A stretch of 64,000 nt of DNA, from NCBI GenBank assembly GCA_017619755.1, contig JAFZRU010000030.1:19189-83188 (forward strand), written 5' to 3'. Under the pieces are notes generated by a model. It had not been told where the DNA came from. It saw only the letters and a program-made list of their open reading frames with translations, and searched no databases. A program made the position numbers and the translations under genes. Within the stretch, counting starts at the first letter, position 1; the number at the start of each line of letters is the position of its first letter. The DNA comes from Prevotella sp. (lineage in GTDB: Bacteria; Bacteroidota; Bacteroidia; Bacteroidales; Bacteroidaceae). Of the stretch, positions 1 through 64,000 are shown in pieces.

Positions 1-2
1 TA

Positions 3-1823
3 GGCCTTGACCAGTCTAAGGTGACAGGGTGGCATTGCATACAAATCAAGTCGCTCACCCGCACAGGAGATATCGAAGGTGTGGATGTTGGGCAGTCGGC
101 CTTCAAGGCGGTGCATTACAACACCATGGCGGAGGCCGGCACCCATCAAGGACAAGTGTGGCAGTTGGAGCCCAACGCGGCTGGGGGCTATTCGCTGCGG
201 AGTCCGGCATGGCACGACGAGGTGCTGTGCAGTCCCACGGCGAATGTCTTCCAAACCGACGGGAAGACACATCTCGGTACGGAATATAGTGCTTGCCTGC
301 CGGAATACGACGCCACAAACGACTGCTGGAGGATGAAGAACGTACACCATGCCTCCTACTGTGGAGTGGGCGGTTCGCCGACGGAGGATGCAGAGGTAAG
401 GGGTGATATGACCCAAAACTCAGCCGACCAACTGACTATCTATGCCATCAGGAAACTGGATTTCAACCAAAAATACATCGTCGAGAAAGCCAACCACCAA
501 GCCGACTACACGGTGAACAATCCCGGATTAGGGTGGGGGAGTGTGACCGGCACTCCCTCGGGGAGCGGAAATGTCTCCTACCCGGCATGCTGGACCTTCC
601 AGAAGACTTTCGACGGATGGAACGATGCCTTCACAGGAACGGCGGCATTGAGCGACGGACACGTCGGGACGTTTTTCAATGCCTGGGCGGGGGTGTTCAA
701 CTACGCCGAACTTTCGCAGGAGGTGACGTCGCTCCCCAATGGCGTGTATCGGTTGACTGCCGACTTCGCCACCACGCAAGGGTATGGGCGCACCACCACC
801 AAGACGGCTCTCTATGGTAACGCAGGAGAGGGGAATGTCGCTCGTTCTTACAACATCATCGGTACTGGCGACAACGCTTTCAACCGCTATGAGTGCTATG
901 TCTTGGTGACGGACAACAAGATGACCATCGGCGCCAGGAGCGACGGGACGTGGTTCAAGGTGGCTGACTTCCACTTGGAGTATGTCTGCCAGGAAGGGGA
1001 GGCCTCGGAGGAGGTGAAGGGATGGCTTGACAACGGGCGGGCGCTCCAATACCTGTGTTGGAGAATGGACAGCGGATGGCTCGACCTCTCCGCCTTCTCG
1101 GAATGTCGAAACTTGCAGGTGGACCAGACACCGGCCAATGCCTTGGTGAAAATGGCGGCGGGGGCGACGGTGGACGTGACATACAACCCGTCGAACGTCA
1201 TCATAGGTGAGAAGTGTGACAACATGGTCATCATTGACGAGGAGCCGCTCACCGTGGAGGAGGCTTTCTCTGCGGACAAGGTGACATATACACGGCACGA
1301 CACCTCCAACCAGTGGCACGAACTGTTCCTGCCTTTCCCCGTTGCCGTTTCCGACAACGTGAAGGTGGTCAAGATGGCAAAAAAGGCCAACAATACGCTT
1401 TATTGCAGGATGGCAAGTGGCAGTCAGGCCAACACGCCCGCCCTGATGATGTTTACAGACCCTGCCCTCACGCTCTATGACGTCGCCGTGGCGCCCACTG
1501 AGGAATACGAGAATGTGGAGTGGGGCGTCAAAGGCTCTTACCGCGCTGGAGGTGACGTGACGCCTCTTAGATGGAAGATGGATGGTGTGACGAGTCTCGA
1601 CGATATGGACATTGTCATCCTCGGGGATGTCAACCGCGACGGCTTCATCACCGTTTCCGACATCACCGCACTGGTGGACATCATCCTGGGAGTGGATTCC
1701 ACCATGCCTTATCGTTACGACCACGAGGCGGGTGACATGAACACCGACGGCGTCCTTAGCGTCTCTGACGTCACCATGATTGTCAATATCATCCTCTCCA
1801 ACAACATCGAGGACGACTATTGA
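3..1823 (+). CDS. Secreted dockerin-type protein, 5' truncated by window edge
   Basis: The reading frame is open to the left edge, so the first residues and any signal peptide lie outside the window. The last 70 residues hold two dockerin-like calcium-binding repeats, visible as GDVNRDGFITVSDITALV and GDMNTDGVLSVSDVTMIV, each with the DxNxDG pattern of a type I dockerin followed by a hydrophobic helix. The middle part is rich in aromatic and beta-forming residues and reads like lectin or glycan-binding modules, but I recognise no catalytic motif. In Bacteroidales, dockerin-like tails occur on exported proteins without a classical cellulosome, so the partner is unknown. Function beyond 'secreted or surface protein' is not supported. 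Confidence 0.8.
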   Translation, partial: GLDQSKVTGWHCIQIKSLTRTGDIEGVDVGQSAFKAVHYNTMAEAGTHQGQVWQLEPNAAGGYSLRSPAWHDEVLCSPTANVFQTDGKTHLGTEYSACLPEYDATNDCWRMKNVHHASYCGVGGSPTEDAEVRGDMTQNSADQLTIYAIRKLDFNQKYIVEKANHQADYTVNNPGLGWGSVTGTPSGSGNVSYPACWTFQKTFDGWNDAFTGTAALSDGHVGTFFNAWAGVFNYAELSQEVTSLPNGVYRLTADFATTQGYGRTTTKTALYGNAGEGNVARSYNIIGTGDNAFNRYECYVLVTDNKMTIGARSDGTWFKVADFHLEYVCQEGEASEEVKGWLDNGRALQYLCWRMDSGWLDLSAFSECRNLQVDQTPANALVKMAAGATVDVTYNPSNVIIGEKCDNMVIIDEEPLTVEEAFSADKVTYTRHDTSNQWHELFLPFPVAVSDNVKVVKMAKKANNTLYCRMASGSQANTPALMMFTDPALTLYDVAVAPTEEYENVEWGVKGSYRAGGDVTPLRWKMDGVTSLDDMDIVILGDVNRDGFITVSDITALVDIILGVDSTMPYRYDHEAGDMNTDGVLSVSDVTMIVNIILSNNIEDDY

Positions 1824-1851
1824 GCAAGGGCGACCGCCTGAGGCACCATGG

Positions 1852-1885
1852 CATGAGGGTTGATGGGTTGAAATCAACCCTCATG
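1852..1885. repeat. 13-bp hairpin downstream of dockerin gene
   Basis: Arms CATGAGGGTTGAT (1852-1864) and its exact reverse complement (1873-1885) enclose an 8-nt loop. No T-run follows, so it may be an RNA-stabilising or weak termination hairpin for the upstream gene. Confidence 0.6.
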
Positions 1886-1934
1886 TCGCGAATTGTTGAA
1901 ATATATGTAGGGTGTTCAATATCATGTAATCAGT

Positions 1935-2004
1935 TATCAAGAATTAGCGAATGATAGAATTCAATAGCTTGAACGACAATTCTTAAATTCTACAATTCTT
2001 GATA
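1935..2004. repeat. Nested inverted repeat
   Basis: Outer arms TATCAAGAATT (1935-1945) and AATTCTTGATA (1994-2004) match over 11 bp. Inner arms TAGAATT (1955-1961) and AATTCTA (1986-1992) match over 7 bp. The centre is AT-rich and unpaired. No protein is encoded. It could be a decayed mobile-element end or a site read by a DNA-binding protein. Confidence 0.5.
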
Positions 2005-2022
2005 AACAAAATATAGGAGCGG

Positions 2023-2055
2023 CTGTAGGGGTGGACTTTATGTCCACCCCTACAG
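2023..2055. repeat. Perfect palindrome related to the 4547-4651 element
   Basis: Two perfect 14-nt arms, CTGTAGGGGTGGAC and its complement, are separated by 5 nt. The same terminal sequence forms the ends of the 105-bp element at 4547-4651, and similarity continues a few bases to the right (GTTGCAC followed by TTCTTG). It looks like a collapsed copy in which the two terminal repeats meet directly. Confidence 0.65.
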
Positions 2056-2181
2056 TTGCACTGTGTTCTTGGAGCTGCTTTTTTTGTTTCTTTATCCCTC
2101 TACAGAAAGAACGTCAGATAAGTGGGGAGATACAATTTCCTCAAAATTTTCGTGAAAACGGCCTAAAAGGTCGTAATCTCT

Positions 2182-2817
2182 TTACACTTCTTGTTTGTAT
2201 TTCAACTTATTGATTTCATCCTGCAAACACTGAAGAAACCTGGCAGCGTGTCCGCCATCCATCTGAACATGATGGAATTGGAACGATACAGGCAGAATGG
2301 TCTTGAACAATCCTTGACGGTACTTGCCCCACATCACCATCGGATTACAGAACTGATCGGTGTATTGGTTGACGATGCAATCAAGCTCCGTCTGTATCAT
2401 AGCAGATGTACCGATAACCAGATGGTCTTCAAGGAAAGAACTCTTACATTCATTCGCTGCTTGGGCTGTCAGCGTCATGTAATCGCGAGAAAATTGCTGT
2501 AAATCATCAGAGAAAGGAATGTCGCAGGAGTTGATGCCTCCCTTGCTGTTCTCTACAATGACGTTAATAGCAATTTTGGCGTAACGATACAACTTTCCAT
2601 CTACGGGCAATGTATAGAACTCCTCTATCTGACTTGCAGCCTTGCCTATGCACCAACACATGATCGACGTGTATTTTATTCCACTCTTTTTGCTGACCTT
2701 TACCATGCGGCTAACATCAAGAGTCTTCACCAATGTCACCATCGGCATGGGCGATGACATCCACATATTGAATGCTTCAGCACGGTTGCTCTCTTGAGGA
2801 TTTATTTCTCTCTTCAT
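2182..2817 (-). CDS. CatA-like acetyltransferase
   Basis: The 211-residue protein has the length and fold signature of the trimeric chloramphenicol acetyltransferase family. The conserved HHxxxDG signature is present as HHVQMDG at residues 182-188. In CATs the histidine of this motif is the general base that deprotonates the acceptor hydroxyl for transfer from acetyl-CoA, and the aspartate is structural. The N-terminal part also fits the family. Many chromosomal Bacteroidales homologues are annotated as CatA-like without proven drug activity, so resistance cannot be inferred. It lies 52 nt downstream of an alpha/beta hydrolase on the same strand and is probably co-transcribed with it. Base composition is visibly more AT-rich than in the genes from 5.6 kb onward, which suggests acquisition. 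Confidence 0.8.
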   Translation of the reverse strand: MKREINPQESNRAEAFNMWMSSPMPMVTLVKTLDVSRMVKVSKKSGIKYTSIMCWCIGKAASQIEEFYTLPVDGKLYRYAKIAINVIVENSKGGINSCDIPFSDDLQQFSRDYMTLTAQAANECKSSFLEDHLVIGTSAMIQTELDCIVNQYTDQFCNPMVMWGKYRQGLFKTILPVSFQFHHVQMDGGHAARFLQCLQDEINKLKYKQEV

Positions 2818-2869
2818 TTTTTCTTTTTATCATTCTCCGAAGACACCACTTGATAATTGGGAATCGAGA

Positions 2870-3478
2870 TTATACTGTTGCAAGTTCTAATTTCTTTATC
2901 CAATTATCCAAGAACGCCATCTGTTCTTCTGTGTGAAACCAGTGCTCGCCACCCTCCATCACGGTTAGAGAGGCTTGATGATTATTAGCAAAGTCGTTGA
3001 TGGTCGTCAATGATGTCAGATGGTCTTTTCTGCCGTACAGAATCTGCGTTGGCACATTCCACTTGATCGGCTGACTTCTGACGTAGCACAGATATTCCCA
3101 AGATATGTCTTCACCAAAGTCAGTATGAATCACTCCTTTTGATTCCAATTCTTGCTCTGTGATATTCGCCCATTTCATCATATCGGTAATCAGCTTTTCC
3201 ATATTCACGATAGGAGAAATAAAGTAGGCTTTCTGAATCATATCATCGATACCGGCATTCATACTGAAGAATTCCCCGATGCTGTTGGCAATCAGAATGA
3301 TGTTTTCATATCTACCATTGAGCTCTTTCACGGCATGGTAAATCTCCTTGCCCGTATCCCAAGGAGTGAATGTTTGGTAGTCCAAGCCTATCACTTCGTA
3401 GTCAGGAAATAGCGGCTTGTAGTGCTCGCTTTCCGTTGCACTTCCTCCTTTTCCGTGGATATATAATACTGCGTTCAT
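2870..3478 (-). CDS. Small alpha/beta hydrolase
   Basis: About 202 residues. The N-terminus MNAVLYIHGKGG is the oxyanion-loop strand of small serine hydrolases. A nucleophile-elbow-like ANSIGEF lies near residue 85, and a late GGEHWFH segment supplies the likely catalytic histidine. There is no signal peptide, so it is probably cytoplasmic. I chose the ATG at 3478 because the hydrophobic strand starts immediately after it. An ATG five codons upstream (3493) is also possible. The substrate is unknown. It is the first gene of a two-gene unit with the CAT-like gene. The elbow has Ala where Gly is usual (AxSxG), as in some esterase and lipase-like families. Confidence 0.75.
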   Translation of the reverse strand: MNAVLYIHGKGGSATESEHYKPLFPDYEVIGLDYQTFTPWDTGKEIYHAVKELNGRYENIILIANSIGEFFSMNAGIDDMIQKAYFISPIVNMEKLITDMMKWANITEQELESKGVIHTDFGEDISWEYLCYVRSQPIKWNVPTQILYGRKDHLTSLTTINDFANNHQASLTVMEGGEHWFHTEEQMAFLDNWIKKLELATV

Positions 3479-3493
3479 TTTACTGCCCATCAT

Positions 3494-3823
3494 TTGTAAA
3501 ATAAAAATACATCGCTTGTTTGTTTTGTCGCTGCGAAATTACTAATAGTTCCAGAATGTGCCAAAATTCTGGGATATTCTGTGCTCGTTTGTGATGAATG
3601 GTTTCTAGCGCATTTCAACCGCATATAACGACTACGCCTGTTGTTACTCACCATTCACATCAATGATAATGTGCTCTGCGTACAGAACTGACCTCATTGA
3701 ACAAGGACTAAGTTGCATATTTTGCAGTTTTTGCTTAAAATGTCAAGAAAGACCTTGAAAATTTCATTCCAAAATGTCGTTATTTGGAAACTATTGATTA
3801 TCTTTGCAGTCTAAATATTTGTT
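3494..3823. other. Divergent intergenic region
   Basis: This AT-rich gap separates the minus-strand hydrolase unit from the plus-strand toxin-antitoxin pair. On the minus strand a near-consensus -7 box TAATTTCG is at 3534-3541. On the plus strand a consensus box is at 3799-3806. No gene is seen. Confidence 0.5.
3799..3806 (+). promoter_or_regulatory. -7 box of toxin-antitoxin operon
   Basis: TATCTTTG matches the Bacteroidetes TAnnTTTG consensus and ends 17 nt before the toxin ATG, which implies a very short 5' leader. No good -33 TTTG is present at the usual spacing. Confidence 0.55.
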
Positions 3824-4165
3824 ATGTCAGAACAAGGCTTCGAGTTTGTCATGTTGGAAGAGGCGAAGAATTTCATTCTTGGCCTGCAAGAGTCGGCAAG
3901 AAAGAAAGTGCTCTACAATGTGCAGAGAATTGCAAAGGGTGAACGAAATGCGGAATTGTTCAAGAAGTTGGAAAATACCGACATTTGGGAGTTCCGTACA
4001 CTTTTCAATGGCATGCATTACAGGCTGTTTGCGTTTTGGGACACTGAGGACGGCACACTTGTCATCGCCACTCATGGTATCATCAAAAAGACACAGAAAA
4101 CGCCAAAGAAAGATATTTCAAAGGCGATTGAGATAAGAAAACTATATTTTGAAAGAAAGCATTGA
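3824..4165 (+). CDS. RelE/HigB-type toxin (Gp49-like)
   Basis: The 113-residue basic protein resembles phage-derived Gp49-like/HigB toxins of the RelE superfamily. It has an N-terminal helical pair, then WEFRTLFNGMHYRLFAFW, then HGIIKKTQKTPKKDISKA, with the conserved arginine/lysine and HGxxKK(T)QKTP features of this family. Known members are mRNA interferases that cut translated mRNA at the ribosome. The stop overlaps the start of the next gene, which encodes an Xre-type antitoxin, giving the toxin-first order of HigBA systems. AT-rich composition fits the surrounding accessory patch. Identification as a type II toxin is strong. The cleavage target is inference. Confidence 0.85.
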   Translation: MSEQGFEFVMLEEAKNFILGLQESARKKVLYNVQRIAKGERNAELFKKLENTDIWEFRTLFNGMHYRLFAFWDTEDGTLVIATHGIIKKTQKTPKKDISKAIEIRKLYFERKH

Positions 4166-4509
4166 TGAATATGAAACAAGTAGGAGATATGAAACTATAC
4201 TCGATGAATGAAGTGCTCGATGAGGCCATAGGTGCGGTAGGCACTGCCGAACGAGATGAGTTCGACCGTAGTGTCGATGAGGCTGTTCATGCCTATAATG
4301 TGGGCGAAGCCATTAGGAAGGCTCGACTACAACAGAATATGACACAAGAGGAATTGGGCAGACTTGTAGGGGTGAAAAAGTCGCAAATCTCTAAAATTGA
4401 GCGTGGTGCAAATATGACTCTCCGGTCTTACAGCCGCATTTTCAAGGCTTTGGGAATTACCACTGCTATGCTCGACCTCGGGAGCATCGGCAAAGTGGCT
4501 TTATGGTGA
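4165..4509 (+). CDS. Xre-family antitoxin (HigA-like)
   Basis: About 114 residues. The C-terminal half is a lambda-repressor-type helix-turn-helix: IRKARLQQNMTQEELGRLVG followed by KKSQISKIERG. The N-terminal part (residues 1-50, acidic, with a DEFDRSVDEA segment) probably wraps the toxin. I start at the ATG at 4165, which overlaps the toxin stop as TGATG. A TTG one codon earlier is less likely. Antitoxins of this family neutralise the toxin and repress their own promoter, and the -7 box at 3799-3806 is the expected target. Confidence 0.85.
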   Translation: MNMKQVGDMKLYSMNEVLDEAIGAVGTAERDEFDRSVDEAVHAYNVGEAIRKARLQQNMTQEELGRLVGVKKSQISKIERGANMTLRSYSRIFKALGITTAMLDLGSIGKVALW

Positions 4510-4546
4510 AAACCAACGAAAATTTGAACCAAACGGCCCAGTGTTG

Positions 4547-4651
4547 CTGTAGGGACAGACTTTATGTCGTCCTAACGCCGGAGCCGTCATCCGCTATTGT
4601 GGAAATTCGCCCTTCCAGGCGAGCGGATGGACATAAAGTCCACCCCTACAG
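4547..4651. mobile_element. MITE-like element with about 22-bp terminal inverted repeats
   Basis: The left end CTGTAGGGACAGACTTTATG and the right end, read on the other strand as CTGTAGGGGTGGACTTTATG, agree apart from a short internal difference. The 60-bp interior has no coding potential. Size, terminal repeats and a relative at 2023-2055 fit a non-autonomous element, although clear target-site duplications are not visible. Confidence 0.55.
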
Positions 4652-4852
4652 TTGCACCAGGTTCTTGAAACCATTTGATGATGCCAGATGAGCAGAGCTT
4701 GCTCTATCTATGCTATGGCGGCAACCGAATAAGCAGCGAGAGCAGAGCCAAGCTTGCTTGAGCTATGCCGAGTCGCGAATGAGGTCGAATATAATTCAAA
4801 ATGGTAGGATGAAATCCAACAATTTGATGAATATCTTACCCCCAAATGCAAT

Positions 4853-4909
4853 TTCCTCATAATTTATTTCGCCGAAAAATACAAGTTCCTCATAATTTAT
4901 TTCGCCGAA
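4853..4909. repeat. Tandem direct repeat, period 33 bp
   Basis: A 24-nt identical segment ending in ATTTATTTCGCCGAA occurs at 4853-4876 and 4886-4909. Flanking bases are partly conserved (CAA before each copy). Confidence 0.7.
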
Positions 4910-5086
4910 TCAGAAACAATAAAGGATATGTGCCATTTTGTGGGCATAGAGTATGTAACTGGTAAGTAACCCACATGTAACTGAGTGGGCAAAATTCTAT
5001 TGATGGGGAGTAATCGGCTAATCAATCATCGGGGGAAATCCCCTTGAAGAATAGGGAAAGCCATTGTCGTGTTTAGGAGTCTTCCC

Positions 5087-5117
5087 TTTGTCGGCTTGTG
5101 GAAAGGATGTACTTTTG
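5087..5117 (+). promoter_or_regulatory. Consensus promoter for HMA-like gene
   Basis: TTTG at 5087-5090, a 19-nt spacer, and TACTTTTG at 5110-5117 match the housekeeping promoter consensus of Bacteroidetes. The expected start lies about 45 nt before the ATG. Confidence 0.75.
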
Positions 5118-5170
5118 CAGCAGAAACAGAAAGAAATCTGATTCGGAAACGAAAGTTGAACCATTAAAAA

Positions 5171-5536
5171 ATGACAATTATGAAAAAGATGAATAAAGTG
5201 ATAGTCGCCATGATGATCATGGCCATCACAGCAGTCCCGGCAATGGCCGGAGGTAACGTGGACAAGAACACCCGCCCAGACAAGAAGGAGATGCGGATGA
5301 CGGACCACAAGAACGACAAGAAAGTCTCCAATCACAAAGACCGCCATGCGTCAACCATCGAGGTGTTTTCCTTCAAGGTAAGCCAGAGGGCCGCTCGTCA
5401 CAAGAATGTCGTGGCTGCCGCCAAAGCCGTCCATGGCGTGAAGGAGGTCAAACTCAACCGTCACAATGGGATGATGACCGTGACATACGACGCCAAGAAG
5501 ACCACGCCCCAGCGTATCAAGGCAGCCGTCAACTGA
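5171..5536 (+). CDS. Exported HMA-like domain protein lacking CxxC
   Basis: The 121-residue protein has an N-terminal signal peptide (KKMNKVIVAMMIMAITAVPAMA), then a charged linker of about 35 residues, then a ferredoxin-like domain resembling heavy-metal-associated domains (strand IEVFSFKVS, helix, strand VKEVKLNRHNGMMTVTYD, helix TPQRIKAAV). The usual metal-binding GMTCxxC loop is replaced by SQRAARHK, so copper binding through cysteines is ruled out. Histidines in the linker and domain could bind metal. It stands alone between its own promoter and a strong terminator. The start could also be the ATG at 5180. Role unknown. Confidence 0.75.
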   Translation: MTIMKKMNKVIVAMMIMAITAVPAMAGGNVDKNTRPDKKEMRMTDHKNDKKVSNHKDRHASTIEVFSFKVSQRAARHKNVVAAAKAVHGVKEVKLNRHNGMMTVTYDAKKTTPQRIKAAVN

Positions 5537-5564
5537 GCGATAATTGCATAATTCACACCACAAA

Positions 5565-5597
5565 GTGCTGTTTTCCCCGGAAAACAGCACCTTTTTT
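5565..5597 (+). terminator. Intrinsic terminator
   Basis: An 11-bp perfect stem (GTGCTGTTTTC with complement) and a 4-nt loop are followed by a run of six T. It closes the HMA-like gene. Confidence 0.85.
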
Positions 5598-5609
5598 CCG
5601 AAAAAATGC

Positions 5610-5617
5610 TACCTTTG
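5610..5617 (+). promoter_or_regulatory. -7 box setting the start of the helicase gene
   Basis: TACCTTTG matches TAnnTTTG. It lies downstream of an in-frame ATG at 5606, so translation must start later, at the ATG at 5654. Confidence 0.65.
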
Positions 5618-5653
5618 TCTTCTCATTTTGTAACACACCAACAACTCGATACC

Positions 5654-8194
5654 ATGCAAGAAAAAAGCAGCAGGACCAATCAACAAGCAAAGAACAGGAA
5701 ACGTAGGTCGAGCGGCCTTAAACTCTCCGCCGTCGTGAAACCCCCACGTATGTCGCTCACAGAGTGGCAGGTGAACTTGAGGAAGCAGATGGCCTTTGGT
5801 GAAACATACGCCATCCATCCGGTGGACGAGGAAAACCTGCCGGGGGAGTATGCCGTTTCTAACGCCTTGACCCGCCAGCAATACAAGGTGGTCTATAGGG
5901 GAGAGCGTAGCGAGTGGAACTATTGCTCTTGCATGGATTTCAAGACCTCGAGATTGGGCACTTGCAAGCACATTGAGGGTGTCAAGTTGTGGATAAAGGA
6001 CAAAAGAGGGCAGAGGGTGCATGAAGAACTGCCGCCTTACAGTTCGGTATATCTCTCCTATACCGACGGGCGCAAGGTGAAGATGCGCATTGGAGCAGAC
6101 CACAGGGCGGAATTCGAACGGCTCGCCACTCGCTTCCTTGACGACGACATGGTGCTGCCCGAGAAAAACTACCCGAGGTTTGGAGAGTTGCTCATGGAGG
6201 CACGGAAGATTGACGATACCTTCCGCTTCTATCCTGACGCCGTGGACCATATCCTTGAGACACGGGGACGCGCCATACGGCGACAGGTGGCAGGGAACTA
6301 TTCAGATGCAGACATCGACTCCCTCCTCAGCGTCTCGCTATACCCCTACCAGAGGGAAGGCGTGCGCTTCGCTTTTGAGAAGGGCAAGGCTGTCATCGCC
6401 GACGAGATGGGACTGGGCAAGACCATCCAGGCCATTGCTGCAGCGGAGATGTTCATGAAAGAACGCCTTGTGGAGTCGGTGCTCATCCTTTGCCCCACGT
6501 CGCTCAAATACCAATGGAAACGGGAGATAGAGCGGTTCACCCATACCGAGGCCCATGTGATAGAGGGGCATCATTTGCTCAGGGTGAAACAGTACAAAAG
6601 CGACAAGCCTTACAAGATTATTTCCTACAACAGCGCATGCAACGACATCAAGGCGCTGGGCTTCTTGGAGACCGACATGCTCATTATGGATGAGGTGCAA
6701 CGTCTGAAGAACTGGAACACCCAGATTTCCAAGGCCGCCAGGCGCATCAAGGCCAATTACGCTGTCATCCTCTCTGGCACTCCCTTGGAAAACCGCCTCG
6801 AGGAACTCTACTCCGTTATGGAATTCGTGGACCAGTACTGTCTCAGCCCCTTTTACCAATTCAAGGCTGATTACATTATGACCAATGAGACGGGAAAGGT
6901 GGTGGGATACCAGAACCTCAACGAAATAGGCCGACGTATCTCGGGCAGATTGATACGGCGCACCAAGAAACAGGTGGCGTTACAGATGCCCGGAAGGCAA
7001 GACAAGAACCTGTTCGTGCCTATGACCAAGGAACAAAAGGCCATACATGAGGAGTTCGAATTCAAAGTCCACATCATCGTGGACAAATGGAACCGCCTTC
7101 ATTTCATCACCGAGGCGGAACGGATGAGGCTTCTCACCCTCCTTTCACAGATGCGTATGGTGTGCGACAGCACATACATCCTCGACCAACAGACGCGCTA
7201 TGACACCAAGGTGGACGAGGTGATGAACATCCTCGCCGACATCTTCGACAACAGCAATGATGAGAAGGTGGTCATCTTCAGCCAGTGGGAGAGGATGACA
7301 CGCCTCATCGCATGGGAACTGGAACTTAGGGGCATCGGTTTTGAGAACCTCAACGGGAGCGTGCCGTCGAGAAAGCGGAAGGAAATCATCGACAATTTTA
7401 CCGACGACCCCGACTGCCGCGTCTTCCTCTCCACCGACGCCGGAAGTACCGGCCTCAACCTCCAGGTGGCCTCCACCTTGATCAACATCGACCTGCCGTG
7501 GAACCCCGCCGTGCTGGAGCAGCGCATCGCCCGCATCTACCGCATTGGCCAACTGCGAAACATCCAAGTCATCAACCTCGTCTCACACCACTCCTTTGAG
7601 GAGAAGATGCTCGACAAACTCAAATTCAAGACGGCCATGTTCGAGGGCGTGCTTGACAATGGAGAGGATGCCATCTTCATCGGAGACCAGTCGAAGTTGA
7701 AAGCTATGATGGACGACCTTAGTGCGATGATGGAGGAAAGGGATGACGAAGAGGACGTGGTGGACGACGCCACGGAAGAGGAGAGCACGATGGCCGACAA
7801 GGAGAACCAACCTCTTCCGAACGACGAGGCGGACAGTTCACCCGACTTGCCTTCGGATGAGAATACGGAGGAAACACCCACACTCCTTGCAGAGATGGAA
7901 ACACCGGGTGGTGATTCCACGAACAAGCCCACAAGGGAGGAAGGCCCAGCCACGCCCGAGAAAAGGGAGAAGGATGGTGGTGGCGTGCCGCAGTCGCCCA
8001 AGGCATTGGTGGAGCAGGGGATGTCGTTCCTCTCTGGTCTGGCTCGCACCTTGCAATCACAGGAGGAGACGGAGAAGTTGGTGGATGCCATTGTGCATAC
8101 GGATGAGAAGGGGGAGACCGTCTTGCGCATCCCGGTGCCAGACAAACAGGCCGTCAAGTCGGTCCTTGGAATGCTTGGCAAGTTGTTTGGGTGA
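5654..8194 (+). CDS. SWIM-domain SNF2-family helicase
   Basis: The 846-residue protein starts with a basic tail, then a SWIM zinc finger (CSCMDF at about residue 90, then CKH about 13 residues later). A full SNF2/Rad54 ATPase follows: Walker A DEMGLGKT near residue 250, motif II DEVQ near 346, motif III SGTPLENR near 375, and a C-terminal helicase half with GSTGLNLQ and QRIARIYRIGQ. SNF2 proteins translocate on duplex DNA and remodel or displace proteins. Bacterial SWIM-SNF2 relatives include RapA-like and genome-maintenance proteins, but the exact role here is unknown. The last 150 residues are acidic and low-complexity (runs of D, E, P, S) and end in a short helical segment. It stands 30 nt before a ComEC-like gene, possibly one transcript. 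The start was chosen from the promoter box. Confidence 0.88.
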   Translation: MQEKSSRTNQQAKNRKRRSSGLKLSAVVKPPRMSLTEWQVNLRKQMAFGETYAIHPVDEENLPGEYAVSNALTRQQYKVVYRGERSEWNYCSCMDFKTSRLGTCKHIEGVKLWIKDKRGQRVHEELPPYSSVYLSYTDGRKVKMRIGADHRAEFERLATRFLDDDMVLPEKNYPRFGELLMEARKIDDTFRFYPDAVDHILETRGRAIRRQVAGNYSDADIDSLLSVSLYPYQREGVRFAFEKGKAVIADEMGLGKTIQAIAAAEMFMKERLVESVLILCPTSLKYQWKREIERFTHTEAHVIEGHHLLRVKQYKSDKPYKIISYNSACNDIKALGFLETDMLIMDEVQRLKNWNTQISKAARRIKANYAVILSGTPLENRLEELYSVMEFVDQYCLSPFYQFKADYIMTNETGKVVGYQNLNEIGRRISGRLIRRTKKQVALQMPGRQDKNLFVPMTKEQKAIHEEFEFKVHIIVDKWNRLHFITEAERMRLLTLLSQMRMVCDSTYILDQQTRYDTKVDEVMNILADIFDNSNDEKVVIFSQWERMTRLIAWELELRGIGFENLNGSVPSRKRKEIIDNFTDDPDCRVFLSTDAGSTGLNLQVASTLINIDLPWNPAVLEQRIARIYRIGQLRNIQVINLVSHHSFEEKMLDKLKFKTAMFEGVLDNGEDAIFIGDQSKLKAMMDDLSAMMEERDDEEDVVDDATEEESTMADKENQPLPNDEADSSPDLPSDENTEETPTLLAEMETPGGDSTNKPTREEGPATPEKREKDGGGVPQSPKALVEQGMSFLSGLARTLQSQEETEKLVDAIVHTDEKGETVLRIPVPDKQAVKSVLGMLGKLFG

Positions 8195-8224
8195 TAGCAG
8201 GGAGGCAATTCTGTCGTCAATGAG

Positions 8225-9751
8225 ATGAGAACCAACGGCCCCCTCCAACTCTTCCCCCTGCTGCGCGTGGCGGCTTTCATGGCCCTTGGGGTCTTCGCCG
8301 GCCACGAGACGGGCGGGGGTGTGCCTTCGGAGGGGTGGTTGGGTCTGCTCGTGCTTTCACTTGCTGCTGCCTTGGTGGTACGAAAGCAGGCCTTGACGCA
8401 GGGGATGCTCATTTGCCTGACCGTCTTCTGTCTCGGTGGTTTTTTGGTGAGGAGGGAGGAGGCCAAACTGCTACGGCCTTTGCCCCGTGGTGATGTCACC
8501 TACCGTGCCGTGGTGGCCTCGCAGCCGGTGGAGCGAGGCAAGGTGGTGAGGATGGACCTGTGGACCCTTGAGGGCGAGGGCATGCCCCGCAAGGTGAAGG
8601 CCGCGATACTCAAGGACACACTTACCAACAGACATGCCAGCTTGAACGTGGGCGACGGCATCATCGCCATTTCGCGGATGCAGCCGCCGGAAAATTACTA
8701 CCATTCCAATTTCTCCTATCCCCTCTATCTGCGCTGCCATGGTTTCACCGCCACCACCCTCGTCATGCCCGACGATTGGCGAAAGGCGGCCCTCAGTTTG
8801 CAGCGGCTGTCCTATCTCGACCGCACCATCCTCGCCGCCATGCGTTTCCGGCAGGCCACGCTGCGCCACTATCTCACCCTGGGTCTCGACGACGAGGAGA
8901 TGGCTGTGGCAGTGGCCATGGCCTTGGGCGACAAGTCCAGGCTCACCAATGACTTGCGTGATGTCTATTCTGTTTCCGGGGCCTCGCACGTCCTGGCGCT
9001 TTCCGGCCTCCATCTTGGCATCATCTACGTACTGCTTTCCTTGTTGGTAGGCTTGGGGCGACGCGGAGTCCTGCACGAGATGGTGGTCATCCTCGGCATT
9101 TGGTGCTACGCCGTCTTCACCGGCCTCTCACCGTCGGTGGTGAGGGCGGCGGTGATGCTCACCATCTATGCCGCCACAGGACTGCTCCGGCGTGACCGCA
9201 TGTCGCTCAACGCATTGGCTCTTACGGCCATTGTCATGATGGCGGTCAATCCCCTCTGCCTCTACGACGTGGGCTTCCAGATGTCGTTCATGGCCGTTCT
9301 CGCCATCCTGGTATATTACAAGCCAACATACCACCTGGTGCCGGTGGAGTTCCTGCAGCGGCATCGGGTGGTGAAATGGGCATGGGCTTTGGTGGTGGTG
9401 TCATGTTGTGCGCAATTGGGCACGGTGCCGCTCACGGCATACTATTTCGGACGCTTCTCCGTGTATTTCCTTCTCACCAATTTCTTCGTGGTGCCGTTGG
9501 CCACGTTAGTGCTATACCTCACGGCGGCCATGCTTGTCTCGGCGCTCGTGCCGGCCTTGCTACCATGGACAGCGAAAGCATTGTCTGCAGTCGTGGGGCT
9601 GCAGACGACGCTGGTGAAATGGGTGTCAGGACTTCCGGGAGCAAGCGTGGAGGGATTGGCGACAAGCCGCTTGCAACTGTTTCTCGTCTATGTGGCCATT
9701 GCCGCCCTCTCTTTTGTGGCTTGGCGTTTTGTGCGCAGTCGCTCCCGATAA
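8225..9751 (+). CDS. comEC: ComEC/Rec2-family DNA-uptake channel
   Basis: The 508-residue polytopic membrane protein has an N-terminal DUF4131-type region (first membrane helices plus a soluble beta domain to about residue 180), followed by the ComEC competence domain. The family signature GASHVLALSGLHLGI is near residues 251-265, followed by many hydrophobic helices. ComEC forms the inner-membrane pore that brings single-stranded DNA into the cytoplasm during transformation. The C-terminal metallo-beta-lactamase domain found in long forms is absent, which is common in Bacteroidetes. It follows the SNF2 gene closely. Natural competence is not proven by this gene alone. Confidence 0.88.
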   Translation: MRTNGPLQLFPLLRVAAFMALGVFAGHETGGGVPSEGWLGLLVLSLAAALVVRKQALTQGMLICLTVFCLGGFLVRREEAKLLRPLPRGDVTYRAVVASQPVERGKVVRMDLWTLEGEGMPRKVKAAILKDTLTNRHASLNVGDGIIAISRMQPPENYYHSNFSYPLYLRCHGFTATTLVMPDDWRKAALSLQRLSYLDRTILAAMRFRQATLRHYLTLGLDDEEMAVAVAMALGDKSRLTNDLRDVYSVSGASHVLALSGLHLGIIYVLLSLLVGLGRRGVLHEMVVILGIWCYAVFTGLSPSVVRAAVMLTIYAATGLLRRDRMSLNALALTAIVMMAVNPLCLYDVGFQMSFMAVLAILVYYKPTYHLVPVEFLQRHRVVKWAWALVVVSCCAQLGTVPLTAYYFGRFSVYFLLTNFFVVPLATLVLYLTAAMLVSALVPALLPWTAKALSAVVGLQTTLVKWVSGLPGASVEGLATSRLQLFLVYVAIAALSFVAWRFVRSRSR

Positions 9752-9762
9752 CTGGTAGAGGC

Positions 9763-10206
9763 TTATTGTCCCGGCTCGTATTTAATGACGAAGCCGTAGG
9801 TGTAGTGGGGGTCGTTTCTCACCGGTGAAGTGTAAAGCACGAGTGGTCCTTTGCGGAATTTGCGGTCTGGTCCTTGTCCGCCGAGGAAGCGGTAGCCACA
9901 CTGCCGTGCGGAACCTTCCACCTCGCGTGGTGAGGGCGTGGTGGGGAAGAGGAATTTCATATAGTCCACGTTGTTGCCGGCAACGATGAGCATGGCATCC
10001 ACTTTTTGTTTCTTGGACGAGTAATAGATGAAGTCGCCTCTGCGGGTGATTTTCTTGAAGCCTTCTTGCTTCATCACTTTCTGAGCCGTCTTGATGTCCA
10101 CGCGCATGGCGTAGTCGGCGATGTGGAGGGCGGTGTTCATCGCTTGGGCGTTAGCATACAGGCAAAACACCATGGTGCACAAGAAGAAAAGCAACGTTTT
10201 TTTCAT
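9763..10206 (-). CDS. Secreted protein of unknown function
   Basis: The 147-residue protein has a clear signal peptide (MKKTLLFFLCTMVFCLYANA, cut after AQA). The mature part is basic with mixed alpha-beta character (FIYYSSKKQKVDAMLIV, then YTYGFVIKYEPG at the end). I recognise no catalytic motif. It converges with the ComEC gene, stopping 12 nt from it, and has its own promoter box at 10235-10242. Confidence 0.75.
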   Translation of the reverse strand: MKKTLLFFLCTMVFCLYANAQAMNTALHIADYAMRVDIKTAQKVMKQEGFKKITRRGDFIYYSSKKQKVDAMLIVAGNNVDYMKFLFPTTPSPREVEGSARQCGYRFLGGQGPDRKFRKGPLVLYTSPVRNDPHYTYGFVIKYEPGQ

Positions 10207-10234
10207 TGGTTGAAAGATATTGGTTAGTAAAATG

Positions 10235-10242
10235 CAAAAATA
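10235..10242 (-). promoter_or_regulatory. -7 box for the secreted-protein gene
   Basis: Read on the minus strand this is TATTTTTG, followed by a leader of about 23 nt to the ATG at 10206. No clear -33 box. Confidence 0.5.
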
Positions 10243-10334
10243 ATGGTTTTTTTTGAAAAGAGAGAAGAAAAAGCATCAATTATGTAAAGAATGGAGAAAA
10301 ATCGTGAAAAAGATGCTTTTTCCCATCACATTTT

Positions 10335-10365
10335 TTTGCAAATCCATAAAAAAGTGTTATTTTTG
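10335..10365 (+). promoter_or_regulatory. Consensus promoter of candidate small RNA
   Basis: TTTG at 10335-10338, a 19-nt spacer, and TATTTTTG at 10358-10365. No protein-coding frame follows on this strand, so the promoter must serve an untranslated RNA. Confidence 0.75.
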
Positions 10366-10370
10366 CCCCA

Positions 10371-10602
10371 TAATTGATTGAGAAATTAAAACACATCTTT
10401 GACGATACATAAAAAAAGCGGTGGGGCGTAGTACGTCCGACTCGCAATATCATTTCATATATTTACTCGACAGGATATTTGAGTGTTAGTTTCAGGGTAT
10501 ATTCATTTTAAAAGACAATTTTCAATGCTGATCTTTTAATTCTGTGACACCCGACAATTCCCCCACCGTGAGGTGCGGGAATTGAAGGGGGTCATTTTTT
10601 TT
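10371..10602 (+). ncRNA. Candidate structured small RNA (possibly 6S-like)
   Basis: A strong promoter is followed by about 230 nt without an open frame, ending in a hairpin (AATTCCCCCACC / GGTGCGGGAATT) and eight T at 10595-10602. Distal segments pair: AGAAATTAAAA (10381-10391) with TTTTAATTCT near 10535, and CGGTGGGG near 10419 with CCCCACCG near 10562, giving a long rod that competes with the terminal hairpin. Length, long-range closing stem and isolation recall 6S RNA, which in this order is the Bacteroidales-1 type, but I cannot confirm the family. It converges with the minus-strand gene at 10612. Confidence 0.6.
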
Positions 10603-10611
10603 GTGGCTTCC

Positions 10612-11781
10612 TTAATCCCACACATATATCCAGTAGTCGGTCAGGATGGTCATCCACACCGAACTCATCTCGCGCAGGATGTAGTATTGCACGCTCTCCC
10701 CGCCGAAGAGGCGTATGTAAAGTTCCAAACCCTCGTCGGTGGCCACGATGCAGTGGATTTCAGGGGCGTGCTCCATGAAGTTGCCCTCGTCATCGACAAA
10801 CCATATCGACTGGTCTTCGTCGCCGGCTGTTCCATGGAATTCCCAAGTGGAGACCACTTCACCCTCAGCTATGCAGACGAGAGCCGCCAATGCGTCTTTG
10901 CCTTGGTGCTCGAACTGCACGGCATAGAACGAGCGTTCCGCCGTCTCTACGGAGGCGAGCCATCGGCTTTCCTTGATGCGGCGGCCGCCGTAGTAGTCGC
11001 TGATGAGGCGGCATGCGTATTCTCCGGCTTTTTTTATTGGCTCGCCATCCTTCCATCTGCTGTATTGCAGCAGTATGTGGTGGTCGAAGAAACTGTTTTT
11101 CACCACCCAGGGGCATATTTCCACGTCGTTGTAGCCGCGAAACATCTTGGCCACGATGGAGGGGGTGTTGAGTTTGAAAGTGTAGTTCATGTTGTCCTTC
11201 AGCACCGTTCCATTCTCATCGACTTTCTTGTCTGGGTTCTGTGAAGTTAACCGCACGCTATTCTTGTGGGGCTTGAAAATCATTTGGTTGTATGCCTTGA
11301 TGTCGGCGATGCGCTCGGGGCCTTCCACCACCGTCTTGAAGATGTTGGCGTTCTTGGAGGCTTCGCGCACGGGGAGAGGTCGCTCGCGCAGGGTGATGTC
11401 GTTGGCGGGTGTCTTTGAACGGCCGAGGTCGTTGAGGTCGCGCCAGTAGATTTCTTCGGACAGCACGTTCTTGCCCACCACTTGTGCCTTCAGGTTGTTG
11501 CCGGAGGGGGTGAGCATCACCATGGACTTTTCATCCATTGTGGAGAGAAGGAGTGCATAGCCTAAGGGTGAGGCTTGCTGTTGTGGCAGGAGGCAGTATT
11601 TCTGTGGATGGATGGTGGTGCCGGCAAAGCTGTTCTCAAAGTGCATGATGGCTGCCTCGCACTTGTCGGCATACCATTGATTGGCCTTCGTTTCTCTTTC
11701 GTAATCGTCCTGGGCCTGCAGGGCGGTTGTGATGGACAGCAAGGCTGTCAGCGTGATGATGATTTGCTTGAGGTGTCTCAT
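10612..11781 (-). CDS. Secreted protein of unknown function
   Basis: The 389-residue protein starts MRHLKQIIITLTALLSITTALQA, a signal peptide with cleavage before QDD. The rest is soluble, aromatic and acidic, with no motif I know. I reject an upstream start at 11814 because it falls inside a 16-bp hairpin and adds a hydrophilic stretch before the signal peptide. It is the last gene of a same-strand series with PqqD-like, S26-like and HprK-like genes and may be exported cargo or a partner of that system, but this rests only on position. Confidence 0.7.
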   Translation of the reverse strand: MRHLKQIIITLTALLSITTALQAQDDYERETKANQWYADKCEAAIMHFENSFAGTTIHPQKYCLLPQQQASPLGYALLLSTMDEKSMVMLTPSGNNLKAQVVGKNVLSEEIYWRDLNDLGRSKTPANDITLRERPLPVREASKNANIFKTVVEGPERIADIKAYNQMIFKPHKNSVRLTSQNPDKKVDENGTVLKDNMNYTFKLNTPSIVAKMFRGYNDVEICPWVVKNSFFDHHILLQYSRWKDGEPIKKAGEYACRLISDYYGGRRIKESRWLASVETAERSFYAVQFEHQGKDALAALVCIAEGEVVSTWEFHGTAGDEDQSIWFVDDEGNFMEHAPEIHCIVATDEGLELYIRLFGGESVQYYILREMSSVWMTILTDYWIYVWD

Positions 11782-11799
11782 GATGTCTTTGGTGTAAAG

Positions 11800-11834
11800 C
11801 AAGCGGTGCGTCACCCCGGGTGATGCACCGCTTG
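11800..11834 (-). terminator. Strong intercistronic hairpin, no T-run
   Basis: A 16-bp stem (one G-T wobble) with a 3-nt loop lies between the PqqD-like gene and the downstream secreted-protein gene. Without a T-run it may act as an mRNA-processing or stability element or as a weak terminator. Confidence 0.6.
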
Positions 11835-11854
11835 TGTGAATGATGCTTTTGTTG

Positions 11855-12142
11855 TTACGGCTCTACGATTTCGGCCTCCAACCATTTCTGTACGAGGGCC
11901 TCCACGTCTGCTCTCACCGCGTTGGGGTCGAGCGGACTTTCGTCCTCATTCTGATAGTTTTCCACCAAAAGCTTCACCAGGTCGTCGATGGTGAATTCCT
12001 TTCCGCTGACTTTTTCCCAAAGGAAGGCGGAGGTCTCGTTCATGCTGATGACGTTGGTGTAGTCGATGTTCTCTTTTCCCTCTGCTACCATGATCTGCTC
12101 ACCGCAAATCTCGCGCAGGGCGAATCCTGTCTTTGCTTTCAT
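11855..12142 (-). CDS. PqqD-like peptide-recognition protein
   Basis: The 95-residue protein has the PqqD fold pattern: N-terminal strands with GFALREICGEQIMVA, a central ISMNETSAFLWEKVSG motif, then helices rich in DDLVKLLVENY and ADVEALVQKWLE. PqqD-type domains are RiPP recognition elements that bind leader peptides for a modifying enzyme. Here no radical-SAM partner is adjacent. Instead the neighbours are an S24/S26-like protein, whose stop overlaps this start as ATGA, and an HprK-like kinase. This three-gene arrangement suggests a peptide or protein modification pathway. Family assignment is good. The substrate is unknown. Confidence 0.82.
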   Translation of the reverse strand: MKAKTGFALREICGEQIMVAEGKENIDYTNVISMNETSAFLWEKVSGKEFTIDDLVKLLVENYQNEDESPLDPNAVRADVEALVQKWLEAEIVEP

Positions 12143-12783
12143 TGTTGTCTATTATTTATGGTTGTTTGTTTTTTTTTGCCGTATTTTGCCACCAACTCGT
12201 CGATGGCTTCTTGTTTCAGGGGTGGGTATGCCTTGAGCTTGAAGATGTTGAGCCATCCATAGCGGTAGGCAAGGAGGAGCCAGCGGCGCATGAAGGTGAA
12301 TTTCACCCAGAACCAGGAGTAGGCCTTCCATTTCAAACCGTCGGTTCTGTCCACTTTCAGTCGGCCCTTGCGGATGAAGCCGATGACCCCGCAGCGGAAG
12401 TCGGAGGTCTTGCAGTATTCGCAGCCGAAATTGCCATCGCCCATGAGGGTGACGTCGTCGTCTTCGATTTTCATGATGCGATGCAGCACATAATGCCCTT
12501 TCTCTATCTCTGCAAGCACGGGGTCGCCCACTTTCACTCCTTCCGGCGTGGTGAAGATGGCCAGGTCGCGTTCGTTTTCCAAGAAGGGCCGCATGCTGTT
12601 GCCTCTCAGGCGCAGGGTGCAGGTCTTGCCTTTCTGCACATCTTCGATGAGCAACGGGAATAGAATGGCGTTGGGGATGGGGACGTTGTTCTCCAACCCT
12701 CTGTCCACGGAGCGGTTACCACCGTCGTGGCGTCTCACCCTGGCCACGATGCGGTCACTGAAGGTTTTGGGTTCTTTTGGCAT
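12139..12783 (-). CDS. S24/S26-family peptidase-like protein
   Basis: The 214-residue protein contains the S24/S26 signature GNSMRPFL near residue 60, with a catalytic-type serine, then strands DLAIFTTPEGVKVGDPVLAE and HYVLHRIMKI, and a GDGNF turn, as in signal peptidase I and LexA-like proteases. The lysine of the Ser-Lys dyad is not obvious in the usual place (LHRI where type I peptidases have a K or R region). It has no clear N-terminal membrane anchor, and the C-terminus is basic and aromatic (KFTFMRRWLLLAYRYGWL) and may touch the membrane. It sits between the HprK-like gene (10-nt gap) and the PqqD-like gene (4-nt overlap). A role in releasing a leader peptide is inference. Confidence 0.75.
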   Translation of the reverse strand: MPKEPKTFSDRIVARVRRHDGGNRSVDRGLENNVPIPNAILFPLLIEDVQKGKTCTLRLRGNSMRPFLENERDLAIFTTPEGVKVGDPVLAEIEKGHYVLHRIMKIEDDDVTLMGDGNFGCEYCKTSDFRCGVIGFIRKGRLKVDRTDGLKWKAYSWFWVKFTFMRRWLLLAYRYGWLNIFKLKAYPPLKQEAIDELVAKYGKKKQTTINNRQQ

Positions 12784-12793
12784 GGCTGGCAGG

Positions 12794-13693
12794 TTATTTC
12801 ACTGCGATGGCGGCGTTGCACACCTCTGCCGCTTCCCTGTTGGGTAGGCAGTGGAGGATGCTCACCTTGGTTTTCTGAACGATTTTCGACACGGTGTCAC
12901 CCACGCGGTGGTAAGTGGGTACATCCCATTTGAGGGAGGAGCACGATGGCAGCACGGAGGTGAATGCCTCGATGGGTGAGAGCGGCTCCACCCAGTTGTG
13001 GTCATCGCGGTCGATGCGTGTGAGAGCTCCCAAGGGAGCCTTGATGTTTCGGTAGCAAGGTGTCTTTCCACTCCATGGGCTTCCATAAATGTATGGCTTT
13101 CCGTCAATGACGCGTATGACGGGGTTGTCGTCGTTCATCAGGTCGCAACCGGGGAGGAAACGCAGCCACATGCTCACTTGTGTGGACTTTCCCGTTCCAC
13201 TGATAGCGTGGAAGGCGTATCCGTAACCGTTCTGTCTCACCAACGATGCGTGTATGAGGACGGTGTCCTTGAAACTCCCTGCCACGGCATAGCTGAGCAT
13301 CATGGCATTGTGTATGCCGAAGCTTCGCATATCGTAGTTGCCGGTGAGTGCGCATTTCACTTGCTTTCCATCTGGTGTGATTTGAAACATGCTGCATTCG
13401 ATGCCTTGCATGTCCTTGAAGATGAACTGGTGTCCTCCCACTTCCAGTTCGTCCACGATGATGCTTCCGTTGCCGGTTTCAAACTCCCTGATGCGCTCCC
13501 TTTGTGCTTTGGGAATGGGTTTGAGGTCGTCGTCGATGGTGATTTCGAAAAGCAGTTCATGACCTTCTGCACTATCCACCAGGAAGGGGTAGTATGAGCG
13601 CATCAGGTTCATGTTGTTGTGCTTGGTGTCAAGGAAATTGACTTTCACATAGTGTTCGCCTATGCAGAAAAACCTTGTTTCTTGATTGTTCAT
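12794..13693 (-). CDS. HPr-kinase-like P-loop protein
   Basis: About 299 residues. A P-loop AISGTGKST lies in the middle, followed by DLMNDDNPVIRVIDGKPYIYGSPWSGK, which matches the HprK/P C-terminal kinase domain (Walker A, then the acidic ND..D segment and the GSPW loop). The N-terminal half is unlike classical HprK. HprK phosphorylates a serine on a small protein. In RiPP-type clusters, HprK-like proteins are linked with PqqD-like proteins. I start at the ATG at 13693. The longer frame begins with TTG inside the upstream stop. The gene is part of a tight unit with the S26-like and PqqD-like genes. Confidence 0.8.
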   Translation of the reverse strand: MNNQETRFFCIGEHYVKVNFLDTKHNNMNLMRSYYPFLVDSAEGHELLFEITIDDDLKPIPKAQRERIREFETGNGSIIVDELEVGGHQFIFKDMQGIECSMFQITPDGKQVKCALTGNYDMRSFGIHNAMMLSYAVAGSFKDTVLIHASLVRQNGYGYAFHAISGTGKSTQVSMWLRFLPGCDLMNDDNPVIRVIDGKPYIYGSPWSGKTPCYRNIKAPLGALTRIDRDDHNWVEPLSPIEAFTSVLPSCSSLKWDVPTYHRVGDTVSKIVQKTKVSILHCLPNREAAEVCNAAIAVK

Positions 13694-13716
13694 GAGTTGG
13701 ATGGGTTGGTTGCTTG

Positions 13717-14271
13717 TCAATGGCGGGGTGGGATGGTCGGGGGCAGCTCGTCGCCGTTAGCGGCGCGCTTCGAGGACTCCAATGTCCCGCTCTTTTTCTT
13801 CTTTTTCGATTTCTCCGCCCGCTTGGCGGCTTTGGTGTCGATGGTTGTCTCTTCGGCCCCCTCGTGATGCTCGGCTGTGAAGCGGAACTCCTCCTCGTCA
13901 AGGATGCGAATGTCGTAGTTGCTGGGACGCTTCTTGGTGCCGTTGAATTTTTTGCGCATCTTCTCGTATTTCTTCAGGATGTCTTTCTCCTTGGTGGCGA
14001 AGCTGACGAGGCAAGTGCGTGCGTCGAAGCCTCTGCCGGAGAAATGACTTTTCAGTTGGTTGGAGTAGTTGGAGCGACCTTCCAAGAAGCCGGTCTTTTC
14101 GTCCACCCATGCGCTGTCGAGAATTTGTATCTCAGTGATATAGACCACGGAGTCGTTGAACGATGCCGAGGTGCCGAAGATGTAGATGGGTGTGCAGCGC
14201 ACCTTCCCCACAGCCGCGATGCTCGTCAGCATTATGGCTCCCAAGACGATGGCTAAAAATGTTTGTCTCAT
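13717..14271 (-). CDS. Secreted basic-tailed protein of unknown function
   Basis: The 184-residue protein has a signal peptide (MRQTFLAIVLGAIMLTSIAAVG), a middle region with TPIYIFGTSASFNDSVVYITEIQ and CLVSFATKEKDILKKYEKMRKKF, and a lysine-rich tail (KRAEKSKKKKKSG) ending in prolines. I recognise no domain. It lies 41 nt after rpoD and 23 nt before the HprK-like gene on the same strand. The ATG at 14271 is preferred over a TTG one codon earlier. Confidence 0.72.
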   Translation of the reverse strand: MRQTFLAIVLGAIMLTSIAAVGKVRCTPIYIFGTSASFNDSVVYITEIQILDSAWVDEKTGFLEGRSNYSNQLKSHFSGRGFDARTCLVSFATKEKDILKKYEKMRKKFNGTKKRPSNYDIRILDEEEFRFTAEHHEGAEETTIDTKAAKRAEKSKKKKKSGTLESSKRAANGDELPPTIPPRH

Positions 14272-14312
14272 CAATGGTTTTGTCTTTATACCTTAAAAAA
14301 ATGCCCCATGGC

Positions 14313-15179
14313 TCATTGGCCCAGGTAGGTTTTGAGGAGCTTGTTTTTGGTGTTGTGGCGCAGCCTCCTGATGGCTTTCTCCTTGATTTGCCTGACGCGC
14401 TCTCGTGTGAGGCCGTATTTCTCACCTATCTCCTCGAGGGTCATCTCTGGTTGGTTGATGCCGAAGAATGCCTCGATGATGCGCCGCTCTCGCTCGCTGA
14501 GCGTCAGCAGGGCGCGGTTGATTTCGTTGCGCAGCGACTCCATCACGAGTTCGGTGTCCGCCATGGGGGAGTCGGTGTTGGGTAGGATGTCGAGAAGGCT
14601 GTGTCCCTCCCCGTCGTCCACAAAGGGTGCATCCACGGAGATGTGCTTGGTGTTCACTTTCAGGGCATCCTCTATCTTGTCCTGGGGGAGGTCCACGCTT
14701 TCAGCTATCTCGTCAATGCTTGGGCGTCGCTCGTTCTCCTGCTCAAACTGGTTGAGGATCTTGTTGATTTTGTTCACCGAGCCCACTTGGTTGAGTGGCA
14801 ATCTCACGATGCGGCTTTGCTCTGCAATGGCTTGCAGGATGCTTTGTCGTATCCACCAGACGGCGTAGGAGATGAACTTGAAGCCCCTGGTTTCATCGAA
14901 CTTTTCCGCTGCCTTGATTAATCCCACGTTTCCCTCGTTGATGAGGTCGGGGAGGCTCAGGCCGTGGTTTTGATATTGTTTGGCCACAGAGACAACGAAA
15001 CGCAAGTTGGCACGGGTGAGTTTCTCCAATGCCTGTCGGTCGCCTTTCTTGATGCGTTGGGCGAGCTCCACCTCCTCCTCAACGGAAATCATCTCTTCAC
15101 GGCCTATTTCTTGCAAATACTTGTCAAGAGAAGCACTCTCTCGATTCGTAATTGATTGTGTGATTTTCAGTTGTCTCAT
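14313..15179 (-). CDS. rpoD: Primary sigma factor RpoD (sigma-ABfr type)
   Basis: The 288-residue sigma-70 has region 1.2 ([10 protein letters not shown]), region 2 ([33 protein letters not shown]), region 3 ([10 protein letters not shown]) and region 4 ([36 protein letters not shown]). It lacks the long N-terminal region 1.1 and the non-conserved insert, as expected for the Bacteroidetes housekeeping sigma, which reads the TTTG/TAnnTTTG promoters seen across this window. It has its own promoter and sits behind a terminator that closes htrA. Downstream same-strand genes may be partly co-transcribed with it. Confidence 0.95.
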
Positions 15180-15201
15180 ATGGTATTAATCAAAGTGAGT
15201 G

Positions 15202-15233
15202 CAAAAATACGCATATTACGGGAAAAAAACAAA
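15202..15233 (-). promoter_or_regulatory. rpoD promoter
   Basis: On the minus strand, TTTG (15233-15230), a 20-nt spacer, and TATTTTTG (15209-15202). The -33 element lies inside the T-run of the htrA terminator. Confidence 0.75.
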
Positions 15234-15259
15234 CAAATGCGCAAATATTTGCGCATTTG
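15221..15259 (-). terminator. htrA terminator, 26-bp perfect palindrome
   Basis: A perfect 26-nt palindrome at 15234-15259, centred on AATATT, is followed on the minus strand by a T-rich run. It ends htrA transcription and overlaps the rpoD -33 box. Confidence 0.8.
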
Positions 15260-15318
15260 CTCGTTTTTAGGGTGCTTTTACGCCTTTTGAAGGTGGTTTG
15301 TGTGTCCTTGTCTGCGGG

Positions 15319-16755
15319 TCATTCTCCAAGAGGCACGGCAAAGTACTTTTTCTTCCCGGTGGGGTAGATGCCTTGGATGATGAGCACTGGGTCTTTTCCA
15401 GTGGAGGCGTCTTTCACCACTTTCTGGATGTCATCGACGGTCTTCATAGGCTCGTCGTTCACCTTCTGAATGATGAAGCCCTTGGCCACGCCCTCTTCCT
15501 GAAGCTTGCCTTTGCCTATCTTGATGACTTCAAGGCCGTAGGTGATGCCCAACTGCTTTTTCTGGTCTTCGGTGATTTCACGGAAGTTGGCTCCGAGGAT
15601 GTCAAGGTCGGCGGTCTTCACCACGTCGGTGGTGCCTTGCATATTCTTCAGTGTCACCGTCTTCTCCTTCTTGGCTTTCTTGTGCAGGTATGTCACTTTC
15701 ACCTTGTCGCCCGGACGCTTGTTGGCCAGGATTTCCTGCAACTCTGCCATCTTCGTCACTTTCTTACCGTCGATGGCGGTCACCACGTCGCCCTCTTGCA
15801 GTCCGGCCTCGGCACCAGCTCCGTTCTCTTCCACTTTCTGCACATAGACGCCTTCGTTGATACCGAGGTCAACCTCCTCGCCGTTGGCTTTCTGATTGTC
15901 GATGTATCGATGTGCGTCCATGCCGGAGATGGCGAGGACGGCACGCTGCACGGTGCCATATTGCTTGAGGTCGCTCACCACCTTGTTCATAATGGTGGTG
16001 GGGATGGCGAAGCCGTATCCGCTGTAGCTTCCGGTCTGCGAATAAAGCATGGCGTTGATGCCCACCAGTTCACCCTGTGTGTTGACCAAGGCTCCACCGG
16101 AGTTGCCTTGGTTGATGGCGGCGTCAGTTTGGATGAAGGATTCCACGCCGTTGGCGTAGAGTGAGCGTGCCTTGGCGCTGACGATGCCGGCGGTCACTGT
16201 AGAGTTGAGGTTGAATGGGTTGCCCACGGCGATGACCCATTCACCGATTTTCAGTTTCTCAGAGTCTCCCACCACGAGGAAGGGGAGGTTTTTTCCATCG
16301 ACTTTGATGAGAGCCAGGTCGGAGGTTTTGTCGGTACCGATGATTCTGGCGGAGAATTCGCGGTTGTCGTTGAGTGTTACAGTGAGTTCGTCTGCTCCCT
16401 CCACCACGTGGTTGTTGGTGACGATGAAGCCGTCGGCGGAGATGATGACGCCGGAGCCGCTGGCTTCCCTTTTGGGTGTTTGCACCTTCCGTTGCTGCTT
16501 TTGCCCGTTTCCGGGATTGCCGAAGAAACCGAACGGGTCGGAGAAGAAGCCTCCGAAGGGGTCTTCCACCTCGACGGTGGTGATTTTGGAGTTTTGCACA
16601 TACTTGATATGCACCACGGCCGGAACGGCCTTTTCAGCGGCATAGGTCAAATCGACGGGGCCGGCGACAACTGGTGATGCTTGGCAGCCGAAGGCCGTCA
16701 CGGCGAAGAGGAGGGTCATGGCCCAGTACCTCATACTCTGATTGTCTTTTTTCAT
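15319..16755 (-). CDS. degP: Periplasmic serine protease/chaperone HtrA (DegP/DegQ type)
   Basis: The 478-residue protein has an N-terminal signal segment (YWAMTLLFAVTAFG, then C-Q-A-S), a trypsin-like domain with catalytic triad His116 (TNNHVVEG), Asp146 (SDLALI) and Ser219 (GNSGGAL), and two PDZ domains (about 265-365 and 385-478). A glycine/phenylalanine-rich LA-like loop (DPFGGFFSDPFGFFGNPGN) lies before the protease strand. HtrA degrades or refolds misfolded envelope proteins. The Cys near residue 24 could be lipidated, but the lipobox is imperfect. Its leader includes a -7 box at 16861-16868, and transcription ends at the palindrome upstream of rpoD. Confidence 0.95.
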   Translation of the reverse strand: MKKDNQSMRYWAMTLLFAVTAFGCQASPVVAGPVDLTYAAEKAVPAVVHIKYVQNSKITTVEVEDPFGGFFSDPFGFFGNPGNGQKQQRKVQTPKREASGSGVIISADGFIVTNNHVVEGADELTVTLNDNREFSARIIGTDKTSDLALIKVDGKNLPFLVVGDSEKLKIGEWVIAVGNPFNLNSTVTAGIVSAKARSLYANGVESFIQTDAAINQGNSGGALVNTQGELVGINAMLYSQTGSYSGYGFAIPTTIMNKVVSDLKQYGTVQRAVLAISGMDAHRYIDNQKANGEEVDLGINEGVYVQKVEENGAGAEAGLQEGDVVTAIDGKKVTKMAELQEILANKRPGDKVKVTYLHKKAKKEKTVTLKNMQGTTDVVKTADLDILGANFREITEDQKKQLGITYGLEVIKIGKGKLQEEGVAKGFIIQKVNDEPMKTVDDIQKVVKDASTGKDPVLIIQGIYPTGKKKYFAVPLGE

Positions 16756-16860
16756 TGTTTTTGGTTTTTATTTATTTTATGTTGATACTTGTTTGCTTTG
16801 TTGTTGTCGTTGCTTCCTTGAGGCTTGTCAACGACGGGGTATAACCCGCTTTGTCATGTG

Positions 16861-16868
16861 CAAATTTA
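16861..16868 (-). promoter_or_regulatory. -7 box of htrA
   Basis: The minus-strand sequence TAAATTTG fits TAnnTTTG and gives a leader of about 100 nt. No matching -33 box at standard spacing. Confidence 0.5.
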
Positions 16869-17206
16869 GACCCAATTTTTGTTAATCTGCCATTTCACCC
16901 CAAATATTTGTCCTCTTTTAACAATCATTCTATTCCTATTAACTATCATTTGGTTGTTTTAAATACTATTTTACGTTTCTTCACGTCATGCAAGCCTTTG
17001 TTGGCATGTCATTTTGTCACTCCTTTTCTGTCTTTTCAACTATGGTGGCTTGGCATGGACTGTTGATGTGTCGCAAATGGTACAAGGAAGGTGTTGAAAT
17101 GGTTCTTCGCTCCTTGGAAAGGGGTGGAGGTGTTATAAAAATAGGTAAAAGTCAAGTCGAAATGTTTTTTTCCCGATTTTCAGCCCATTGTTTCGAAATT
17201 TTTTCA

Positions 17207-17214
17207 TATTTTTG
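17207..17214 (+). promoter_or_regulatory. -7 box of the C10 protease gene
   Basis: TATTTTTG fits the consensus. It lies inside the longest open frame, which shows that translation starts downstream, at 17237 or 17255. Confidence 0.6.
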
Positions 17215-17254
17215 TCGGTCAATATTACTATTCCTAATGGAAAATGTTTCCGAC

Positions 17255-20200
17255 ATGAGAAAAAAGGTAACGACATCCCTTCTTCTGCTATGGGTCGCCA
17301 CGACACTCGTGGCGGGTCCTGTCACCCGGAGCCAGGCTTTGGGCAAGGCGAAGGAGTGGGTCGCCCGTTTTGCCAAGAACGGTGCGTCGGAACGACTCTC
17401 ATGCAAGGCAGAACGGGTGGACAACCTGCCATGTTATGCTTTCGACATCGGACAAGGCGAGGGGTTTGTCATCATGGCCGGTGACGACCGTCTTACTTCC
17501 GTTTTGGGATATGCCGAAACCGGCAGTTTCGACTTACAGGCCATGCCCCCGGCTCTGAAGGCGTGGCTAAGGGCTTGTGGGGAGGAGTTGGAAGGTCTCG
17601 ACAATGGTTCTGACGGTGCGGCCTCCCGCCCCGTCAGGGTGGTGGAGCATACGCGTGGTGCCATTGCTCCGATGGTGTCCTGCACGTGGAACCAACAGGA
17701 GCCTTACTCCAACAACTGCCCTGATTTCAAGAATGAGGGGAAGTGTGCCACCGGTTGCGTGGCTACTGCCATGGCTCAGTTGTTGTATTATTACCGAGAC
17801 CAAAACGTGAAAACCATCCAGGAGGCCATCGCCTCTTACACATGTGCCACCAACTGGTCGGGATATGGCAAGATATCCGTTCCGGGGGTGGCCAAAGGCA
17901 CGGCTATTGACTGGGACCACCTCCTTGCTGTGTATAACGGAACGGAGACAGCGGAGGAAACGGAGGCAGTGGCCAATCTGATGTTTTATTGTGCCGCATC
18001 CGTCAAGACGGAGTTCATGGGTGCTTCCAGCGGAAATTCCTCCGCCAGCAATAACAACATCCCCATTGCCTTGAAAAAACAGTTTGGCTTCTCCAAAGAG
18101 TGCTGCCTCAAGGATCGCTCCACATTCGCCATCTCTCAATGGGAGGAGATGGTTTACGATGAGTTGAAGGCCGGTCGCCCCGTCATTTACACAGGAAGGT
18201 CGGAGAGCGTCGCTCATTGTTTTATCGTGGATGGATACGACGGCGACGGTCTCTTCCATATCAATTGGGGATGGGGAGGGCTATACAACGGCTATTACAG
18301 CCTCTCCACCCTTTCGTGCGTGGAAGGCAGCACCACCAAGGGCTATACCATGTCGCAGTACGCCATTTTCGGTGCGCGACCGGCGGGGGCTGCTGACGAG
18401 TATGCTACGTTGTCTGCCTCCGGCTTGTCTCTTTCCGGCTCCACGCTTTCCTTCACCATGACCAACTATTCTGGCGTGGCCGACAATTTCAAGTTCGGAG
18501 TGGCCGCCGTGCTTGACGACGGCTCACTCGCATTGCTCAAGCAGTCCTCTTCCTACATTTATATGGCTGACAGGACCAAGCGGTCTGTCTCCTTCACATT
18601 GGCGAAGACCAACTTGTCTTCGCTTCAAAAGGGAGAATACCGGGTGGCCCCCGTCTTCTGCCGCAAGGGTGACGATGAGTGGAAGTTGGCTGACTGTTCT
18701 CTTGAATATTCTTTTTGGCTCTTGTGGGACGGCTCTACATTCACCCTGTCATACAACTCACCCAACAGCGGGAGGGTGTTTTCTGCTTCCGGTTTCCAAT
18801 TCCCCGCCAATCCCGTGAAGGGGATGAAGGTGCCGGTGAGCATGACGCTCTCGTGTTCCAGCGGTGAGTACAGTAGCGAGGTGTATCTCTTTGCCAGCAC
18901 CACAACTACAGCCACCACTTATGATAGCAAGACCGGCGTGTATCTGAAGGATGGCGAGCAATGCGACGTCTCCCTCTATTTCTCGCCGACGAAAACAGGC
19001 ACCTACAACGTATGGGTGGCCACTGACGCTAATGGCCAGAATTCCATCGGGTCGTGTAAGATAAAGGTGACAGAGGCCGGCACGGGGGGCGAATTGTCTG
19101 TTGCGAGTTTTACGGTGGACAACGCTGTGACTTCCGGAGAGTGGAACACCGTTTACGGCAAGGTGCTACAAGGCACCATCACGCTCAAGAACATAGGATC
19201 CTCGCTGTATTCCGAAATCATCACCATCTGGCTCATGAAGGGCGCCACCAAGAGTTATTATTTGGGAAGCACCAGCGACAAGCAACTCATCACGTTGGCC
19301 CCGGGTGAGAGCACGACCATCCACTACGCCTACGATGAAGGTGAGACTGGCAACTATTACCAATTGTGGCTGATGAAGGGAAGTGCCATCATCACCAACG
19401 GAAAGGTGAGGTTTTTCGAACTGGTGCCTTGCGTCACCATTTATGACAGCGAGGGACGTTACACGATGGTGAAGCCGACGAAAACCTTCACCGTGCCACA
19501 GGATGCGACAGCCATTGACCTTGATGGTGCCGGTGTGAGTACCGTGAAGCCCAACAGCAACCCCAACACCTTGTATTTCATAGGGGGGACCGACGCCACG
19601 CCTTCTGGTTTGAAGGGATGTAACTTGGTGAAGGCCGGCGTGGCGGAGCGAGTGACGCTTTCCGATGGATACGATTTCTTCACCCCCATGGGTTTCCATG
19701 CTGCTGACATCTCCTACACTCGCACGCCTCAGCTGCAGACATCGGGCAAAGGCGGTTGGGAGACGATAGTGCTGCCCTTCCCCGTGGAGGAGGTGACCAA
19801 CGTCACCGACGGGAGGGTCATTGACTGGTATCACAGCTCTGATGATATCGGCAAGGATTTCTGGCTCAAGGAGTATGCTTTACAGGATACGGAGAGTGGA
19901 AAGGTGTTTTTCAACCATGTGGAACAGTTCCGCCCGCATGTGCCTTACATCATCGCCGTGCCTTCCGACAGATGGGGCGAGGATCACGACCTCACCGGAA
20001 AGAAACTGCGCTTCCATGCCACGGACGTGGAGGTGGGGGCCGATGCCAAACTCATGGTGACGTCGAGTGTCTATCGCTTCGAAGGCACTTACGCGGAGAC
20101 AGCGATGGACAACATCTACATTCTCAACAGCCAAGGCTCTTCGTTCATATACACAGCACAGTCCGTTCTGACACCATTCAGGGCATGTTTCCGACCGACG

Positions 20201-20404
20201 GGGGGAAGCGTGGCTCATTCCTCCTTGGCCATCGGCGACTTCTCCTTGGCAGACGGTGTCGAGGAGGTGGAGTGCATGGCTCCATCGGTGGACATTTACA
20301 GCATCAGTGGTATGAAAGTGGCCACGATGGACGGCACCAACGGATTGGCCGGTCTGCCCAAGGGGGTGTATGTGGTGAATGGACGGAAGCGGGTGGTGAG
20401 ATGA
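17255..20404 (+). CDS. C10-family cysteine protease (streptopain-like) with sorting tail
   Basis: About 1,049 residues. A signal peptide (MRKKVTTSLLLLWVATTLVAG) is followed by a prodomain with TRSQALGKAKEWV, as in Spi/C10 propeptides. The C10 peptidase domain has the catalytic cysteine in CATGCVATAMAQLLYYY near residue 167 and the catalytic histidine in AHCFIVDGYDGDG near residue 320, followed by FHINWGWGG. Several beta-rich modules follow, and a C-terminal tail DIYSISGMKVATMDG...LPKGVYVVNGRK resembles type IX secretion sorting domains. Homologues are secreted proteases of oral and gut Bacteroidales related to SpeB, interpain and periodontain. An in-frame ATG at 17237 is an alternative start. 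Confidence 0.9.
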   Translation: MRKKVTTSLLLLWVATTLVAGPVTRSQALGKAKEWVARFAKNGASERLSCKAERVDNLPCYAFDIGQGEGFVIMAGDDRLTSVLGYAETGSFDLQAMPPALKAWLRACGEELEGLDNGSDGAASRPVRVVEHTRGAIAPMVSCTWNQQEPYSNNCPDFKNEGKCATGCVATAMAQLLYYYRDQNVKTIQEAIASYTCATNWSGYGKISVPGVAKGTAIDWDHLLAVYNGTETAEETEAVANLMFYCAASVKTEFMGASSGNSSASNNNIPIALKKQFGFSKECCLKDRSTFAISQWEEMVYDELKAGRPVIYTGRSESVAHCFIVDGYDGDGLFHINWGWGGLYNGYYSLSTLSCVEGSTTKGYTMSQYAIFGARPAGAADEYATLSASGLSLSGSTLSFTMTNYSGVADNFKFGVAAVLDDGSLALLKQSSSYIYMADRTKRSVSFTLAKTNLSSLQKGEYRVAPVFCRKGDDEWKLADCSLEYSFWLLWDGSTFTLSYNSPNSGRVFSASGFQFPANPVKGMKVPVSMTLSCSSGEYSSEVYLFASTTTTATTYDSKTGVYLKDGEQCDVSLYFSPTKTGTYNVWVATDANGQNSIGSCKIKVTEAGTGGELSVASFTVDNAVTSGEWNTVYGKVLQGTITLKNIGSSLYSEIITIWLMKGATKSYYLGSTSDKQLITLAPGESTTIHYAYDEGETGNYYQLWLMKGSAIITNGKVRFFELVPCVTIYDSEGRYTMVKPTKTFTVPQDATAIDLDGAGVSTVKPNSNPNTLYFIGGTDATPSGLKGCNLVKAGVAERVTLSDGYDFFTPMGFHAADISYTRTPQLQTSGKGGWETIVLPFPVEEVTNVTDGRVIDWYHSSDDIGKDFWLKEYALQDTESGKVFFNHVEQFRPHVPYIIAVPSDRWGEDHDLTGKKLRFHATDVEVGADAKLMVTSSVYRFEGTYAETAMDNIYILNSQGSSFIYTAQSVLTPFRACFRPTGGSVAHSSLAIGDFSLADGVEEVECMAPSVDIYSISGMKVATMDGTNGLAGLPKGVYVVNGRKRVVR

Positions 20405-20452
20405 CTTCGGCTTGCACGATGTGGCATGTCGGGGATATGATAAGGAAATTAT

Positions 20453-20488
20453 ATTAATAAGGAAATATGAATTAATAAGGAAATATGA
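20453..20488 (+). repeat. 18-bp tandem duplication of a start region
   Basis: Two identical copies of ATTAATAAGGAAATATGA (20453-20470, 20471-20488) carry the AAGGA-like signal and an ATG. The second ATG (20485) starts the phosphoesterase gene. The first opens a two-codon frame that stops at once. A partial third copy (ATATGATAAGGAAATTAT) precedes them. Confidence 0.8.
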
Positions 20489-22395
20489 AAATTGGAATAT
20501 TCAAGATGGTGGCTGTTGTCGCCATGGGGTGGTGCTCCATGCATGCCGGAGCACAGCAATTGTCAATGAGCGGAAACAAGGAGTCGTTTGCACCGGGCGA
20601 TGACATAGCCATCAACTACGAGGGTGCCGCCAAGGGCGACAAGATACTGCTCTATCACAACTTGGCCATGCTTCCCTTGAAGGAGAAGGGTGTGACGGCA
20701 GCCGACAAAGGGGTGTATCAAGTGGCTGCCCCGCTTCAGTTTGGCGACTACCGGGCTGTCCTGGTGAACAAGGACGATATGGAGATGTCGCAGGTGTCTT
20801 TTGTCGTGGAGGAAGAACCGCTTCCCACCGAGGGTCATCGGGTCTGCCTTCTTTCCGACATACACGTGTTGAATCCCGAATTGGTGGAAAATCTTGACAA
20901 CTATTATTTCGTGAGGGAAATGGGCAACAACAGGAAATTGCAGGTGCAAAGTTATGAGATTTTTTGCGCTTACATCGACACCATCAAGGCGCTCAAGCCG
21001 GAACTGCTGCTCATCCCGGGTGACTTGACGAAGGATGGGGAGGTGCTCAGCCATCAGTGCGTGGCACAGAAATTGCAGGAACTGTTCGACATGGGCATTC
21101 CCACCCTCGTCATCCCCGGCAACCATGACATGGAGAACGAACAGGGTTTTCACTACACGATGGACGGGCGTGAGAATGCAGAGACAGCCACACCGGAGAC
21201 CTTCGAGCAGATATACTGGAATTTCGGATACAAAGACCCCCTCGCACGCGACCCCAACTCCTTGTCATACGTCTGCGAACCCATCGATGGGTTGCGCTTC
21301 ATCGGCATCGACGACTGCCGCATCCCCAGCCGTGGCGATACGAAAAAGGGCATTGCCGAATATGGACGCATTCTTCCAGAGACTTTGGAGTGGGTGTTGG
21401 AGCAGGCCGACAAGGCCTCTGATGAGGGGAAGGTGGTGATAGCCGCCGTGCATCACCAGATGCTGCAGCACTACGTGGACCAGGAGAAGCTCATGGAGAC
21501 CTCCGCCACGGAGAAAGGCGACAGCATTGCCCGTCTCTTCGCCGACCACGGCATCAGGGTGGTGCTCACAGGGCACATGCACATGCCCGATGTCTCCAAA
21601 ATCAAGGGCTTCACCACAGACAACACCATCACCGAAATCAGTTCCTCATCCCCCATATCCTATCCCAGCCAGTTCCGCGTGCTGACCATCAGCAACGACT
21701 TGGCCACCATGAGGGTGGATACGCGCTCGTTGAAAGCCACGGAGAGCCTCCCCAACCTGCAACAGGCGGCAAAGGATAAAATCGATGAGACGCTCGATAC
21801 TTCCATCAGCCAACTCACCTACCGTTACATGTCCACTTTCAACGCCATGCTCAAGGACTTGGCTTCCATTCCCGACTTTGCCCACATCATTGACGACGTG
21901 CCTACGGATGTCAACGAATTGTCCGCCATTGCTTTGGAGGCGTTTGGAGAGACCTTGCGCAAGGTGATTTACACCCACGCGGAGGCCAACGAGCATCTCA
22001 AGGATGCCGCCAAGGTCGTCCTCGAACAGTTGGAGGATGACTGCGACACGGCTTGCAATCTCATTTTCGACCAGCAGAACGAGAGCACACGCGCTTTCCT
22101 TTCATACGCCATGTATGGATACATGCTTGAAATGGGAGAGCCGGCCATCAAGAGCATGCTTAGCGACACCTCCTATCTTGGCACGTCGATGGCCGACCAG
22201 ACCGACGATCTCTACCTCACCGTCGCCTTGAAGGACGTGGATGAAGGGGTGGCGTCGGTGCTGGCGCATGGGGAGGGCATCAAGGGCGTGTACAGCATTA
22301 CTGGTCAAGCAGCTGGAAATTCGGTGGCTGGCTTGCCCAAAGGTGTTTACATCGTATGGAAGGACGGGAAGGCTCGTAAAGTGACGGTGAAGTGA
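20485..22395 (+). CDS. Secreted calcineurin-like metallophosphoesterase with sorting tail
   Basis: The 636-residue protein has a signal peptide (FKMVAVVAMGWCSMHAGA), an N-terminal beta domain to about residue 110, then a metallophosphoesterase domain: LLSDIH (about 124), PGDLTKDG (about 180), PGNHDMEN (about 212), AAVHHQ (about 331) and LTGHMHMPD (about 361), supplying the two-metal ligands. A helical region follows. The last 40 residues, GVYSITGQAAGNSVAGLPKGVYIVWKDGKARK, match the sorting tail seen in three other places in this window. Likely an exported phosphodiesterase or phosphatase. The substrate is unknown. The gene follows the C10 protease by 80 nt. Confidence 0.88.
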   Translation: MKIGIFKMVAVVAMGWCSMHAGAQQLSMSGNKESFAPGDDIAINYEGAAKGDKILLYHNLAMLPLKEKGVTAADKGVYQVAAPLQFGDYRAVLVNKDDMEMSQVSFVVEEEPLPTEGHRVCLLSDIHVLNPELVENLDNYYFVREMGNNRKLQVQSYEIFCAYIDTIKALKPELLLIPGDLTKDGEVLSHQCVAQKLQELFDMGIPTLVIPGNHDMENEQGFHYTMDGRENAETATPETFEQIYWNFGYKDPLARDPNSLSYVCEPIDGLRFIGIDDCRIPSRGDTKKGIAEYGRILPETLEWVLEQADKASDEGKVVIAAVHHQMLQHYVDQEKLMETSATEKGDSIARLFADHGIRVVLTGHMHMPDVSKIKGFTTDNTITEISSSSPISYPSQFRVLTISNDLATMRVDTRSLKATESLPNLQQAAKDKIDETLDTSISQLTYRYMSTFNAMLKDLASIPDFAHIIDDVPTDVNELSAIALEAFGETLRKVIYTHAEANEHLKDAAKVVLEQLEDDCDTACNLIFDQQNESTRAFLSYAMYGYMLEMGEPAIKSMLSDTSYLGTSMADQTDDLYLTVALKDVDEGVASVLAHGEGIKGVYSITGQAAGNSVAGLPKGVYIVWKDGKARKVTVK

Positions 22396-22443
22396 CAGGG
22401 CTGTCAGAGAACATTCGTATAATGACGCTTTCCAAGTACATCA

Positions 22444-23514
22444 TCACTCCCACCCGGTGATGCCTCGCAGGAAAGCGGTGAGCTCCTCGGCCATGAGTGC
22501 ATGGCGCCGCATGGAAGGATGCCCCACCGCCCCGCTGCCCAAGGAGCCGTCATCGGGGGTGAAGTCCATGCGATACACCTCGTAGTCACCTCGGGAGGCT
22601 GCGTCGGCAATGGCTGCATCGTGGGCCTCTTGGATGTCAAGGAGGCGCTTGGAGGTGCGGATGGCTCCAATGATGTAAACAATCTTGGCGTGGGGGTAAT
22701 GCTCGCGCAGGGTGATGGTGAAGTCCTTGAATGCCTGTGTGAGCCGTTCCTTGTCGTATTTTCCCACGGAGGTGTCGTTGCAGCCCAGGTTGACGCACAC
22801 CACGTCGGCCTGGAAGCGGGAGAAGTCCCACAACTCGCCGGAGGTGGTGTAGAATGTATGGGGATAGATGTTGGGCATGATTTCGTCGGGGATTTTCCCG
22901 GCATAATTGCGGTAGATGCCGATGCCGCTGCGGGCGCACACTTGGCATTGCGCTCCCAAGGCACGGGCGGTGCGGGCGGCATAGGTTTGGTAGAAATTCT
23001 GTTGACTGAAGAGGAATTTCTTCTCCGTGCCATTGCCCTCAATGCCGTAGCCGCAGGTGATGGAGTTGCCGATGAACTCTATCCTCCGCTCTGGGAGGAT
23101 GGGTCGTTCTACAAGGTGGCAGCCGTCGTCGAGGAAAAGACCATGAAACGTAGGCTTCTTGTAAAGGCCCTCTATTAAATAGGTGAGGGTGAGGCGGTGG
23201 TTGCCGTTGCCAAGTCCTCGTGCGAGGATAGTATTGGTTTGTCCTTTCTCCACTTTCACCTTGCGAGGTTCGAGGTTGTCCACTTCCACCATGAAATAGC
23301 CGCAGTCGGCATTGGTTTTCATTGCCGCCGACGTGCCGGTGAAAATGGCGTGTACTTGCACGCCGGGGTAGGTCCATGTGGCGGCACCGGGGTTGGCCTC
23401 CCAACTGATGCGCCCCACGTAGGCGAAGGCGGAGTCGGTGGCGGGGATGAAGGTGGTGGCACCGGCGGTGAGGCATGCCAAGGCAAGGAGGATGGTGAAG
23501 AATGTTTTCCTCAT
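22444..23514 (-). CDS. SGNH esterase, CE2-like acetyl-xylan esterase
   Basis: The 356-residue protein has a signal peptide (MRKTFFTILLALACLTAGA), an N-terminal jelly-roll domain (about 30-140, with ISWEANPGAATWTYPGVQV), and a SGNH hydrolase with the nucleophile in FIGNSITCGYG, block III in NLGCNDTS and a late GHPS histidine. Domain order and motifs match carbohydrate esterase family 2, which removes O-acetyl groups from xylan or other glycans. It lies 4 nt after the MBOAT gene, so the operon contains both glycan O-acetyl transfer and O-acetyl removal functions. Confidence 0.87.
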   Translation of the reverse strand: MRKTFFTILLALACLTAGATTFIPATDSAFAYVGRISWEANPGAATWTYPGVQVHAIFTGTSAAMKTNADCGYFMVEVDNLEPRKVKVEKGQTNTILARGLGNGNHRLTLTYLIEGLYKKPTFHGLFLDDGCHLVERPILPERRIEFIGNSITCGYGIEGNGTEKKFLFSQQNFYQTYAARTARALGAQCQVCARSGIGIYRNYAGKIPDEIMPNIYPHTFYTTSGELWDFSRFQADVVCVNLGCNDTSVGKYDKERLTQAFKDFTITLREHYPHAKIVYIIGAIRTSKRLLDIQEAHDAAIADAASRGDYEVYRMDFTPDDGSLGSGAVGHPSMRRHALMAEELTAFLRGITGWE

Positions 23515-23518
23515 GTGA

Positions 23519-24982
23519 TTAGAATTGAGCGTAAATGAAGGGCTGGATGTCGCTGAGACGGAAGTTGACCACCAGTTGCATGACGATGAAGAGCAGGATG
23601 ACTTTCATGGTAATGGGTGAATCAATAAACCATTGCTTGAGGCATTCTGCGTGCTGTTGGCGAATGGCGTGCAGTCCCAAGCCCAAGGCGACGAACACCA
23701 CCCATGTGGTGCGTGTCTGTACGAAGGGTGCGAGGTATGTCCAGCTGAAATCAGTGAAAATCTTGGAGATGATGGTGATGGCCGTGTGCATGTCGGGTGA
23801 GCGGAAGAATATCCAACAGAGCAATACCCATGAGAATGTGAGTGCCCATGAGAGAAATCTCACATACCATGTGTTATCTACCTTGTTGAGCCATCGTTTG
23901 CAAAACTTATGCACCACCTGGCCCAAACCGTGCAGTGCACCCCAGGTGACAAACATCCAAGAGGCGCCATGCCACAGGCCGGCCACCAGCATTGAGATGA
24001 AGTTGTTGAAATAGGTGCGTATTTCGCCCTTTCGGTTACCTCCAAGCGGAATGTAGAGGTAGTCGCGAAACCAAGTGGAGAGGGAGATGTGCCACCGGCG
24101 CCAAAATTCCTGGAGGTTGAGCGACTGGTAGGGGAATCTGAAATTCTCAAGGAGGGTGAAGCCTAAGAGTGATGCGATGCCGATGCTGATGTCGCTGTAA
24201 CCTGAGAAGTCGCAATATATCTGCAGGGAGTAGCCCAGCACACCCATGAGGTTCTCGAAACCGGAGTATGCCGCCGGGTCGTCGAATATCCAGTTGTTGT
24301 ATTGCGCGATGTAGTCGGCAATGAGGGCTTTCTTCACCAAGCCGGTCATGATGAGCCATATCCCGGTATATACGTGCTTGTCAGTGACGTGATACCGATG
24401 CTTGATTTGCGGGATGAGTGTTTCGGCACGTGTGATGGGGCCGGCCATCAACAGTGGGAAGAAGGTGAGGTAGAAGGCATACTCCAAGAGGCTCACCTCC
24501 ATCGTGAAGCGACCCCTATAGACATCCACTGTGTAGCTGATGGCTTGGAAGGTGTAGAAGGAGATGCCCACGGGGAGGATGATGGACAGTGGGGAGAAAT
24601 TGCTTGACAAGATGTCGCTGAGGATGCTGACAAAGAAATTGGTGTATTTGAAATACAACAGGGGAAGGAGGTCGAGCACCACGGTGGCCCACATCCACCT
24701 TCGCCGCGCAGTGTCATCCTCCGCCTCCGTTATCCGTCGCGTCATGTAATAGGAGGCCAGCATGGTGGCCGGCAGGAGAAGCATCAGCACGCCGTTGGCC
24801 TTGTAGGCGAAGAAGAGGCTGAACGCAAGCACGTAGCCGAGCATCAGCGTCTTCGACTGTTGGCGCACAAGGATGTAAATGCCAAAGAAAACGATGAATG
24901 TGACGGCAAATGGCAATGAGACGAGCGACCATGTGCTGTCGGGGGCGGAGAGATAGTGCGTGATGTAATCGCTCAGGGGCAT
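23519..24982 (-). CDS. MBOAT-family O-acyltransferase (AlgI/PatA-like)
   Basis: The 487-residue polytopic membrane protein matches the AlgI/PatA/DltB group: GISFYTFQAISYTVDVYRG, then WRRWHISLSTWFRDYLYIPLGG, then the catalytic histidine in AGLWHGASWMFVTWG. These proteins move an acyl group, usually acetyl, across the inner membrane for transfer to a periplasmic or surface polysaccharide. The partner acyl-transferring SGNH protein is encoded directly upstream (30-nt gap) and a CE2 esterase directly downstream (4-nt gap). Confidence 0.92.
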   Translation of the reverse strand: MPLSDYITHYLSAPDSTWSLVSLPFAVTFIVFFGIYILVRQQSKTLMLGYVLAFSLFFAYKANGVLMLLLPATMLASYYMTRRITEAEDDTARRRWMWATVVLDLLPLLYFKYTNFFVSILSDILSSNFSPLSIILPVGISFYTFQAISYTVDVYRGRFTMEVSLLEYAFYLTFFPLLMAGPITRAETLIPQIKHRYHVTDKHVYTGIWLIMTGLVKKALIADYIAQYNNWIFDDPAAYSGFENLMGVLGYSLQIYCDFSGYSDISIGIASLLGFTLLENFRFPYQSLNLQEFWRRWHISLSTWFRDYLYIPLGGNRKGEIRTYFNNFISMLVAGLWHGASWMFVTWGALHGLGQVVHKFCKRWLNKVDNTWYVRFLSWALTFSWVLLCWIFFRSPDMHTAITIISKIFTDFSWTYLAPFVQTRTTWVVFVALGLGLHAIRQQHAECLKQWFIDSPITMKVILLFIVMQLVVNFRLSDIQPFIYAQF

Positions 24983-25012
24983 GGCAAATCGGTGTTGGAG
25001 GGCGACTTGCCG

Positions 25013-25807
25013 TTATGACTGCTCAGTGGCCGGGCGAGGGCTAAGCGTGGGAGCCTTGTCCTTCACTTGAAGCACTTCGATGTGGTGGATGGGCCATGAC
25101 TGTTTGCCCTCGGGCTTGTTGAACACGACGGGATGGATGCACTCTTCGCTGGTCATCCACTCGGCCACCTCGTCCATCCAAACGCGGGCGCCGCTGTTGG
25201 TGGGATGGAGATGGTCGCTGCGACGCTCCATCTCTATCGATTGGGAATTAAAATAGCGTTTCTTGCCAAACACCTTGGCTATCTCGTCGTTAAAACCATT
25301 GTCGGGCTTCGTGTTGGGGGGGCCGATGAAGATGCATGGCAGGTCGCCGGCTTTGGAAAGCATCCGGGAGAGGCTCTCGTTGATGGTCTTGATGTTCTTG
25401 GAGTACAACTCGTTGCTGCCCATGCAGAAGATGAGGTAGGTGGGGCGCACCTCCTTGATGTAGTAGTCAAGTGTCGTGCTGCTCCATGCCGTGGTGGTGC
25501 TACCATACCATGTCACAGCATACATCGTGTCGCCGCTCTCCTTGCAGTAGTCGTAGAAACGGTAGGCCAGAGGCTCCACCATCGAGTCGCCGATGAAGAG
25601 GAAACGCTGGGCGGTGGAGTCGGGGACGACGGGTTCTTCCACTTCCACGAGCATCGTGCTGTCGGTGCGCTCGGGCAACATGCTGTCGATGTCAATTTTC
25701 TTCAGCATCTGCTTGGCAAAGGTCAACCCCCACGGGGAGATGGCGTAGATGAATAATGCGGAAAAAGTAACCAGTAATATGGTAAATGCCTTGAATTGGG
25801 AATTCAT
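25013..25807 (-). CDS. Membrane-anchored SGNH hydrolase, partner of MBOAT
   Basis: About 264 residues. One N-terminal membrane anchor (FTILLVTFSALFIYAISPWG) precedes a SGNH domain with the nucleophile in FIGDSMVEPL, block III in FCMGSNE, and the Asp/His pair in SDHLHPTNSG. Size and position next to an MBOAT gene suggest the periplasmic O-acetyl-transfer partner (PatB/AlgX-like role). A longer open frame to 25951 crosses a strong promoter (25855-25886), so the ATG at 25807 is the start. Confidence 0.85.
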   Translation of the reverse strand: MNSQFKAFTILLVTFSALFIYAISPWGLTFAKQMLKKIDIDSMLPERTDSTMLVEVEEPVVPDSTAQRFLFIGDSMVEPLAYRFYDYCKESGDTMYAVTWYGSTTTAWSSTTLDYYIKEVRPTYLIFCMGSNELYSKNIKTINESLSRMLSKAGDLPCIFIGPPNTKPDNGFNDEIAKVFGKKRYFNSQSIEMERRSDHLHPTNSGARVWMDEVAEWMTSEECIHPVVFNKPEGKQSWPIHHIEVLQVKDKAPTLSPRPATEQS

Positions 25808-25854
25808 GTCGTGTTTTATGCTAATGTGAAACTGCTTCCTTTTTAATTCCGCTG

Positions 25855-25886
25855 CAAAATTACACTTTTCTTGCCGAATAGGCAAA
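25855..25886 (-). promoter_or_regulatory. Promoter of the O-acetylation operon
   Basis: On the minus strand, TTTG (25886-25883), a 20-nt spacer, and TAATTTTG (25862-25855). The leader to the ATG is about 45 nt. Confidence 0.8.
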
Positions 25887-26037
25887 TATTCATGCCCTTT
25901 TTCTGGCTGTCGTAAGAATAATAAACATTTTTTTTGATTGTTGTCAACCAAAGGTAGATGAAAGCAACCTTGGGCAACATGTATGTGTGGGCGACCCCCT
26001 CCATAAACAATGTCAAGTAGAAAAACACTCTCAAAAT

Positions 26038-26068
26038 TTTGCGGTGTGGAGAAAAACCACTAAATTTG
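26038..26068 (+). promoter_or_regulatory. pepD promoter
   Basis: TTTG at 26038-26041, a 19-nt spacer, and TAAATTTG at 26061-26068, with a leader of about 115 nt. The 380-bp divergent gap 25808-26187 holds this promoter and that of the O-acetylation operon, and no gene. Confidence 0.75.
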
Positions 26069-26187
26069 CTGAAAAATTGGAAGCCATGGTATAAAAGCGT
26101 CAATTTTGCTTTTCGACAAGGCCATCAAATGTGTATGGCGGTGGGGCATGCGCAGTGGCTCACCTTAGTTAATATATACAATATAGA

Positions 26188-27648
26188 ATGGAAAAACAAC
26201 ACATTTTGGATTGTCCGCCGGTGGATGCCGTCATGGACATTTTCAAACAGCTCAACCACATCCCGAGACCATCGCACCATGAGGAGCGGGTGGCCGATTT
26301 CATCTGTCAGTTTGCACAACGACTCGGACTGGAATACGACCGAGACGCCCAGAACTGCGTCGTGGTGAGAAAACCGGCATCACCCGGATGCGAGGATGCA
26401 GAGACCATCGTCATACTCAACCACATGGATATGGTGTGCGTGGGGATGGAAGACCCGCTGCACGACCCCGTGGAAGCCATCGTGGAGGATGGATGGATGA
26501 AGGCAAGGGGCACCTCCCTCGGTGCCGACAACGGCATAGGGCTGTCGATGGCTTTGGCCGTCCTGGCCGACGACACCCTGCGACACGGCCCCTTGGAGGT
26601 GATCACCACCACCAATGAGGAGGATGGCATGACAGGGGCGGCAGCCCTCGACACCGACTTCATCAAAGGGCGCAAGGTCGTCAATCTCGATTCCGAGGAC
26701 TACGACACCATCACTACCGGAGCAGCCGGAGCACTGCTCCAAAGACATCGCTTGCCGGCACCCCTTGTTGATGCCCCGGATGGAAAGCGAAGGTGGTACA
26801 AGATCACCATCGATGGTGGGAAAGGCGGACATTCCGGCGTGGACATCGCCAAGGGAAGGGCAAGTGCCGTCACCATGGCCTGGGCCGTCCTGGCAGCCAT
26901 CTACAACGAGTATGACTTGGAACTGGCCACCATCGACATCGGCGAGGCCAACGCCTCCATCGCCTCCAAGGCCGAGGTGGTGATCACTGTTCCCTCAGGT
27001 GAGGCTGCGGAGTTTGTCAAGGCACAAGAGGATATTTTCAACGAGTGGGTGCGTGAGGAATACGGCGACACCGACCCCGACGTGAGGTGCCACGTGGAAA
27101 AGGTGAAACCCATGGAAAAGGTCATCCACCATGATGCCTTCCACCAACTCATGGTATGCTTGGAGCAAGTGACGCAAGGCGTGGTGGACATGAGCGACAC
27201 CATGCCCGGGACACCGGAGACTTCCAACAATGTGGGACGGGTGTTTTACGACGACGGAGCCATCATCGTCACCACGCACACCCGCAGCTTCATCGATGCA
27301 AAGATGAAAGAATTGGCGGCCGACATCGCCAAGGTGATGGCAGAGGGCGGAGCCGTTTCGGAAACCCTCATGTCGGCGCCGGCTTGGAAGGAAGACCCTG
27401 CCTCTGCGTTCCTGCAAACCACCTCCGACACCTTCAACGACGTCTTGGGGTGGCGGCCGCGAATGGTGGCCATGCATTTCGTCTTGGAGGCTGGATATTT
27501 CGTGCAGAAATACCCCGGACTGCAAATGGCAAGCATCGGCCCCCGCATCGTGGAGCCACATTCCACGTCGGAAAGGGTGAAACTCTCCACCATAGAAGAC
27601 ATCTGGAAGGTTTTCATCAACCTCCTCGCAAGACTGGCTTCATCATAA
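26188..27648 (+). CDS. pepD: Cytosolic aminoacyl-histidine dipeptidase PepD (M20)
   Basis: The 486-residue metallopeptidase of family M20C shows ILNHMDMVCVG (first metal ligand His and Asp), GADNGIG (bridging Asp), TTNEEDGMTGA (catalytic Glu and metal Glu), NLDSED, and a late VEPHSTSER histidine. These zinc enzymes hydrolyse a broad range of dipeptides, including Xaa-His, in the cytoplasm. No signal peptide. The full family length is preserved. It has its own promoter and is followed 45 nt later by the AAA-CYTH gene. Confidence 0.93.
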   Translation: MEKQHILDCPPVDAVMDIFKQLNHIPRPSHHEERVADFICQFAQRLGLEYDRDAQNCVVVRKPASPGCEDAETIVILNHMDMVCVGMEDPLHDPVEAIVEDGWMKARGTSLGADNGIGLSMALAVLADDTLRHGPLEVITTTNEEDGMTGAAALDTDFIKGRKVVNLDSEDYDTITTGAAGALLQRHRLPAPLVDAPDGKRRWYKITIDGGKGGHSGVDIAKGRASAVTMAWAVLAAIYNEYDLELATIDIGEANASIASKAEVVITVPSGEAAEFVKAQEDIFNEWVREEYGDTDPDVRCHVEKVKPMEKVIHHDAFHQLMVCLEQVTQGVVDMSDTMPGTPETSNNVGRVFYDDGAIIVTTHTRSFIDAKMKELAADIAKVMAEGGAVSETLMSAPAWKEDPASAFLQTTSDTFNDVLGWRPRMVAMHFVLEAGYFVQKYPGLQMASIGPRIVEPHSTSERVKLSTIEDIWKVFINLLARLASS

Positions 27649-27693
27649 TCACCATCATCACTTCAGCCCAAAACAAACCCCTATAACCTCAAA

Positions 27694-28797
27694 ATGAACA
27701 ACGACATCAAGAAAATCGTCCTCACTGGAGGGCCATGCGCAGGCAAGACCACCGCTCTTGTCAAGGTGATAGAGCATTTCTCAAGCCTTGGATACAAGGT
27801 GTTCACCATCCCCGAAGTACCCACCCTTTTCAGTCAGGCGGGCATGAACTATCTCACCGACAACAAGGGCTTGTTCTACCAAGGGGAGAAAGCCACCTTG
27901 GAAGTGCAGATGGCATTGGAAGACAAGTTCATGAGAATGGCGCAAGAATGTGAGGAACCCACCCTCTTGGTGTGCGACCGTGGCGTGATGGACATCTCCG
28001 CCTACATGACACCCGAGATGTGGGAGCAGATTACCGGTGAACTGGGTGTGTCCACCTCCGACTTGCGGGACAAGCGTTACGATGCCGTGCTACACCTTGT
28101 CTCCGCTGCCGACGGGGCGGAGGAGTTCTATACCACCACCACCAACGCCCAACGGTATGAGAAGATGGACGAGGAGGGACTTCGTCAGGCTCGCCTTCTC
28201 GACAAGAAGGTCATCGGCGCCTGGACAGGCCACACCCACCTCCGGGTCATTAACAACCATGAGGATTTTGAGAAAAAACTCAACAGGGTGCTCAAGGAAA
28301 TCTCCTTCGTCCTCGGGTTGCCCCAACCCATCGAGGAAGAGCGAAAATACATCGTTGAGGTGGTGGGAGACTTGCCTGAGTGCATCGTGAGTGAAATCAC
28401 GCAAACCTATCTCGTGGCTGAGCCTGGATGCGAGGTGAGGCTGCGCCGACGGGGATGGGCGGGAAAGTATGTCAACGTACACACCACCAAGTCCCCCATC
28501 TCTGATACGGAATACGTGCAGACGGAACGGCAAATCAGCAACAACCTCTACACGTCGCTGCTGCAACAGGCCGACCCCTACCGTCATACCATTCACAAGA
28601 CGAGGAAGAGCTTCATTTGGAAAGGGCAGTATTTTGAACTCGACCTTTTCTCACAGCCAATCGATGGGTTGATGATTCTCGAAACGAAGGGGGTGGCTTC
28701 CGACGAGTCGGTGAAATTCCCACCTTTCATACGGGTGGTGGAGGACATCACAGGCAACAAGAAATACTACAATTACAACATCGCCCTTCACAAGTAG
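27694..28797 (+). CDS. AAA_28 P-loop kinase fused to CYTH-like domain
   Basis: The 367-residue protein has an N-terminal P-loop (LTGGPCAGKTTALVKV) with LLVCDRGVMD as a Walker-B-like segment (about residue 90), then a C-terminal CYTH/triphosphate-tunnel-like domain beginning EEERKYIVEV near residue 208 (ExExK-type motif) and continuing with CEVRLRRRG, KSPI and ELDLFSQP. CYTH domains bind triphosphate groups such as polyphosphate, thiamine triphosphate or nucleotides inside a beta-tunnel. This fusion resembles plant TTM1/2 in layout (P-loop kinase plus CYTH). The enzymatic activity here is unknown. It probably shares a transcript with pepD. Confidence 0.8.
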   Translation: MNNDIKKIVLTGGPCAGKTTALVKVIEHFSSLGYKVFTIPEVPTLFSQAGMNYLTDNKGLFYQGEKATLEVQMALEDKFMRMAQECEEPTLLVCDRGVMDISAYMTPEMWEQITGELGVSTSDLRDKRYDAVLHLVSAADGAEEFYTTTTNAQRYEKMDEEGLRQARLLDKKVIGAWTGHTHLRVINNHEDFEKKLNRVLKEISFVLGLPQPIEEERKYIVEVVGDLPECIVSEITQTYLVAEPGCEVRLRRRGWAGKYVNVHTTKSPISDTEYVQTERQISNNLYTSLLQQADPYRHTIHKTRKSFIWKGQYFELDLFSQPIDGLMILETKGVASDESVKFPPFIRVVEDITGNKKYYNYNIALHK

Positions 28798-28937
28798 GGC
28801 GACATGGAGGCACTAAAACGTTCTTTCTTTTTGTCGCTTTCTACAATTTGTTTATCCGAAAAGGAAAATAAGAGTAGAATTGTTGTCAAATGAAGAAAAA
28901 AAATGCTTAAAACTTTTTTTGTTTCGCATAATTATCG

Positions 28938-28945
28938 TATATTTG
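28938..28945 (+). promoter_or_regulatory. -7 box of candidate small RNA
   Basis: TATATTTG fits TAnnTTTG. A TTTG at 28918-28921 is only 16 nt upstream, shorter than usual. Confidence 0.45.
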
Positions 28946-28950
28946 CAAAG

Positions 28951-29085
28951 CATAAACAAACAGCAGATGATATTAATGTTCTCCAATTGTTTTAGGTATT
29001 AGGCTTTATAATCAATAGAGTGTAATTTTTCTTGGAAAAAACGTCGCCGTCTGTGAGAGATAGCGGCGTTTCATTTTTTTTACCC
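28951..29085 (+). ncRNA. Candidate small RNA ending in an intrinsic terminator
   Basis: From the -7 box to a hairpin (AAACGTCGCC paired with GCGGCGTTT, allowing one wobble) and a T-run there are about 135 nt without a coding frame. The unit ends before the truA promoter, so it is not simply the truA leader. It could instead be an untranslated tail of the upstream gene. Confidence 0.4.
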
Positions 29086-29141
29086 ACCAAGAGATGGAGA
29101 CGGATTTTCCCAACAATTGTTCTTTTTTCAGCAAAAATTCG

Positions 29142-29149
29142 TAATTTTG
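29142..29149 (+). promoter_or_regulatory. -7 box of truA
   Basis: TAATTTTG lies 14 nt before the truA ATG, so the transcript has at most about 8-10 nt of leader. It also rules out upstream in-frame starts. Confidence 0.65.
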
Positions 29150-29163
29150 CACCCGAATTCAGC

Positions 29164-29916
29164 ATGGCCAGGTATTTTATCACTTTCAGTTACGATGGCT
29201 CGCGCTACCATGGATGGCAGGTGCAGCCCAATGGCAACTCTGTGCAGGCGGAGATGCAGAGGGCGCTCGCCACGCTGTTGAGGCAGGAGGTGGAGGTGGT
29301 GGGAGCCGGGAGAACCGACGCCGGCGTGCATACGACGAAGATGGTGGCTCATTTCGACTGCCAACAGTTGGTGGACCTTGACCAACTGGCATACAAACTC
29401 AACCGCTTGCTGCCACGCGACATCGCTGTGAGTCATGTGAGGGAGGTGGCCCAAGACATGCACGCCAGATTCTCTGCCACATCCAGAACTTATCATTATT
29501 TCATACATACCCGAAAGGACCCCTTCGTCAATCAATTTTCTTGTCAACTGGGCTACCGTCTTGATTTCGCCTTGATGAACGAGGCCGGGCGCATCCTCAC
29601 CGGTTATTCTGATTTCGGGGCCTTTTGCAAGAGCCATACTGATGTGAAAACCACCATCTGCCAGGTGACGGAGGCACGGTGGGAGGAGGTGGCTCCATAT
29701 CGGTACCGCTTCACCATCACGGCCAACCGCTTCCTTCGCAACATGGTGAGGGCAGTGGTGGGCACCATGGTGGATGTGGGAAGGGGGAGGCTGTCGCTTG
29801 ATGAATTCAGGAGCATCATAGAGAGCAAGAGCCGCACAAAGGCTGGTGAGAGCATGCCCGCCAAGGCCCTTTTTTTGGTGGACGTGACCTATCCCGACCA
29901 GCCCAACCCATTCTAA
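29164..29916 (+). CDS. truA: tRNA pseudouridine synthase A
   Basis: The 250-residue enzyme has the TruA signature FSYDGSRYHGWQVQPN and the catalytic aspartate Asp52 in GAGRTDAGVH, followed by later blocks FRNMVRA-like (RFLRNMVRAVVGTMVDVG) typical of the family. It converts U38-40 of the tRNA anticodon stem to pseudouridine. An upstream extension of the frame to 29032 lies before the promoter box and is rejected. A DMT-family transporter follows 12 nt later. Confidence 0.94.
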   Translation: MARYFITFSYDGSRYHGWQVQPNGNSVQAEMQRALATLLRQEVEVVGAGRTDAGVHTTKMVAHFDCQQLVDLDQLAYKLNRLLPRDIAVSHVREVAQDMHARFSATSRTYHYFIHTRKDPFVNQFSCQLGYRLDFALMNEAGRILTGYSDFGAFCKSHTDVKTTICQVTEARWEEVAPYRYRFTITANRFLRNMVRAVVGTMVDVGRGRLSLDEFRSIIESKSRTKAGESMPAKALFLVDVTYPDQPNPF

Positions 29917-29928
29917 ATCATTTCGCAC

Positions 29929-30843
29929 ATGTGGCTCATCTTCGCCTTCATCTCCGCTGCCCTGCTCGGCTGTTACGACTCTTTCAAGAAGGAGGCGCTG
30001 GCCGGCAACGCCGTCATCCCTGTGCTTTTCCTCAACACTGTCTTCTGTTCCCTCATCTTCCTTCCGTTCATCATCCTCAGCAGCACCACGACGCTGCTCG
30101 ACACCTCACAGTTTCATGTGCCGGAAGCAGGATGGGAGGCCCACAAGTTCATCCTGCTCAAGAGCGTCATCGTCTTGCTGTCGTGGCTCTTCGGCTATTT
30201 CGGAATGAAGCATCTGCCGCTCACCATCGTGGGGCCCATCAACGCCACGAGGCCGGTGATGGTGCTTTGCGGCGCACTTCTGGTGTTTGGTGAGAAACTC
30301 AATGGATGGCAGTGGCTTGGTGTCGCTCTCTCCATCGTCTCCTTCTATATGCTCAGCAGGAGTGGGCGAAAGGAGGGCATCGATTTCAAGCACGACAAGT
30401 GGATTTATTTCATCGTCTTGGCGGCGTTGCTCGGTGCTGTCAGCGGCCTCTACGACAAATATCTCATGGCTCCCCCGGAGAATGGTGGCGTGGGGCTTGA
30501 CCGCATGCTCGTACAGAGTTGGTACAACATCTACCAAGCGGCCATGATGCTTGCCGTGCTGATGCTTGCCTGGTGGCCGCAGCGGAAGCACACCACACCC
30601 ATGCACTGGCATTGGAGCATCATCTGCGTCAGCATTTTCCTCTCTGCCGCCGATTTCATCTACTTCTACGCACTGAGCCTGCCGGGGGCCATGATTTCCA
30701 TCGTCTCCATGGTGAGGCGTGGGAGTGTCGTGGTTTCCTTCCTCTTCGGTGCCCTCTTCTTCCACGAGAAAAATCTCAAGAGCAAGGTCATCGACCTCAT
30801 CCTCGTGCTATTGGGTATGCTCTGCCTGTACATCGGCTCGTGA
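29929..30843 (+). CDS. EamA/DMT-family transporter
   Basis: The 304-residue inner-membrane protein has about ten hydrophobic helices in two repeats, with an EamA-like GPINATRPVMVLCGALLVFGEKLNGWQWLGV segment in the first half and VVSFLFGALFFHEKNLKSKVIDLILVLLGM in the second. Members export or import small metabolites. The substrate is unknown. It probably shares the truA transcript. Confidence 0.85.
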   Translation: MWLIFAFISAALLGCYDSFKKEALAGNAVIPVLFLNTVFCSLIFLPFIILSSTTTLLDTSQFHVPEAGWEAHKFILLKSVIVLLSWLFGYFGMKHLPLTIVGPINATRPVMVLCGALLVFGEKLNGWQWLGVALSIVSFYMLSRSGRKEGIDFKHDKWIYFIVLAALLGAVSGLYDKYLMAPPENGGVGLDRMLVQSWYNIYQAAMMLAVLMLAWWPQRKHTTPMHWHWSIICVSIFLSAADFIYFYALSLPGAMISIVSMVRRGSVVVSFLFGALFFHEKNLKSKVIDLILVLLGMLCLYIGS

Positions 30844-30933
30844 GACAATCGGTCAAATGTGTTTATCCAACAGCCAATTAGGTTTTCAGACAAGCAAATT
30901 TCATCTATCAACAAAAATTTCCTCAGACACGTT

Positions 30934-30957
30934 AAACTTTTTCCCCTTGTCTGCGTC
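30934..30957 (+). promoter_or_regulatory. Possible ECF-sigma-type promoter
   Basis: AAACTTTTT near 30934 and CGTC at 30954-30957 at about 16-nt spacing resemble an extracytoplasmic-function promoter. No housekeeping TAnnTTTG box precedes the gene at 30976. Weak evidence. Confidence 0.3.
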
Positions 30958-30975
30958 CAACAAAAAAAGACAGCA

Positions 30976-31344
30976 ATGATTAAAGAAACATACGATTCCC
31001 TGCCCAAGCGTGAAAACCATTTCACTGTGCCTGAAGGTTATTTCGACACGCTTGCGGAAAGGGTGATGGAGCATATCCCCGAAAACGAAGTGAGGATGAT
31101 GCCTATGCCGGTGCACAAGCCGCTGAATGTCAAGAGATGGCGGACAGTGGCCGCTGCTGCCGTCGTGCTTGCAGCCGTCTTCGGAGCAGGGCTTTACGTG
31201 CATCAGGACTTCAACGGCGCAGCGGTGGAGGCGATGGCTACGCAGCGGTCTTCATACACCGCTGCCGATGGAAGCATCGATGCCGTGGCTGACTATATCA
31301 TGTGTGACGATGACGACTTATATGCTTATCTGGCAGATGAATAA
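30976..31344 (+). CDS. Single-pass membrane protein, anti-sigma-like context
   Basis: The 122-residue protein has a cytoplasmic N-terminus with the motif SLPKRENHFTVPEGYFDTLAERVMEHIP, one transmembrane helix (VAAAAVVLAAVFGAGLYV, about residues 61-78), and a short acidic exterior tail. Small proteins with this 'VPEGYF' motif commonly sit beside ECF sigma factor genes in Bacteroidetes and may act as anti-sigma-like regulators, but no sigma gene is adjacent here. Its end overlaps the next gene by 8 nt, indicating translational coupling. Confidence 0.7.
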   Translation: MIKETYDSLPKRENHFTVPEGYFDTLAERVMEHIPENEVRMMPMPVHKPLNVKRWRTVAAAAVVLAAVFGAGLYVHQDFNGAAVEAMATQRSSYTAADGSIDAVADYIMCDDDDLYAYLADE

Positions 31345-31786
31345 CCAACTACTCTCAACATTAAGACTGACTTTTCTGCTTCTTGCCATGGTGGCTTTGC
31401 CCCTCTCGGCACAGGAGCACAGGAAATTCGACCCTGCAAAATTCAAGGCCGACCTTCAGAAGTTCATCACCCTTGAGGCATGTCTCACACCCCACGAGGC
31501 GGCCGCATTCTTCCCGCTCTACGATGAGATGAACAATAAGCAGCGCGTGCTTTATGACAAGATACGCGACCTCAAACTTGTGAAGCCTCTCGATGAGGAG
31601 CGGTGCAAGAAGGCCATCGTGGAAATCGACCAGTTGGAGATAGAAATCAAGCAGTTGCAATCCAACTATCACGCCCGCTTCCTTGGTATCATGCCGGCTT
31701 CCAAACTTTATGAAGTCATCAAAGCGGAGAGCAAGTTCCACCGCCAGGCCATGCGCAACGCCGCCAGACCTTGGCCCAGGCGTTAG
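31337..31786 (+). CDS. Small periplasmic protein (Spy/CpxP-like helical)
   Basis: The 149-residue protein has a signal peptide (LRLTFLLLAMVALPLSA) followed by helices rich in charged residues: FKADLQKFITLEACLTPHEAAAFFPLYDEMNNKQ and EIEIKQLQSNYHARFLGIMPASKLYEVIKAE. The pattern (LTPxEAxxFxPLYxEM) is common in small Bacteroidetes periplasmic proteins that resemble Spy/CpxP chaperones in layout. The function is inferred only from this pattern. The start overlaps the upstream membrane-protein stop. Confidence 0.7.
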   Translation: MNNQLLSTLRLTFLLLAMVALPLSAQEHRKFDPAKFKADLQKFITLEACLTPHEAAAFFPLYDEMNNKQRVLYDKIRDLKLVKPLDEERCKKAIVEIDQLEIEIKQLQSNYHARFLGIMPASKLYEVIKAESKFHRQAMRNAARPWPRR

Positions 31787-32129
31787 CGTTTGTTGAGCAA
31801 CACCCCCTTTTCATACAACCTTCCAGCTCTTTGTTGATCGTCTTACGCCACCCCCTTTTCCCACGAAAAGAATGCGAAAGATTGTCAATGAATAGATGGT
31901 TGTGTGGTCATATATAATATGTAACAGTTTTGATTCGCTGAGTTACAGGCAGACCTTCCAACATTAATAATCATTAATTTTAGAAAAAAAATCCCCTTTT
32001 GCTTTCCTATGTCATAAATAAGTAGTAATTTTACACCTTGAAATGGGCCTCAAATCGCTTAAAACGCATTTAAATGCCCTCTACGGCGATTTCACGCCTG
32101 AAAGTTACTTATAAATATGACAACCAATA
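31787..32129. other. gyrA upstream region
   Basis: A 343-bp AT-rich stretch with no gene. CACCCCCTTTTC occurs twice (about 31801 and 31848). A near-consensus TAATTTTA lies near 32022 and may be the gyrA -7 box. Confidence 0.45.
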
Positions 32130-34853
32130 ATGGACGAAAATCAGACATTTGACCAAGACAAAATCATCAGAATCAACATAGAGGAGGAGATGAAGAAGTC
32201 GTATATCGACTACTCTATGTCGGTCATCGTGGCACGAGCACTCCCCGATGTGAGGGATGGCTTCAAGCCGGTGCACCGTAGAATCCTCTTCGGCATGCTG
32301 GGCATAGGAAACACCAGCGACAAACCTTATAAGAAATGTGCGCGCGTGGTGGGCGAGGTGCTCGGCAAGTACCACCCCCATGGCGACAGCTCCGTCTATG
32401 GCGCCCTCGTGAGAATGGCCCAGGAGTGGAGCATGAGATACACCTTGGTCGATGGCCAGGGTAACTTCGGAAGCGTCGATGGTGACTCCCCCGCCGCCAT
32501 GCGTTACACCGAGTGCCGGCTCTCCAAGATGGGCGAGCATATCATGGACGACTTGGAGAAGGACACCGTCGACATGGTCAACCACTTCGACGACTCACTC
32601 ACCGAGCCTTCCGTCATGCCCACCAAGATTCCCAACCTTTTGGTGAATGGCGGCAACGGCATTGCCGTAGGCATGGCCACCAACATCCCCACCCATAACT
32701 TGTGCGAGGTCATTGACGGATGCTGCGCATACATCGACAATCCCGACATCGACACCGAGGGGCTCATGGCCTACATCAAGGCCCCCGACTTCCCCACCGG
32801 CGCCTACATCTATGGCATCCAGGGCGTCAAGGACGCCTACGAGACCGGAAGGGGCCGCATCGTCATGAGGGCCAAGGCGGAGATTGAAGGCGGAGAAGCG
32901 CACGACAAGATTGTTGTTACCGAGATACCCTACGGTGTCAACAAGGCACAACTCATCGAGAACATCGCCGACTTGGTGAAGGAGGGAAAGATTGAAGGCA
33001 TCTCCAACGTCAACGACGAAACAGGCCGTCAGGGAATGCGCATCGTCGTGGATGTGAAGAAGGACGCCAACGCCAATGTCATCCTCAACAAACTCTTCAA
33101 GATGACACAGTTGCAAAGCTCCTTCTCCGTCAACTGCATCGCCTTGGTGAAAGGCAGACCCAAGTTGCTCACCCTCAAGGACTGCGTGAAATATTTCATC
33201 GAGCATAGGCACGACGTCACCATCAGGCGCACCAAGTTTGACTTGAAGAAGGCCCAGGATCGGGCGCACATCCTCGAAGGACTCATCATCGCGTGCGACA
33301 ACATCGACGAGGTGGTGCACATCATCAGGGCTTCGAAGACACCCTCCGACGCACAGCGCAACCTCGAAAAACGCTTCGACATCGACGAACTGCAGTCGAA
33401 GGCCATCGTGGATATGCGCCTCTCCCAACTCACCGGCTTGCGTATCGACCAACTGCATGCCGAGTATGAGGAGTTGGAGAAGCTCATCAGTTACCTGCAG
33501 TCCATCCTCGACGACCCCGAACTGTGCAAAAAGGTGATGAAGGACGAGCTCCTCGAAGTGAAGGAAAAGTACGGAGACGAGAGAAGGACGGAAATCAAGT
33601 ACTCCTCCGAGGAGTTCAACCCTGAGGATTTCTATCCCAACGACCCCGTCATCATCACCCTCAGCCACTTGGGATACATCAAGAGGACGCCCCTCAGCGA
33701 ATTCAAAGGACAAGGAAGAGGGGGAGTGGGCTCCAAGGGAGCCAGGACAAGGGAACAGGACTTCACGGAGTTCATCTATCCCGCTACCATGCACAACACC
33801 ATGCTCTTCTTCACCAAGAAGGGAAGGTGCTACTGGCTCAAGTGTTACGAGATACCCGAGGGAGGAAAGGACTCCAAGGGAAGGGCTATTCAAAACATGC
33901 TCAACATCGACCCTGACGACTCCGTCAATGCATTCCTCAGGATCAGGGGGCTCGACGACGAGACGTTCCTCAACACACACTACGTGGTATTCGCCACCAA
34001 GAGGGGACTCGTCAAGAAAACGTGTCTCAAGGCGTACAGCCACCCAAGGACCTTGGGAGTCAACGCCATCAATATTCAAGAAGGCGACGAGGTGGTGGAC
34101 GTGCGCCTCACCAACGGACGCAACGAACTCGTTATGGCCAACCGCAACGGAAGGGCGGTGAGATTCTCCGAGACACTCGTCCGCAACATGGGACGTATCG
34201 CCACTGGCGTGAGAGGAATGAGGCTCAGTGAGAAAGACGACGAGGTGGTGGGAATGATTGTCATCAACAACGCCGAGAAGGAAACCATCATGGTCGTCAG
34301 CGAAAACGGATATGGAAAGCGCTCCATGGTCGAGGACTACAGAAAAACCGGCAGAGGAATGCAGGGCGTGAAAACACTGCAAATCACAGAGAAAACCGGA
34401 AAGGTGGTGGCCATCAAGAACGTCTCCGACGAACACGACCTCATGATCATCAACAAGAGCGGCATCGCCATCCGGCTCTCCGTGGCCGAGTGCCGTGTCA
34501 TGGGAAGGGCCACGCAGGGCGTCCGCCTCATCAACCTCACCAAGAAAAACGATGTCATCGCCAGCGTGTGCAAGGTGATGGGAGCGGAGCTTGAGGCTTC
34601 CATGGAACAAATCAGCCGTGCGGAGTGGTCGCAGAAGAGCGAGAGCATCAAGAACGACAACAAACCCGACGTTACCGTCAGCAAAACCCCATCGGAGGAT
34701 GACGAGGATGTAGAGGAGTTTGAGGAAATCATCCCAGAAGAGGAGAGCACCAAAAAAACCTCCTTGGGAGGGCTCTTCAGTGATGAAGACTTCCTTCCAG
34801 AGGATGTCAACAACGACGAAAACAGCTCCGAGGAAAGTCCCGAAGAGCCATAA
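32130..34853 (+). CDS. gyrA: DNA gyrase subunit A
   Basis: The 907-residue enzyme has the catalytic tyrosine Tyr126 in [10 protein letters not shown], the region around [10 protein letters not shown] (residues 81-90, the quinolone-binding helix, with Ser87 at the E. coli Ser83 position and Gly91 at the Asp87 position), and a GyrA box QGRGGVG near residue 530 that marks it as gyrase rather than topoisomerase IV. The C-terminal six-bladed beta-pinwheel (about 500-820) wraps DNA. The last 70 residues are very acidic (ending SSEESPEEP), an extension seen in many Bacteroidetes. With GyrB, which is not in the window, it introduces negative supercoils. Confidence 0.97.
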
Positions 34854-34903
34854 CCTAATATTATATAATAGCAAAACCATTTCAAAAAACCATTTATTTA
34901 GCA

Positions 34904-36175
34904 ATGAAGATGAGAAAATTGATGATTGTGGCGTTGATGTCAGTAGCTGCATCAATAGCCTTCGCTGGCGACTCGCCCGCGCTCAAGACAATCCTGAAAG
35001 CAAAGACCTATGCCGAGGCAAAGTCGCTGCTCGACTCCACCCTGGGCCAACTCGCATCCCCGGCTGAAAAGGCGAAAGCCTACAACAAACTCTACACCTT
35101 GGCCATGGAAACGGTCACCAAGGAGCAGGCCAAAATGGCCGAGAACCAGGTGAGCGAGCAGATGGGCAAGGGCAACAAGGTCGAGGTGGACTCAATGGCT
35201 TTCTACCAGGGTATCTATAACGCCATGGAAGCAGCCGTCGAATGTGAAAAATACGACCAGATGCCCAACGAGAAGGGAAAGGTGGCTCCCAAATTCCACG
35301 AGACGGTGGCTGCACAGCTGTATCCCCACAGGGGTAACCTCTGGAATGGAGGAATCTACTACCTCAACAGGGGTGACGATGCCAACACCTACAAGTATTT
35401 CGCCAAGTGCGTCGATTCATACGCCGAACCGCTCTTCGTAGAACAAGTGGCCAAGACGCCGGACGAGAACATCGGACAGATGGCTTACTATGCAGCTCTC
35501 TATGCCGCTCAGAACAAGGACAACAAGGGTTGTATGAAGTTTGCCGACGTCGCTGCCAAGGATCCGCAATTCGCCAAGGAGGCCAACAACCTCAAGCTCG
35601 CCATTGAGCAAGAGGGCCTTAAGACAAGGCAGGACTCGCTCAACTATGTCAAGGAGTTAGAGGGGCAGTTTGCCAACGACCCCGACAACGAGCAACTCTT
35701 CGGTTCACTGGTCAACATGTACTCTGGTCTCAAGATGGACAAGGAGATGGAAGCTCTCTTCAACAAGAAACTTCAATCAGATCCCAACAACTTCGTCGTA
35801 TGGGCTGTGAGAGGTCAAAACGCCATGATGGAGCAGAAACTGGAGGATGCCGTGGGCTATTTCAAGAAAGCACTTGCTGCACAACCCGACAACGCACAAA
35901 TCCTCACCTATCTCGGTGCATGCCAACTTGACCATGCTTCCAACTTGGAGAACCGCGCTGCTGGAACGACCGGTAGAGTGCCCAAGGAGGCCATGGACCA
36001 AATCAGACCCCTTTATGAGGAGGCCATGGGATACCTCGTCAAGGCCAAGCAGCTCGACCCCAACCGTGAGAAGGCCAACTGGACTTATCCGCTCTATCGC
36101 TGCAACTACCAACTCTACGGTGGCGATGACCAGCGCACGAAGGATGCTGCCAAAGAAGCAGGCATCAACGATTAA
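34904..36175 (+). CDS. Exported TPR-repeat protein
   Basis: The 423-residue protein has a signal peptide (MRKLMIVALMSVAASIAFA) followed by helical TPR-like repeats, e.g. WAVRGQNAMMEQKLEDAVGYFKKALAAQPDN and the following helix pair. TPR arrays mediate protein binding. The neighbour at 36323 is a second TPR protein of similar length with the same middle sequence pattern (NGGxxYLxx), so the pair probably arose by duplication. The cellular partner is unknown. It follows gyrA by 50 nt. Confidence 0.85.
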   Translation: MKMRKLMIVALMSVAASIAFAGDSPALKTILKAKTYAEAKSLLDSTLGQLASPAEKAKAYNKLYTLAMETVTKEQAKMAENQVSEQMGKGNKVEVDSMAFYQGIYNAMEAAVECEKYDQMPNEKGKVAPKFHETVAAQLYPHRGNLWNGGIYYLNRGDDANTYKYFAKCVDSYAEPLFVEQVAKTPDENIGQMAYYAALYAAQNKDNKGCMKFADVAAKDPQFAKEANNLKLAIEQEGLKTRQDSLNYVKELEGQFANDPDNEQLFGSLVNMYSGLKMDKEMEALFNKKLQSDPNNFVVWAVRGQNAMMEQKLEDAVGYFKKALAAQPDNAQILTYLGACQLDHASNLENRAAGTTGRVPKEAMDQIRPLYEEAMGYLVKAKQLDPNREKANWTYPLYRCNYQLYGGDDQRTKDAAKEAGIND

Positions 36176-36198
36176 TAATTTTATGAAATGACTTTTTC

Positions 36199-36228
36199 GA
36201 GGGTGTGTCAAAGCCTTGACACACCCTC
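36199..36228 (+). terminator. 13-bp hairpin between the two TPR genes
   Basis: GAGGGTGTGTCAA and its exact complement form a strong stem with a 4-nt loop. Only short T-runs follow, so it may stop or attenuate transcription. Confidence 0.65.
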
Positions 36229-36322
36229 ATTTAAAATAATTGGCAGGGCTATTGGTCTCACTAATCATACCAACCTCCATAGACCCGCCTCGTTGCACTC
36301 TAAAGCTATAGATACCACAAGG

Positions 36323-37546
36323 ATGAAAAGATTGTTTTTGGCCACTTTCCTGGTATGCCTCGTCCTGACTTGCACGGCCCAGCGGAAGGCGGCCCAGCGG
36401 AAAGCCATCGACCAGGCAGAGACCTTCATCAAGTCGGGGAAGAATCTCGACAAGGCAGAGAAACTCATGACAGACCTGCTGCGAGACTCCACCAACCGTC
36501 TCAACCACAAGGTGTGGCTCACACTCATCGACGCCATCAAACTCCAGTACGACCAGGGCAACCAGAAACTATACTTGAAGCAGCAGTATGACACGGCGGC
36601 TCTCTTTAAGAATGCCAAAAAACTCCTCCTCTGCTGCGAGCAATTCGACTCCTTGGAAACCACGCCTGACAAAAAGGGGAAGGTGCGCGTCAAGTACCGC
36701 GCACGACACGCCGCCATGCTCAACGCCATGCGCCCCAACATCTACAACGGAGGAGCTTTTTATCTGAGAAAACTTGATTTCAACAACTCATGGGCATTCT
36801 ATGACGCCTATCTCGACTGCGCACAACAGCCACTTTTCACTGACTATTCATACGACCGGACAGACACACTGCAGGTGAAGGCCGCTTACCGGGCTCTCTA
36901 TTGCGGATACCGCCTCAACGACTTGGAAAAAACGATGAAATATTTTGACATCGCTTGTCGGGACACCGCGCATGGGGAAAACATTATGCAGTATGTAGCG
37001 GAGAGACAATTACAACATGGAGATACCGCCGCTTACGTGGAGTCTCTTAAAAGAGGGTTCCAAATAGCACCGCGAAACACCTTCTTTTTTCCCAGGCTGG
37101 TCGATTATTACAATATGAGGCAACAGACCGATTCCGCCAGCATTTTCATCGACAACGCACTGCGTGACGACAGCACCAACTATTTGGCCGTCTTCGCAAA
37201 AAGCACGGCCCTTCTCAACGCCCAGCAATATGACAGTTGCCTCGTCATCACTCGCAAGTTGTTGCAAATCAACGACTCCATGCCAGAGGCATACTGCAAT
37301 ATGGGGCTTGCTTACTACAACCAGGCTCTGCAACTTGAAGCCAGCCAGCAGCATCTCAAGCGACGCACCAAGAAGCAAAGACAAGCGGTCAACGAGCTTT
37401 TTGAGAAGAGCAGGCCATATATGGAAATCTTCAGACAGAAAGCGCCTGAGCAGCAGGACAAATGGCTGCCAGCGCTATACACCATCTATCTCAATCTCAA
37501 CATGGGCAAGGAGTTTGAGGAAATTGACAAAACGATAGGGAAGTAG
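36323..37546 (+). CDS. Exported TPR-repeat protein, paralogue of upstream gene
   Basis: About 407 residues. The signal peptide is KRLFLATFLVCLVLTCTA. The body is helical with TPR-like units (YCNMGLAYYNQALQLEASQQ). The upstream frame to 36188 contains the terminator hairpin and is rejected. Shared features with the preceding gene are NIYNGGAFYLRK against NLWNGGIYYLNR, and similar spacing of helices. Probably an outer-membrane-linked or periplasmic scaffold. No enzymatic motif seen. Confidence 0.8.
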   Translation: MKRLFLATFLVCLVLTCTAQRKAAQRKAIDQAETFIKSGKNLDKAEKLMTDLLRDSTNRLNHKVWLTLIDAIKLQYDQGNQKLYLKQQYDTAALFKNAKKLLLCCEQFDSLETTPDKKGKVRVKYRARHAAMLNAMRPNIYNGGAFYLRKLDFNNSWAFYDAYLDCAQQPLFTDYSYDRTDTLQVKAAYRALYCGYRLNDLEKTMKYFDIACRDTAHGENIMQYVAERQLQHGDTAAYVESLKRGFQIAPRNTFFFPRLVDYYNMRQQTDSASIFIDNALRDDSTNYLAVFAKSTALLNAQQYDSCLVITRKLLQINDSMPEAYCNMGLAYYNQALQLEASQQHLKRRTKKQRQAVNELFEKSRPYMEIFRQKAPEQQDKWLPALYTIYLNLNMGKEFEEIDKTIGK

Positions 37547-37564
37547 CAAAAAACACACCGAATA

Positions 37565-37596
37565 TTTGCTCTTTTCAATAAAATGGCGTAACTTCG
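37565..37596 (+). promoter_or_regulatory. serC promoter
   Basis: TTTG at 37565-37568, a 20-nt spacer, and TAACTTCG at 37589-37596 (one mismatch to consensus). Confidence 0.6.
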
Positions 37597-37651
37597 CACT
37601 CGATTTGTGATGCAACATCATCAATAGGTAAAATTTTTAAACATTATTCAG

Positions 37652-38722
37652 ATGAAGAAGTACAATTTCAACGCAGGACCATCCATCCTCCCCAGAGAGG
37701 TCATCGAGAAGACGGCCCAGCAAATTCTCAATTTCAACGGCAGTGGCCTTTCCTTAGCAGAAATCAGCCACAGGGCCAAGGATTTCCAACCCGTTGTGGA
37801 CGAGGCCGTGGCACTCATCAAAGAATTGCTGCAGATTCCTGAGGGTTATTCTGTCATTTTCCTCGGCGGAGGAGCTTCACTCGAATTCTGCATGGTTCCC
37901 TACAATTTCCTCATCAAGAAAGCTGCTTACCTCAACACTGGAACATGGGCCAAGAAAGCCATGAAAGAGGCAAAGCTCTTCGGAGAGGTCGTGGAGGTCG
38001 CTTCATCTGCCGACGCCAATTACACCTTCATCCCCAAGGGGTGGACATGCCCCGATGATGTGGACTACCTGCACATCACCACCAACAACACCATCTACGG
38101 TACGGAAATCCGCAAGGACCTCGATGTCAATGTCAGGCTCATCGCCGACATGTCGTCCGACATCTTCAGCAGACCCATCGACGTGGCCAAGTATGACTGT
38201 ATCTATGCCGGAGCACAGAAAAACCTCGCCATGGCCGGTGTGACCCTCGTCATCGTCAAGGAAGATGCCTTAGGAAAGGCTCCGAGACCCATTCCCACCA
38301 TGCTTGACTACCGCACACACGTGGAGAAAGGCTCCATGTTCAACACACCTCCCGTGGTGCCCATTTACAGCGCCTTGGAAACCCTCAGATGGGTGAAGGC
38401 CAACGGAGGCGTGGAGGCCATGGACCGTCTCGCCAAGGAAAGGGCTGAAATCGTGTATGGCGAAATCGACCGCAACAAACTCTTCCGTGGAACCGTGGTG
38501 GAAGAAGGCGACCGCTCGCTGATGAACATCTGCTTCGTTATGAGCGACGAGTACAAGGAGCTGGAGAAGCCCTTCCTCGAGTTTGCCACTGCCAAGGGAA
38601 TGGTGGGCGTGAAAGGCCACCGCTCCGTGGGAGGATTCAGGGCAAGCTGCTACAACGCACAGACCATCGAAGGCGTCAACGCACTTGTGGCGTGCATGAA
38701 GGAGTTTGAGGCTAAAAATTAA
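37652..38722 (+). CDS. serC: Phosphoserine aminotransferase
   Basis: The 356-residue PLP enzyme starts [16 protein letters not shown], the family signature, with LGGGASLEF and the PLP-binding lysine in [12 protein letters not shown] near residue 192. It transaminates 3-phosphohydroxypyruvate to phosphoserine in serine synthesis and has a parallel role in pyridoxine synthesis. It is followed by serA with a hairpin CGCCTCC/GGAGGCG between them. Confidence 0.96.
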
Positions 38723-38782
38723 TCACATCCAACAAGCAGCGCCTCCCTCGTGGAGGCGTTGCATTTCACACCTATAATTATA

Positions 38783-39700
38783 ATGAAAATCTTAGTAGCT
38801 ACAGAGAAACCTTTCGCACCCGTCGCCATCGAGGGCATCAGAAAGGAAGTGGAGGCTGCCGGACACCAACTGGCACTCTTGGAGAAATACACCGAAAAGG
38901 CACAGCTTCTTGAGGCTGTCGCCGACGCCGACGCACTCATCGTGCGCTCCGACAAAGTGACACCTGAGGTGCTCGACGCCGCCAAAAACCTCAAAGTCGT
39001 CGTCAGGGCCGGAGCAGGTTACGACTCCATCGACACCGCATACGCCAAGGAGAAAGGCATCGTCGTGGAGAATACTCCCGGACAAAACGCCAATGCTGTG
39101 GCAGAGCTTGTCTTCGGACTGCTTGTCTATGCCGTGCGCAACTTCTACAACGGTAAGGCCGGAACAGAGCTGATGGGAAAGAAACTCGGATTGCTCGCTT
39201 TTGGAAATGTGGGAAGAAACGTGGCACGCATCGCCAAGGGCTTCGGCATGGACATCTACGCCTACGACGCCTATTGTCCCGCCACCGTCATCGAGCAGGC
39301 CGGCGTGCACGCCGTGGCTACCCAGGACGAGCTCTTCCAGACTTGCGACGTGGTGAGCCTTCACATCCCCGCCACACCGGAGACCAAGCAGAGCATCAAC
39401 AAGGCCGTTGTTGGACAGATGGTCAAGGGTGGCATTCTTGTCAACACTGCTCGCAAGGAAGTCATCAACGAAGAGGAACTTATCCAACTCTTGGCAGAAA
39501 GGACTGATCTCAAGTTCGTCACCGACATCAAGCCCGATGCCCACGAGCAGTTCGAACAGTTCGAGGGACGCTATTTCAGCACACCCAAGAAGATGGGCGC
39601 ACAGACGGCAGAGGCCAACATCAATGCCGGAATTGCAGCCGCCAAGCAAATCAACGCCTTCTTCGCCACAGGAGACACCAAGTTCCAAGTCAACAAGTAA
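38783..39700 (+). CDS. serA: D-3-phosphoglycerate dehydrogenase, short form
   Basis: The 305-residue NAD-dependent enzyme has the substrate loop VVRAGAGYDSID, the Rossmann motif LAFGNVGRNVARIAKGFG, ILVNTARKEVINEEELIQLL and the NAD-site pattern of the 2-hydroxyacid dehydrogenase family. It lacks the C-terminal ACT domain, as in other Bacteroidetes short forms. It makes 3-phosphohydroxypyruvate, the substrate for SerC encoded upstream. The ATG at 38783 is chosen over a GTG at 38750 that would overlap the intergenic hairpin. A terminator follows. Confidence 0.93.
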   Translation: MKILVATEKPFAPVAIEGIRKEVEAAGHQLALLEKYTEKAQLLEAVADADALIVRSDKVTPEVLDAAKNLKVVVRAGAGYDSIDTAYAKEKGIVVENTPGQNANAVAELVFGLLVYAVRNFYNGKAGTELMGKKLGLLAFGNVGRNVARIAKGFGMDIYAYDAYCPATVIEQAGVHAVATQDELFQTCDVVSLHIPATPETKQSINKAVVGQMVKGGILVNTARKEVINEEELIQLLAERTDLKFVTDIKPDAHEQFEQFEGRYFSTPKKMGAQTAEANINAGIAAAKQINAFFATGDTKFQVNK

Positions 39701-39716
39701 GTAACAGCAATATCCT

Positions 39717-39750
39717 CCCGGGCCGACAACCGCCGACCCGGGTGTTTTTT
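39717..39750 (+). terminator. serA terminator
   Basis: GC-rich imperfect stem (CCCGGG ... CCCGGG with flanking pairs) followed by TGTTTTTT. Confidence 0.7.
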
Positions 39751-39781
39751 CACAACATTTTTCACCTTGTAGTCAGAAACC

Positions 39782-41029
39782 ATGGCTATCGTAAAACCTT
39801 TCAAAGGCTTGCGCCCACCTAAAAATCTCGTGGAAAAGGTGGAGTCACGGCCATACGACGTGCTCAACTCCGAGGAGGCACGCCAGGAGGCCGGTGACAA
39901 CGAAATGAGCCTCTATCACATCATCAAACCCGAAATCGACTTCGAGCCGGGAACCAGCGAGTACGACCCGAAGGTCTATCAGCGTGCAGCAGAGAATTTC
40001 CAAAAATTCCAAGACAACGGATGGCTCGTGCAGGACGAGGAGGAGCACTACTACATCTACGCCCAGACCATGAACGGCAAGACGCAGTATGGACTGGTGG
40101 TGGCCGCCCACACCGACGACTACATGCACGGACGCATCAAGAAGCACGAACTCACCAGGCGCGACAAGGAGGAGGACCGCATGAAGCATGTGAGGGTCAA
40201 CAACGCCAACATCGAGCCTGTCTTCTTCGCATATCCCGACAACGACATCCTCGACCGCGTCATTTCGAGATATATCGACACGACCCCGGAATACGACTTC
40301 ATCGCCCCCGGAGACGGCTTCAGGCACCAGTTCTGGGTCATCTCCAATTCCGACGACATCGAGGTCATTACCAGGGCCTTTTCCAACATCCCATATTTGT
40401 ACATCGCCGACGGACATCACCGCTCGGCAGCCGCCGCCCTCGTGTGTGCTGAGAAACAAAAGCAGAACCCCAACCACCGTGGCGACGAGGAATACAACTA
40501 TTTCATGGCTGTCTGTTTCCAGGCCTCACAGCTCACCATCCTCGACTATAACCGCGTGGTGACCGACCTCAACGGCCTCTCGTCGGCAGAGTTCATCGAC
40601 AAACTCAAGACGCATTTCTCCGTGGAGGACATGGGAACCGACATCTACAAGCCCGCACGGTTGCATGAGTTCTCCCTCTACCTCGACGGAAGGTGGTATC
40701 GCCTGAGAGCGATGCGAGGTTCCTACGACCCCCACAATCCCATCGGCGTGCTTGACGTGGACATCTCCTCCCGCCTCATCCTCGACGAAATCTTGGGCAT
40801 ACAGGACTTGAGGAGTTCCAAGCGCATCGATTTCGTGGGTGGCCTGCGAGGTCTTGGCGAACTCAAACGGCGCGTTGACAGCGGGGAGATGCGGGCTGCC
40901 TTGGCTTTGTACCCCGTCTCCATGAAGCAAATCATGGACATCGCCGACAGCGGAAACATCATGCCACCCAAGGCAACTTGGTTTGAACCCAAACTGCGCT
41001 CAGGACTCGTCATTCACAAACTCTCATGA
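39782..41029 (+). CDS. DUF1015-family protein
   Basis: The 415-residue cytoplasmic protein starts MAIVKPFKGLRPP and contains DGHHRSAAAALV and the family's N-terminal SRPYDVLNSEEARQ. DUF1015 proteins follow serC-serA in many Bacteroidetes, where a link with serine metabolism is suspected. The biochemical activity is not established. The ATG overlaps nothing upstream, and its stop overlaps the YigZ start by 4 nt. Confidence 0.88.
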   Translation: MAIVKPFKGLRPPKNLVEKVESRPYDVLNSEEARQEAGDNEMSLYHIIKPEIDFEPGTSEYDPKVYQRAAENFQKFQDNGWLVQDEEEHYYIYAQTMNGKTQYGLVVAAHTDDYMHGRIKKHELTRRDKEEDRMKHVRVNNANIEPVFFAYPDNDILDRVISRYIDTTPEYDFIAPGDGFRHQFWVISNSDDIEVITRAFSNIPYLYIADGHHRSAAAALVCAEKQKQNPNHRGDEEYNYFMAVCFQASQLTILDYNRVVTDLNGLSSAEFIDKLKTHFSVEDMGTDIYKPARLHEFSLYLDGRWYRLRAMRGSYDPHNPIGVLDVDISSRLILDEILGIQDLRSSKRIDFVGGLRGLGELKRRVDSGEMRAALALYPVSMKQIMDIADSGNIMPPKATWFEPKLRSGLVIHKLS

Positions 41030-41613
41030 GCCAAGACGAGTTCACCACCATCACCGACAAGGTGGGTGAAGGCTTTTACTCCGAGAAAAGGAGCAAGTTC
41101 CTGGCCTTCGCCCACCATGTCGTGACTGCAGAGGAGGTGAAAACCATCATCGACAACTACCGTAAAAAATACTATGACGCACGGCACGTCTGCTACGCCT
41201 ATATGCTCGGACCTGAAAGGAGCGTCTTCAGGGCCAACGATGACGGAGAGCCGGGTAGCACTGCAGGAAAACCCATCTTGGGGCAAATCAACAGTAATGG
41301 TCTGACCGACATCCTCATCGTCGTGGTGAGATACTATGGCGGTGTCAACTTAGGCACAGGAGGGCTCATCGTGGCCTACCGGTCGGCTGCGGCTGATTCC
41401 ATCTCACACTGCGACACTGTCGTCAGGCAGGTGGAGGAGACCATCACCTACCACTACGCCTACCCTTTGATGAACGATGTGATGCGCATCGTGAAGGAAA
41501 TGTCGCCACGCATCGTCTCGCAGTCCTTCGACAACACTTGCTCCATCACCCTTGCCATCAGGAAATCGATGGCGCCGCAACTCAAGGACAGGTTGCAAAA
41601 ACTCTCCTTTTGA
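41026..41613 (+). CDS. YigZ/IMPACT-family protein
   Basis: The 195-residue protein shows the UPF0029/IMPACT N-terminal domain with SKFLAFAHHV, ARHVCYAYMLGP, DDGEPGSTAGKPIL and VRYYGGVNLGTGGLIVAY. Eukaryotic relatives regulate Gcn2. The bacterial role is unknown, with a proposed ribosome or RNA link. ATGA overlap with the DUF1015 gene. Confidence 0.9.
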   Translation: MSQDEFTTITDKVGEGFYSEKRSKFLAFAHHVVTAEEVKTIIDNYRKKYYDARHVCYAYMLGPERSVFRANDDGEPGSTAGKPILGQINSNGLTDILIVVVRYYGGVNLGTGGLIVAYRSAAADSISHCDTVVRQVEETITYHYAYPLMNDVMRIVKEMSPRIVSQSFDNTCSITLAIRKSMAPQLKDRLQKLSF

Positions 41614-41923
41614 GATTTTTTTGCACGGTGTAACAGCCGTGTGCAACTTTCTTGCGTAATGCTCTAATACCCAAACAATACACGCGAAAAACACGCGAAA
41701 AACAAAACAAAGAGCAAACAAGCAAATCTTAAAATTCCTTAATTCACCCCATTTTCGCCCTTCAAAATGGATGGGGAAACGGAGAATTGTAGTATCTTTG
41801 TAACCGATTTCAAAAACCATTTTTTGCAATTTACTTAAAACGCTTTTTTCAAAAGTTGTCCAAAATGGGAAACTTTTTGAAAATGATGAGAGGAAATGTT
41901 TTCCAAAACAAACAACTAACATA
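41614..41923. other. nrdD upstream region
   Basis: A 310-bp AT-rich gap with no gene. A consensus -7 box TATCTTTG is at 41793-41800, giving a leader of about 115 nt that contains an inverted repeat of type TTTCAAAAGTT/AACTTTTTGAAA. I could not find a convincing NrdR box pair. Confidence 0.5.
41793..41800 (+). promoter_or_regulatory. -7 box of nrdD
   Basis: TATCTTTG matches TAnnTTTG. No clear -33 box, which could mean activator-dependent use under anaerobiosis. Confidence 0.5.
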
Positions 41924-44023
41924 ATGAGGGATTATACTATTTTGAAGCGCGACGGCAAGCGCGACCGCTTCTCGCTTGACAAAATCATGAACGCCATCAT
42001 CAAGGCTTTCCACTCTGTGGGAGAGTCTGCTGACTTGGGGGCTATCTCAAAGATTATCAGCCATTTGAATATCACCGACAATATCACCGTCGAGGGTATT
42101 CAAAACGAGGTGGAGGAGGCTCTCATGAAGGAAGGTCACTACAAGGTGGCCAAGTCGTTCATGCTCTACCGTCAGAAGCACACCGAGGACAGGGAAACGA
42201 TGGAGCGGTTGAAATTTTTGGCAGACTACTGCGACGCAGCGAATGCCGCCACTGGCTCAAAATATGACGCCAACGCCAATGTGGAGCATAAAAATATCGC
42301 CACCCTCATAGGCGAACTTCCCAAATCAAGTTTCATACGGCTCAACCGCAGGCTGCTCACCGACCGTATTAAGAAAATGTATGGCAAGGAGCTTGCAGAC
42401 GAGTATCTCGACAGGTTGACCCACCATTTCATTTACAAGAACGACGAGACCTCCCTCGCCAACTACTGCGCCTCCATCACTATGTATCCCTGGCTCATCG
42501 GTGGTACGATGTCCATCGGGGGAAACTCCACGGCGCCCACCAACCTCAAGTCGTTCTGCGGAGGCTTCGTCAACATGGTCTTCATGGTGTCGAGCATGCT
42601 CAGCGGGGCTTGCGCCACGCCCGAATTCCTCATGTACCTCAACTATTTTATCGGATTGGAATACGGTGTGGACTATTGGAAAACACCCGACAAGGTGGTG
42701 GACCTCTCCACCAAGCAGCGCTCCATCGACAAGATGATTACCGACTGCTTCGAGCAAATCGTCTATTCCATCAACCAACCCACCGGGGCGCGCAACTACC
42801 AAGCCGTGTTCTGGAACGTCGCCTACTACGATAAATATTATTTCGAGAGCCTTTTCGAGAATTTCTATTTCCCCGACGGCTCACGTCCCGACTGGGAGGG
42901 GCTCTCCTGGCTTCAGAAGAGGTTCATGAAATGGTTCAACAAGGAGCGCACCAAGGCGGTGCTGACATTCCCCGTGGAGACCATGGCCCTGCTCACCCAG
43001 GACGGCGACGTCATCGACAAGGAATGGGGCGACTTCACCGCAGAGATGTATGCCGAGGGACACTCGTTCTTCACCTATATGAGCGACAATGCCGACTCCC
43101 TCAGTTCGTGCTGTCGTCTCCGCAACGAGATACAAGACAACGGCTTCAGCTACACCCTCGGAGCAGGAGGCGTTTCCACCGGATCCAAGAGCGTGCTCAC
43201 CATCAACCTCAATCGGTGCATCCAATATGCCGTCAATAATGGCCAAGACTACAAGGAGTTCCTCTCCGAAATCATTGACTTGTGCCACAAGGTGCAGCTG
43301 GCTTACAACGAGAACCTCAAAGAACTCAAGGAGCACGGCATGCTGCCACTCTTCGACGCGGGATACATCAACATCGGCAGGCAGTATCTCACCATCGGTG
43401 TCAACGGCCTCGTCGAGGCGGCGGAGTTCATGGGACTGAAGATAGACAACAACCCCCAATACCTCGCCTTCGTCCAGGAGATACTCGGCTTGGTGGAGAC
43501 CTACAACAAGAAATACCGCACCAAGGACATCCTCTTCAACTGCGAAATGATTCCTGCTGAGAATGTGGGAGTGAAGCACGCCAAATGGGACCGCGAGGAT
43601 GGTTATTTCGTGCCAAGAGACTGCTACAACAGCTATTTCTACATCGTGGAGGACGACACCCTCAACATTATCGACAAGTTCAAACTGCATGGGGCGCCTT
43701 TCATCGAGCACCTTACTGGCGGCTCCGCGCTCCACATGAACCTTGAGGAACACCTCTCGCAGCAGCAATACCGACAACTGCTCAAGGTGGCGGCCAAGGA
43801 GGGATGCAACTATTTCACTTTCAACATTCCCAACACCATCTGCAACAACTGCGGGCATATCGACAAGCGATACCTCAAGGAGTGTCCACACTGCCACTCG
43901 AAGGACATCGATTACATGACGCGCATCATAGGCTACCTCAAGCGGGTGAGCAACTTCTCCGAGCCACGCCAGGAGGAGGCACACCGCAGGTTCTACGCCG
44001 GCCAGGAGCAATACACCGTCTAA
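41924..44023 (+). CDS. nrdD: Anaerobic ribonucleoside-triphosphate reductase
   Basis: The 699-residue enzyme has an N-terminal ATP-cone (ILKRDGKRDRFSLDKIMNAI), the catalytic barrel, a C-terminal zinc site (CNNCGH ... CPHCHSK) and the glycyl-radical site at about Gly670 in TRIIGYLKRV. It reduces NTPs to dNTPs without oxygen, using formate or a thiol as reductant. The radical is installed by NrdG, encoded 42 nt downstream. Full length. Confidence 0.96.
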   Translation: MRDYTILKRDGKRDRFSLDKIMNAIIKAFHSVGESADLGAISKIISHLNITDNITVEGIQNEVEEALMKEGHYKVAKSFMLYRQKHTEDRETMERLKFLADYCDAANAATGSKYDANANVEHKNIATLIGELPKSSFIRLNRRLLTDRIKKMYGKELADEYLDRLTHHFIYKNDETSLANYCASITMYPWLIGGTMSIGGNSTAPTNLKSFCGGFVNMVFMVSSMLSGACATPEFLMYLNYFIGLEYGVDYWKTPDKVVDLSTKQRSIDKMITDCFEQIVYSINQPTGARNYQAVFWNVAYYDKYYFESLFENFYFPDGSRPDWEGLSWLQKRFMKWFNKERTKAVLTFPVETMALLTQDGDVIDKEWGDFTAEMYAEGHSFFTYMSDNADSLSSCCRLRNEIQDNGFSYTLGAGGVSTGSKSVLTINLNRCIQYAVNNGQDYKEFLSEIIDLCHKVQLAYNENLKELKEHGMLPLFDAGYINIGRQYLTIGVNGLVEAAEFMGLKIDNNPQYLAFVQEILGLVETYNKKYRTKDILFNCEMIPAENVGVKHAKWDREDGYFVPRDCYNSYFYIVEDDTLNIIDKFKLHGAPFIEHLTGGSALHMNLEEHLSQQQYRQLLKVAAKEGCNYFTFNIPNTICNNCGHIDKRYLKECPHCHSKDIDYMTRIIGYLKRVSNFSEPRQEEAHRRFYAGQEQYTV

Positions 44024-44065
44024 GCCATCACCACCCCAAACACATAACCCCAAACCCCAAAGAAA

Positions 44066-44530
44066 ATGCTGAAGTACGTCAATACAGGAATCGTCTTTCA
44101 GGAAATACCCGACGAGGTGACGCTCGCCATCAACATCTCCAACTGCCCCTGCCATTGTCCGGGGTGCCACAGCAAATACTTGTGGGAGGATATCGGCTCG
44201 CCGCTCACACCCATGGTCATCGAGCAAATGGTGAGGCAATATGGAGGCGACATCACATGCATCGCCTTCATGGGGGGCGATGCCGACCCGGCGTACGTCA
44301 ACATCTTGGCCAAGTATGTCAGGAGGGAGTTCCCGCAACTCAAGGTGGCGTGGTACAGCGGAAGGCAGCGTGTGCCAAGGACGGTGAGGAAGGCGGATTT
44401 CGACTACATCAAGGTGGGACCGTATATCGCACACTTGGGATGCCTGAAGGATTGCACCACCAACCAAAGGCTTTACAAAAAGGCTTCTGGTGACGACTTC
44501 ACCGATGTAACACCCAGGTTTTGGAAATGA
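44066..44530 (+). CDS. nrdG: Anaerobic NTP reductase activating radical-SAM protein
   Basis: The 154-residue protein carries the radical-SAM motif CxxxCxxC as Cys27, Cys31 and Cys34 (NCPCHCPGC), with a further Cys29 inside, and FMGGDAD as the SAM-binding GGE-like loop. It generates the glycyl radical in NrdD. The stop overlaps the ATG of a LuxR-type regulator (ATGA), an unusual partner. Confidence 0.93.
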   Translation: MLKYVNTGIVFQEIPDEVTLAINISNCPCHCPGCHSKYLWEDIGSPLTPMVIEQMVRQYGGDITCIAFMGGDADPAYVNILAKYVRREFPQLKVAWYSGRQRVPRTVRKADFDYIKVGPYIAHLGCLKDCTTNQRLYKKASGDDFTDVTPRFWK

Positions 44531-45108
44531 TAAGCCAATGCCCACAATTGGCCATCGTATGCCCCAACTCCCTTACCGTCATTGGGTTGAGGCAACTGCT
44601 CACTACCGTCATACCGTCAGGGACCATCGTGGCTTTTGCCAATGCCGCTGAGTTGAAGGCCGACAACCCCGAACGTTTTTTCCATTTTTTCGTCGATATT
44701 GGTGAACTGCTCGCCGACCGGCAGTTCTTTCAGGAATGGAGGCATCGCACCATTGTCCTTGTCACCAACAGCGAGCAGCAGGCCTCGCTGGCGGATTTCC
44801 ATTGTCTATGCGTCACCGTGCCGGAAAAGCAGCTCATCCGCTCCTTGCTCATGATTCAGCAGAAAGGGCATCCTCAGGGGAAGAACATCCCCAAGGCAAA
44901 AAGCATCCTCACCCCGAGGGAGGTGGAGGTGCTTGCATTTGTGGCACGAGGGCTTATCAACAAGGAGATTGCCGACCGCCTCAACATCAGCCTCACCACC
45001 GTCATCACCCATCGGAAAAACATCACGGAAAAATTGGGTGTGCGCAGTGTCTCCGCGCTCACCATCTACGCCGTTATGAACGGCTATGTCAAGTTGGAAC
45101 AAATCTGA
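44527..45108 (+). CDS. LuxR/NarL-type regulator with degenerate receiver
   Basis: About 193 residues. The C-terminal half (about 125-190) is a LuxR-type helix-turn-helix: SILTPREVEVLAFVARGLINKEIADRLNISLTTVITHRKNITEKLG. The N-terminal half has receiver-like strand pattern with an aspartate at 57 (FFVDIGE), but the usual acidic pair at the end of strand 1 is replaced by C-P-N (AIVCPNS). Phosphorylation is therefore doubtful. It is translationally coupled to nrdG and might tune or sense anaerobic dNTP supply, but that is inference. An in-frame TTG at 44521 is possible but less likely. Confidence 0.85.
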   Translation: MISQCPQLAIVCPNSLTVIGLRQLLTTVIPSGTIVAFANAAELKADNPERFFHFFVDIGELLADRQFFQEWRHRTIVLVTNSEQQASLADFHCLCVTVPEKQLIRSLLMIQQKGHPQGKNIPKAKSILTPREVEVLAFVARGLINKEIADRLNISLTTVITHRKNITEKLGVRSVSALTIYAVMNGYVKLEQI

Positions 45109-45112
45109 GCCT

Positions 45113-46399
45113 TTACAACCAAGGGCTCAGGAGATGTGCGAACCATCCCACCGCTTTCTGCCAACCCGTGCGGAACTCATCCCATGTCTGCGGGGTGAGT
45201 TTGAAACTTGCCAACTTGTCGTGGTCGAACATGTCGCACAACTGTTGTGTCACATGGTGGTCGATGATGACGGCATTTTCTTCGAGGTCCCATCGCAGGC
45301 TGCGGGCGTTGAGGTTCGCGCTGCCCACCGTGCAAAACTTGCCATCCACCATGATTACTTTCGTGTGATGGAACCCCGGACGGTATATCCACACATCTAC
45401 GCCGTGTTTCATCAGTTGGTGTACGTTGTAGAACACGCAGTCGGGCGTGAGGGGGATGTCGCTCTTCGCCGACACCATCACCTCCACCTTCACGCCGCGC
45501 TCCACGGCGCGTCGGAGCGACTTCTTCAACTTCGAGTTGAGTGTCAGGTAGGGGTTCACTAATTTGATGCTGTCGCGGGCAAGGTCGATGGCTGCCTTGT
45601 AGAACTGCCGAATGATTTTGTTGCTCGTCTGAGGTTCGCGATTGATGATGCCCACCGTCATGTGTCCGGCCGTGGCGCAGGTGTCGGGCTTCAGGTCGGT
45701 GAAGGGATGGCCTCCTTCGGGAGCCAGGCGGAAATACTTCGCGTCGTAGTTCACACGATGTGGGCTCACCTTGTTCCATACGTTCAGGAAGATGCGCTGC
45801 AACGTGTTCACCTCCTCCCCTTCGATGCGGCAGTGCATGTCGCGCCATTCACCCACCACCTCCGTGCCGTTGATGTAGTAGTCGGCTACGTTCATGCCGC
45901 CGGTGTAGGCCAGTTGGCCGTCGATGACCACGATTTTGCGGTGGTCGCGGGTGAACACGTGGTTGACCCATGGGAAGCGCACGGGATCGAACTCGTAAAT
46001 CTCCACTCCACTGGAGCGTATTGCCCGCAGGTGTTTCTTCTTCAGCGGACGGTTGTTGGAGTCGTTGCCGAAGCCGTCGAAGAGGGCGCGCACTTCCACT
46101 CCCTCATGAGCTTTCGCCGCAAGGATGTCGAAGAGGAGGTGTGCGATGGAGTCGTTGCGGAAATTGAAATATTCCAAGTGGATGCTGCTTTTCGCTTGTC
46201 GGATGGCTTGGAACATGTCGTCGAATTTCTCCTGCCCGCTGGTCAGCAGCACCACGCTGTTGTCGTGAGAAAAGGTCACATGCTCTTTCTCAAGTGTTCT
46301 CATGATGAGGGTGTCGCTTCCCTGTCCCATGGCGGGGAGGGCGAGGAGTGTGGTGAGGAGCAGTACAGCTGTTTTTTTTCTTATGGATGGCTTCGTCAT
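45113..46399 (-). CDS. Exported phospholipase D / cardiolipin-synthase-like protein
   Basis: About 428 residues. The signal peptide is IRKKTAVLLLTTLLALPAMG. Two phospholipase-D HKD motifs are present: HVFTRDHRKIVVIDGQLAYTGG and FHHTKVIMVDGKFCTVGSAN, each with HxK(x)4D. Cardiolipin synthases make cardiolipin from phosphatidylglycerol or phosphatidylethanolamine. Here the usual two N-terminal membrane helices are replaced by a signal peptide, so the active site would be periplasmic. Start 2 nt after the kdsD stop, hence one operon with kdsA and kdsD. Confidence 0.87.
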   Translation of the reverse strand: MTKPSIRKKTAVLLLTTLLALPAMGQGSDTLIMRTLEKEHVTFSHDNSVVLLTSGQEKFDDMFQAIRQAKSSIHLEYFNFRNDSIAHLLFDILAAKAHEGVEVRALFDGFGNDSNNRPLKKKHLRAIRSSGVEIYEFDPVRFPWVNHVFTRDHRKIVVIDGQLAYTGGMNVADYYINGTEVVGEWRDMHCRIEGEEVNTLQRIFLNVWNKVSPHRVNYDAKYFRLAPEGGHPFTDLKPDTCATAGHMTVGIINREPQTSNKIIRQFYKAAIDLARDSIKLVNPYLTLNSKLKKSLRRAVERGVKVEVMVSAKSDIPLTPDCVFYNVHQLMKHGVDVWIYRPGFHHTKVIMVDGKFCTVGSANLNARSLRWDLEENAVIIDHHVTQQLCDMFDHDKLASFKLTPQTWDEFRTGWQKAVGWFAHLLSPWL

Positions 46400-46401
46400 G
46401 G

Positions 46402-47376
46402 TTAGAGCATGCATCGGTAATGGTCAACGATGCCGAGGAGGTGACCCTCGTGGTCGGTCACCAGGACGGTGTGTACCTTGTACTTGTTCATCAAGCGTTG
46501 GATTTCAGTCACCTTGGTGGTGGGCAGCACGCATTTGGGGTGGGTGGTCATGATGTCGCTGACGGTTTTGTCGAAAAATTCCGACTGCCACCGCTCCATG
46601 GCGCGGCGGATGTCGCCATCGGTGATCAGTCCTTCCACCTTGCCGTCGCGCAGGGAGACACCTAAGCCCAGCTTGCCCTTGCTCACGTGGATGATGGCCT
46701 CGCCCAAGTGCATGCCGGAAGGGATGATGGGCAGGTCGTCGCTCTTCATCACGTCGCGGGCGGTGGTGAGCAGACGCTTGCCTAACTCGCCGCCTGGATG
46801 GTATTGTGCGAAGTCGCGGGGCTTGAAATGGCGCAGCTCCATCAGTGCCACTGCCAAGGCATCGCCCATGGCAAGGGCTGCCGTGGTGCTGCTCGTGGGG
46901 GCCAGGTTGAGGGGACAGGCCTCTTTCTCCACGTGTACGAGAATGTGTGCTGCGGAATATTTGGCTAACAGCGATGAGGGGTTGCCCGTCATGGAGATGA
47001 TGGGTATGTGCATGTGCAGCACGATGGGAATGAAGCGCAGCAATTCGTCGGTTTGTCCGGAATTGCTGAGTGCCAGCACCACGTCGTCGGGGGTCATCAC
47101 TCCCAAGTCGCCATGGTAAACATCGAGGGGGTTGATGAAGAACGACGGTGTGCCGGTGCTGGAGAGCGTGGCGGCGATCTTGGCACCGATGTTTCCGCTC
47201 TTTCCCACTCCGGTGACAATCACCTTGCCATGGCAACGGAAGATCATCTCCACGGCACGGTCGAAATTCTCGTCCAACTGCCCTGCAAGGTCTGTCAGGG
47301 CGCGAGCCTCCTCCAGGATGCACTGTACGGCATAATCGCGGGCGCGGGAGGGAGTGGACGGCGGGGGTGTGCTCAT
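46402..47376 (-). CDS. kdsD: Arabinose-5-phosphate isomerase (KdsD/KpsF)
   Basis: The 324-residue enzyme has an N-terminal SIS sugar-isomerase domain (KVIVTGVGKSGNIGAKIAATL, SSTGTPSFF, LALSNSGQTDELL) and two CBS domains (about 205-324, ending TVLVTDHEGHLLGIVDHYRC). It makes D-arabinose 5-phosphate, the precursor for Kdo. An open frame extends upstream through the 18-bp repeats to 47973, but this overlaps kdsA and is rejected. It is followed by the PLD-like gene. Confidence 0.93.
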   Translation of the reverse strand: MSTPPPSTPSRARDYAVQCILEEARALTDLAGQLDENFDRAVEMIFRCHGKVIVTGVGKSGNIGAKIAATLSSTGTPSFFINPLDVYHGDLGVMTPDDVVLALSNSGQTDELLRFIPIVLHMHIPIISMTGNPSSLLAKYSAAHILVHVEKEACPLNLAPTSSTTAALAMGDALAVALMELRHFKPRDFAQYHPGGELGKRLLTTARDVMKSDDLPIIPSGMHLGEAIIHVSKGKLGLGVSLRDGKVEGLITDGDIRRAMERWQSEFFDKTVSDIMTTHPKCVLPTTKVTEIQRLMNKYKVHTVLVTDHEGHLLGIVDHYRCML

Positions 47377-47400
47377 CTTTTTTGCTTTTTTGTAGTTTTT

Positions 47401-47470
47401 ATAGCTTCCATAGTGCCTATAGCTTCCATAGTGCCTATAGCTTCTATAGTTTCTATAGGCGCTATCACCT
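47401..47470. repeat. 18-bp tandem repeats between kdsA and kdsD
   Basis: Two identical units ATAGCTTCCATAGTGCCT (47401-47418, 47419-47436), a diverged third (47437-47454) and a partial fourth. The period is a multiple of three. The repeats fill most of the 92-nt gap and could change copy number. Confidence 0.8.
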
Positions 47471-48221
47471 ATATCAGTTGCTCCAGGACTTCCTTGAGAC
47501 GGGAGAGGGGGAGCATGTTGGGGCCGTCGCTGAGGGCGTGGTCGGGGTCGGGGTGCACCTCGAAGAAATAGCCGGTGGCACCGAAGGCTTTCGCTGCCAA
47601 GGCCATGGAGGGGACGAAGCGGCGGTCGCCGCCGGTCTTGCCGTCTCCTGAGCCGGGACGTTGCACGCTGTGGGTGCAGTCCATCACCACTCGCGGCACG
47701 ATTTCGAGCATGTCGCTGATGTTGCGGAAGTCCACCACCAAGTTGTTGTAGCCGAAGACGTTGCCGCGCTCGGTGAGCCATACCTCGGAAGCACCAGCGT
47801 CGAGGGCTTTCTCCACGGGGTAACGCATGTCGCGGCCGCTGAGAAACTGCCCTTTCTTGATGTTGACGATGCGTCCCGTGCGTGCAGCGGCGGCCAAGAG
47901 GTCGGTCTGCCGGCACAGGAAGGCGGGTATCTGCAGCACGTCGGCCACTTCGCCGGCGGCCTCCGCCTGCCATGTCTCGTGGATGTCGGTGAGGATGCGC
48001 AGTCCGTAGGTCTCATGGATGTCTGCGAGCATTTGCAGGCCTTTCTCCAGTCCGGGTCCCCGGAAGGAGGACACCGACGTGCGGTTGGCCTTGTCGAACG
48101 ATGACTTGAAGATGATGTCGATGCCCAAGGAGGAGTTGATGGATACCAATTCCTCTGCCACTTGGCGGAGGAGGTGCTGGGACTCTATGACGCAAGGGCC
48201 GGCGATGATGATGGGTGCCAT
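47469..48221 (-). CDS. kdsA: 3-deoxy-8-phosphooctulonate synthase
   Basis: The 250-residue enzyme opens IIIAGPCVIES, with KSSFDKANRTS, FRGPGLEKGL, VNIKKGQFLSG and a late DCTHSVQRPG, all KdsA signatures. It condenses arabinose 5-phosphate (from KdsD) with phosphoenolpyruvate to form Kdo 8-phosphate for the lipopolysaccharide core. Own -7 box upstream. Confidence 0.96.
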   Translation of the reverse strand: MAPIIIAGPCVIESQHLLRQVAEELVSINSSLGIDIIFKSSFDKANRTSVSSFRGPGLEKGLQMLADIHETYGLRILTDIHETWQAEAAGEVADVLQIPAFLCRQTDLLAAAARTGRIVNIKKGQFLSGRDMRYPVEKALDAGASEVWLTERGNVFGYNNLVVDFRNISDMLEIVPRVVMDCTHSVQRPGSGDGKTGGDRRFVPSMALAAKAFGATGYFFEVHPDPDHALSDGPNMLPLSRLKEVLEQLI

Positions 48222-48238
48222 GTGATTGATTTTTGTGC

Positions 48239-48246
48239 AAAATTAC
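48239..48246 (-). promoter_or_regulatory. -7 box of kdsA
   Basis: On the minus strand TAATTTTG, with a leader of about 12 nt to the ATG at 48221. No good -33 match. Confidence 0.55.
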
Positions 48247-48288
48247 GTAAAAAAATCCATACTTCCATGTCGGTGACAGGATTTTTTG

Positions 48289-50658
48289 TCATTCGCTTTT
48301 GATGATGTGCAGGTCGCGCTGTGGGAAAGGTATTTCTATTCCATTGTCTCTCAAAGTCTTGTAAATGCACTCCAGCACCTCGCAGTCGTCAAGGTATTGG
48401 GTGGAGACTGGCACCCACACCAGCACTTTCAGGTTGACACTGCTGTCGCCGAATTCCCTCAGAAGCACGCGCACCTTATGTTCGTTGGGGTCTTCCTGTA
48501 CGAAGGGAAGTTTTGACAACTCGCTCACCAGCAAGGAGCGAGTACGCTCGATGTCGGTGCCATAAGCCACGCCGACATCGAGCAGGTGCAGCTCGTAGCC
48601 GTGTGTCTTGGTCATGTTTTTGTAGTTCTTGGTGAAGAGCTGGCTATTTTGAAAGGCAATCACGGAACCGTCCACCGATTCAAGCATGGTGCTGGTGTAG
48701 CTGATGGAGCTCACCTTTCCCCTGATGCCGTCGCAGATGATCCAGTCGCCCACCTTGATGCGCCCGGCCATGAGGGAGATGCCGTAGTAGATGTTCTCCA
48801 AGATGTCTTTCGATGCGAAGCCCACGCCGGTGGAAAGACCTCCTGAGACCACCACGATCCAGGTGTTGTCCACGTGGCAGATGGCGAGGCTGATGATGAG
48901 CCACAACCCCCAGACGAGCAGTTGGATGATGTTCTTCCCCATGACGAAGCGGCTCTCCGCCGACATGGGGTCGCGCTGGACGAGATAGTGTTTCAGCAGG
49001 GCCTTCGCCGTGCGGTTGAGATAGGCGAACACCATCCACAGGATGACCACCAAGGCGATGTTGAGTACGCTGATGGTGATGTTGGGCGAGTCGATGAACT
49101 TATAGGTGAAGATGCGCCAGGTGATTTCCGTGAGGTTGAACACCGAGGCCGCCCAGTAGATGGCTAATAGCACCGACATGACGCCAAGCGAGGGGAGCAG
49201 CACGCTGTAGAGCAGGTCGTAGTGCCACGACTTGGTGATGGGTTTGTCCGCGAAATTGTGCCTCTTGCCGTAGTTCTTGATCCACGAGCGGAGACAGGTG
49301 ATGGTGAGGATGCAAGTCAGCTGCATGACCCACCAGATGAGCAGCTGCACGCTGAGGAGGGTGAAGCCTGTCCATGAGCATATCACGGAGGCGATGAAAA
49401 CGATGGCCGAGATGTAGGAGTAGAACATGTCGGACTGCGGGATGTTGTTGTTGTGGCGGCTGACGACCCACCACTGCCAAACGGCGCAGCAGAGGAGGAT
49501 GGGCGGAAGGATGAGATTCACCAACTCGTTGGGAACAAGGATGATGCGGAATGCAATGACGATGAAGCCGATGGCGATGAGGGGTGCGTAGATGCGCAGG
49601 GCGCTCATGATTTGCTCCGAACTGACGCGCAGGAGGAGTGAAACGAGGATGACGCCCAAGAGCCAGGCATACTGCGTGAGCAGGCCGCTGGCCATGATGA
49701 AGAAATTCTGTTCCCAGGTGATGCGTATGAACTGAAGTGCCACGGCGAAGATGATGACGGTGGCCGCCATGATGATGGCGGTATGCTTGTTGCCGAGGCT
49801 GTCGTCGCCCAAGCGCTTCTTCACCACGCGGGTGCCGAGGAAGCTGATGGCCATCGAGGCGAGGGCGAAGATGCCCATGGTGATGAACAGTCCGATGATC
49901 ATGCGGCTGTCCCACTGCGACTTCACCTTCTTTGACGTGGGCTCGTATTTCTCAATCACCGTGTCTTTCGTCTTGGAGACGCGTGAACGGAAATGAGAGA
50001 GGATGGAGAGGTAGTTTTCTCCTCCGTTGACGAAGATGTTGTTCTGTATTTCGTTGTAACGCTTGTTGGCGTAGTCGTTCATGCGCTCCAGGCGTTCCTC
50101 CGTTCGTTTGTAAATTTCGATGTAGTCGTTCAAGCTCTGGCGGTTCTCTCTAAGCATGCGGTCGATGCACACGGCGAGGGTCAGACACACGTTGCGGTCC
50201 ACTTTGGCCTGCTCCGACAGGGTGCGGACGGACATCTTGTCCAAGCTTGTCTTCAGACTGTCATATCGCGCTATCTCCGTGTCGATGTTCTCGATGCTCG
50301 AACGGAAGGGCTGAATCTTGTGGTTGTAGTCCTTGAAGAGCTGCGTCACCTCGTTGCAGGCGTAGGTGAGGTCGAAGACGTACTCGTTTTTCTGTGAATA
50401 GAGCATCAGTGCGTTCTGGTTGCTCCTCCGGGCAATCTCCACCAGTTCCTTGATGATTTGGTCGCGGTATTGCTTGTGGCTCTTCGCTTCGTCTTGGAGG
50501 TCGTGGTAATAGGAGGTTATTTCTTCACGCAATATCGTCAGCGTCTGCTCCAAGTCCTTCTCCTTGAGCACGGCATGGGCGGGTAGTGCCCACAATAGCA
50601 GCAGCAATGCGGGAAGCAGTACGCGGCTTGTTATCTTTCTCATCGCTCTTACGTTCAT
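48289..50658 (-). CDS. Large MscS-family mechanosensitive channel
   Basis: About 789 residues. The signal peptide is KITSRVLLPALLLLLWALPAHA, followed by a periplasmic coiled-coil domain of about 270 residues (long helices with ENIDTEIARYDSLKTSLDKM), then about ten membrane helices, and the MscS pore/vestibule with GVGFASKDILENIYYGISL and VGDWIICDGIRGKVSSISY. Layout resembles MscK/YbdG-type large channels that protect against osmotic downshock. An ATG at 50643 is an alternative start. The -7 box at 50687-50694 excludes the longest frame. Confidence 0.88.
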   Translation of the reverse strand: MNVRAMRKITSRVLLPALLLLLWALPAHAVLKEKDLEQTLTILREEITSYYHDLQDEAKSHKQYRDQIIKELVEIARRSNQNALMLYSQKNEYVFDLTYACNEVTQLFKDYNHKIQPFRSSIENIDTEIARYDSLKTSLDKMSVRTLSEQAKVDRNVCLTLAVCIDRMLRENRQSLNDYIEIYKRTEERLERMNDYANKRYNEIQNNIFVNGGENYLSILSHFRSRVSKTKDTVIEKYEPTSKKVKSQWDSRMIIGLFITMGIFALASMAISFLGTRVVKKRLGDDSLGNKHTAIIMAATVIIFAVALQFIRITWEQNFFIMASGLLTQYAWLLGVILVSLLLRVSSEQIMSALRIYAPLIAIGFIVIAFRIILVPNELVNLILPPILLCCAVWQWWVVSRHNNNIPQSDMFYSYISAIVFIASVICSWTGFTLLSVQLLIWWVMQLTCILTITCLRSWIKNYGKRHNFADKPITKSWHYDLLYSVLLPSLGVMSVLLAIYWAASVFNLTEITWRIFTYKFIDSPNITISVLNIALVVILWMVFAYLNRTAKALLKHYLVQRDPMSAESRFVMGKNIIQLLVWGLWLIISLAICHVDNTWIVVVSGGLSTGVGFASKDILENIYYGISLMAGRIKVGDWIICDGIRGKVSSISYTSTMLESVDGSVIAFQNSQLFTKNYKNMTKTHGYELHLLDVGVAYGTDIERTRSLLVSELSKLPFVQEDPNEHKVRVLLREFGDSSVNLKVLVWVPVSTQYLDDCEVLECIYKTLRDNGIEIPFPQRDLHIIKSE

Positions 50659-50686
50659 TTCCAATCGGTTTCTTGCTTTCAAAATG

Positions 50687-50694
50687 CAAAAGTA
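50687..50694 (-). promoter_or_regulatory. -7 box of the MscS gene
   Basis: Minus-strand TACTTTTG, about 28 nt before the ATG at 50658. Confidence 0.6.
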
Positions 50695-50814
50695 GGAAAT
50701 ATTTTCAAGATTTCAAGCCTATTACATAAATAATGTTGTTTTTTCTGCCCAACCCATGGTCTTTTCATCTCACAATGGCAAATCTGCCACAGAAAGAAAA
50801 AGTTCGCTTTTATT

Positions 50815-50845
50815 TTTGTTTTATCTTTGTTTTTCACTATTTTTG
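50815..50845 (+). promoter_or_regulatory. folP promoter
   Basis: TTTG at 50815-50818, a 19-nt spacer, and TATTTTTG at 50838-50845. The folP ATG begins only 4 nt after the box, so the mRNA should be leaderless. A second TATCTTTG at 50823-50830 could give a longer leader. Confidence 0.75.
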
Positions 50846-50849
50846 CACC

Positions 50850-51734
50850 ATGATTCAGCCAATTGCTTGCAGCATCAATGTCGGGGGGCGGCTTCTGAGC
50901 CTCTCCCGACCATTGGTGATGGGCATCATCAACGCCACGCCTGATTCGTTCTACGCCGCAAGCCGCACACGGACGGAGCACGACATTGCCGCGCGTGCGG
51001 ACAAATTGGTGGGCGAGGGAGCCGCCATCGTCGATGTGGGGGCATGCTCCACACGGCCGGGTTCCTCTCCGGCCGACGCCGACGAGGAGATGTCGCGACT
51101 GCGGACGGCCTTGGCAGCCGTGCGTCGAGCACAGCCCGATGTCGTGGTGAGCGTGGACACCTTCCGCCCTGACGTGGCGAGGATGGCCGTGGAGGAGTAT
51201 GGTGTGACCATCATCAATGATATCTCCGAAGGAGGCGTAGGTGACGTGGAAGGACCGAAGGAACGGCAGGAGGAAGGCGTGCCGGAAATGTTCGCCATGG
51301 TGGCCCGTCTGCGTGTGCCTTACATCCTCACCTCCGTCCGTGCCGACATGGATGGCATGCTGCTGGCTTTCGCCCATGAGGTGGAAATGCTCCATGGCTT
51401 GGGCGTGGCCGACATCATCCTCGACCCAGGCTTTGGCTTCGGCAAGGACTTGGCGGGCAACTACGCCGTGATGGCCCGCCTCCACCGCCTCCATGCGCTG
51501 CGGCTGCCTATTTTGGTGGGGGTGTCGCGCAAGTCGATGGTGACACGCCTTCTGGGGTGCACCGCCGACGAGGCGCTCCACGGCACCACGGCGCTCCACG
51601 CCGCCGCCCTGCTGCAAGGGGCAAGCATCCTCCGCGTCCATGACGTGCGGCCGGCTGTCGAGGCCTGCCGCGTGGTGACAGAGATTCTCAACAACGCACC
51701 TCAGGGCGTGGCCCCTGCTGCATACAACTATTGA
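50850..51734 (+). CDS. folP: Dihydropteroate synthase
   Basis: The 294-residue enzyme has VMGIINATPDSFY (pterin and phosphate loop), DVGACSTRPGSSP, VSVDTFRPDVA, IINDIS, LDPGFGFGK and VGVSRKSMV, the full DHPS signature set. It joins 6-hydroxymethyl-dihydropterin pyrophosphate with p-aminobenzoate in folate synthesis and is the sulfonamide target. In this position folP precedes cdaA by 13 nt, a pairing common in Bacteroidetes. The start sits at the predicted transcription start. Confidence 0.95.
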   Translation: MIQPIACSINVGGRLLSLSRPLVMGIINATPDSFYAASRTRTEHDIAARADKLVGEGAAIVDVGACSTRPGSSPADADEEMSRLRTALAAVRRAQPDVVVSVDTFRPDVARMAVEEYGVTIINDISEGGVGDVEGPKERQEEGVPEMFAMVARLRVPYILTSVRADMDGMLLAFAHEVEMLHGLGVADIILDPGFGFGKDLAGNYAVMARLHRLHALRLPILVGVSRKSMVTRLLGCTADEALHGTTALHAAALLQGASILRVHDVRPAVEACRVVTEILNNAPQGVAPAAYNY

Positions 51735-51747
51735 AAACCCAAAAGAA

Positions 51748-52527
51748 ATGATTTTAGACTTCCTCGACTTCGGTGTCATGGACCTCATCGACATCCTGCT
51801 GGTGGCTGTCATCCTGTACTACAGCTACAAGTTGATGAAGGAGTCGCGCTCCATCAACGTCTTCATTGGCATCCTCGTGTTCATCGCCCTGTGGCTTCTT
51901 GTCAGTCAGGTGCTCGAAATGCGCCTCTTGGGAAGCATCCTCGACAAAGTGGTGAGCGTGGGCGCCATAGGTTTCATCGTGCTCTTTCAAAGTGAAATAA
52001 GAAAGTTCCTCTACAGCCTTGGTGCTCACCGCCGGATGGAGCCTCTCTTCCAACTCTTGAAACTGAAGAAGGCGAAGCCCGTGGACCGGAAGGCGATTTT
52101 GCCCATCGTCGCCGCGTGCATGAACATGGCTCGTGACAAGGTGGGGGCGCTCATCATCATCGAAAGGGCCATCCCCCTCGACGACCTTATGCAGACCGCC
52201 GGGGAGGTGATAGACGCCGACATCAACCAGCGCCTCATAGAGAATATCTTCTACAAGGGTGCACCCCTGCACGACGGTGCCATGATCATTTCCAAAAAGC
52301 GCATCAAGGCCGCAGGATGCGTGTTGCCTGTCTCCCACAGCAGCGACATCCCCAAGGAACTGGGTCTGAGGCACAGGGCGGCCATGGGCATCTCCGAGGA
52401 GAGCGATGCCATAGCCATCGTCGTATCGGAGGAGACCGGCCGCGTCAGCGTGGCTGTCAACGGAGAGTTCCGCCTGCGCCTCTCCTTCGAGGACCTCGAG
52501 AGCTTCCTCTCACAGGAGATGGGATGA
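51748..52527 (+). CDS. cdaA: Membrane diadenylate cyclase CdaA
   Basis: The 259-residue protein has three N-terminal membrane helices (DLIDILLVAVILYYSY, FIGILVFIALWLLVSQVL and one more near residue 75) and a DAC domain with APLHDGAMII (about 172-181) and the RHRAAMGI motif (about 209). It forms c-di-AMP from two ATP. No YbbR regulator gene follows in this window. Co-transcribed with folP. Confidence 0.95.
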   Translation: MILDFLDFGVMDLIDILLVAVILYYSYKLMKESRSINVFIGILVFIALWLLVSQVLEMRLLGSILDKVVSVGAIGFIVLFQSEIRKFLYSLGAHRRMEPLFQLLKLKKAKPVDRKAILPIVAACMNMARDKVGALIIIERAIPLDDLMQTAGEVIDADINQRLIENIFYKGAPLHDGAMIISKKRIKAAGCVLPVSHSSDIPKELGLRHRAAMGISEESDAIAIVVSEETGRVSVAVNGEFRLRLSFEDLESFLSQEMG

Positions 52528-52565
52528 TTTTTTATGTGGCAAGGACAAAAAAGACACGTTTTTGT

Positions 52566-52596
52566 TTTGATTTGATACACCTTTTATGTATCTTTG
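52566..52596 (+). promoter_or_regulatory. pta promoter
   Basis: TTTG at 52566-52569, a 19-nt spacer, and TATCTTTG at 52589-52596, with a leader of about 64 nt. Confidence 0.75.
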
Positions 52597-52665
52597 CAAG
52601 GCAAACGAGCCGAAGGGCCATTTGCAGCGACTATCCTAATGAAAACACAATATTAACGAGAAAAA

Positions 52666-53676
52666 ATGAGTTTAGTAGAACAAATCATCGCACGCGCAAA
52701 AAGCAACAAGCAGCGCATTGTGCTCCCGGAGGCTACCGAGGAGCGCACATTGAGAGCAGCCGACAGAGTGCTGGCTGAAGACATCGCCGACATCATCCTC
52801 ATCGGCAACCCCGACGAGATCCACGCCTTGGCCAAGGAATGGGGGTTGGAGAACATCGACAAGGCCACCCTCGTGGACCCGCTCAACAACCCCAAGAGCG
52901 AGGAATATGCCGAATTGCTCACCGAGCTGCGCAAGAAGAAGGGCATGACCATCGAGAAGGCTCGTGAATTGGTGAAGAATCCGCTCTATTTGGGATGTAT
53001 GATCATCAAAACCAACGGTGCCGACGGCCAGATTTCCGGCGCGCTCAGCACCACGGGCGACACCCTCCGTCCGGCTCTCCAGATTATTAAGTGCTCACCG
53101 GGCATCACCTGTGTCAGCGGAGCCATGCTGCTCATCACCAAGCAGCCGCAATTCGGAGAGGACGGCATCCTCGTCGTTGGCGACGTGGCTGTCACACCCA
53201 TGCCCGACGCTGCACAGCTGTCGCAAATCGCTGTTTGCACGGCGCAGACGGCCAAGAGCGTGGCTGGTTTCGACGACCCGCGAGTGGCCATGCTCAGCTT
53301 CTCCACCAAGGGTAGTGCCGCACACGAGGTGGTGGACAAGGTGGTGGAGGCCACAAGACTGGCCAAGGAACTGGACCCCAGCCTGAAAGTGGATGGAGAG
53401 TTGCAGGCCGACGCCGCACTCGTACCTTCCGTGGGTGCCAAGAAAGCCCCGGGAAGCGACATCGCCGGAAAGGCCAACGTGCTCGTGTTCCCCAACCTCG
53501 AAGTGGGCAACATCGCCTACAAACTGGTGCAGCGCTTGGGTGATGCAGAGGCATTGGGCCCCATCCTCCAAGGCATCGCACGCCCGGTGAACGACCTCAG
53601 CCGCGGATGCTCCGTGGACGACATCTACAAGATGGTGGCCATCACCGCATGCCAGGCCATGGACGCCAAGGCATAG
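52666..53676 (+). CDS. pta: Phosphate acetyltransferase
   Basis: The 336-residue short-form Pta has [39 protein letters not shown] and [20 protein letters not shown], matching the PTA_PTB family. It interconverts acetyl-CoA and acetyl phosphate. No N-terminal regulatory P-loop domain is present, unlike E. coli Pta. Followed by ackA with an 81-nt gap. Confidence 0.95.
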
Positions 53677-53757
53677 GTCTATCTGTTCCGTATGTTGCGA
53701 TATCATCGCAACAACCAATCATCAAAAACAACAAAACAACCACCAAGCAGACAAGAA

Positions 53758-54948
53758 ATGAAAATCTTAGTATTAAACTGCGGCTCTTCGTCCATCAAAT
53801 ATGCCCTCTATGACATGGACACCAAGCAGGTGCTCGCTTCCGGAGGAGCAGAGCGCGTGGGACTCGAAGGCGCCTTTGTAAAAGTGAAGCTGCCCAACGG
53901 GGAGAAGAAAACCGTCATGCACGAAATACCCGAGCATACAGAAGGTGTGAAATTCATCTTCTCCCTCCTCACCGACCCTGAGATCGGTGCCATCAAGGAC
54001 CTCTCCGAAATCGACGCCGTGGGTCACCGCATGGTGCACGGAGGTGAGAAATTCAACAAGAGCGTGCTGCTCGACGAGGAGGTGCTCGACGCCTTCGAGA
54101 AGTGTATCGAACTGGCTCCCCTGCACAACCCGGCCAACCTCAAGGGTGTGCGTGCCGTGAGCGAACTGATGCCCGGCCTGCCCCAGGTGGGTGTCTTCGA
54201 CACCGCCTTCCACCAGACCATGCCCAAGAAGGCTTACATGTATGCCATCCCCTATCGTCTCTACAAGCAATTCGGTGTGAGAAAGTATGGCTTCCACGGC
54301 ACCAGCCATCGTTATGTCTCGCAGAGGGTGTGTGAATTCCTCGACGTCAACCCCAAGGGAAAGCGCATCATCACCTGTCACGTCGGAAACGGTGGAAGCA
54401 TTGCCGCCGTGCAGGACGGAAAGTGCGTGGACACCACCATGGGTCTCACACCCCTGGAGGGTCTTATGATGGGCACGCGCTGCGGCGACATCGACGGAGG
54501 TGCCATCACCTTCTTGGAGAAGAAACTCGAGTTGGATCCTGATGGCATGTCCAACCTTCTCAACAAGCAGAGCGGCGTGCTGGGCATCACGGAAGAAAGC
54601 AGCGACATGCGCGACGTGGAGGATGCCGCCGCCAAGGGTGACGAGCGCGCCCGACTGGCTTTGGACATGTATTTCTACCGCATCAAGAAATACATTGGTG
54701 CATACGCCGCCGCCATGGGAGGCGTCGATATCATCGTCTTCACCGCCGGAGTGGGGGAGAACCAGATGGACATGCGCGAGGAGGTGTGCAAGGGACTGGA
54801 GTTCCTTGGCGTGCAATTCGACCCGGAGCGCAACAAGACGCGTGGCGAGGAGGCTGTCATCTCCGCCGAAGGTTCAAAGGTCACCGTGTGCGTCATACCC
54901 ACCGACGAGGAACTGATGATTGCCACCGACACCATGAACCTCTTGTAA
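53758..54948 (+). CDS. ackA: Acetate kinase
   Basis: The 396-residue enzyme begins MKILVLNCGSSSIKYALYD (acetate kinase signature 1), with HGTSHRYVSQRV, CHVGNGGSIAAV, TPLEGLMMGTRCGDID and FTAGVGENQ. It makes ATP and acetate from acetyl phosphate, completing the pta-ackA route of anaerobic energy conservation. The start is the ATG at 53758. An in-frame upstream TTG is not supported. Confidence 0.96.
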   Translation: MKILVLNCGSSSIKYALYDMDTKQVLASGGAERVGLEGAFVKVKLPNGEKKTVMHEIPEHTEGVKFIFSLLTDPEIGAIKDLSEIDAVGHRMVHGGEKFNKSVLLDEEVLDAFEKCIELAPLHNPANLKGVRAVSELMPGLPQVGVFDTAFHQTMPKKAYMYAIPYRLYKQFGVRKYGFHGTSHRYVSQRVCEFLDVNPKGKRIITCHVGNGGSIAAVQDGKCVDTTMGLTPLEGLMMGTRCGDIDGGAITFLEKKLELDPDGMSNLLNKQSGVLGITEESSDMRDVEDAAAKGDERARLALDMYFYRIKKYIGAYAAAMGGVDIIVFTAGVGENQMDMREEVCKGLEFLGVQFDPERNKTRGEEAVISAEGSKVTVCVIPTDEELMIATDTMNLL

Positions 54949-54968
54949 GTGAATCAATGAATAAAAGG

Positions 54969-54997
54969 AGTGCCATGCCGAAAGGCATGGCACTTTT
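54969..54997 (+). terminator. ackA terminator
   Basis: Perfect 11-bp stem AGTGCCATGCC with complement, GAAA tetraloop, then TTT. Confidence 0.8.
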
Positions 54998-55004
54998 GCA
55001 TAAA

Positions 55005-55038
55005 AAAAGATGAGGCTTCTCACGAAGACTCATCTTTT
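55005..55038. terminator. Second hairpin, possibly bidirectional
   Basis: AAAAGATGAG (55005-55014) pairs exactly with CTCATCTTTT (55029-55038). A-rich on the left and T-rich on the right, it could terminate transcripts from either side. Confidence 0.6.
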
Positions 55039-55203
55039 AGATAAAACTTGATTCTACAAACCTGATTTTGATGTCTATGTTGCTTTCCTATTGAGAACTG
55101 TCTTTTTGTTTTTGACGGTGCAAAGGTACAACAAAAATAAGTGTCCAACAACAATAATCAACCAATAGCCGTTTTTTGTCGGCAAAATGACACTTTTTGC
55201 GGG

Positions 55204-55971
55204 TTATGGCTTACTTTCGCCTTCCACATATTCTTCAAGGAAAATGTGTTCGCCGTCAAAAACCACGTATGTGAACTGCCTGATCCAGTCGCCGATGATC
55301 ATCATCCGTGTCTTGCGGGAGAGCATCAGGTCGAGTTCGATGTGGCGGTGGCCATAGATGAAATAGTCGATGTTGCTGTGCGTCTTCATGTACTCCTTGG
55401 TGTATAGCACTAAGTGTTCCTTCTCCTCGCCCATGTAAGGCGGCTCCATGCCGTCGGCCCGCTTCATACGGCTTTTCTTCGCCCAGTTGAGCCCCAAGGC
55501 CATGCCCCATCGGGGGTGGATGGCGTTGAGCAGTCTCTGGCAGGTGTGGTTGTGGAACATCTTCCGCAGGAGTTTGAACTTGTTGTCAGGGTCGCCCAGA
55601 CCGTCGCCATGTGCCAAGTAGAACACCTTCCCGTAGATTTCCATGGTGGAGGGTTTGCGGTGCATGGTCATTCCGCATTCCTGCTCCAAATATCCGTAGG
55701 TCCACAGGTCGTGGTTGCCGGTGAAGAAATGCACCTCCACGCCCATGTCGGTCAGTTCGGACACCTTTCCCAAGAAACGTGTGAAGCCCTTGGGCACCAC
55801 ATAACGGTACTCGTTCCAGAAGTCAAACATGTCGCCGAGGAGGTAGATGGCCGCGGCCTTCGTCTTGATGCTGTCGAGGAAGCGCACGAGGCGGCGCTCC
55901 TGCATGCGCCCGTGCTCGATGGCCAATGAGCCAAGGTGGGCGTCGGAGAGGAAATATACGTTCTTGTTCAT
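55204..55971 (-). CDS. lpxH: UDP-2,3-diacylglucosamine pyrophosphatase
   Basis: The 255-residue calcineurin-like enzyme has FLSDAHLG, LLGDMFDFWNE, FTGNHDLW, LAHGDGLG and YGHRH, the LpxH metal-ligand set. It cleaves UDP-2,3-diacylglucosamine to lipid X in lipid A synthesis at the inner membrane. Members of this Bacteroidetes group are sometimes assigned as LpxH-like. It follows a DUF59 gene by 3 nt. Confidence 0.9.
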   Translation of the reverse strand: MNKNVYFLSDAHLGSLAIEHGRMQERRLVRFLDSIKTKAAAIYLLGDMFDFWNEYRYVVPKGFTRFLGKVSELTDMGVEVHFFTGNHDLWTYGYLEQECGMTMHRKPSTMEIYGKVFYLAHGDGLGDPDNKFKLLRKMFHNHTCQRLLNAIHPRWGMALGLNWAKKSRMKRADGMEPPYMGEEKEHLVLYTKEYMKTHSNIDYFIYGHRHIELDLMLSRKTRMMIIGDWIRQFTYVVFDGEHIFLEEYVEGESKP

Positions 55972-55974
55972 GGC

Positions 55975-56304
55975 TTAGTCGAAACCTAATTCCACACGTG
56001 CCTCCTCGCTCATCATGCTCATGTCCCATTCCGGCTCGAAGACCATCTGCACGTTGGCGGAGGTCACGCCGGAGAGGGCCTCCACCTTCTGCCTGACATC
56101 CTCGAGGATGTAGTCGGCCTGCGGGCAGGAGGGGGCGGTGAACGTCATGTCGATGTCCACGGTGGCGTCATCCTGTACTTCAATTCGGTAAATCAGCCCC
56201 AGTTCGTAGATGTTGACGGGTATTTCGGGGTCATAGACGGTGCGCAGCACGTCAACCACTTTCCCGGCGATGGCAGCTTTCTCTTCTTCAGTCATGGCGG
56301 TCAT
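55975..56304 (-). CDS. DUF59/MIP18-family metal-sulfur cluster assembly factor
   Basis: The 109-residue protein has VYDPEIPVNIYELGLIYRIEV and MTFTAPSCPQADYI, with the conserved acidic DPE and the cysteine of the TxxxCP motif. The family (SufT, PaaD, MIP18-like) helps mature Fe-S proteins. ATGA overlap with the upstream phosphoribosyltransferase gene and 3 nt from lpxH. Confidence 0.9.
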   Translation of the reverse strand: MTAMTEEEKAAIAGKVVDVLRTVYDPEIPVNIYELGLIYRIEVQDDATVDIDMTFTAPSCPQADYILEDVRQKVEALSGVTSANVQMVFEPEWDMSMMSEEARVELGFD

Positions 56305-56933
56305 TCGTTGGTGGGGTGGCTGACGGTCTTGCCCAGGACGACGGCTGCCACCACCTCGGCGCCGGCTTCCCGCATGTTGTTGGCGAACTTGGACAGGCTG
56401 CTGCCGGTGGCCATGATGTCGTCGAAGAGCAGCACTGGGCGCCCGGCGAAGAAATCTTGTGAGATGGCGTATTTCGGCAGGTGCGACTCTCCCAAGTGTT
56501 CCGGGTCTTGGTCTGCCACCACGTGGATGTGCTCGTATCCGTCGGTCATTCCCGTGGCTTGTGTGACGAGTGCGGCGAACTCCTTGAAGCGCGCCTCGGT
56601 CTTGGTGGCCGTGGAGGCCGGCACGCAGGTCAGGGTCAGCGAGGGGAGTTCGGGACCGAAGGTTTCTTGCAGCAGGGTGGTGAACAGGTCGATGGCCTTT
56701 TCCATGGCCTGGCGGTGAGAGATGGGGTCGGTGAGTTCGGAGTTGTTTTTGAAATTGAAAATCATCTCACGGTTGTCCCATTCCTCCGGCGAGAGGTTGT
56801 AGGTGCCGAAGCCGGTGTAGGAGTGGTAGTCCACCAAGTGCTGGTAGCGCAGTCCGTTCGGCAGTTGTGGCCACGATGCAACGCAGTCTGCCAACGTTTG
56901 GTTGTGCAGTGCGTGGTTGAATTTGTCGTTCAT
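56301..56933 (-). CDS. Phosphoribosyltransferase-like protein (ComF-related)
   Basis: About 210 residues. The C-terminal half carries the PRPP-binding signature VLLFDDIMATGSSLSKFANN, as in ComF and other type I phosphoribosyltransferases, followed by AEVVAAVVLGKTVS. The N-terminal half has TCVPASTATKTEARFKEF, similar to ComF strands. No zinc-finger cysteines are seen at the N-terminus. The start at 56933 follows the -7 box at 56972-56979. The substrate base is unknown. Confidence 0.75.
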   Translation of the reverse strand: MNDKFNHALHNQTLADCVASWPQLPNGLRYQHLVDYHSYTGFGTYNLSPEEWDNREMIFNFKNNSELTDPISHRQAMEKAIDLFTTLLQETFGPELPSLTLTCVPASTATKTEARFKEFAALVTQATGMTDGYEHIHVVADQDPEHLGESHLPKYAISQDFFAGRPVLLFDDIMATGSSLSKFANNMREAGAEVVAAVVLGKTVSHPTNE

Positions 56934-56971
56934 GTCGTTGGTTGAGCTTTCTTGAATGGCTTTATTTGATG

Positions 56972-56979
56972 CAAATATA
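56972..56979 (-). promoter_or_regulatory. -7 box of the phosphoribosyltransferase-DUF59-lpxH unit
   Basis: Minus-strand TATATTTG, with TTTG only 14 nt further upstream, so the -33 assignment is uncertain. Confidence 0.5.
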
Positions 56980-57042
56980 ATGCTTATTTTTGTCAAATGC
57001 AAGAAAAAGGGCGGAAAAACGCCATTGCAGGTGTGAAAAGCG

Positions 57043-57906
57043 TCATTTCACCACATGGGTGCCGAGGGGGAAGGAACTTTCCATGTTGCCGGTGAACTCA
57101 ATGATGTCGGTCTTGGCAGAGAGGTTGTCAAGCATGTTGACGATGACGGCCTCCTGCGAGCAAGGCTTCACCGGCGAGCCGTATTCCAACTCTCCGTGGT
57201 GCGCTAAGACGATGTGGGTGATGTGGTTCACCTCCTCTTCCGGCACTTGTCGCTTGCGCAGTTCGGTGTAGAGCCTGTTGGCGGAGATGAAGATGTGTCC
57301 CAAGAGGTATTTGTAGTCGCGTGTCTCTCCGTCGGGTTGGTATTCATACACTTTCCCGTAGTCGTGGAAGAGGATGGCGATGATGCATCGTTCCAATTTC
57401 ACCGGGTAGGGGAGGCAGGGATAGAGCCCTTCGAGCATGTGGAGCATCTGGTAGGTGTGGTTGAGCAGCCCTCCCTTGAAGGCGTGGTGTATGCTGGTGG
57501 CAGCGGGGTACTTGGAGTAAGGCTCGAAGAGTGTCTTGGCATATTCCCTCACGAGTGGCGTGAGGAGGGGGTCGGTACACCACGATGCCAACCGCTCGGT
57601 GGTGTCGTCCCATTGCTGGCGGGTGATGGGGTGGGGGAGCAGTCGGTAAAGGGGATGGTCTTCAGTGGCCATGTCTCCGGGGAGCATCTCCATCTTGCGG
57701 GCGGAGCGCTTGCCGTCGGTCTCCTGGATGTTGGTGAAGGTGACGAGCTGTCCTATTTGTGGCGGGTCTGTGGGGGCCACGTCCCACACGGCGATGGTGG
57801 TGTCTTGCTCGGTGCTGCGCAGCTTCAGCGTGCAATAGGGGTCGCCGCGCCTCGTGGTGCCGTTGGTGCGGCCCGCTACGATGTAGGTGGTGGTGTCGTT
57901 GTTCAT
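57043..57906 (-). CDS. YhaM-like OB/HD-domain exoribonuclease
   Basis: About 287 residues. An N-terminal OB-fold region (YIVAGRTNGTTRRGDPYCTLKLRS ... GQLVTFTNI) is followed by an HD phosphohydrolase domain with HHAFKGGLLNHTYQM, ILFHDYGKVYEY and IVLAHHGELEYGSP. This order matches the 3'-5' exoribonuclease YhaM family. It is the last gene of a minus-strand trio with a glycosyltransferase and radC. RNA or DNA as the true substrate is not proven. Confidence 0.82.
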   Translation of the reverse strand: MNNDTTTYIVAGRTNGTTRRGDPYCTLKLRSTEQDTTIAVWDVAPTDPPQIGQLVTFTNIQETDGKRSARKMEMLPGDMATEDHPLYRLLPHPITRQQWDDTTERLASWCTDPLLTPLVREYAKTLFEPYSKYPAATSIHHAFKGGLLNHTYQMLHMLEGLYPCLPYPVKLERCIIAILFHDYGKVYEYQPDGETRDYKYLLGHIFISANRLYTELRKRQVPEEEVNHITHIVLAHHGELEYGSPVKPCSQEAVIVNMLDNLSAKTDIIEFTGNMESSFPLGTHVVK

Positions 57907-57929
57907 AGTTGGTAGTGTTGGGTGTTGCC

Positions 57930-58628
57930 TCACAAGCGTCCTTGCTCGTGGTAGGAGTAGAACTGCCCGTCGGTGACGATGACATGGTCGAGGAAGTGTA
58001 TGCGCATGATTTCACAGGCTTTCTTCATCCGCTCTGTGATGCGGTCGTCCTCGCGGCTGGGCGAGGGGTTGTTGCTGGGATGGTTGTGCGCGATGGCCAG
58101 CACGGTGGCGTTGTTGATGACGGCGAGTTTGAGCACCTGGCGCACGTCGATGGAGGTCTCGCTGATGCCGCCGATGGAGAGACGCTCGGCCTTGATGAGC
58201 TTGAAGTTCTGGTTCATCAGCAGCACCCATGCCTGCTCCACGTCCAAGTCCTGCATCTTCGGGTGGAGGTAGAGGTAGATGCTGCTGGCGCTGTCCATGC
58301 GCAGCCGGTCCACGTTCTCCGACTGTCGGCGTCTCCCCAACTCGCATGCCGCGAGGATGGTGATGGCCTTGGCCGTTCCGATGCCGTTGTAGCCGGTGAG
58401 CTCTTCCATCGTCTTGCGCCCCAGGACGTGGAGTTTGTCGTCGCAGTCGGCGAGGATGCGCTTCATCAGGTCCACGGCGGTCTCCTTGGTGTTGCCCGAA
58501 CCGATGAGTATGGCAAGGAGCTCGGCGTTGGTGAGTGCCTCCGGGCCGCGCTCCATGAATTTCTCTCGTGGCCGGTCGTCGGCGGACCACTGGTTGATGT
58601 TCAGCTTTTCCATCTCGCCGTCAGTCAT
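57930..58628 (-). CDS. radC: RadC-family JAB protein
   Basis: The 232-residue protein has an N-terminal helix-hairpin-helix (LTGYNGIGTAKAITILAACELGRR) and a JAB/MPN-like metalloprotease-fold domain with HNHPSNNPSPSREDDRIT. The usual HxHPSGxxxPSxxD motif has Asn in place of Gly. The 'repair' name is historical, and the activity is unclear. Its ATG overlaps the end of the upstream glycosyltransferase by 8 nt. Confidence 0.9.
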   Translation of the reverse strand: MTDGEMEKLNINQWSADDRPREKFMERGPEALTNAELLAILIGSGNTKETAVDLMKRILADCDDKLHVLGRKTMEELTGYNGIGTAKAITILAACELGRRRQSENVDRLRMDSASSIYLYLHPKMQDLDVEQAWVLLMNQNFKLIKAERLSIGGISETSIDVRQVLKLAVINNATVLAIAHNHPSNNPSPSREDDRITERMKKACEIMRIHFLDHVIVTDGQFYSYHEQGRL

Positions 58629-59664
58629 AGAAGGTTTTGTCGAAGGCGCGGAACTCGTCCTTCCCCCTGACGCACCTCTTCCACCATGCGGTGATGAAGC
58701 CCGTGCCGTATCCGAAAAGTTGTATGAACGACGCCGCCACGCTGAGCAGCCCCACTTTCAGGCTGCGGTTGCGCCAGGTGGCGTCGGCCAAGATGAGGAG
58801 GGAGAAGGCGATGATGGGCAGCCAGGGGAGTGCGCAGACGAGGTACCAGCGGTGGAAATGCGCCGGGTCGTAGTGCATCAAAGCGCGCCCCACGGCGGAG
58901 ATGACGACGAGCAGCGTCACGCCGACGGTGAAGAGGGCGGGCAATGCGTGTACGGCCTTGAGTGAGCCGGGATGCCGCTTGTGGAGGTTGATGCGTGCGA
59001 TGCCGCTGTTATATACTTGCCTGAAGAACTTGCGGAAGTCGGTGCGGCGCTTGTGCCACACCCACGCGGTGGGGAAGAGGCGGCATTTGTAGCCGGCCTT
59101 GACGATGCGGAGGCTGAAGTCGATGTCCTCGCCGAAGCGCATCTTGGAGAAGCCTCCGAGACTCAGGTATGCTTCGCGCCGGATGCCCATGTTGAAGGAG
59201 CGGGGATAGAATTTGTCGAGCTTCTTCTTGCCGCCGCGTATGCCGCCGGTGGTGAAGAAACTGGTCATGGAGTAGGAGATGGCCTTCTGCACGTCGGTGA
59301 ACGAGGGGTGGGCGCTGTCGGGCCCGCCGAAAGCGTCGGCCCCGGAGGCTTCCAACTCCTCATCTACTGCGGCGAGGTAGCCTTCGGGTAACACCACGTC
59401 GGAGTCGAGGATGATGAGATACTCCCCCCTTGCCCGCTCGGCGCCGTAGTTGCGGCTCTGCCCGGGGCCGGAGTTCTCCTTGTTGTAATAGTGCAGGTCG
59501 AGGTTTCCGGCGTATCGTTCGCACACATCGCTGCACGGTCGCTTCGAGCCGTCCTCCACCACAATCACCTCGAAGTCGCGCTCAGTTTGCGCGGCGAGGC
59601 TCTGCAGGAGCTCGTCCACCTCTTCGGGGCGGTTGAACACGGGGATGATGATGGAGTATTTCAT
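58621..59664 (-). CDS. Membrane-linked family 2 glycosyltransferase
   Basis: The 347-residue protein starts MKYSIIIPVFNRPEEVDELLQSL and has VVEDGS and the DxD motif in IILDSDVVLP, all typical of GT-A family 2 enzymes, then GFSKMRFGEDIDFSLRI, the ED acceptor motif. The last 110 residues contain about three hydrophobic helices that anchor it. It is likely to transfer a sugar to a lipid or surface glycan. Acceptor unknown. It overlaps radC by 8 nt. Confidence 0.88.
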   Translation of the reverse strand: MKYSIIIPVFNRPEEVDELLQSLAAQTERDFEVIVVEDGSKRPCSDVCERYAGNLDLHYYNKENSGPGQSRNYGAERARGEYLIILDSDVVLPEGYLAAVDEELEASGADAFGGPDSAHPSFTDVQKAISYSMTSFFTTGGIRGGKKKLDKFYPRSFNMGIRREAYLSLGGFSKMRFGEDIDFSLRIVKAGYKCRLFPTAWVWHKRRTDFRKFFRQVYNSGIARINLHKRHPGSLKAVHALPALFTVGVTLLVVISAVGRALMHYDPAHFHRWYLVCALPWLPIIAFSLLILADATWRNRSLKVGLLSVAASFIQLFGYGTGFITAWWKRCVRGKDEFRAFDKTFYD

Positions 59665-59696
59665 AGTGAGACGGTTGACCGTGGTGTGGAGAAAAT

Positions 59697-59760
59697 GCGC
59701 CGCCAACCCGCCCGCCGGGGGATGGATGGAGGGGAGGGTAGGCGGGACGGGAGGCGGCGC
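59697..59760. repeat. Inverted repeat framing a G-quadruplex-type motif
   Basis: Arms GCGCCGCC (59697-59704) and GGCGGCGC (59753-59760) enclose a G-rich plus strand with four G-runs: 59731-59734, 59736-59738, 59744-59746 and 59749-59751 (short spacers). The minus-strand transcript would be C-rich. Confidence 0.55.
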
Positions 59761-59771
59761 TGGGGATGGGT

Positions 59772-60338
59772 TTATTCTTTCATGCGTTGCAGGTAGCTGC
59801 CGTCGCGGGTGTCCACCTGGATGAGGTCGCCCTCATTGACGAACAGGGGCACTCTGACCTCCACGCCTGTCTCCAGGGTGGCGGGTTTTGTGGCGTTGGT
59901 GGCGGTGTCGCCTTTGACGCCCGGCTCGGAGTGGGTGATGCGGAGCACGGTCTTCACCGGCATCTCGGCGAAGAGGATGGTGTTGGTGTCGGCGTCGCTC
60001 ACCACTTCCACGATGTCGCTCTCCTTCATGAAGTCCACGCCGGTGATGAGGTCGCGTTGGATGGGGATCTGGTCGTAGGTCTCCTGGTTCATGAAGATGA
60101 AGTCGGCACCCTCTTGATAGAGGTACTGGTAGGGTCGGCGCTCCACGCGGACGTCCTCAAGTGCCTCGCCGATGTTGAAGCGCTTCTCCAGCACGCGACC
60201 GCTCACCACGTCCTTCAGTGTGGTGCGCATGATGGTGTTACCCTTGCCGGGTTTCACGTGTAGGAAGTCGATGCAAAAATACAGCTTGCCGTCCATGCGG
60301 ATGCAAGTTCCTTTCTTGATGTCTTGTGATTTGATCAT
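59772..60338 (-). CDS. efp: Elongation factor P
   Basis: The 188-residue protein shows the KOW-like domain 1 with the modification loop HVKPGKGN (Lys32 at the tip), then two OB domains ending VRVPLFVNEGDLIQVDTRDGSYLQR. EF-P relieves ribosome stalling at polyproline. The Lys32 modification depends on enzymes not in this window. Divergent from rpmH. Confidence 0.97.
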   Translation of the reverse strand: MIKSQDIKKGTCIRMDGKLYFCIDFLHVKPGKGNTIMRTTLKDVVSGRVLEKRFNIGEALEDVRVERRPYQYLYQEGADFIFMNQETYDQIPIQRDLITGVDFMKESDIVEVVSDADTNTILFAEMPVKTVLRITHSEPGVKGDTATNATKPATLETGVEVRVPLFVNEGDLIQVDTRDGSYLQRMKE

Positions 60339-60409
60339 TTTCGTTTATCTTGATTGTTGATATGGATGCTACAGAGGGCTGCTCCCCCTCATAGGGCGCA
60401 ATTGCCATG

Positions 60410-60417
60410 CAAAGGTA
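60410..60417 (-). promoter_or_regulatory. -7 box of efp
   Basis: Minus-strand TACCTTTG, with a leader of about 70 nt to the ATG. Confidence 0.55.
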
Positions 60418-60492
60418 AGCATTTTATTGAAAAATCGCATGATGTTGAGCGAAATTTCTCACAATTTCTTGGAGAATTGAAAAGAAATGAGT

Positions 60493-60500
60493 ACTTTTGC
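60493..60500 (+). promoter_or_regulatory. -7 box of rpmH
   Basis: TACTTTTG, with a leader of about 110 nt before the rpmH ATG. Confidence 0.6.
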
Positions 60501-60618
60501 ACCCCAAACCAAGAAATAACGACTGTTTCGCCGTGTCGCAGGGGGGGTGCGGGGAGTTCCCTCCAATGCAATATGGCGTCAAATGGTGGAAACGAAAACA
60601 ACAAAAATAGCAACAGAG

Positions 60619-60774
60619 ATGAAAAGAACATTCCAGCCCCACAATCGCAGGAGAGCACACAAGCATGGTTTCCGTGAGAGGATGTCCACGAAGAATGGGC
60701 GTCGTGTCCTGGCTTCCCGTCGTGCCAAAGGGCGCCAGAAGCTGACAGTGTCGGACGAGCATCACGGAAAGTAG
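60619..60774 (+). CDS. rpmH: 50S ribosomal protein L34
   Basis: The 51-residue very basic protein begins [20 protein letters not shown] and continues with [19 protein letters not shown], the L34 signature. The longer open frame upstream (from 60547) is leader, placed after the promoter box and before the conserved start. A terminator follows. L34 sits in 23S rRNA near the tunnel entrance. Confidence 0.96.
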
Positions 60775-60798
60775 TCGCTCGACAGCGTGACAGAAGGA

Positions 60799-60829
60799 CA
60801 GGAAAGGCTCAGGCTTCTCCTGTTTTTTT
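60799..60829 (+). terminator. rpmH terminator
   Basis: An imperfect 10-bp stem (CAGGAAAGGC with partner GCTTCTCCTG) is followed by seven T. Confidence 0.75.
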
Positions 60830-60886
60830 GTGCCCGTTTCAATGGGGATGGATTTTCCCTACCTTGGAAAATCTTGGTGACAATCC

Positions 60887-60917
60887 TTTGTTTTTATGGA
60901 AAAAACATATACTTTTG
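60887..60917 (+). promoter_or_regulatory. Promoter of beta-helix protein gene
   Basis: TTTG at 60887-60890, a 19-nt spacer, and TACTTTTG at 60910-60917. Confidence 0.8.
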
Positions 60918-60954
60918 CACGTCCTATATGGGATGAAACATAAAAACTATACCG

Positions 60955-62322
60955 ATGAAGAAGAAATGGATGATGGCTGTAGCCATGCTCACGCTTGTTT
61001 TCCAACTGCATGCACAGGAGTTCTCCACCCTTGGTGATGGAAAGGTCTATTCTTTCCAAGCCTTGTCGGCCATTGATGGCAGCGGCGTAACACTTTCCAA
61101 TGGCGATTACGTGGTGAATGGCAAGGTGGTCATTGCCAACGGCGATGAGTTTGTGATGGACGGTGGGGCGACGGTGCTTTTTGCCGACGATGCGGAACTG
61201 GTCATCAAGGGAAAGGCCGACTTGAGGGTCTCGCAGCCCACTGTGCTCAACCGGTTGGGCGAGGCCTCCACCTGCTTGGGATTGAATGTGGAGAGCGAGG
61301 AGGTGGTGGAAGTGAGCCACCTGACCTTCGAATATGTCGGCCTCCGTGGAGGTGTCAAGGCGGGGATGAACGTGAGCGACTGCACCTTCCTCCACCACAA
61401 TGGCATGGTCACGAGTGCTCTCTTCCTTGGAGGCGACGGCGCGTCGTTCCGGGTGAGCAACTGCCGGTTTGAGTATTGTCAGAAGGCGGCCATCGGCGGT
61501 GCCGCCAATTATTTCTGTCCGCTTCTTGTAGAAAACTGTGTCTTCAAATGCAACTCCCAGGCCAACGGCAACGTGCCGCAACTCAACCTCACCGCCTCGG
61601 AGACGATAGCCATCAACCATTGTGTGGTGGAGGGAGACTCCCTGCTTACCATGGTGGGGGGCATCGGCATCGCCAACTGGTATGGGCTGGACGGTTTCAA
61701 GGTGAGCATCGAGGGGTGCGAGATTACCAACAACCGATATGGTGTCACCACGATGGGTGTGATGGATGTGGTCATCAAAGACAACATCCTCTGCAACAAC
61801 AAGTTCGAGGTCAACCCCAACAATGGTGGCAGCGGCATCAGCCTCTATGACCCGTATTACAAGCAGAAAGCCGTCATCACCGGCAACACAATCGAGAAAA
61901 ACCTGTGGGGCGTCACCGTTATCGGCTGTGGCGATGTCAACTTGGGCAAGACGGAAGTGGGTTCCGATGCAACCGACTACAACCCGGGCGGAAATGTGTT
62001 TATCGACAATGGCAACAATGGCATTCCATACGACTTGTACAACAACTCCGTGAACACGGTTTATGCGCAGGGGAATGTCTGGAGCGTCCCCGTGCAGGAT
62101 GCCGAAAGCATCGAGACGGTCATACATCACAAAACCGACGACCCATCTCTTGGTGAGGTGGTCTTCCTTCCTGCCGGTGCCACACGGGTAATCACCGCAA
62201 AGATGCCCGATGTATCCGCCCCCGCAGTGATGTACGACTTGCAAGGCATCCGCATCGACCCTCGCCAAGGCTTGCCCAAAGGCATTTATATTGTGAACGG
62301 AAAGAAAGTGGCCGTGCCGTGA
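60955..62322 (+). CDS. Secreted right-handed beta-helix protein with sorting tail
   Basis: The 455-residue protein has a signal peptide (KKKWMMAVAMLTLVFQLHA), then repeated short strands of the parallel beta-helix type (VSDCTFLHHNGM, VSNCRFEYCQKAA, VENCVFKCNSQ, IEGCEITNNRYGV, IKDNILCNNKF, ITGNTIEKNLWGV). The last 30 residues, MYDLQGIRI ... LPKGIYIVNGKKVAV, form the sorting tail also found on the C10 protease and the phosphoesterase. No catalytic residues are recognised, so polysaccharide lyase activity is not claimed. A damaged copy of its end lies at 63469-63673. Confidence 0.88.
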   Translation: MKKKWMMAVAMLTLVFQLHAQEFSTLGDGKVYSFQALSAIDGSGVTLSNGDYVVNGKVVIANGDEFVMDGGATVLFADDAELVIKGKADLRVSQPTVLNRLGEASTCLGLNVESEEVVEVSHLTFEYVGLRGGVKAGMNVSDCTFLHHNGMVTSALFLGGDGASFRVSNCRFEYCQKAAIGGAANYFCPLLVENCVFKCNSQANGNVPQLNLTASETIAINHCVVEGDSLLTMVGGIGIANWYGLDGFKVSIEGCEITNNRYGVTTMGVMDVVIKDNILCNNKFEVNPNNGGSGISLYDPYYKQKAVITGNTIEKNLWGVTVIGCGDVNLGKTEVGSDATDYNPGGNVFIDNGNNGIPYDLYNNSVNTVYAQGNVWSVPVQDAESIETVIHHKTDDPSLGEVVFLPAGATRVITAKMPDVSAPAVMYDLQGIRIDPRQGLPKGIYIVNGKKVAVP

Positions 62323-62325
62323 ATA

Positions 62326-63159
62326 TCAAAAGAATAGCTTGAATACGCTGTCCAAAATGCCGTTCATCCACTCTGGGAATACCCAAAAGAACAGGACAAT
62401 AAAGAGAAATCCTATCCAACCGCAAGCATTGGTGAAACCTGTCGATGGTTTCTTGCCTGTTATCATCTCGTATAGCGCAAACACAATCGCCCCGCCGTCA
62501 AGAGGATAAATGGGAAGAATGTTCAACACTGCAATGATAAGAGACATAGCCGCTAATGGCCGGAAAAAGTCATAGCATTCAATAGAGATGTATGGCAGGA
62601 TAAAGTATATAATAAGAAATGTGATGATGTTGAATGCTACTCCTGCTCCGGAGATAAGCAGGCGTTGCCACGCAGGCTTGTCTTCGATATAGGGTGAGTT
62701 GGCTGATTTCAGATCCATTCCCCAACTTCCTGTTTTCAGACCATCCACATCGTCCTTGTCATCTGATTTCCGTGACTTGAACACAGTGACACCACCTAAG
62801 GGAAGAACCCCCAAACTCCATTTGATATCCCGCCATGAACTGCCTCCAATATCTTGTCTTGGCTTGTAACTAACAAATGGGAGGAGGAACACTTGCATCT
62901 CTTTGATAAAGCATCCAAAAGACTTGCCGGCGATCACATGCCCCAACTCGTGAATGACAACAACGATGGATAGATAGAGATAGAAGCCCCAATCGCCTGA
63001 GAGCATGTCACTCCCAAGACAGAGAAAGATGGCCACCCCCAAAAAGAGGTTAAACCAATTGAAGGTAAACCCATCTCGGGACTCATTCCCCTCATTTGGG
63101 TTGGTTGACGGTTCATAATTCATGTCCGTCATCTGTTCTTGTCTTTCATCCATGCTCAT
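62326..63159 (-). CDS. M50-type site-2 membrane protease
   Basis: The 277-residue membrane protein has an HELGH zinc motif (VVVIHELGHVIAGKSFG, about residue 70) and a second-site NILPIYPLDGGAIVFALYEM (about residue 217), the NxxPxxPLDGG signature of site-2 proteases, with several membrane helices. A charged hydrophilic segment separates the two halves. No PDZ domain, unlike RseP. It could cleave anti-sigma factors or remnant signal peptides. It converges on the beta-helix gene with 3 nt between stops. Confidence 0.88.
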   Translation of the reverse strand: MSMDERQEQMTDMNYEPSTNPNEGNESRDGFTFNWFNLFLGVAIFLCLGSDMLSGDWGFYLYLSIVVVIHELGHVIAGKSFGCFIKEMQVFLLPFVSYKPRQDIGGSSWRDIKWSLGVLPLGGVTVFKSRKSDDKDDVDGLKTGSWGMDLKSANSPYIEDKPAWQRLLISGAGVAFNIITFLIIYFILPYISIECYDFFRPLAAMSLIIAVLNILPIYPLDGGAIVFALYEMITGKKPSTGFTNACGWIGFLFIVLFFWVFPEWMNGILDSVFKLFF

Positions 63160-63220
63160 ATCAATATTGTGTCAAAGTGTATCTACTATCCATGTCTCTC
63201 CTTAACTATAAAATAGGGTT

Positions 63221-63228
63221 CAAAGATA
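63221..63228 (-). promoter_or_regulatory. -7 box of the M50 protease gene
   Basis: Minus-strand TATCTTTG, about 60 nt before the ATG. The 63160-63363 gap holds this box and no gene. Confidence 0.5.
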
Positions 63229-63363
63229 GTGCTTTTATCGCAATTATCATCATCTTTCCAAAAAAAGATGCGTTTCAGGGGCAAAAAAGCCAAGAGGCCT
63301 CATTCAAAATATTCGCTCTGTCGGGCGAGTGGACTGACAAATAATCTAATCTTACAGCATAAG

Positions 63364-63468
63364 TTTTTCCTTCTGAGGGTCAATCAGTTCAACGAGGTGG
63401 CGAAAACCCCCATTGAGGAGTGGATGAAATACCTGAAAGATGGTGCCATCAAGGAGGGCACCACCGTT
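63364..63468 (+). pseudogene. Fragment resembling Rpn/PD-(D/E)XK transposase C-terminus
   Basis: A short frame reads LLRVNQFNEVAKTPIEEWMKYLKDGAIKEG, which resembles the end region of Rpn-type recombination-promoting nuclease/transposase proteins (pattern DEWMxxLKDxxIKE). No nuclease core is present. It runs directly into the sorting-tail fragment. Assignment rests on memory of the family pattern only. Confidence 0.4.
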
Positions 63469-63673
63469 GTCACCACGATGGGTGTGATGGATGTTTCCTG
63501 CCTGTGCCACAAAGGTAATCGCTGCAAAGATGCCCGATGTTTCCGCCCCCGCAGTGGTGTGTGACTTGCAAGGCATCCGCATCAACCCCCGTCAAGGCTT
63601 GCTAAAAGGCGTCTATATTGTGAACGGAAAGAAAGTGGCCCTGCCTTATATTTTTTCCCCCAGATTCCTGTGA
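63469..63673 (+). pseudogene. Degenerate copy of the beta-helix gene's 3' end
   Basis: 63469-63494 is identical to 61744-61769 (26 nt). After a deletion of about 398 nt relative to the intact gene, 63495 onward matches 62168-62320 with scattered changes and encodes KMPDVSAPAVVCDLQGIRI and KGVYIVNGKKVALP in another frame. The deletion length is not a multiple of three, so the copy is frameshifted and has no start, i.e. a pseudogene. Confidence 0.8.
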
Positions 63674-63787
63674 TGGCTGCTCTCCATTTTCCGGGCATTG
63701 GTCATTCGCATAACTTCTTTGATGATAGTCTGGTGTCTGAGTTAGTGGAATGAGATACTGGATGTTCCCTCTCTGTTATCATATATG

Positions 63788-64000
63788 TTAATACTCAGAA
63801 AACCATGAGAGGTCATCATAAGGAAGCATTTTCCCAAATAAATTAGACATATAAGTAATCACGCCAAACTGCTCTGGTGTGCATCTGTTTGCCAATTGCC
63901 TTACCAAATCGTTCGCTGTTTTTAACCATTCCTTTCCTTTTTCTTTCCAATAACCAACTTTCTGATGCCTCGTTGCAAACATCATTTCTCCATTCCAGAA
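63788..64000 (-). CDS. Partial gene at window edge, unknown
   Basis: A frame of 71 codons is open to the right edge on the minus strand and ends at TAA (63788). The visible C-terminal part reads GYWKEKGKEWLKTANDLVRQLANR and PEQFGVITYMSNLFGKMLP, soluble and mixed-charge. I recognise no family. Codon pattern suggests a real protein, but it may start at either ATG near 63983. Confidence 0.4.
   Translation of the reverse strand, partial: FWNGEMMFATRHQKVGYWKEKGKEWLKTANDLVRQLANRCTPEQFGVITYMSNLFGKMLPYDDLSWFSEY

Follow-up and report, generated by a model that had tools for sequence, protein, structure and literature searches.

HprK-related kinases are paired with PqqD-like proteins in HPr-rel-A (TIGR04352/TIGR04353) and in SynChlorMet (ScmC/ScmD), as the names of these protein models indicate. 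Radical-SAM RiPP clusters are another setting in which PqqD-like proteins occur. Lasso peptide clusters have also been described that bring together a YxxP leader, a PqqD-like B1 protein, an HprK-like kinase, a nucleotidyltransferase and an ABC exporter (PMC8498205, PMC10368454 and PMC7533575). In the bsf lasso cluster, the kinase phosphorylates Ser3 of the core with the help of the PqqD-like B1, and the leader motif YxxPxL spans positions -17 to -12 (PMC10368454). Replacing the Tyr, Pro or Leu of this motif in BsfA by Ala did not stop phosphorylation, and cleavage was impaired only when all three had been replaced (PMC10368454). Precursors of the paeninodin type are phosphorylated at a C-terminal Ser by HPr-kinase homologues, and in pseudomycoidin a nucleotidyltransferase adds hexoses (PMC8498205); rumen lasso leaders such as MKKDWTIPTLEVLDINMTMA precede a Gly (PMC7533575).

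We analyzed a cassette encoding an HprK-like kinase, an S26-type peptidase and a PqqD-like protein in a Prevotella sp. genome. It resembles the phosphorylated lasso clusters (paeninodin, pseudomycoidin, Bradymonas bsf) in its YxxP-type leader, PqqD-like B1 and HprK-like kinase, and some of them, e.g. the pseudomycoidin type, in the nucleotidyltransferase and ABC exporter found near the cassette (PMC8498205 and PMC10368454). Unlike lasso clusters, the cassette includes an S26-type peptidase and, in Prevotellaceae, is accompanied by many dispersed putative precursors. Like HPr-rel-A and ScmC/ScmD, it pairs a PqqD-like protein with an HprK-related kinase, yet the proteins encoded here fall far below the TIGR04352, ScmC and ScmD cut-offs. 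A word-based search of mostly non-subscription literature, which is no proof of absence, found no published description of the cassette or of its peptide family.

The window, the whole stretch of 64,000 nucleotides that was analyzed, comes from a genome (G000) of 3.7 Mb in 67 contigs that is 86% complete. Behind an rpoD-like gene (a label given by eye), the minus strand carries, in this order:

13720..14274 (13717 with the stop codon), minus strand: upstream secreted-looking protein, 185 aa
12797..13693, minus strand: HprK-like kinase, 299 aa, ATG start, stop codon at 12794-12796
12142..12783 plus stop codon, minus strand: S26/S24-like peptidase, 214 aa, PF00717
11858..12142 plus stop codon, minus strand: PqqD-like (RRE) protein, 95 aa, PF05402
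10615..11781 (10612 with the stop codon), minus strand: downstream secreted-looking protein, 389 aa

The initial annotation had proposed that the three central genes are translationally coupled or nearly so and that a secreted protein follows, and the layout agrees. The HprK stop and the S26 ATG are 10 bp apart, the S26 stop and the PqqD start codon overlap in ATGA, and the 389-aa protein begins with an ATG at 11781, 73 bp past the PqqD stop. On the other side, the 185-aa gene ends 23 bp upstream of HprK. The cassette had also been described as lacking a radical-SAM enzyme. This holds at the window, where none was present among the eight neighboring proteins scanned, in contrast to radical-SAM RiPP clusters, but it does not hold for all relatives: we distinguish type I, the rpoD-linked cassette, from type II, which is more remote (within the genus, identity is about 32-38%), and in genome G007 a type II cassette stands behind a radical-SAM gene, a second PqqD and a Cys-rich peptide with the family's leader, which recalls such clusters.

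No Pfam family exceeded its cut-off on the window kinase. Its NCBIfam matches, to HprK_rel_A (E 1.6e-4) and ScmC (E 0.0023), were both far under cut-off (20.9 bits against 200 for TIGR04352 and 17.3 against 125 for ScmC). One type II relative gave a sub-cut-off match to Pfam Hpr_kinase_C (E 2.3e-4); at E 0.01, Pfam matched none of 34 family members. Residues conserved in 84 type I and 14 type II copies are SGTGKST (165-171), NDD (187-189), G204 and P206-T211; P212 is nearly conserved, and most of GSPWSGKT is kept. The closest named kinase, at 92% identity, belongs to the uncultured Prevotellaceae isolate RUG13814 (among the best 80 of 289 confirmed). Across the analysis, PDB sequence searches gave no match in three cases and a single match, at E 1.7, in one; ubiquitin-like PDB matches, at E 0.14 and above, were taken as chance.

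The S26/S24-like protein matches PF00717 at E 7.4e-6 and, below cut-off, the NCBIfam archaeal-type signal peptidase (E 0.0011). Ser63, His101-Arg102 and GDGN (115-118) are kept in 84/84 type I and 13/13 type II copies. We take Ser63 and His101 to be a catalytic pair of the SipW/Sec11 type, and the Ser...His-Arg...GDGN set presumably corresponds to the residues of SipW/Sec11-type signal peptidases and of the Ni-SOD maturation protease. Unlike these enzymes, the S26 protein is linked to PqqD and a kinase and has no membrane span by hydropathy: the highest 19-residue value in the window protein was 0.78, and the maximum exceeded 1.6 in 4 of 97 copies. The PqqD-like protein, whose motif alignment held 79 type I and 14 type II copies, matches PF05402 at E 1.7e-13. 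Against the lasso B1 model it reached E 0.085, and the second PqqD of the G007 region 1.3e-12, both below cut-off; its ScmD score was 17.6 bits (cut-off 100), and TIGR04353 gave no entry for it. Elsewhere in the source genome (L050, G000:C43, 7281-8036 and 8146-8678) lies a fused S26-PqqD with a lipoprotein-like start and two tandem short peptides ahead; the fusion matches sod_Ni_protease at E 5.3e-6, below cut-off.

Do the three genes belong together? We compared 80 named Prevotellaceae loci found by their kinase, which are the best 80 of 289 confirmed. All 80 have the upstream secreted gene, HprK and S26 together on one strand; 75 have PqqD, two of them with it on the other strand; rpoD is present in 72 and htrA in 63. 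Gene families that recur downstream of the cassette lie mostly on the opposite strand. Across the order, the 1.5-kb flanks of 30 loci, which take in the window's own locus, one genus-mate and the profile-seeding genomes G043 and G054, contained S26 in 24 cases, PqqD in 20 and either in 28, with varying gene order. The genes are thus not seldom neighbors. We conclude that HprK-S26-PqqD is a real, conserved unit and not a chance grouping, and the peptide-modification role first suggested for it fits.

In the 13 genus genomes that had neither kinase nor peptide hits, rpoD followed by the secreted gene was kept every time, and no cassette genes were seen beyond this rpoD-linked secreted gene. Because the G141 contig ends at the secreted gene, 12 of the 13 show the site. 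PF05402 was found in 0/13 of these genomes and in 4/4 kinase-only genomes. Since rpoD and the secreted gene persist without the cassette, the secreted gene belongs with rpoD, and we rejected the 185-aa protein as a substrate or cassette member. The cassette is an optional insert beside the rpoD/secreted gene pair.

Around type II-like cassettes, similarity clusters placed an ABC transporter beside the cassette in 11 of 15 regions and a nucleotidyltransferase-like gene in 5 of 15. Pfam confirmed one of each (PF00664/PF00005 and PF14907), and the rest were assigned by similarity. The corresponding counts were 13/19 and 8/19 in order-level regions with a recognized kinase; one further region had no kinase call and falls outside the 19. 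In the source genome itself, a second HprK-like gene, 24% identical, directly adjoins a PF14907 nucleotidyltransferase (L051, G000:C56, 8326-10371). A search of 28 genomes for the lasso B2 transglutaminase-like leader protease, PF13471, gave matches over cut-off in two, each on a different contig from the cassette, and weak ones below cut-off in 4 more; none was found in the source genome. Judged by this B2 family search, the cassette fails a defining lasso feature, and we regard it as an apparent variant of RiPP-type peptide maturation, lasso-related in its logic, in which S26 may replace the lasso leader protease.

The first lead to a precursor-like peptide came from G007 (locus L044), where the type II cassette stands behind the radical-SAM gene, the second PqqD and a Cys-rich short ORF. 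Its leader is that of a family of peptides dispersed over the genomes. This leader led to profile A1, of four rows, and then to A2, of 34 leader pieces; profile A6, of five rows, represents another peptide type. At E 0.1, 132 of 149 genus genomes had A2 hits, from 1 to 31 each, some of the weaker ones perhaps by chance; the source genome has 6 peptides at E 0.01 and 9 at E 0.1. We read 126 different peptides from fetched loci (four loci gave none), with the consensus MKKxYxxPxMxVVxL...(L/I)LAGS and an acidic C-terminus. Two without a YxxP-like anchor were left out of the counts. In the other 124, Tyr stands three residues ahead of Pro in 121, at a position where the anchor pattern allowed nine residues, and a Ser lies 15-17 residues past Pro in 119, in a set biased to the best profile hits. 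A [ACVSTMLI]G[ST] site occurs in 70 of the 124, with Pro 14-15 residues before the residue preceding Gly in 69 of these; in shape these peptides resemble the bsf and rumen lasso leaders.

Perhaps the Ser after LLAG is a universal phosphosite? We rejected this, because peptides of the source genome break the pattern, reading VLDS, VLEGG, VLAPG, ILANT or ICEPS at that position, and the 126-peptide set is biased to best hits. A C-terminal [ST]-hydrophobic-Trp, present in 8 of 54 type I and 0 of 58 type II peptides, was likewise too weak to count as a phosphosite specific to one type. None of the 34 leader pieces and none of 8 whole peptides matched Pfam. Three NCBIfam families each matched one of the 34 leader pieces (best E 0.0048), which we took as chance, and the paeninodin family weakly matched 1 of 5 cis-type peptides (E 0.042).

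The source genome's tandem pair upstream of the fused S26-PqqD, on a contig other than the window's, has its last 23 residues in common and differing leaders. That 23-residue end carries five synonymous codon changes and no others, and the codon preceding it differs in residue. Family-wide, the motif Pro, Val, Leu, Ser and Gly each use 4 to 6 synonymous codons, with Tyr mostly TAT; with codons this varied, it is the peptide that is conserved and not a DNA element. Four close peptide pairs showed 10 synonymous and 16 non-synonymous changes, no sign of strong purifying selection overall.

Do peptides and kinase occur in the same genomes? The genus sample (n = 149) held 127 genomes with both, 13 with neither, 4 with kinase only and 5 with peptide only (Fisher 1e-11). 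In G182, one of the peptide-only genomes, a short contig carries a PqqD at its end. An rpoD tree of 35 genomes, itself poorly resolved, grouped those with neither into two clades plus one genome. The genus tree requires 4 kinase changes and 8 peptide changes, and an independent-pairs test on it gave 1 supported pair (4 on all branches), which is not significant. We conclude that the genus-level agreement rests on few evolutionary events. In the order sample of 295 genomes, in statistics that treat genomes as independent, all 11 A2-positive genomes were among the 40 kinase-positive ones (7.6e-11; by genus 1.4e-7). A6 was positive in 25 of the 295, 19 of them with a kinase. For A2 and A6 together, 26 of 32 peptide genomes had the kinase (Fisher 1.2e-21), and 19 of 25 did when seven seed genomes were removed (4.4e-16). 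The six order-level peptide genomes without a kinase were searched at a looser kinase threshold, applied to them only: two lie just below threshold, G278 and G289 have weak matches, and G309 and G416 have none. Fourteen of the 40 kinase genomes had no peptide hit.

That no short precursor is visible near the cassette, as the initial annotation remarked, is correct for the window, where no family member was found at E 0.05, but short ORFs of this family do occur at other places in the genome and, in other bacterial families, next to the kinase. The 80 named loci (best 80 of 289) contained one peptide at E 0.05, at L124, 10 kb from the kinase. Family-like ORFs with weak A1 scores lie at L111, L122 and L136; that of L122 (7426-7602, A1 E 5.6) precedes a type I kinase by about 2.3 kb. 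In 5 of 15 type II-like regions a peptide lies no farther than 2.5 kb from the kinase; three of the five had seeded A1, and one has its peptide on the opposite strand.

In 10 genomes from eight other families, a peptide ORF shares the strand of the kinase and lies at most 1 kb upstream: G188, G208, G236, G248, G283, G294, G316, G333, G334 and G375. Four of these (G236, G248, G333, G375) are A6 seeds and the other six are not. The ORF was read in G333, G236, G248, G375, G334 and G283 and located by coordinates in G316, G208, G294 and G188. The G283 peptide has no ATG in the stretch read, and those of G333 and G236 were first recognized by eye because A2 missed both. The order is PqqD-peptide-HprK-S26 in G248, G333, G375, G334 and G283. 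In G368 a peptide and a fimbrillin-like lipoprotein precede the cassette, and in G388 the peptide lies 3.6 kb after the kinase.

Within the genus, most peptides are encoded at a distance from the cassette, often next to a secreted or surface protein gene, so that one cassette would serve many. We compared 75 non-duplicate loci drawn from the best hits, 8 overlapping duplicates of 83 having been dropped. A large same-strand ORF ends within 150 bp upstream of the peptide in 39 of the 75, with a CTD-like end (...KGLYIxNGKKVxxK) in 30 of the 39. Downstream, a large same-strand ORF starts within 150 bp in 30 of the 75 and is lipoprotein-like in 23 of these. In all, 52 of the 75 loci have a CTD-like or lipoprotein-like neighbor, by patterns that were written after looking at the data and that 23 and 57 of 1041 background ORFs fit, respectively. 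Scans of 10 neighbors gave fimbrillin-like PF13149 in two, in one case below cut-off. In the source genome, one peptide stands between a C10 peptidase with PF13734 and a CTD-like gene. The window also encodes two large proteins (16988-20404 and 20485-22395) with CTD-like ends, ...LPKGVYVVNGRKRVVR and ...LPKGVYIVWKDGKARKVTVK.

We favor, at odds of roughly two to one, the reading that the cassette works in trans as a unit that matures short ribosomal peptides, as sequence comparison suggests. The PqqD-like RRE would hold the precursors by their leader, MKKxYxxPxxxVxxL, as the YxxP motif and PqqD homology suggest. The HprK-like protein would phosphorylate a hydroxyl residue, most simply the Ser after -LLAG- where there is one, by analogy with phosphorylated lasso peptides, and the S26-type peptidase would remove the leader near the small-residue site, A|GS or GS|. 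A fuller version is less likely than not: a single PqqD-kinase-S26 unit, a lasso-type set without the lasso enzymes, might mature as many as some 30 phosphopeptides scattered over the genome, the majority encoded together with a surface protein as partner (a fimbrillin-like lipoprotein or a CTD-bearing secreted protein) and acting with that partner at the cell surface.

Could the large secreted protein at 10612-11781 be the substrate instead, as was proposed at the outset? It directly follows the cassette on that strand, but a relative was present in only 1 of the 80 cassette loci (best 80 of 289), and the protein itself has no Pfam or NCBIfam match at E 1. We find this scarcely credible; dispersed short precursors explain the cassette better than the large neighbor does. 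A true lasso peptide system, its cyclase and leader protease encoded in trans, would account for the parts shared with described lasso clusters and for the weak paeninodin match of one cis-type peptide. Against it, PF13471 was rare, off the cassette contig where it passed, and missing from the source genome, which makes such a system very improbable.

The peptides might also serve the neighboring surface proteins while the cassette acts elsewhere, the two sharing genomes by common descent. The 52 of 75 loci with a CTD-like or lipoprotein-like gene alongside are what this would predict, and genus co-occurrence does collapse to a few events on the tree. Peptide ORFs beside the kinase in eight other families, and the kinase in 26 of 32 order-level peptide genomes, speak for a link between peptide and cassette, and we consider separate roles unlikely. 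Similar doubt attaches to the proposal that the HprK-like protein does something other than phosphorylate peptides, whether transferring another group, acting on a carrier or serving exopolysaccharide export. The kinase does lie below all curated HprK cut-offs, its 34 members went unmatched by Pfam, and polysaccharide-export-like or glycosyltransferase-like genes, labeled by eye, lie near the cassette or its kinase in 4 of 35 regions (L040, L048, L380, L381). The P-loop and acidic motifs, however, are conserved in 98 copies, and we think such a function improbable.

On the maturation-unit reading, a widespread Bacteroidales cassette gains a concrete set of candidate substrates, and a small-protein family without a Pfam model is linked to maturation machinery. 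It points to phosphorylation of the peptides as central and not accessory, and it suggests that Prevotellaceae produce numerous small, modified peptides connected with surface proteins.

Two observations concern relatives of the cassette. The G007 region (L044, 8838-12287, and L045), with radical-SAM, PqqD-, HprK- and S26-like genes and a short precursor-like ORF, is a candidate for a doubly modified RiPP. Relatives of the kinase are also encoded on phage contigs from human fecal samples, MT835698.1 (14243-15115; 31.6% identity) and MT835590.1 (26660-27094; 34.0% identity).
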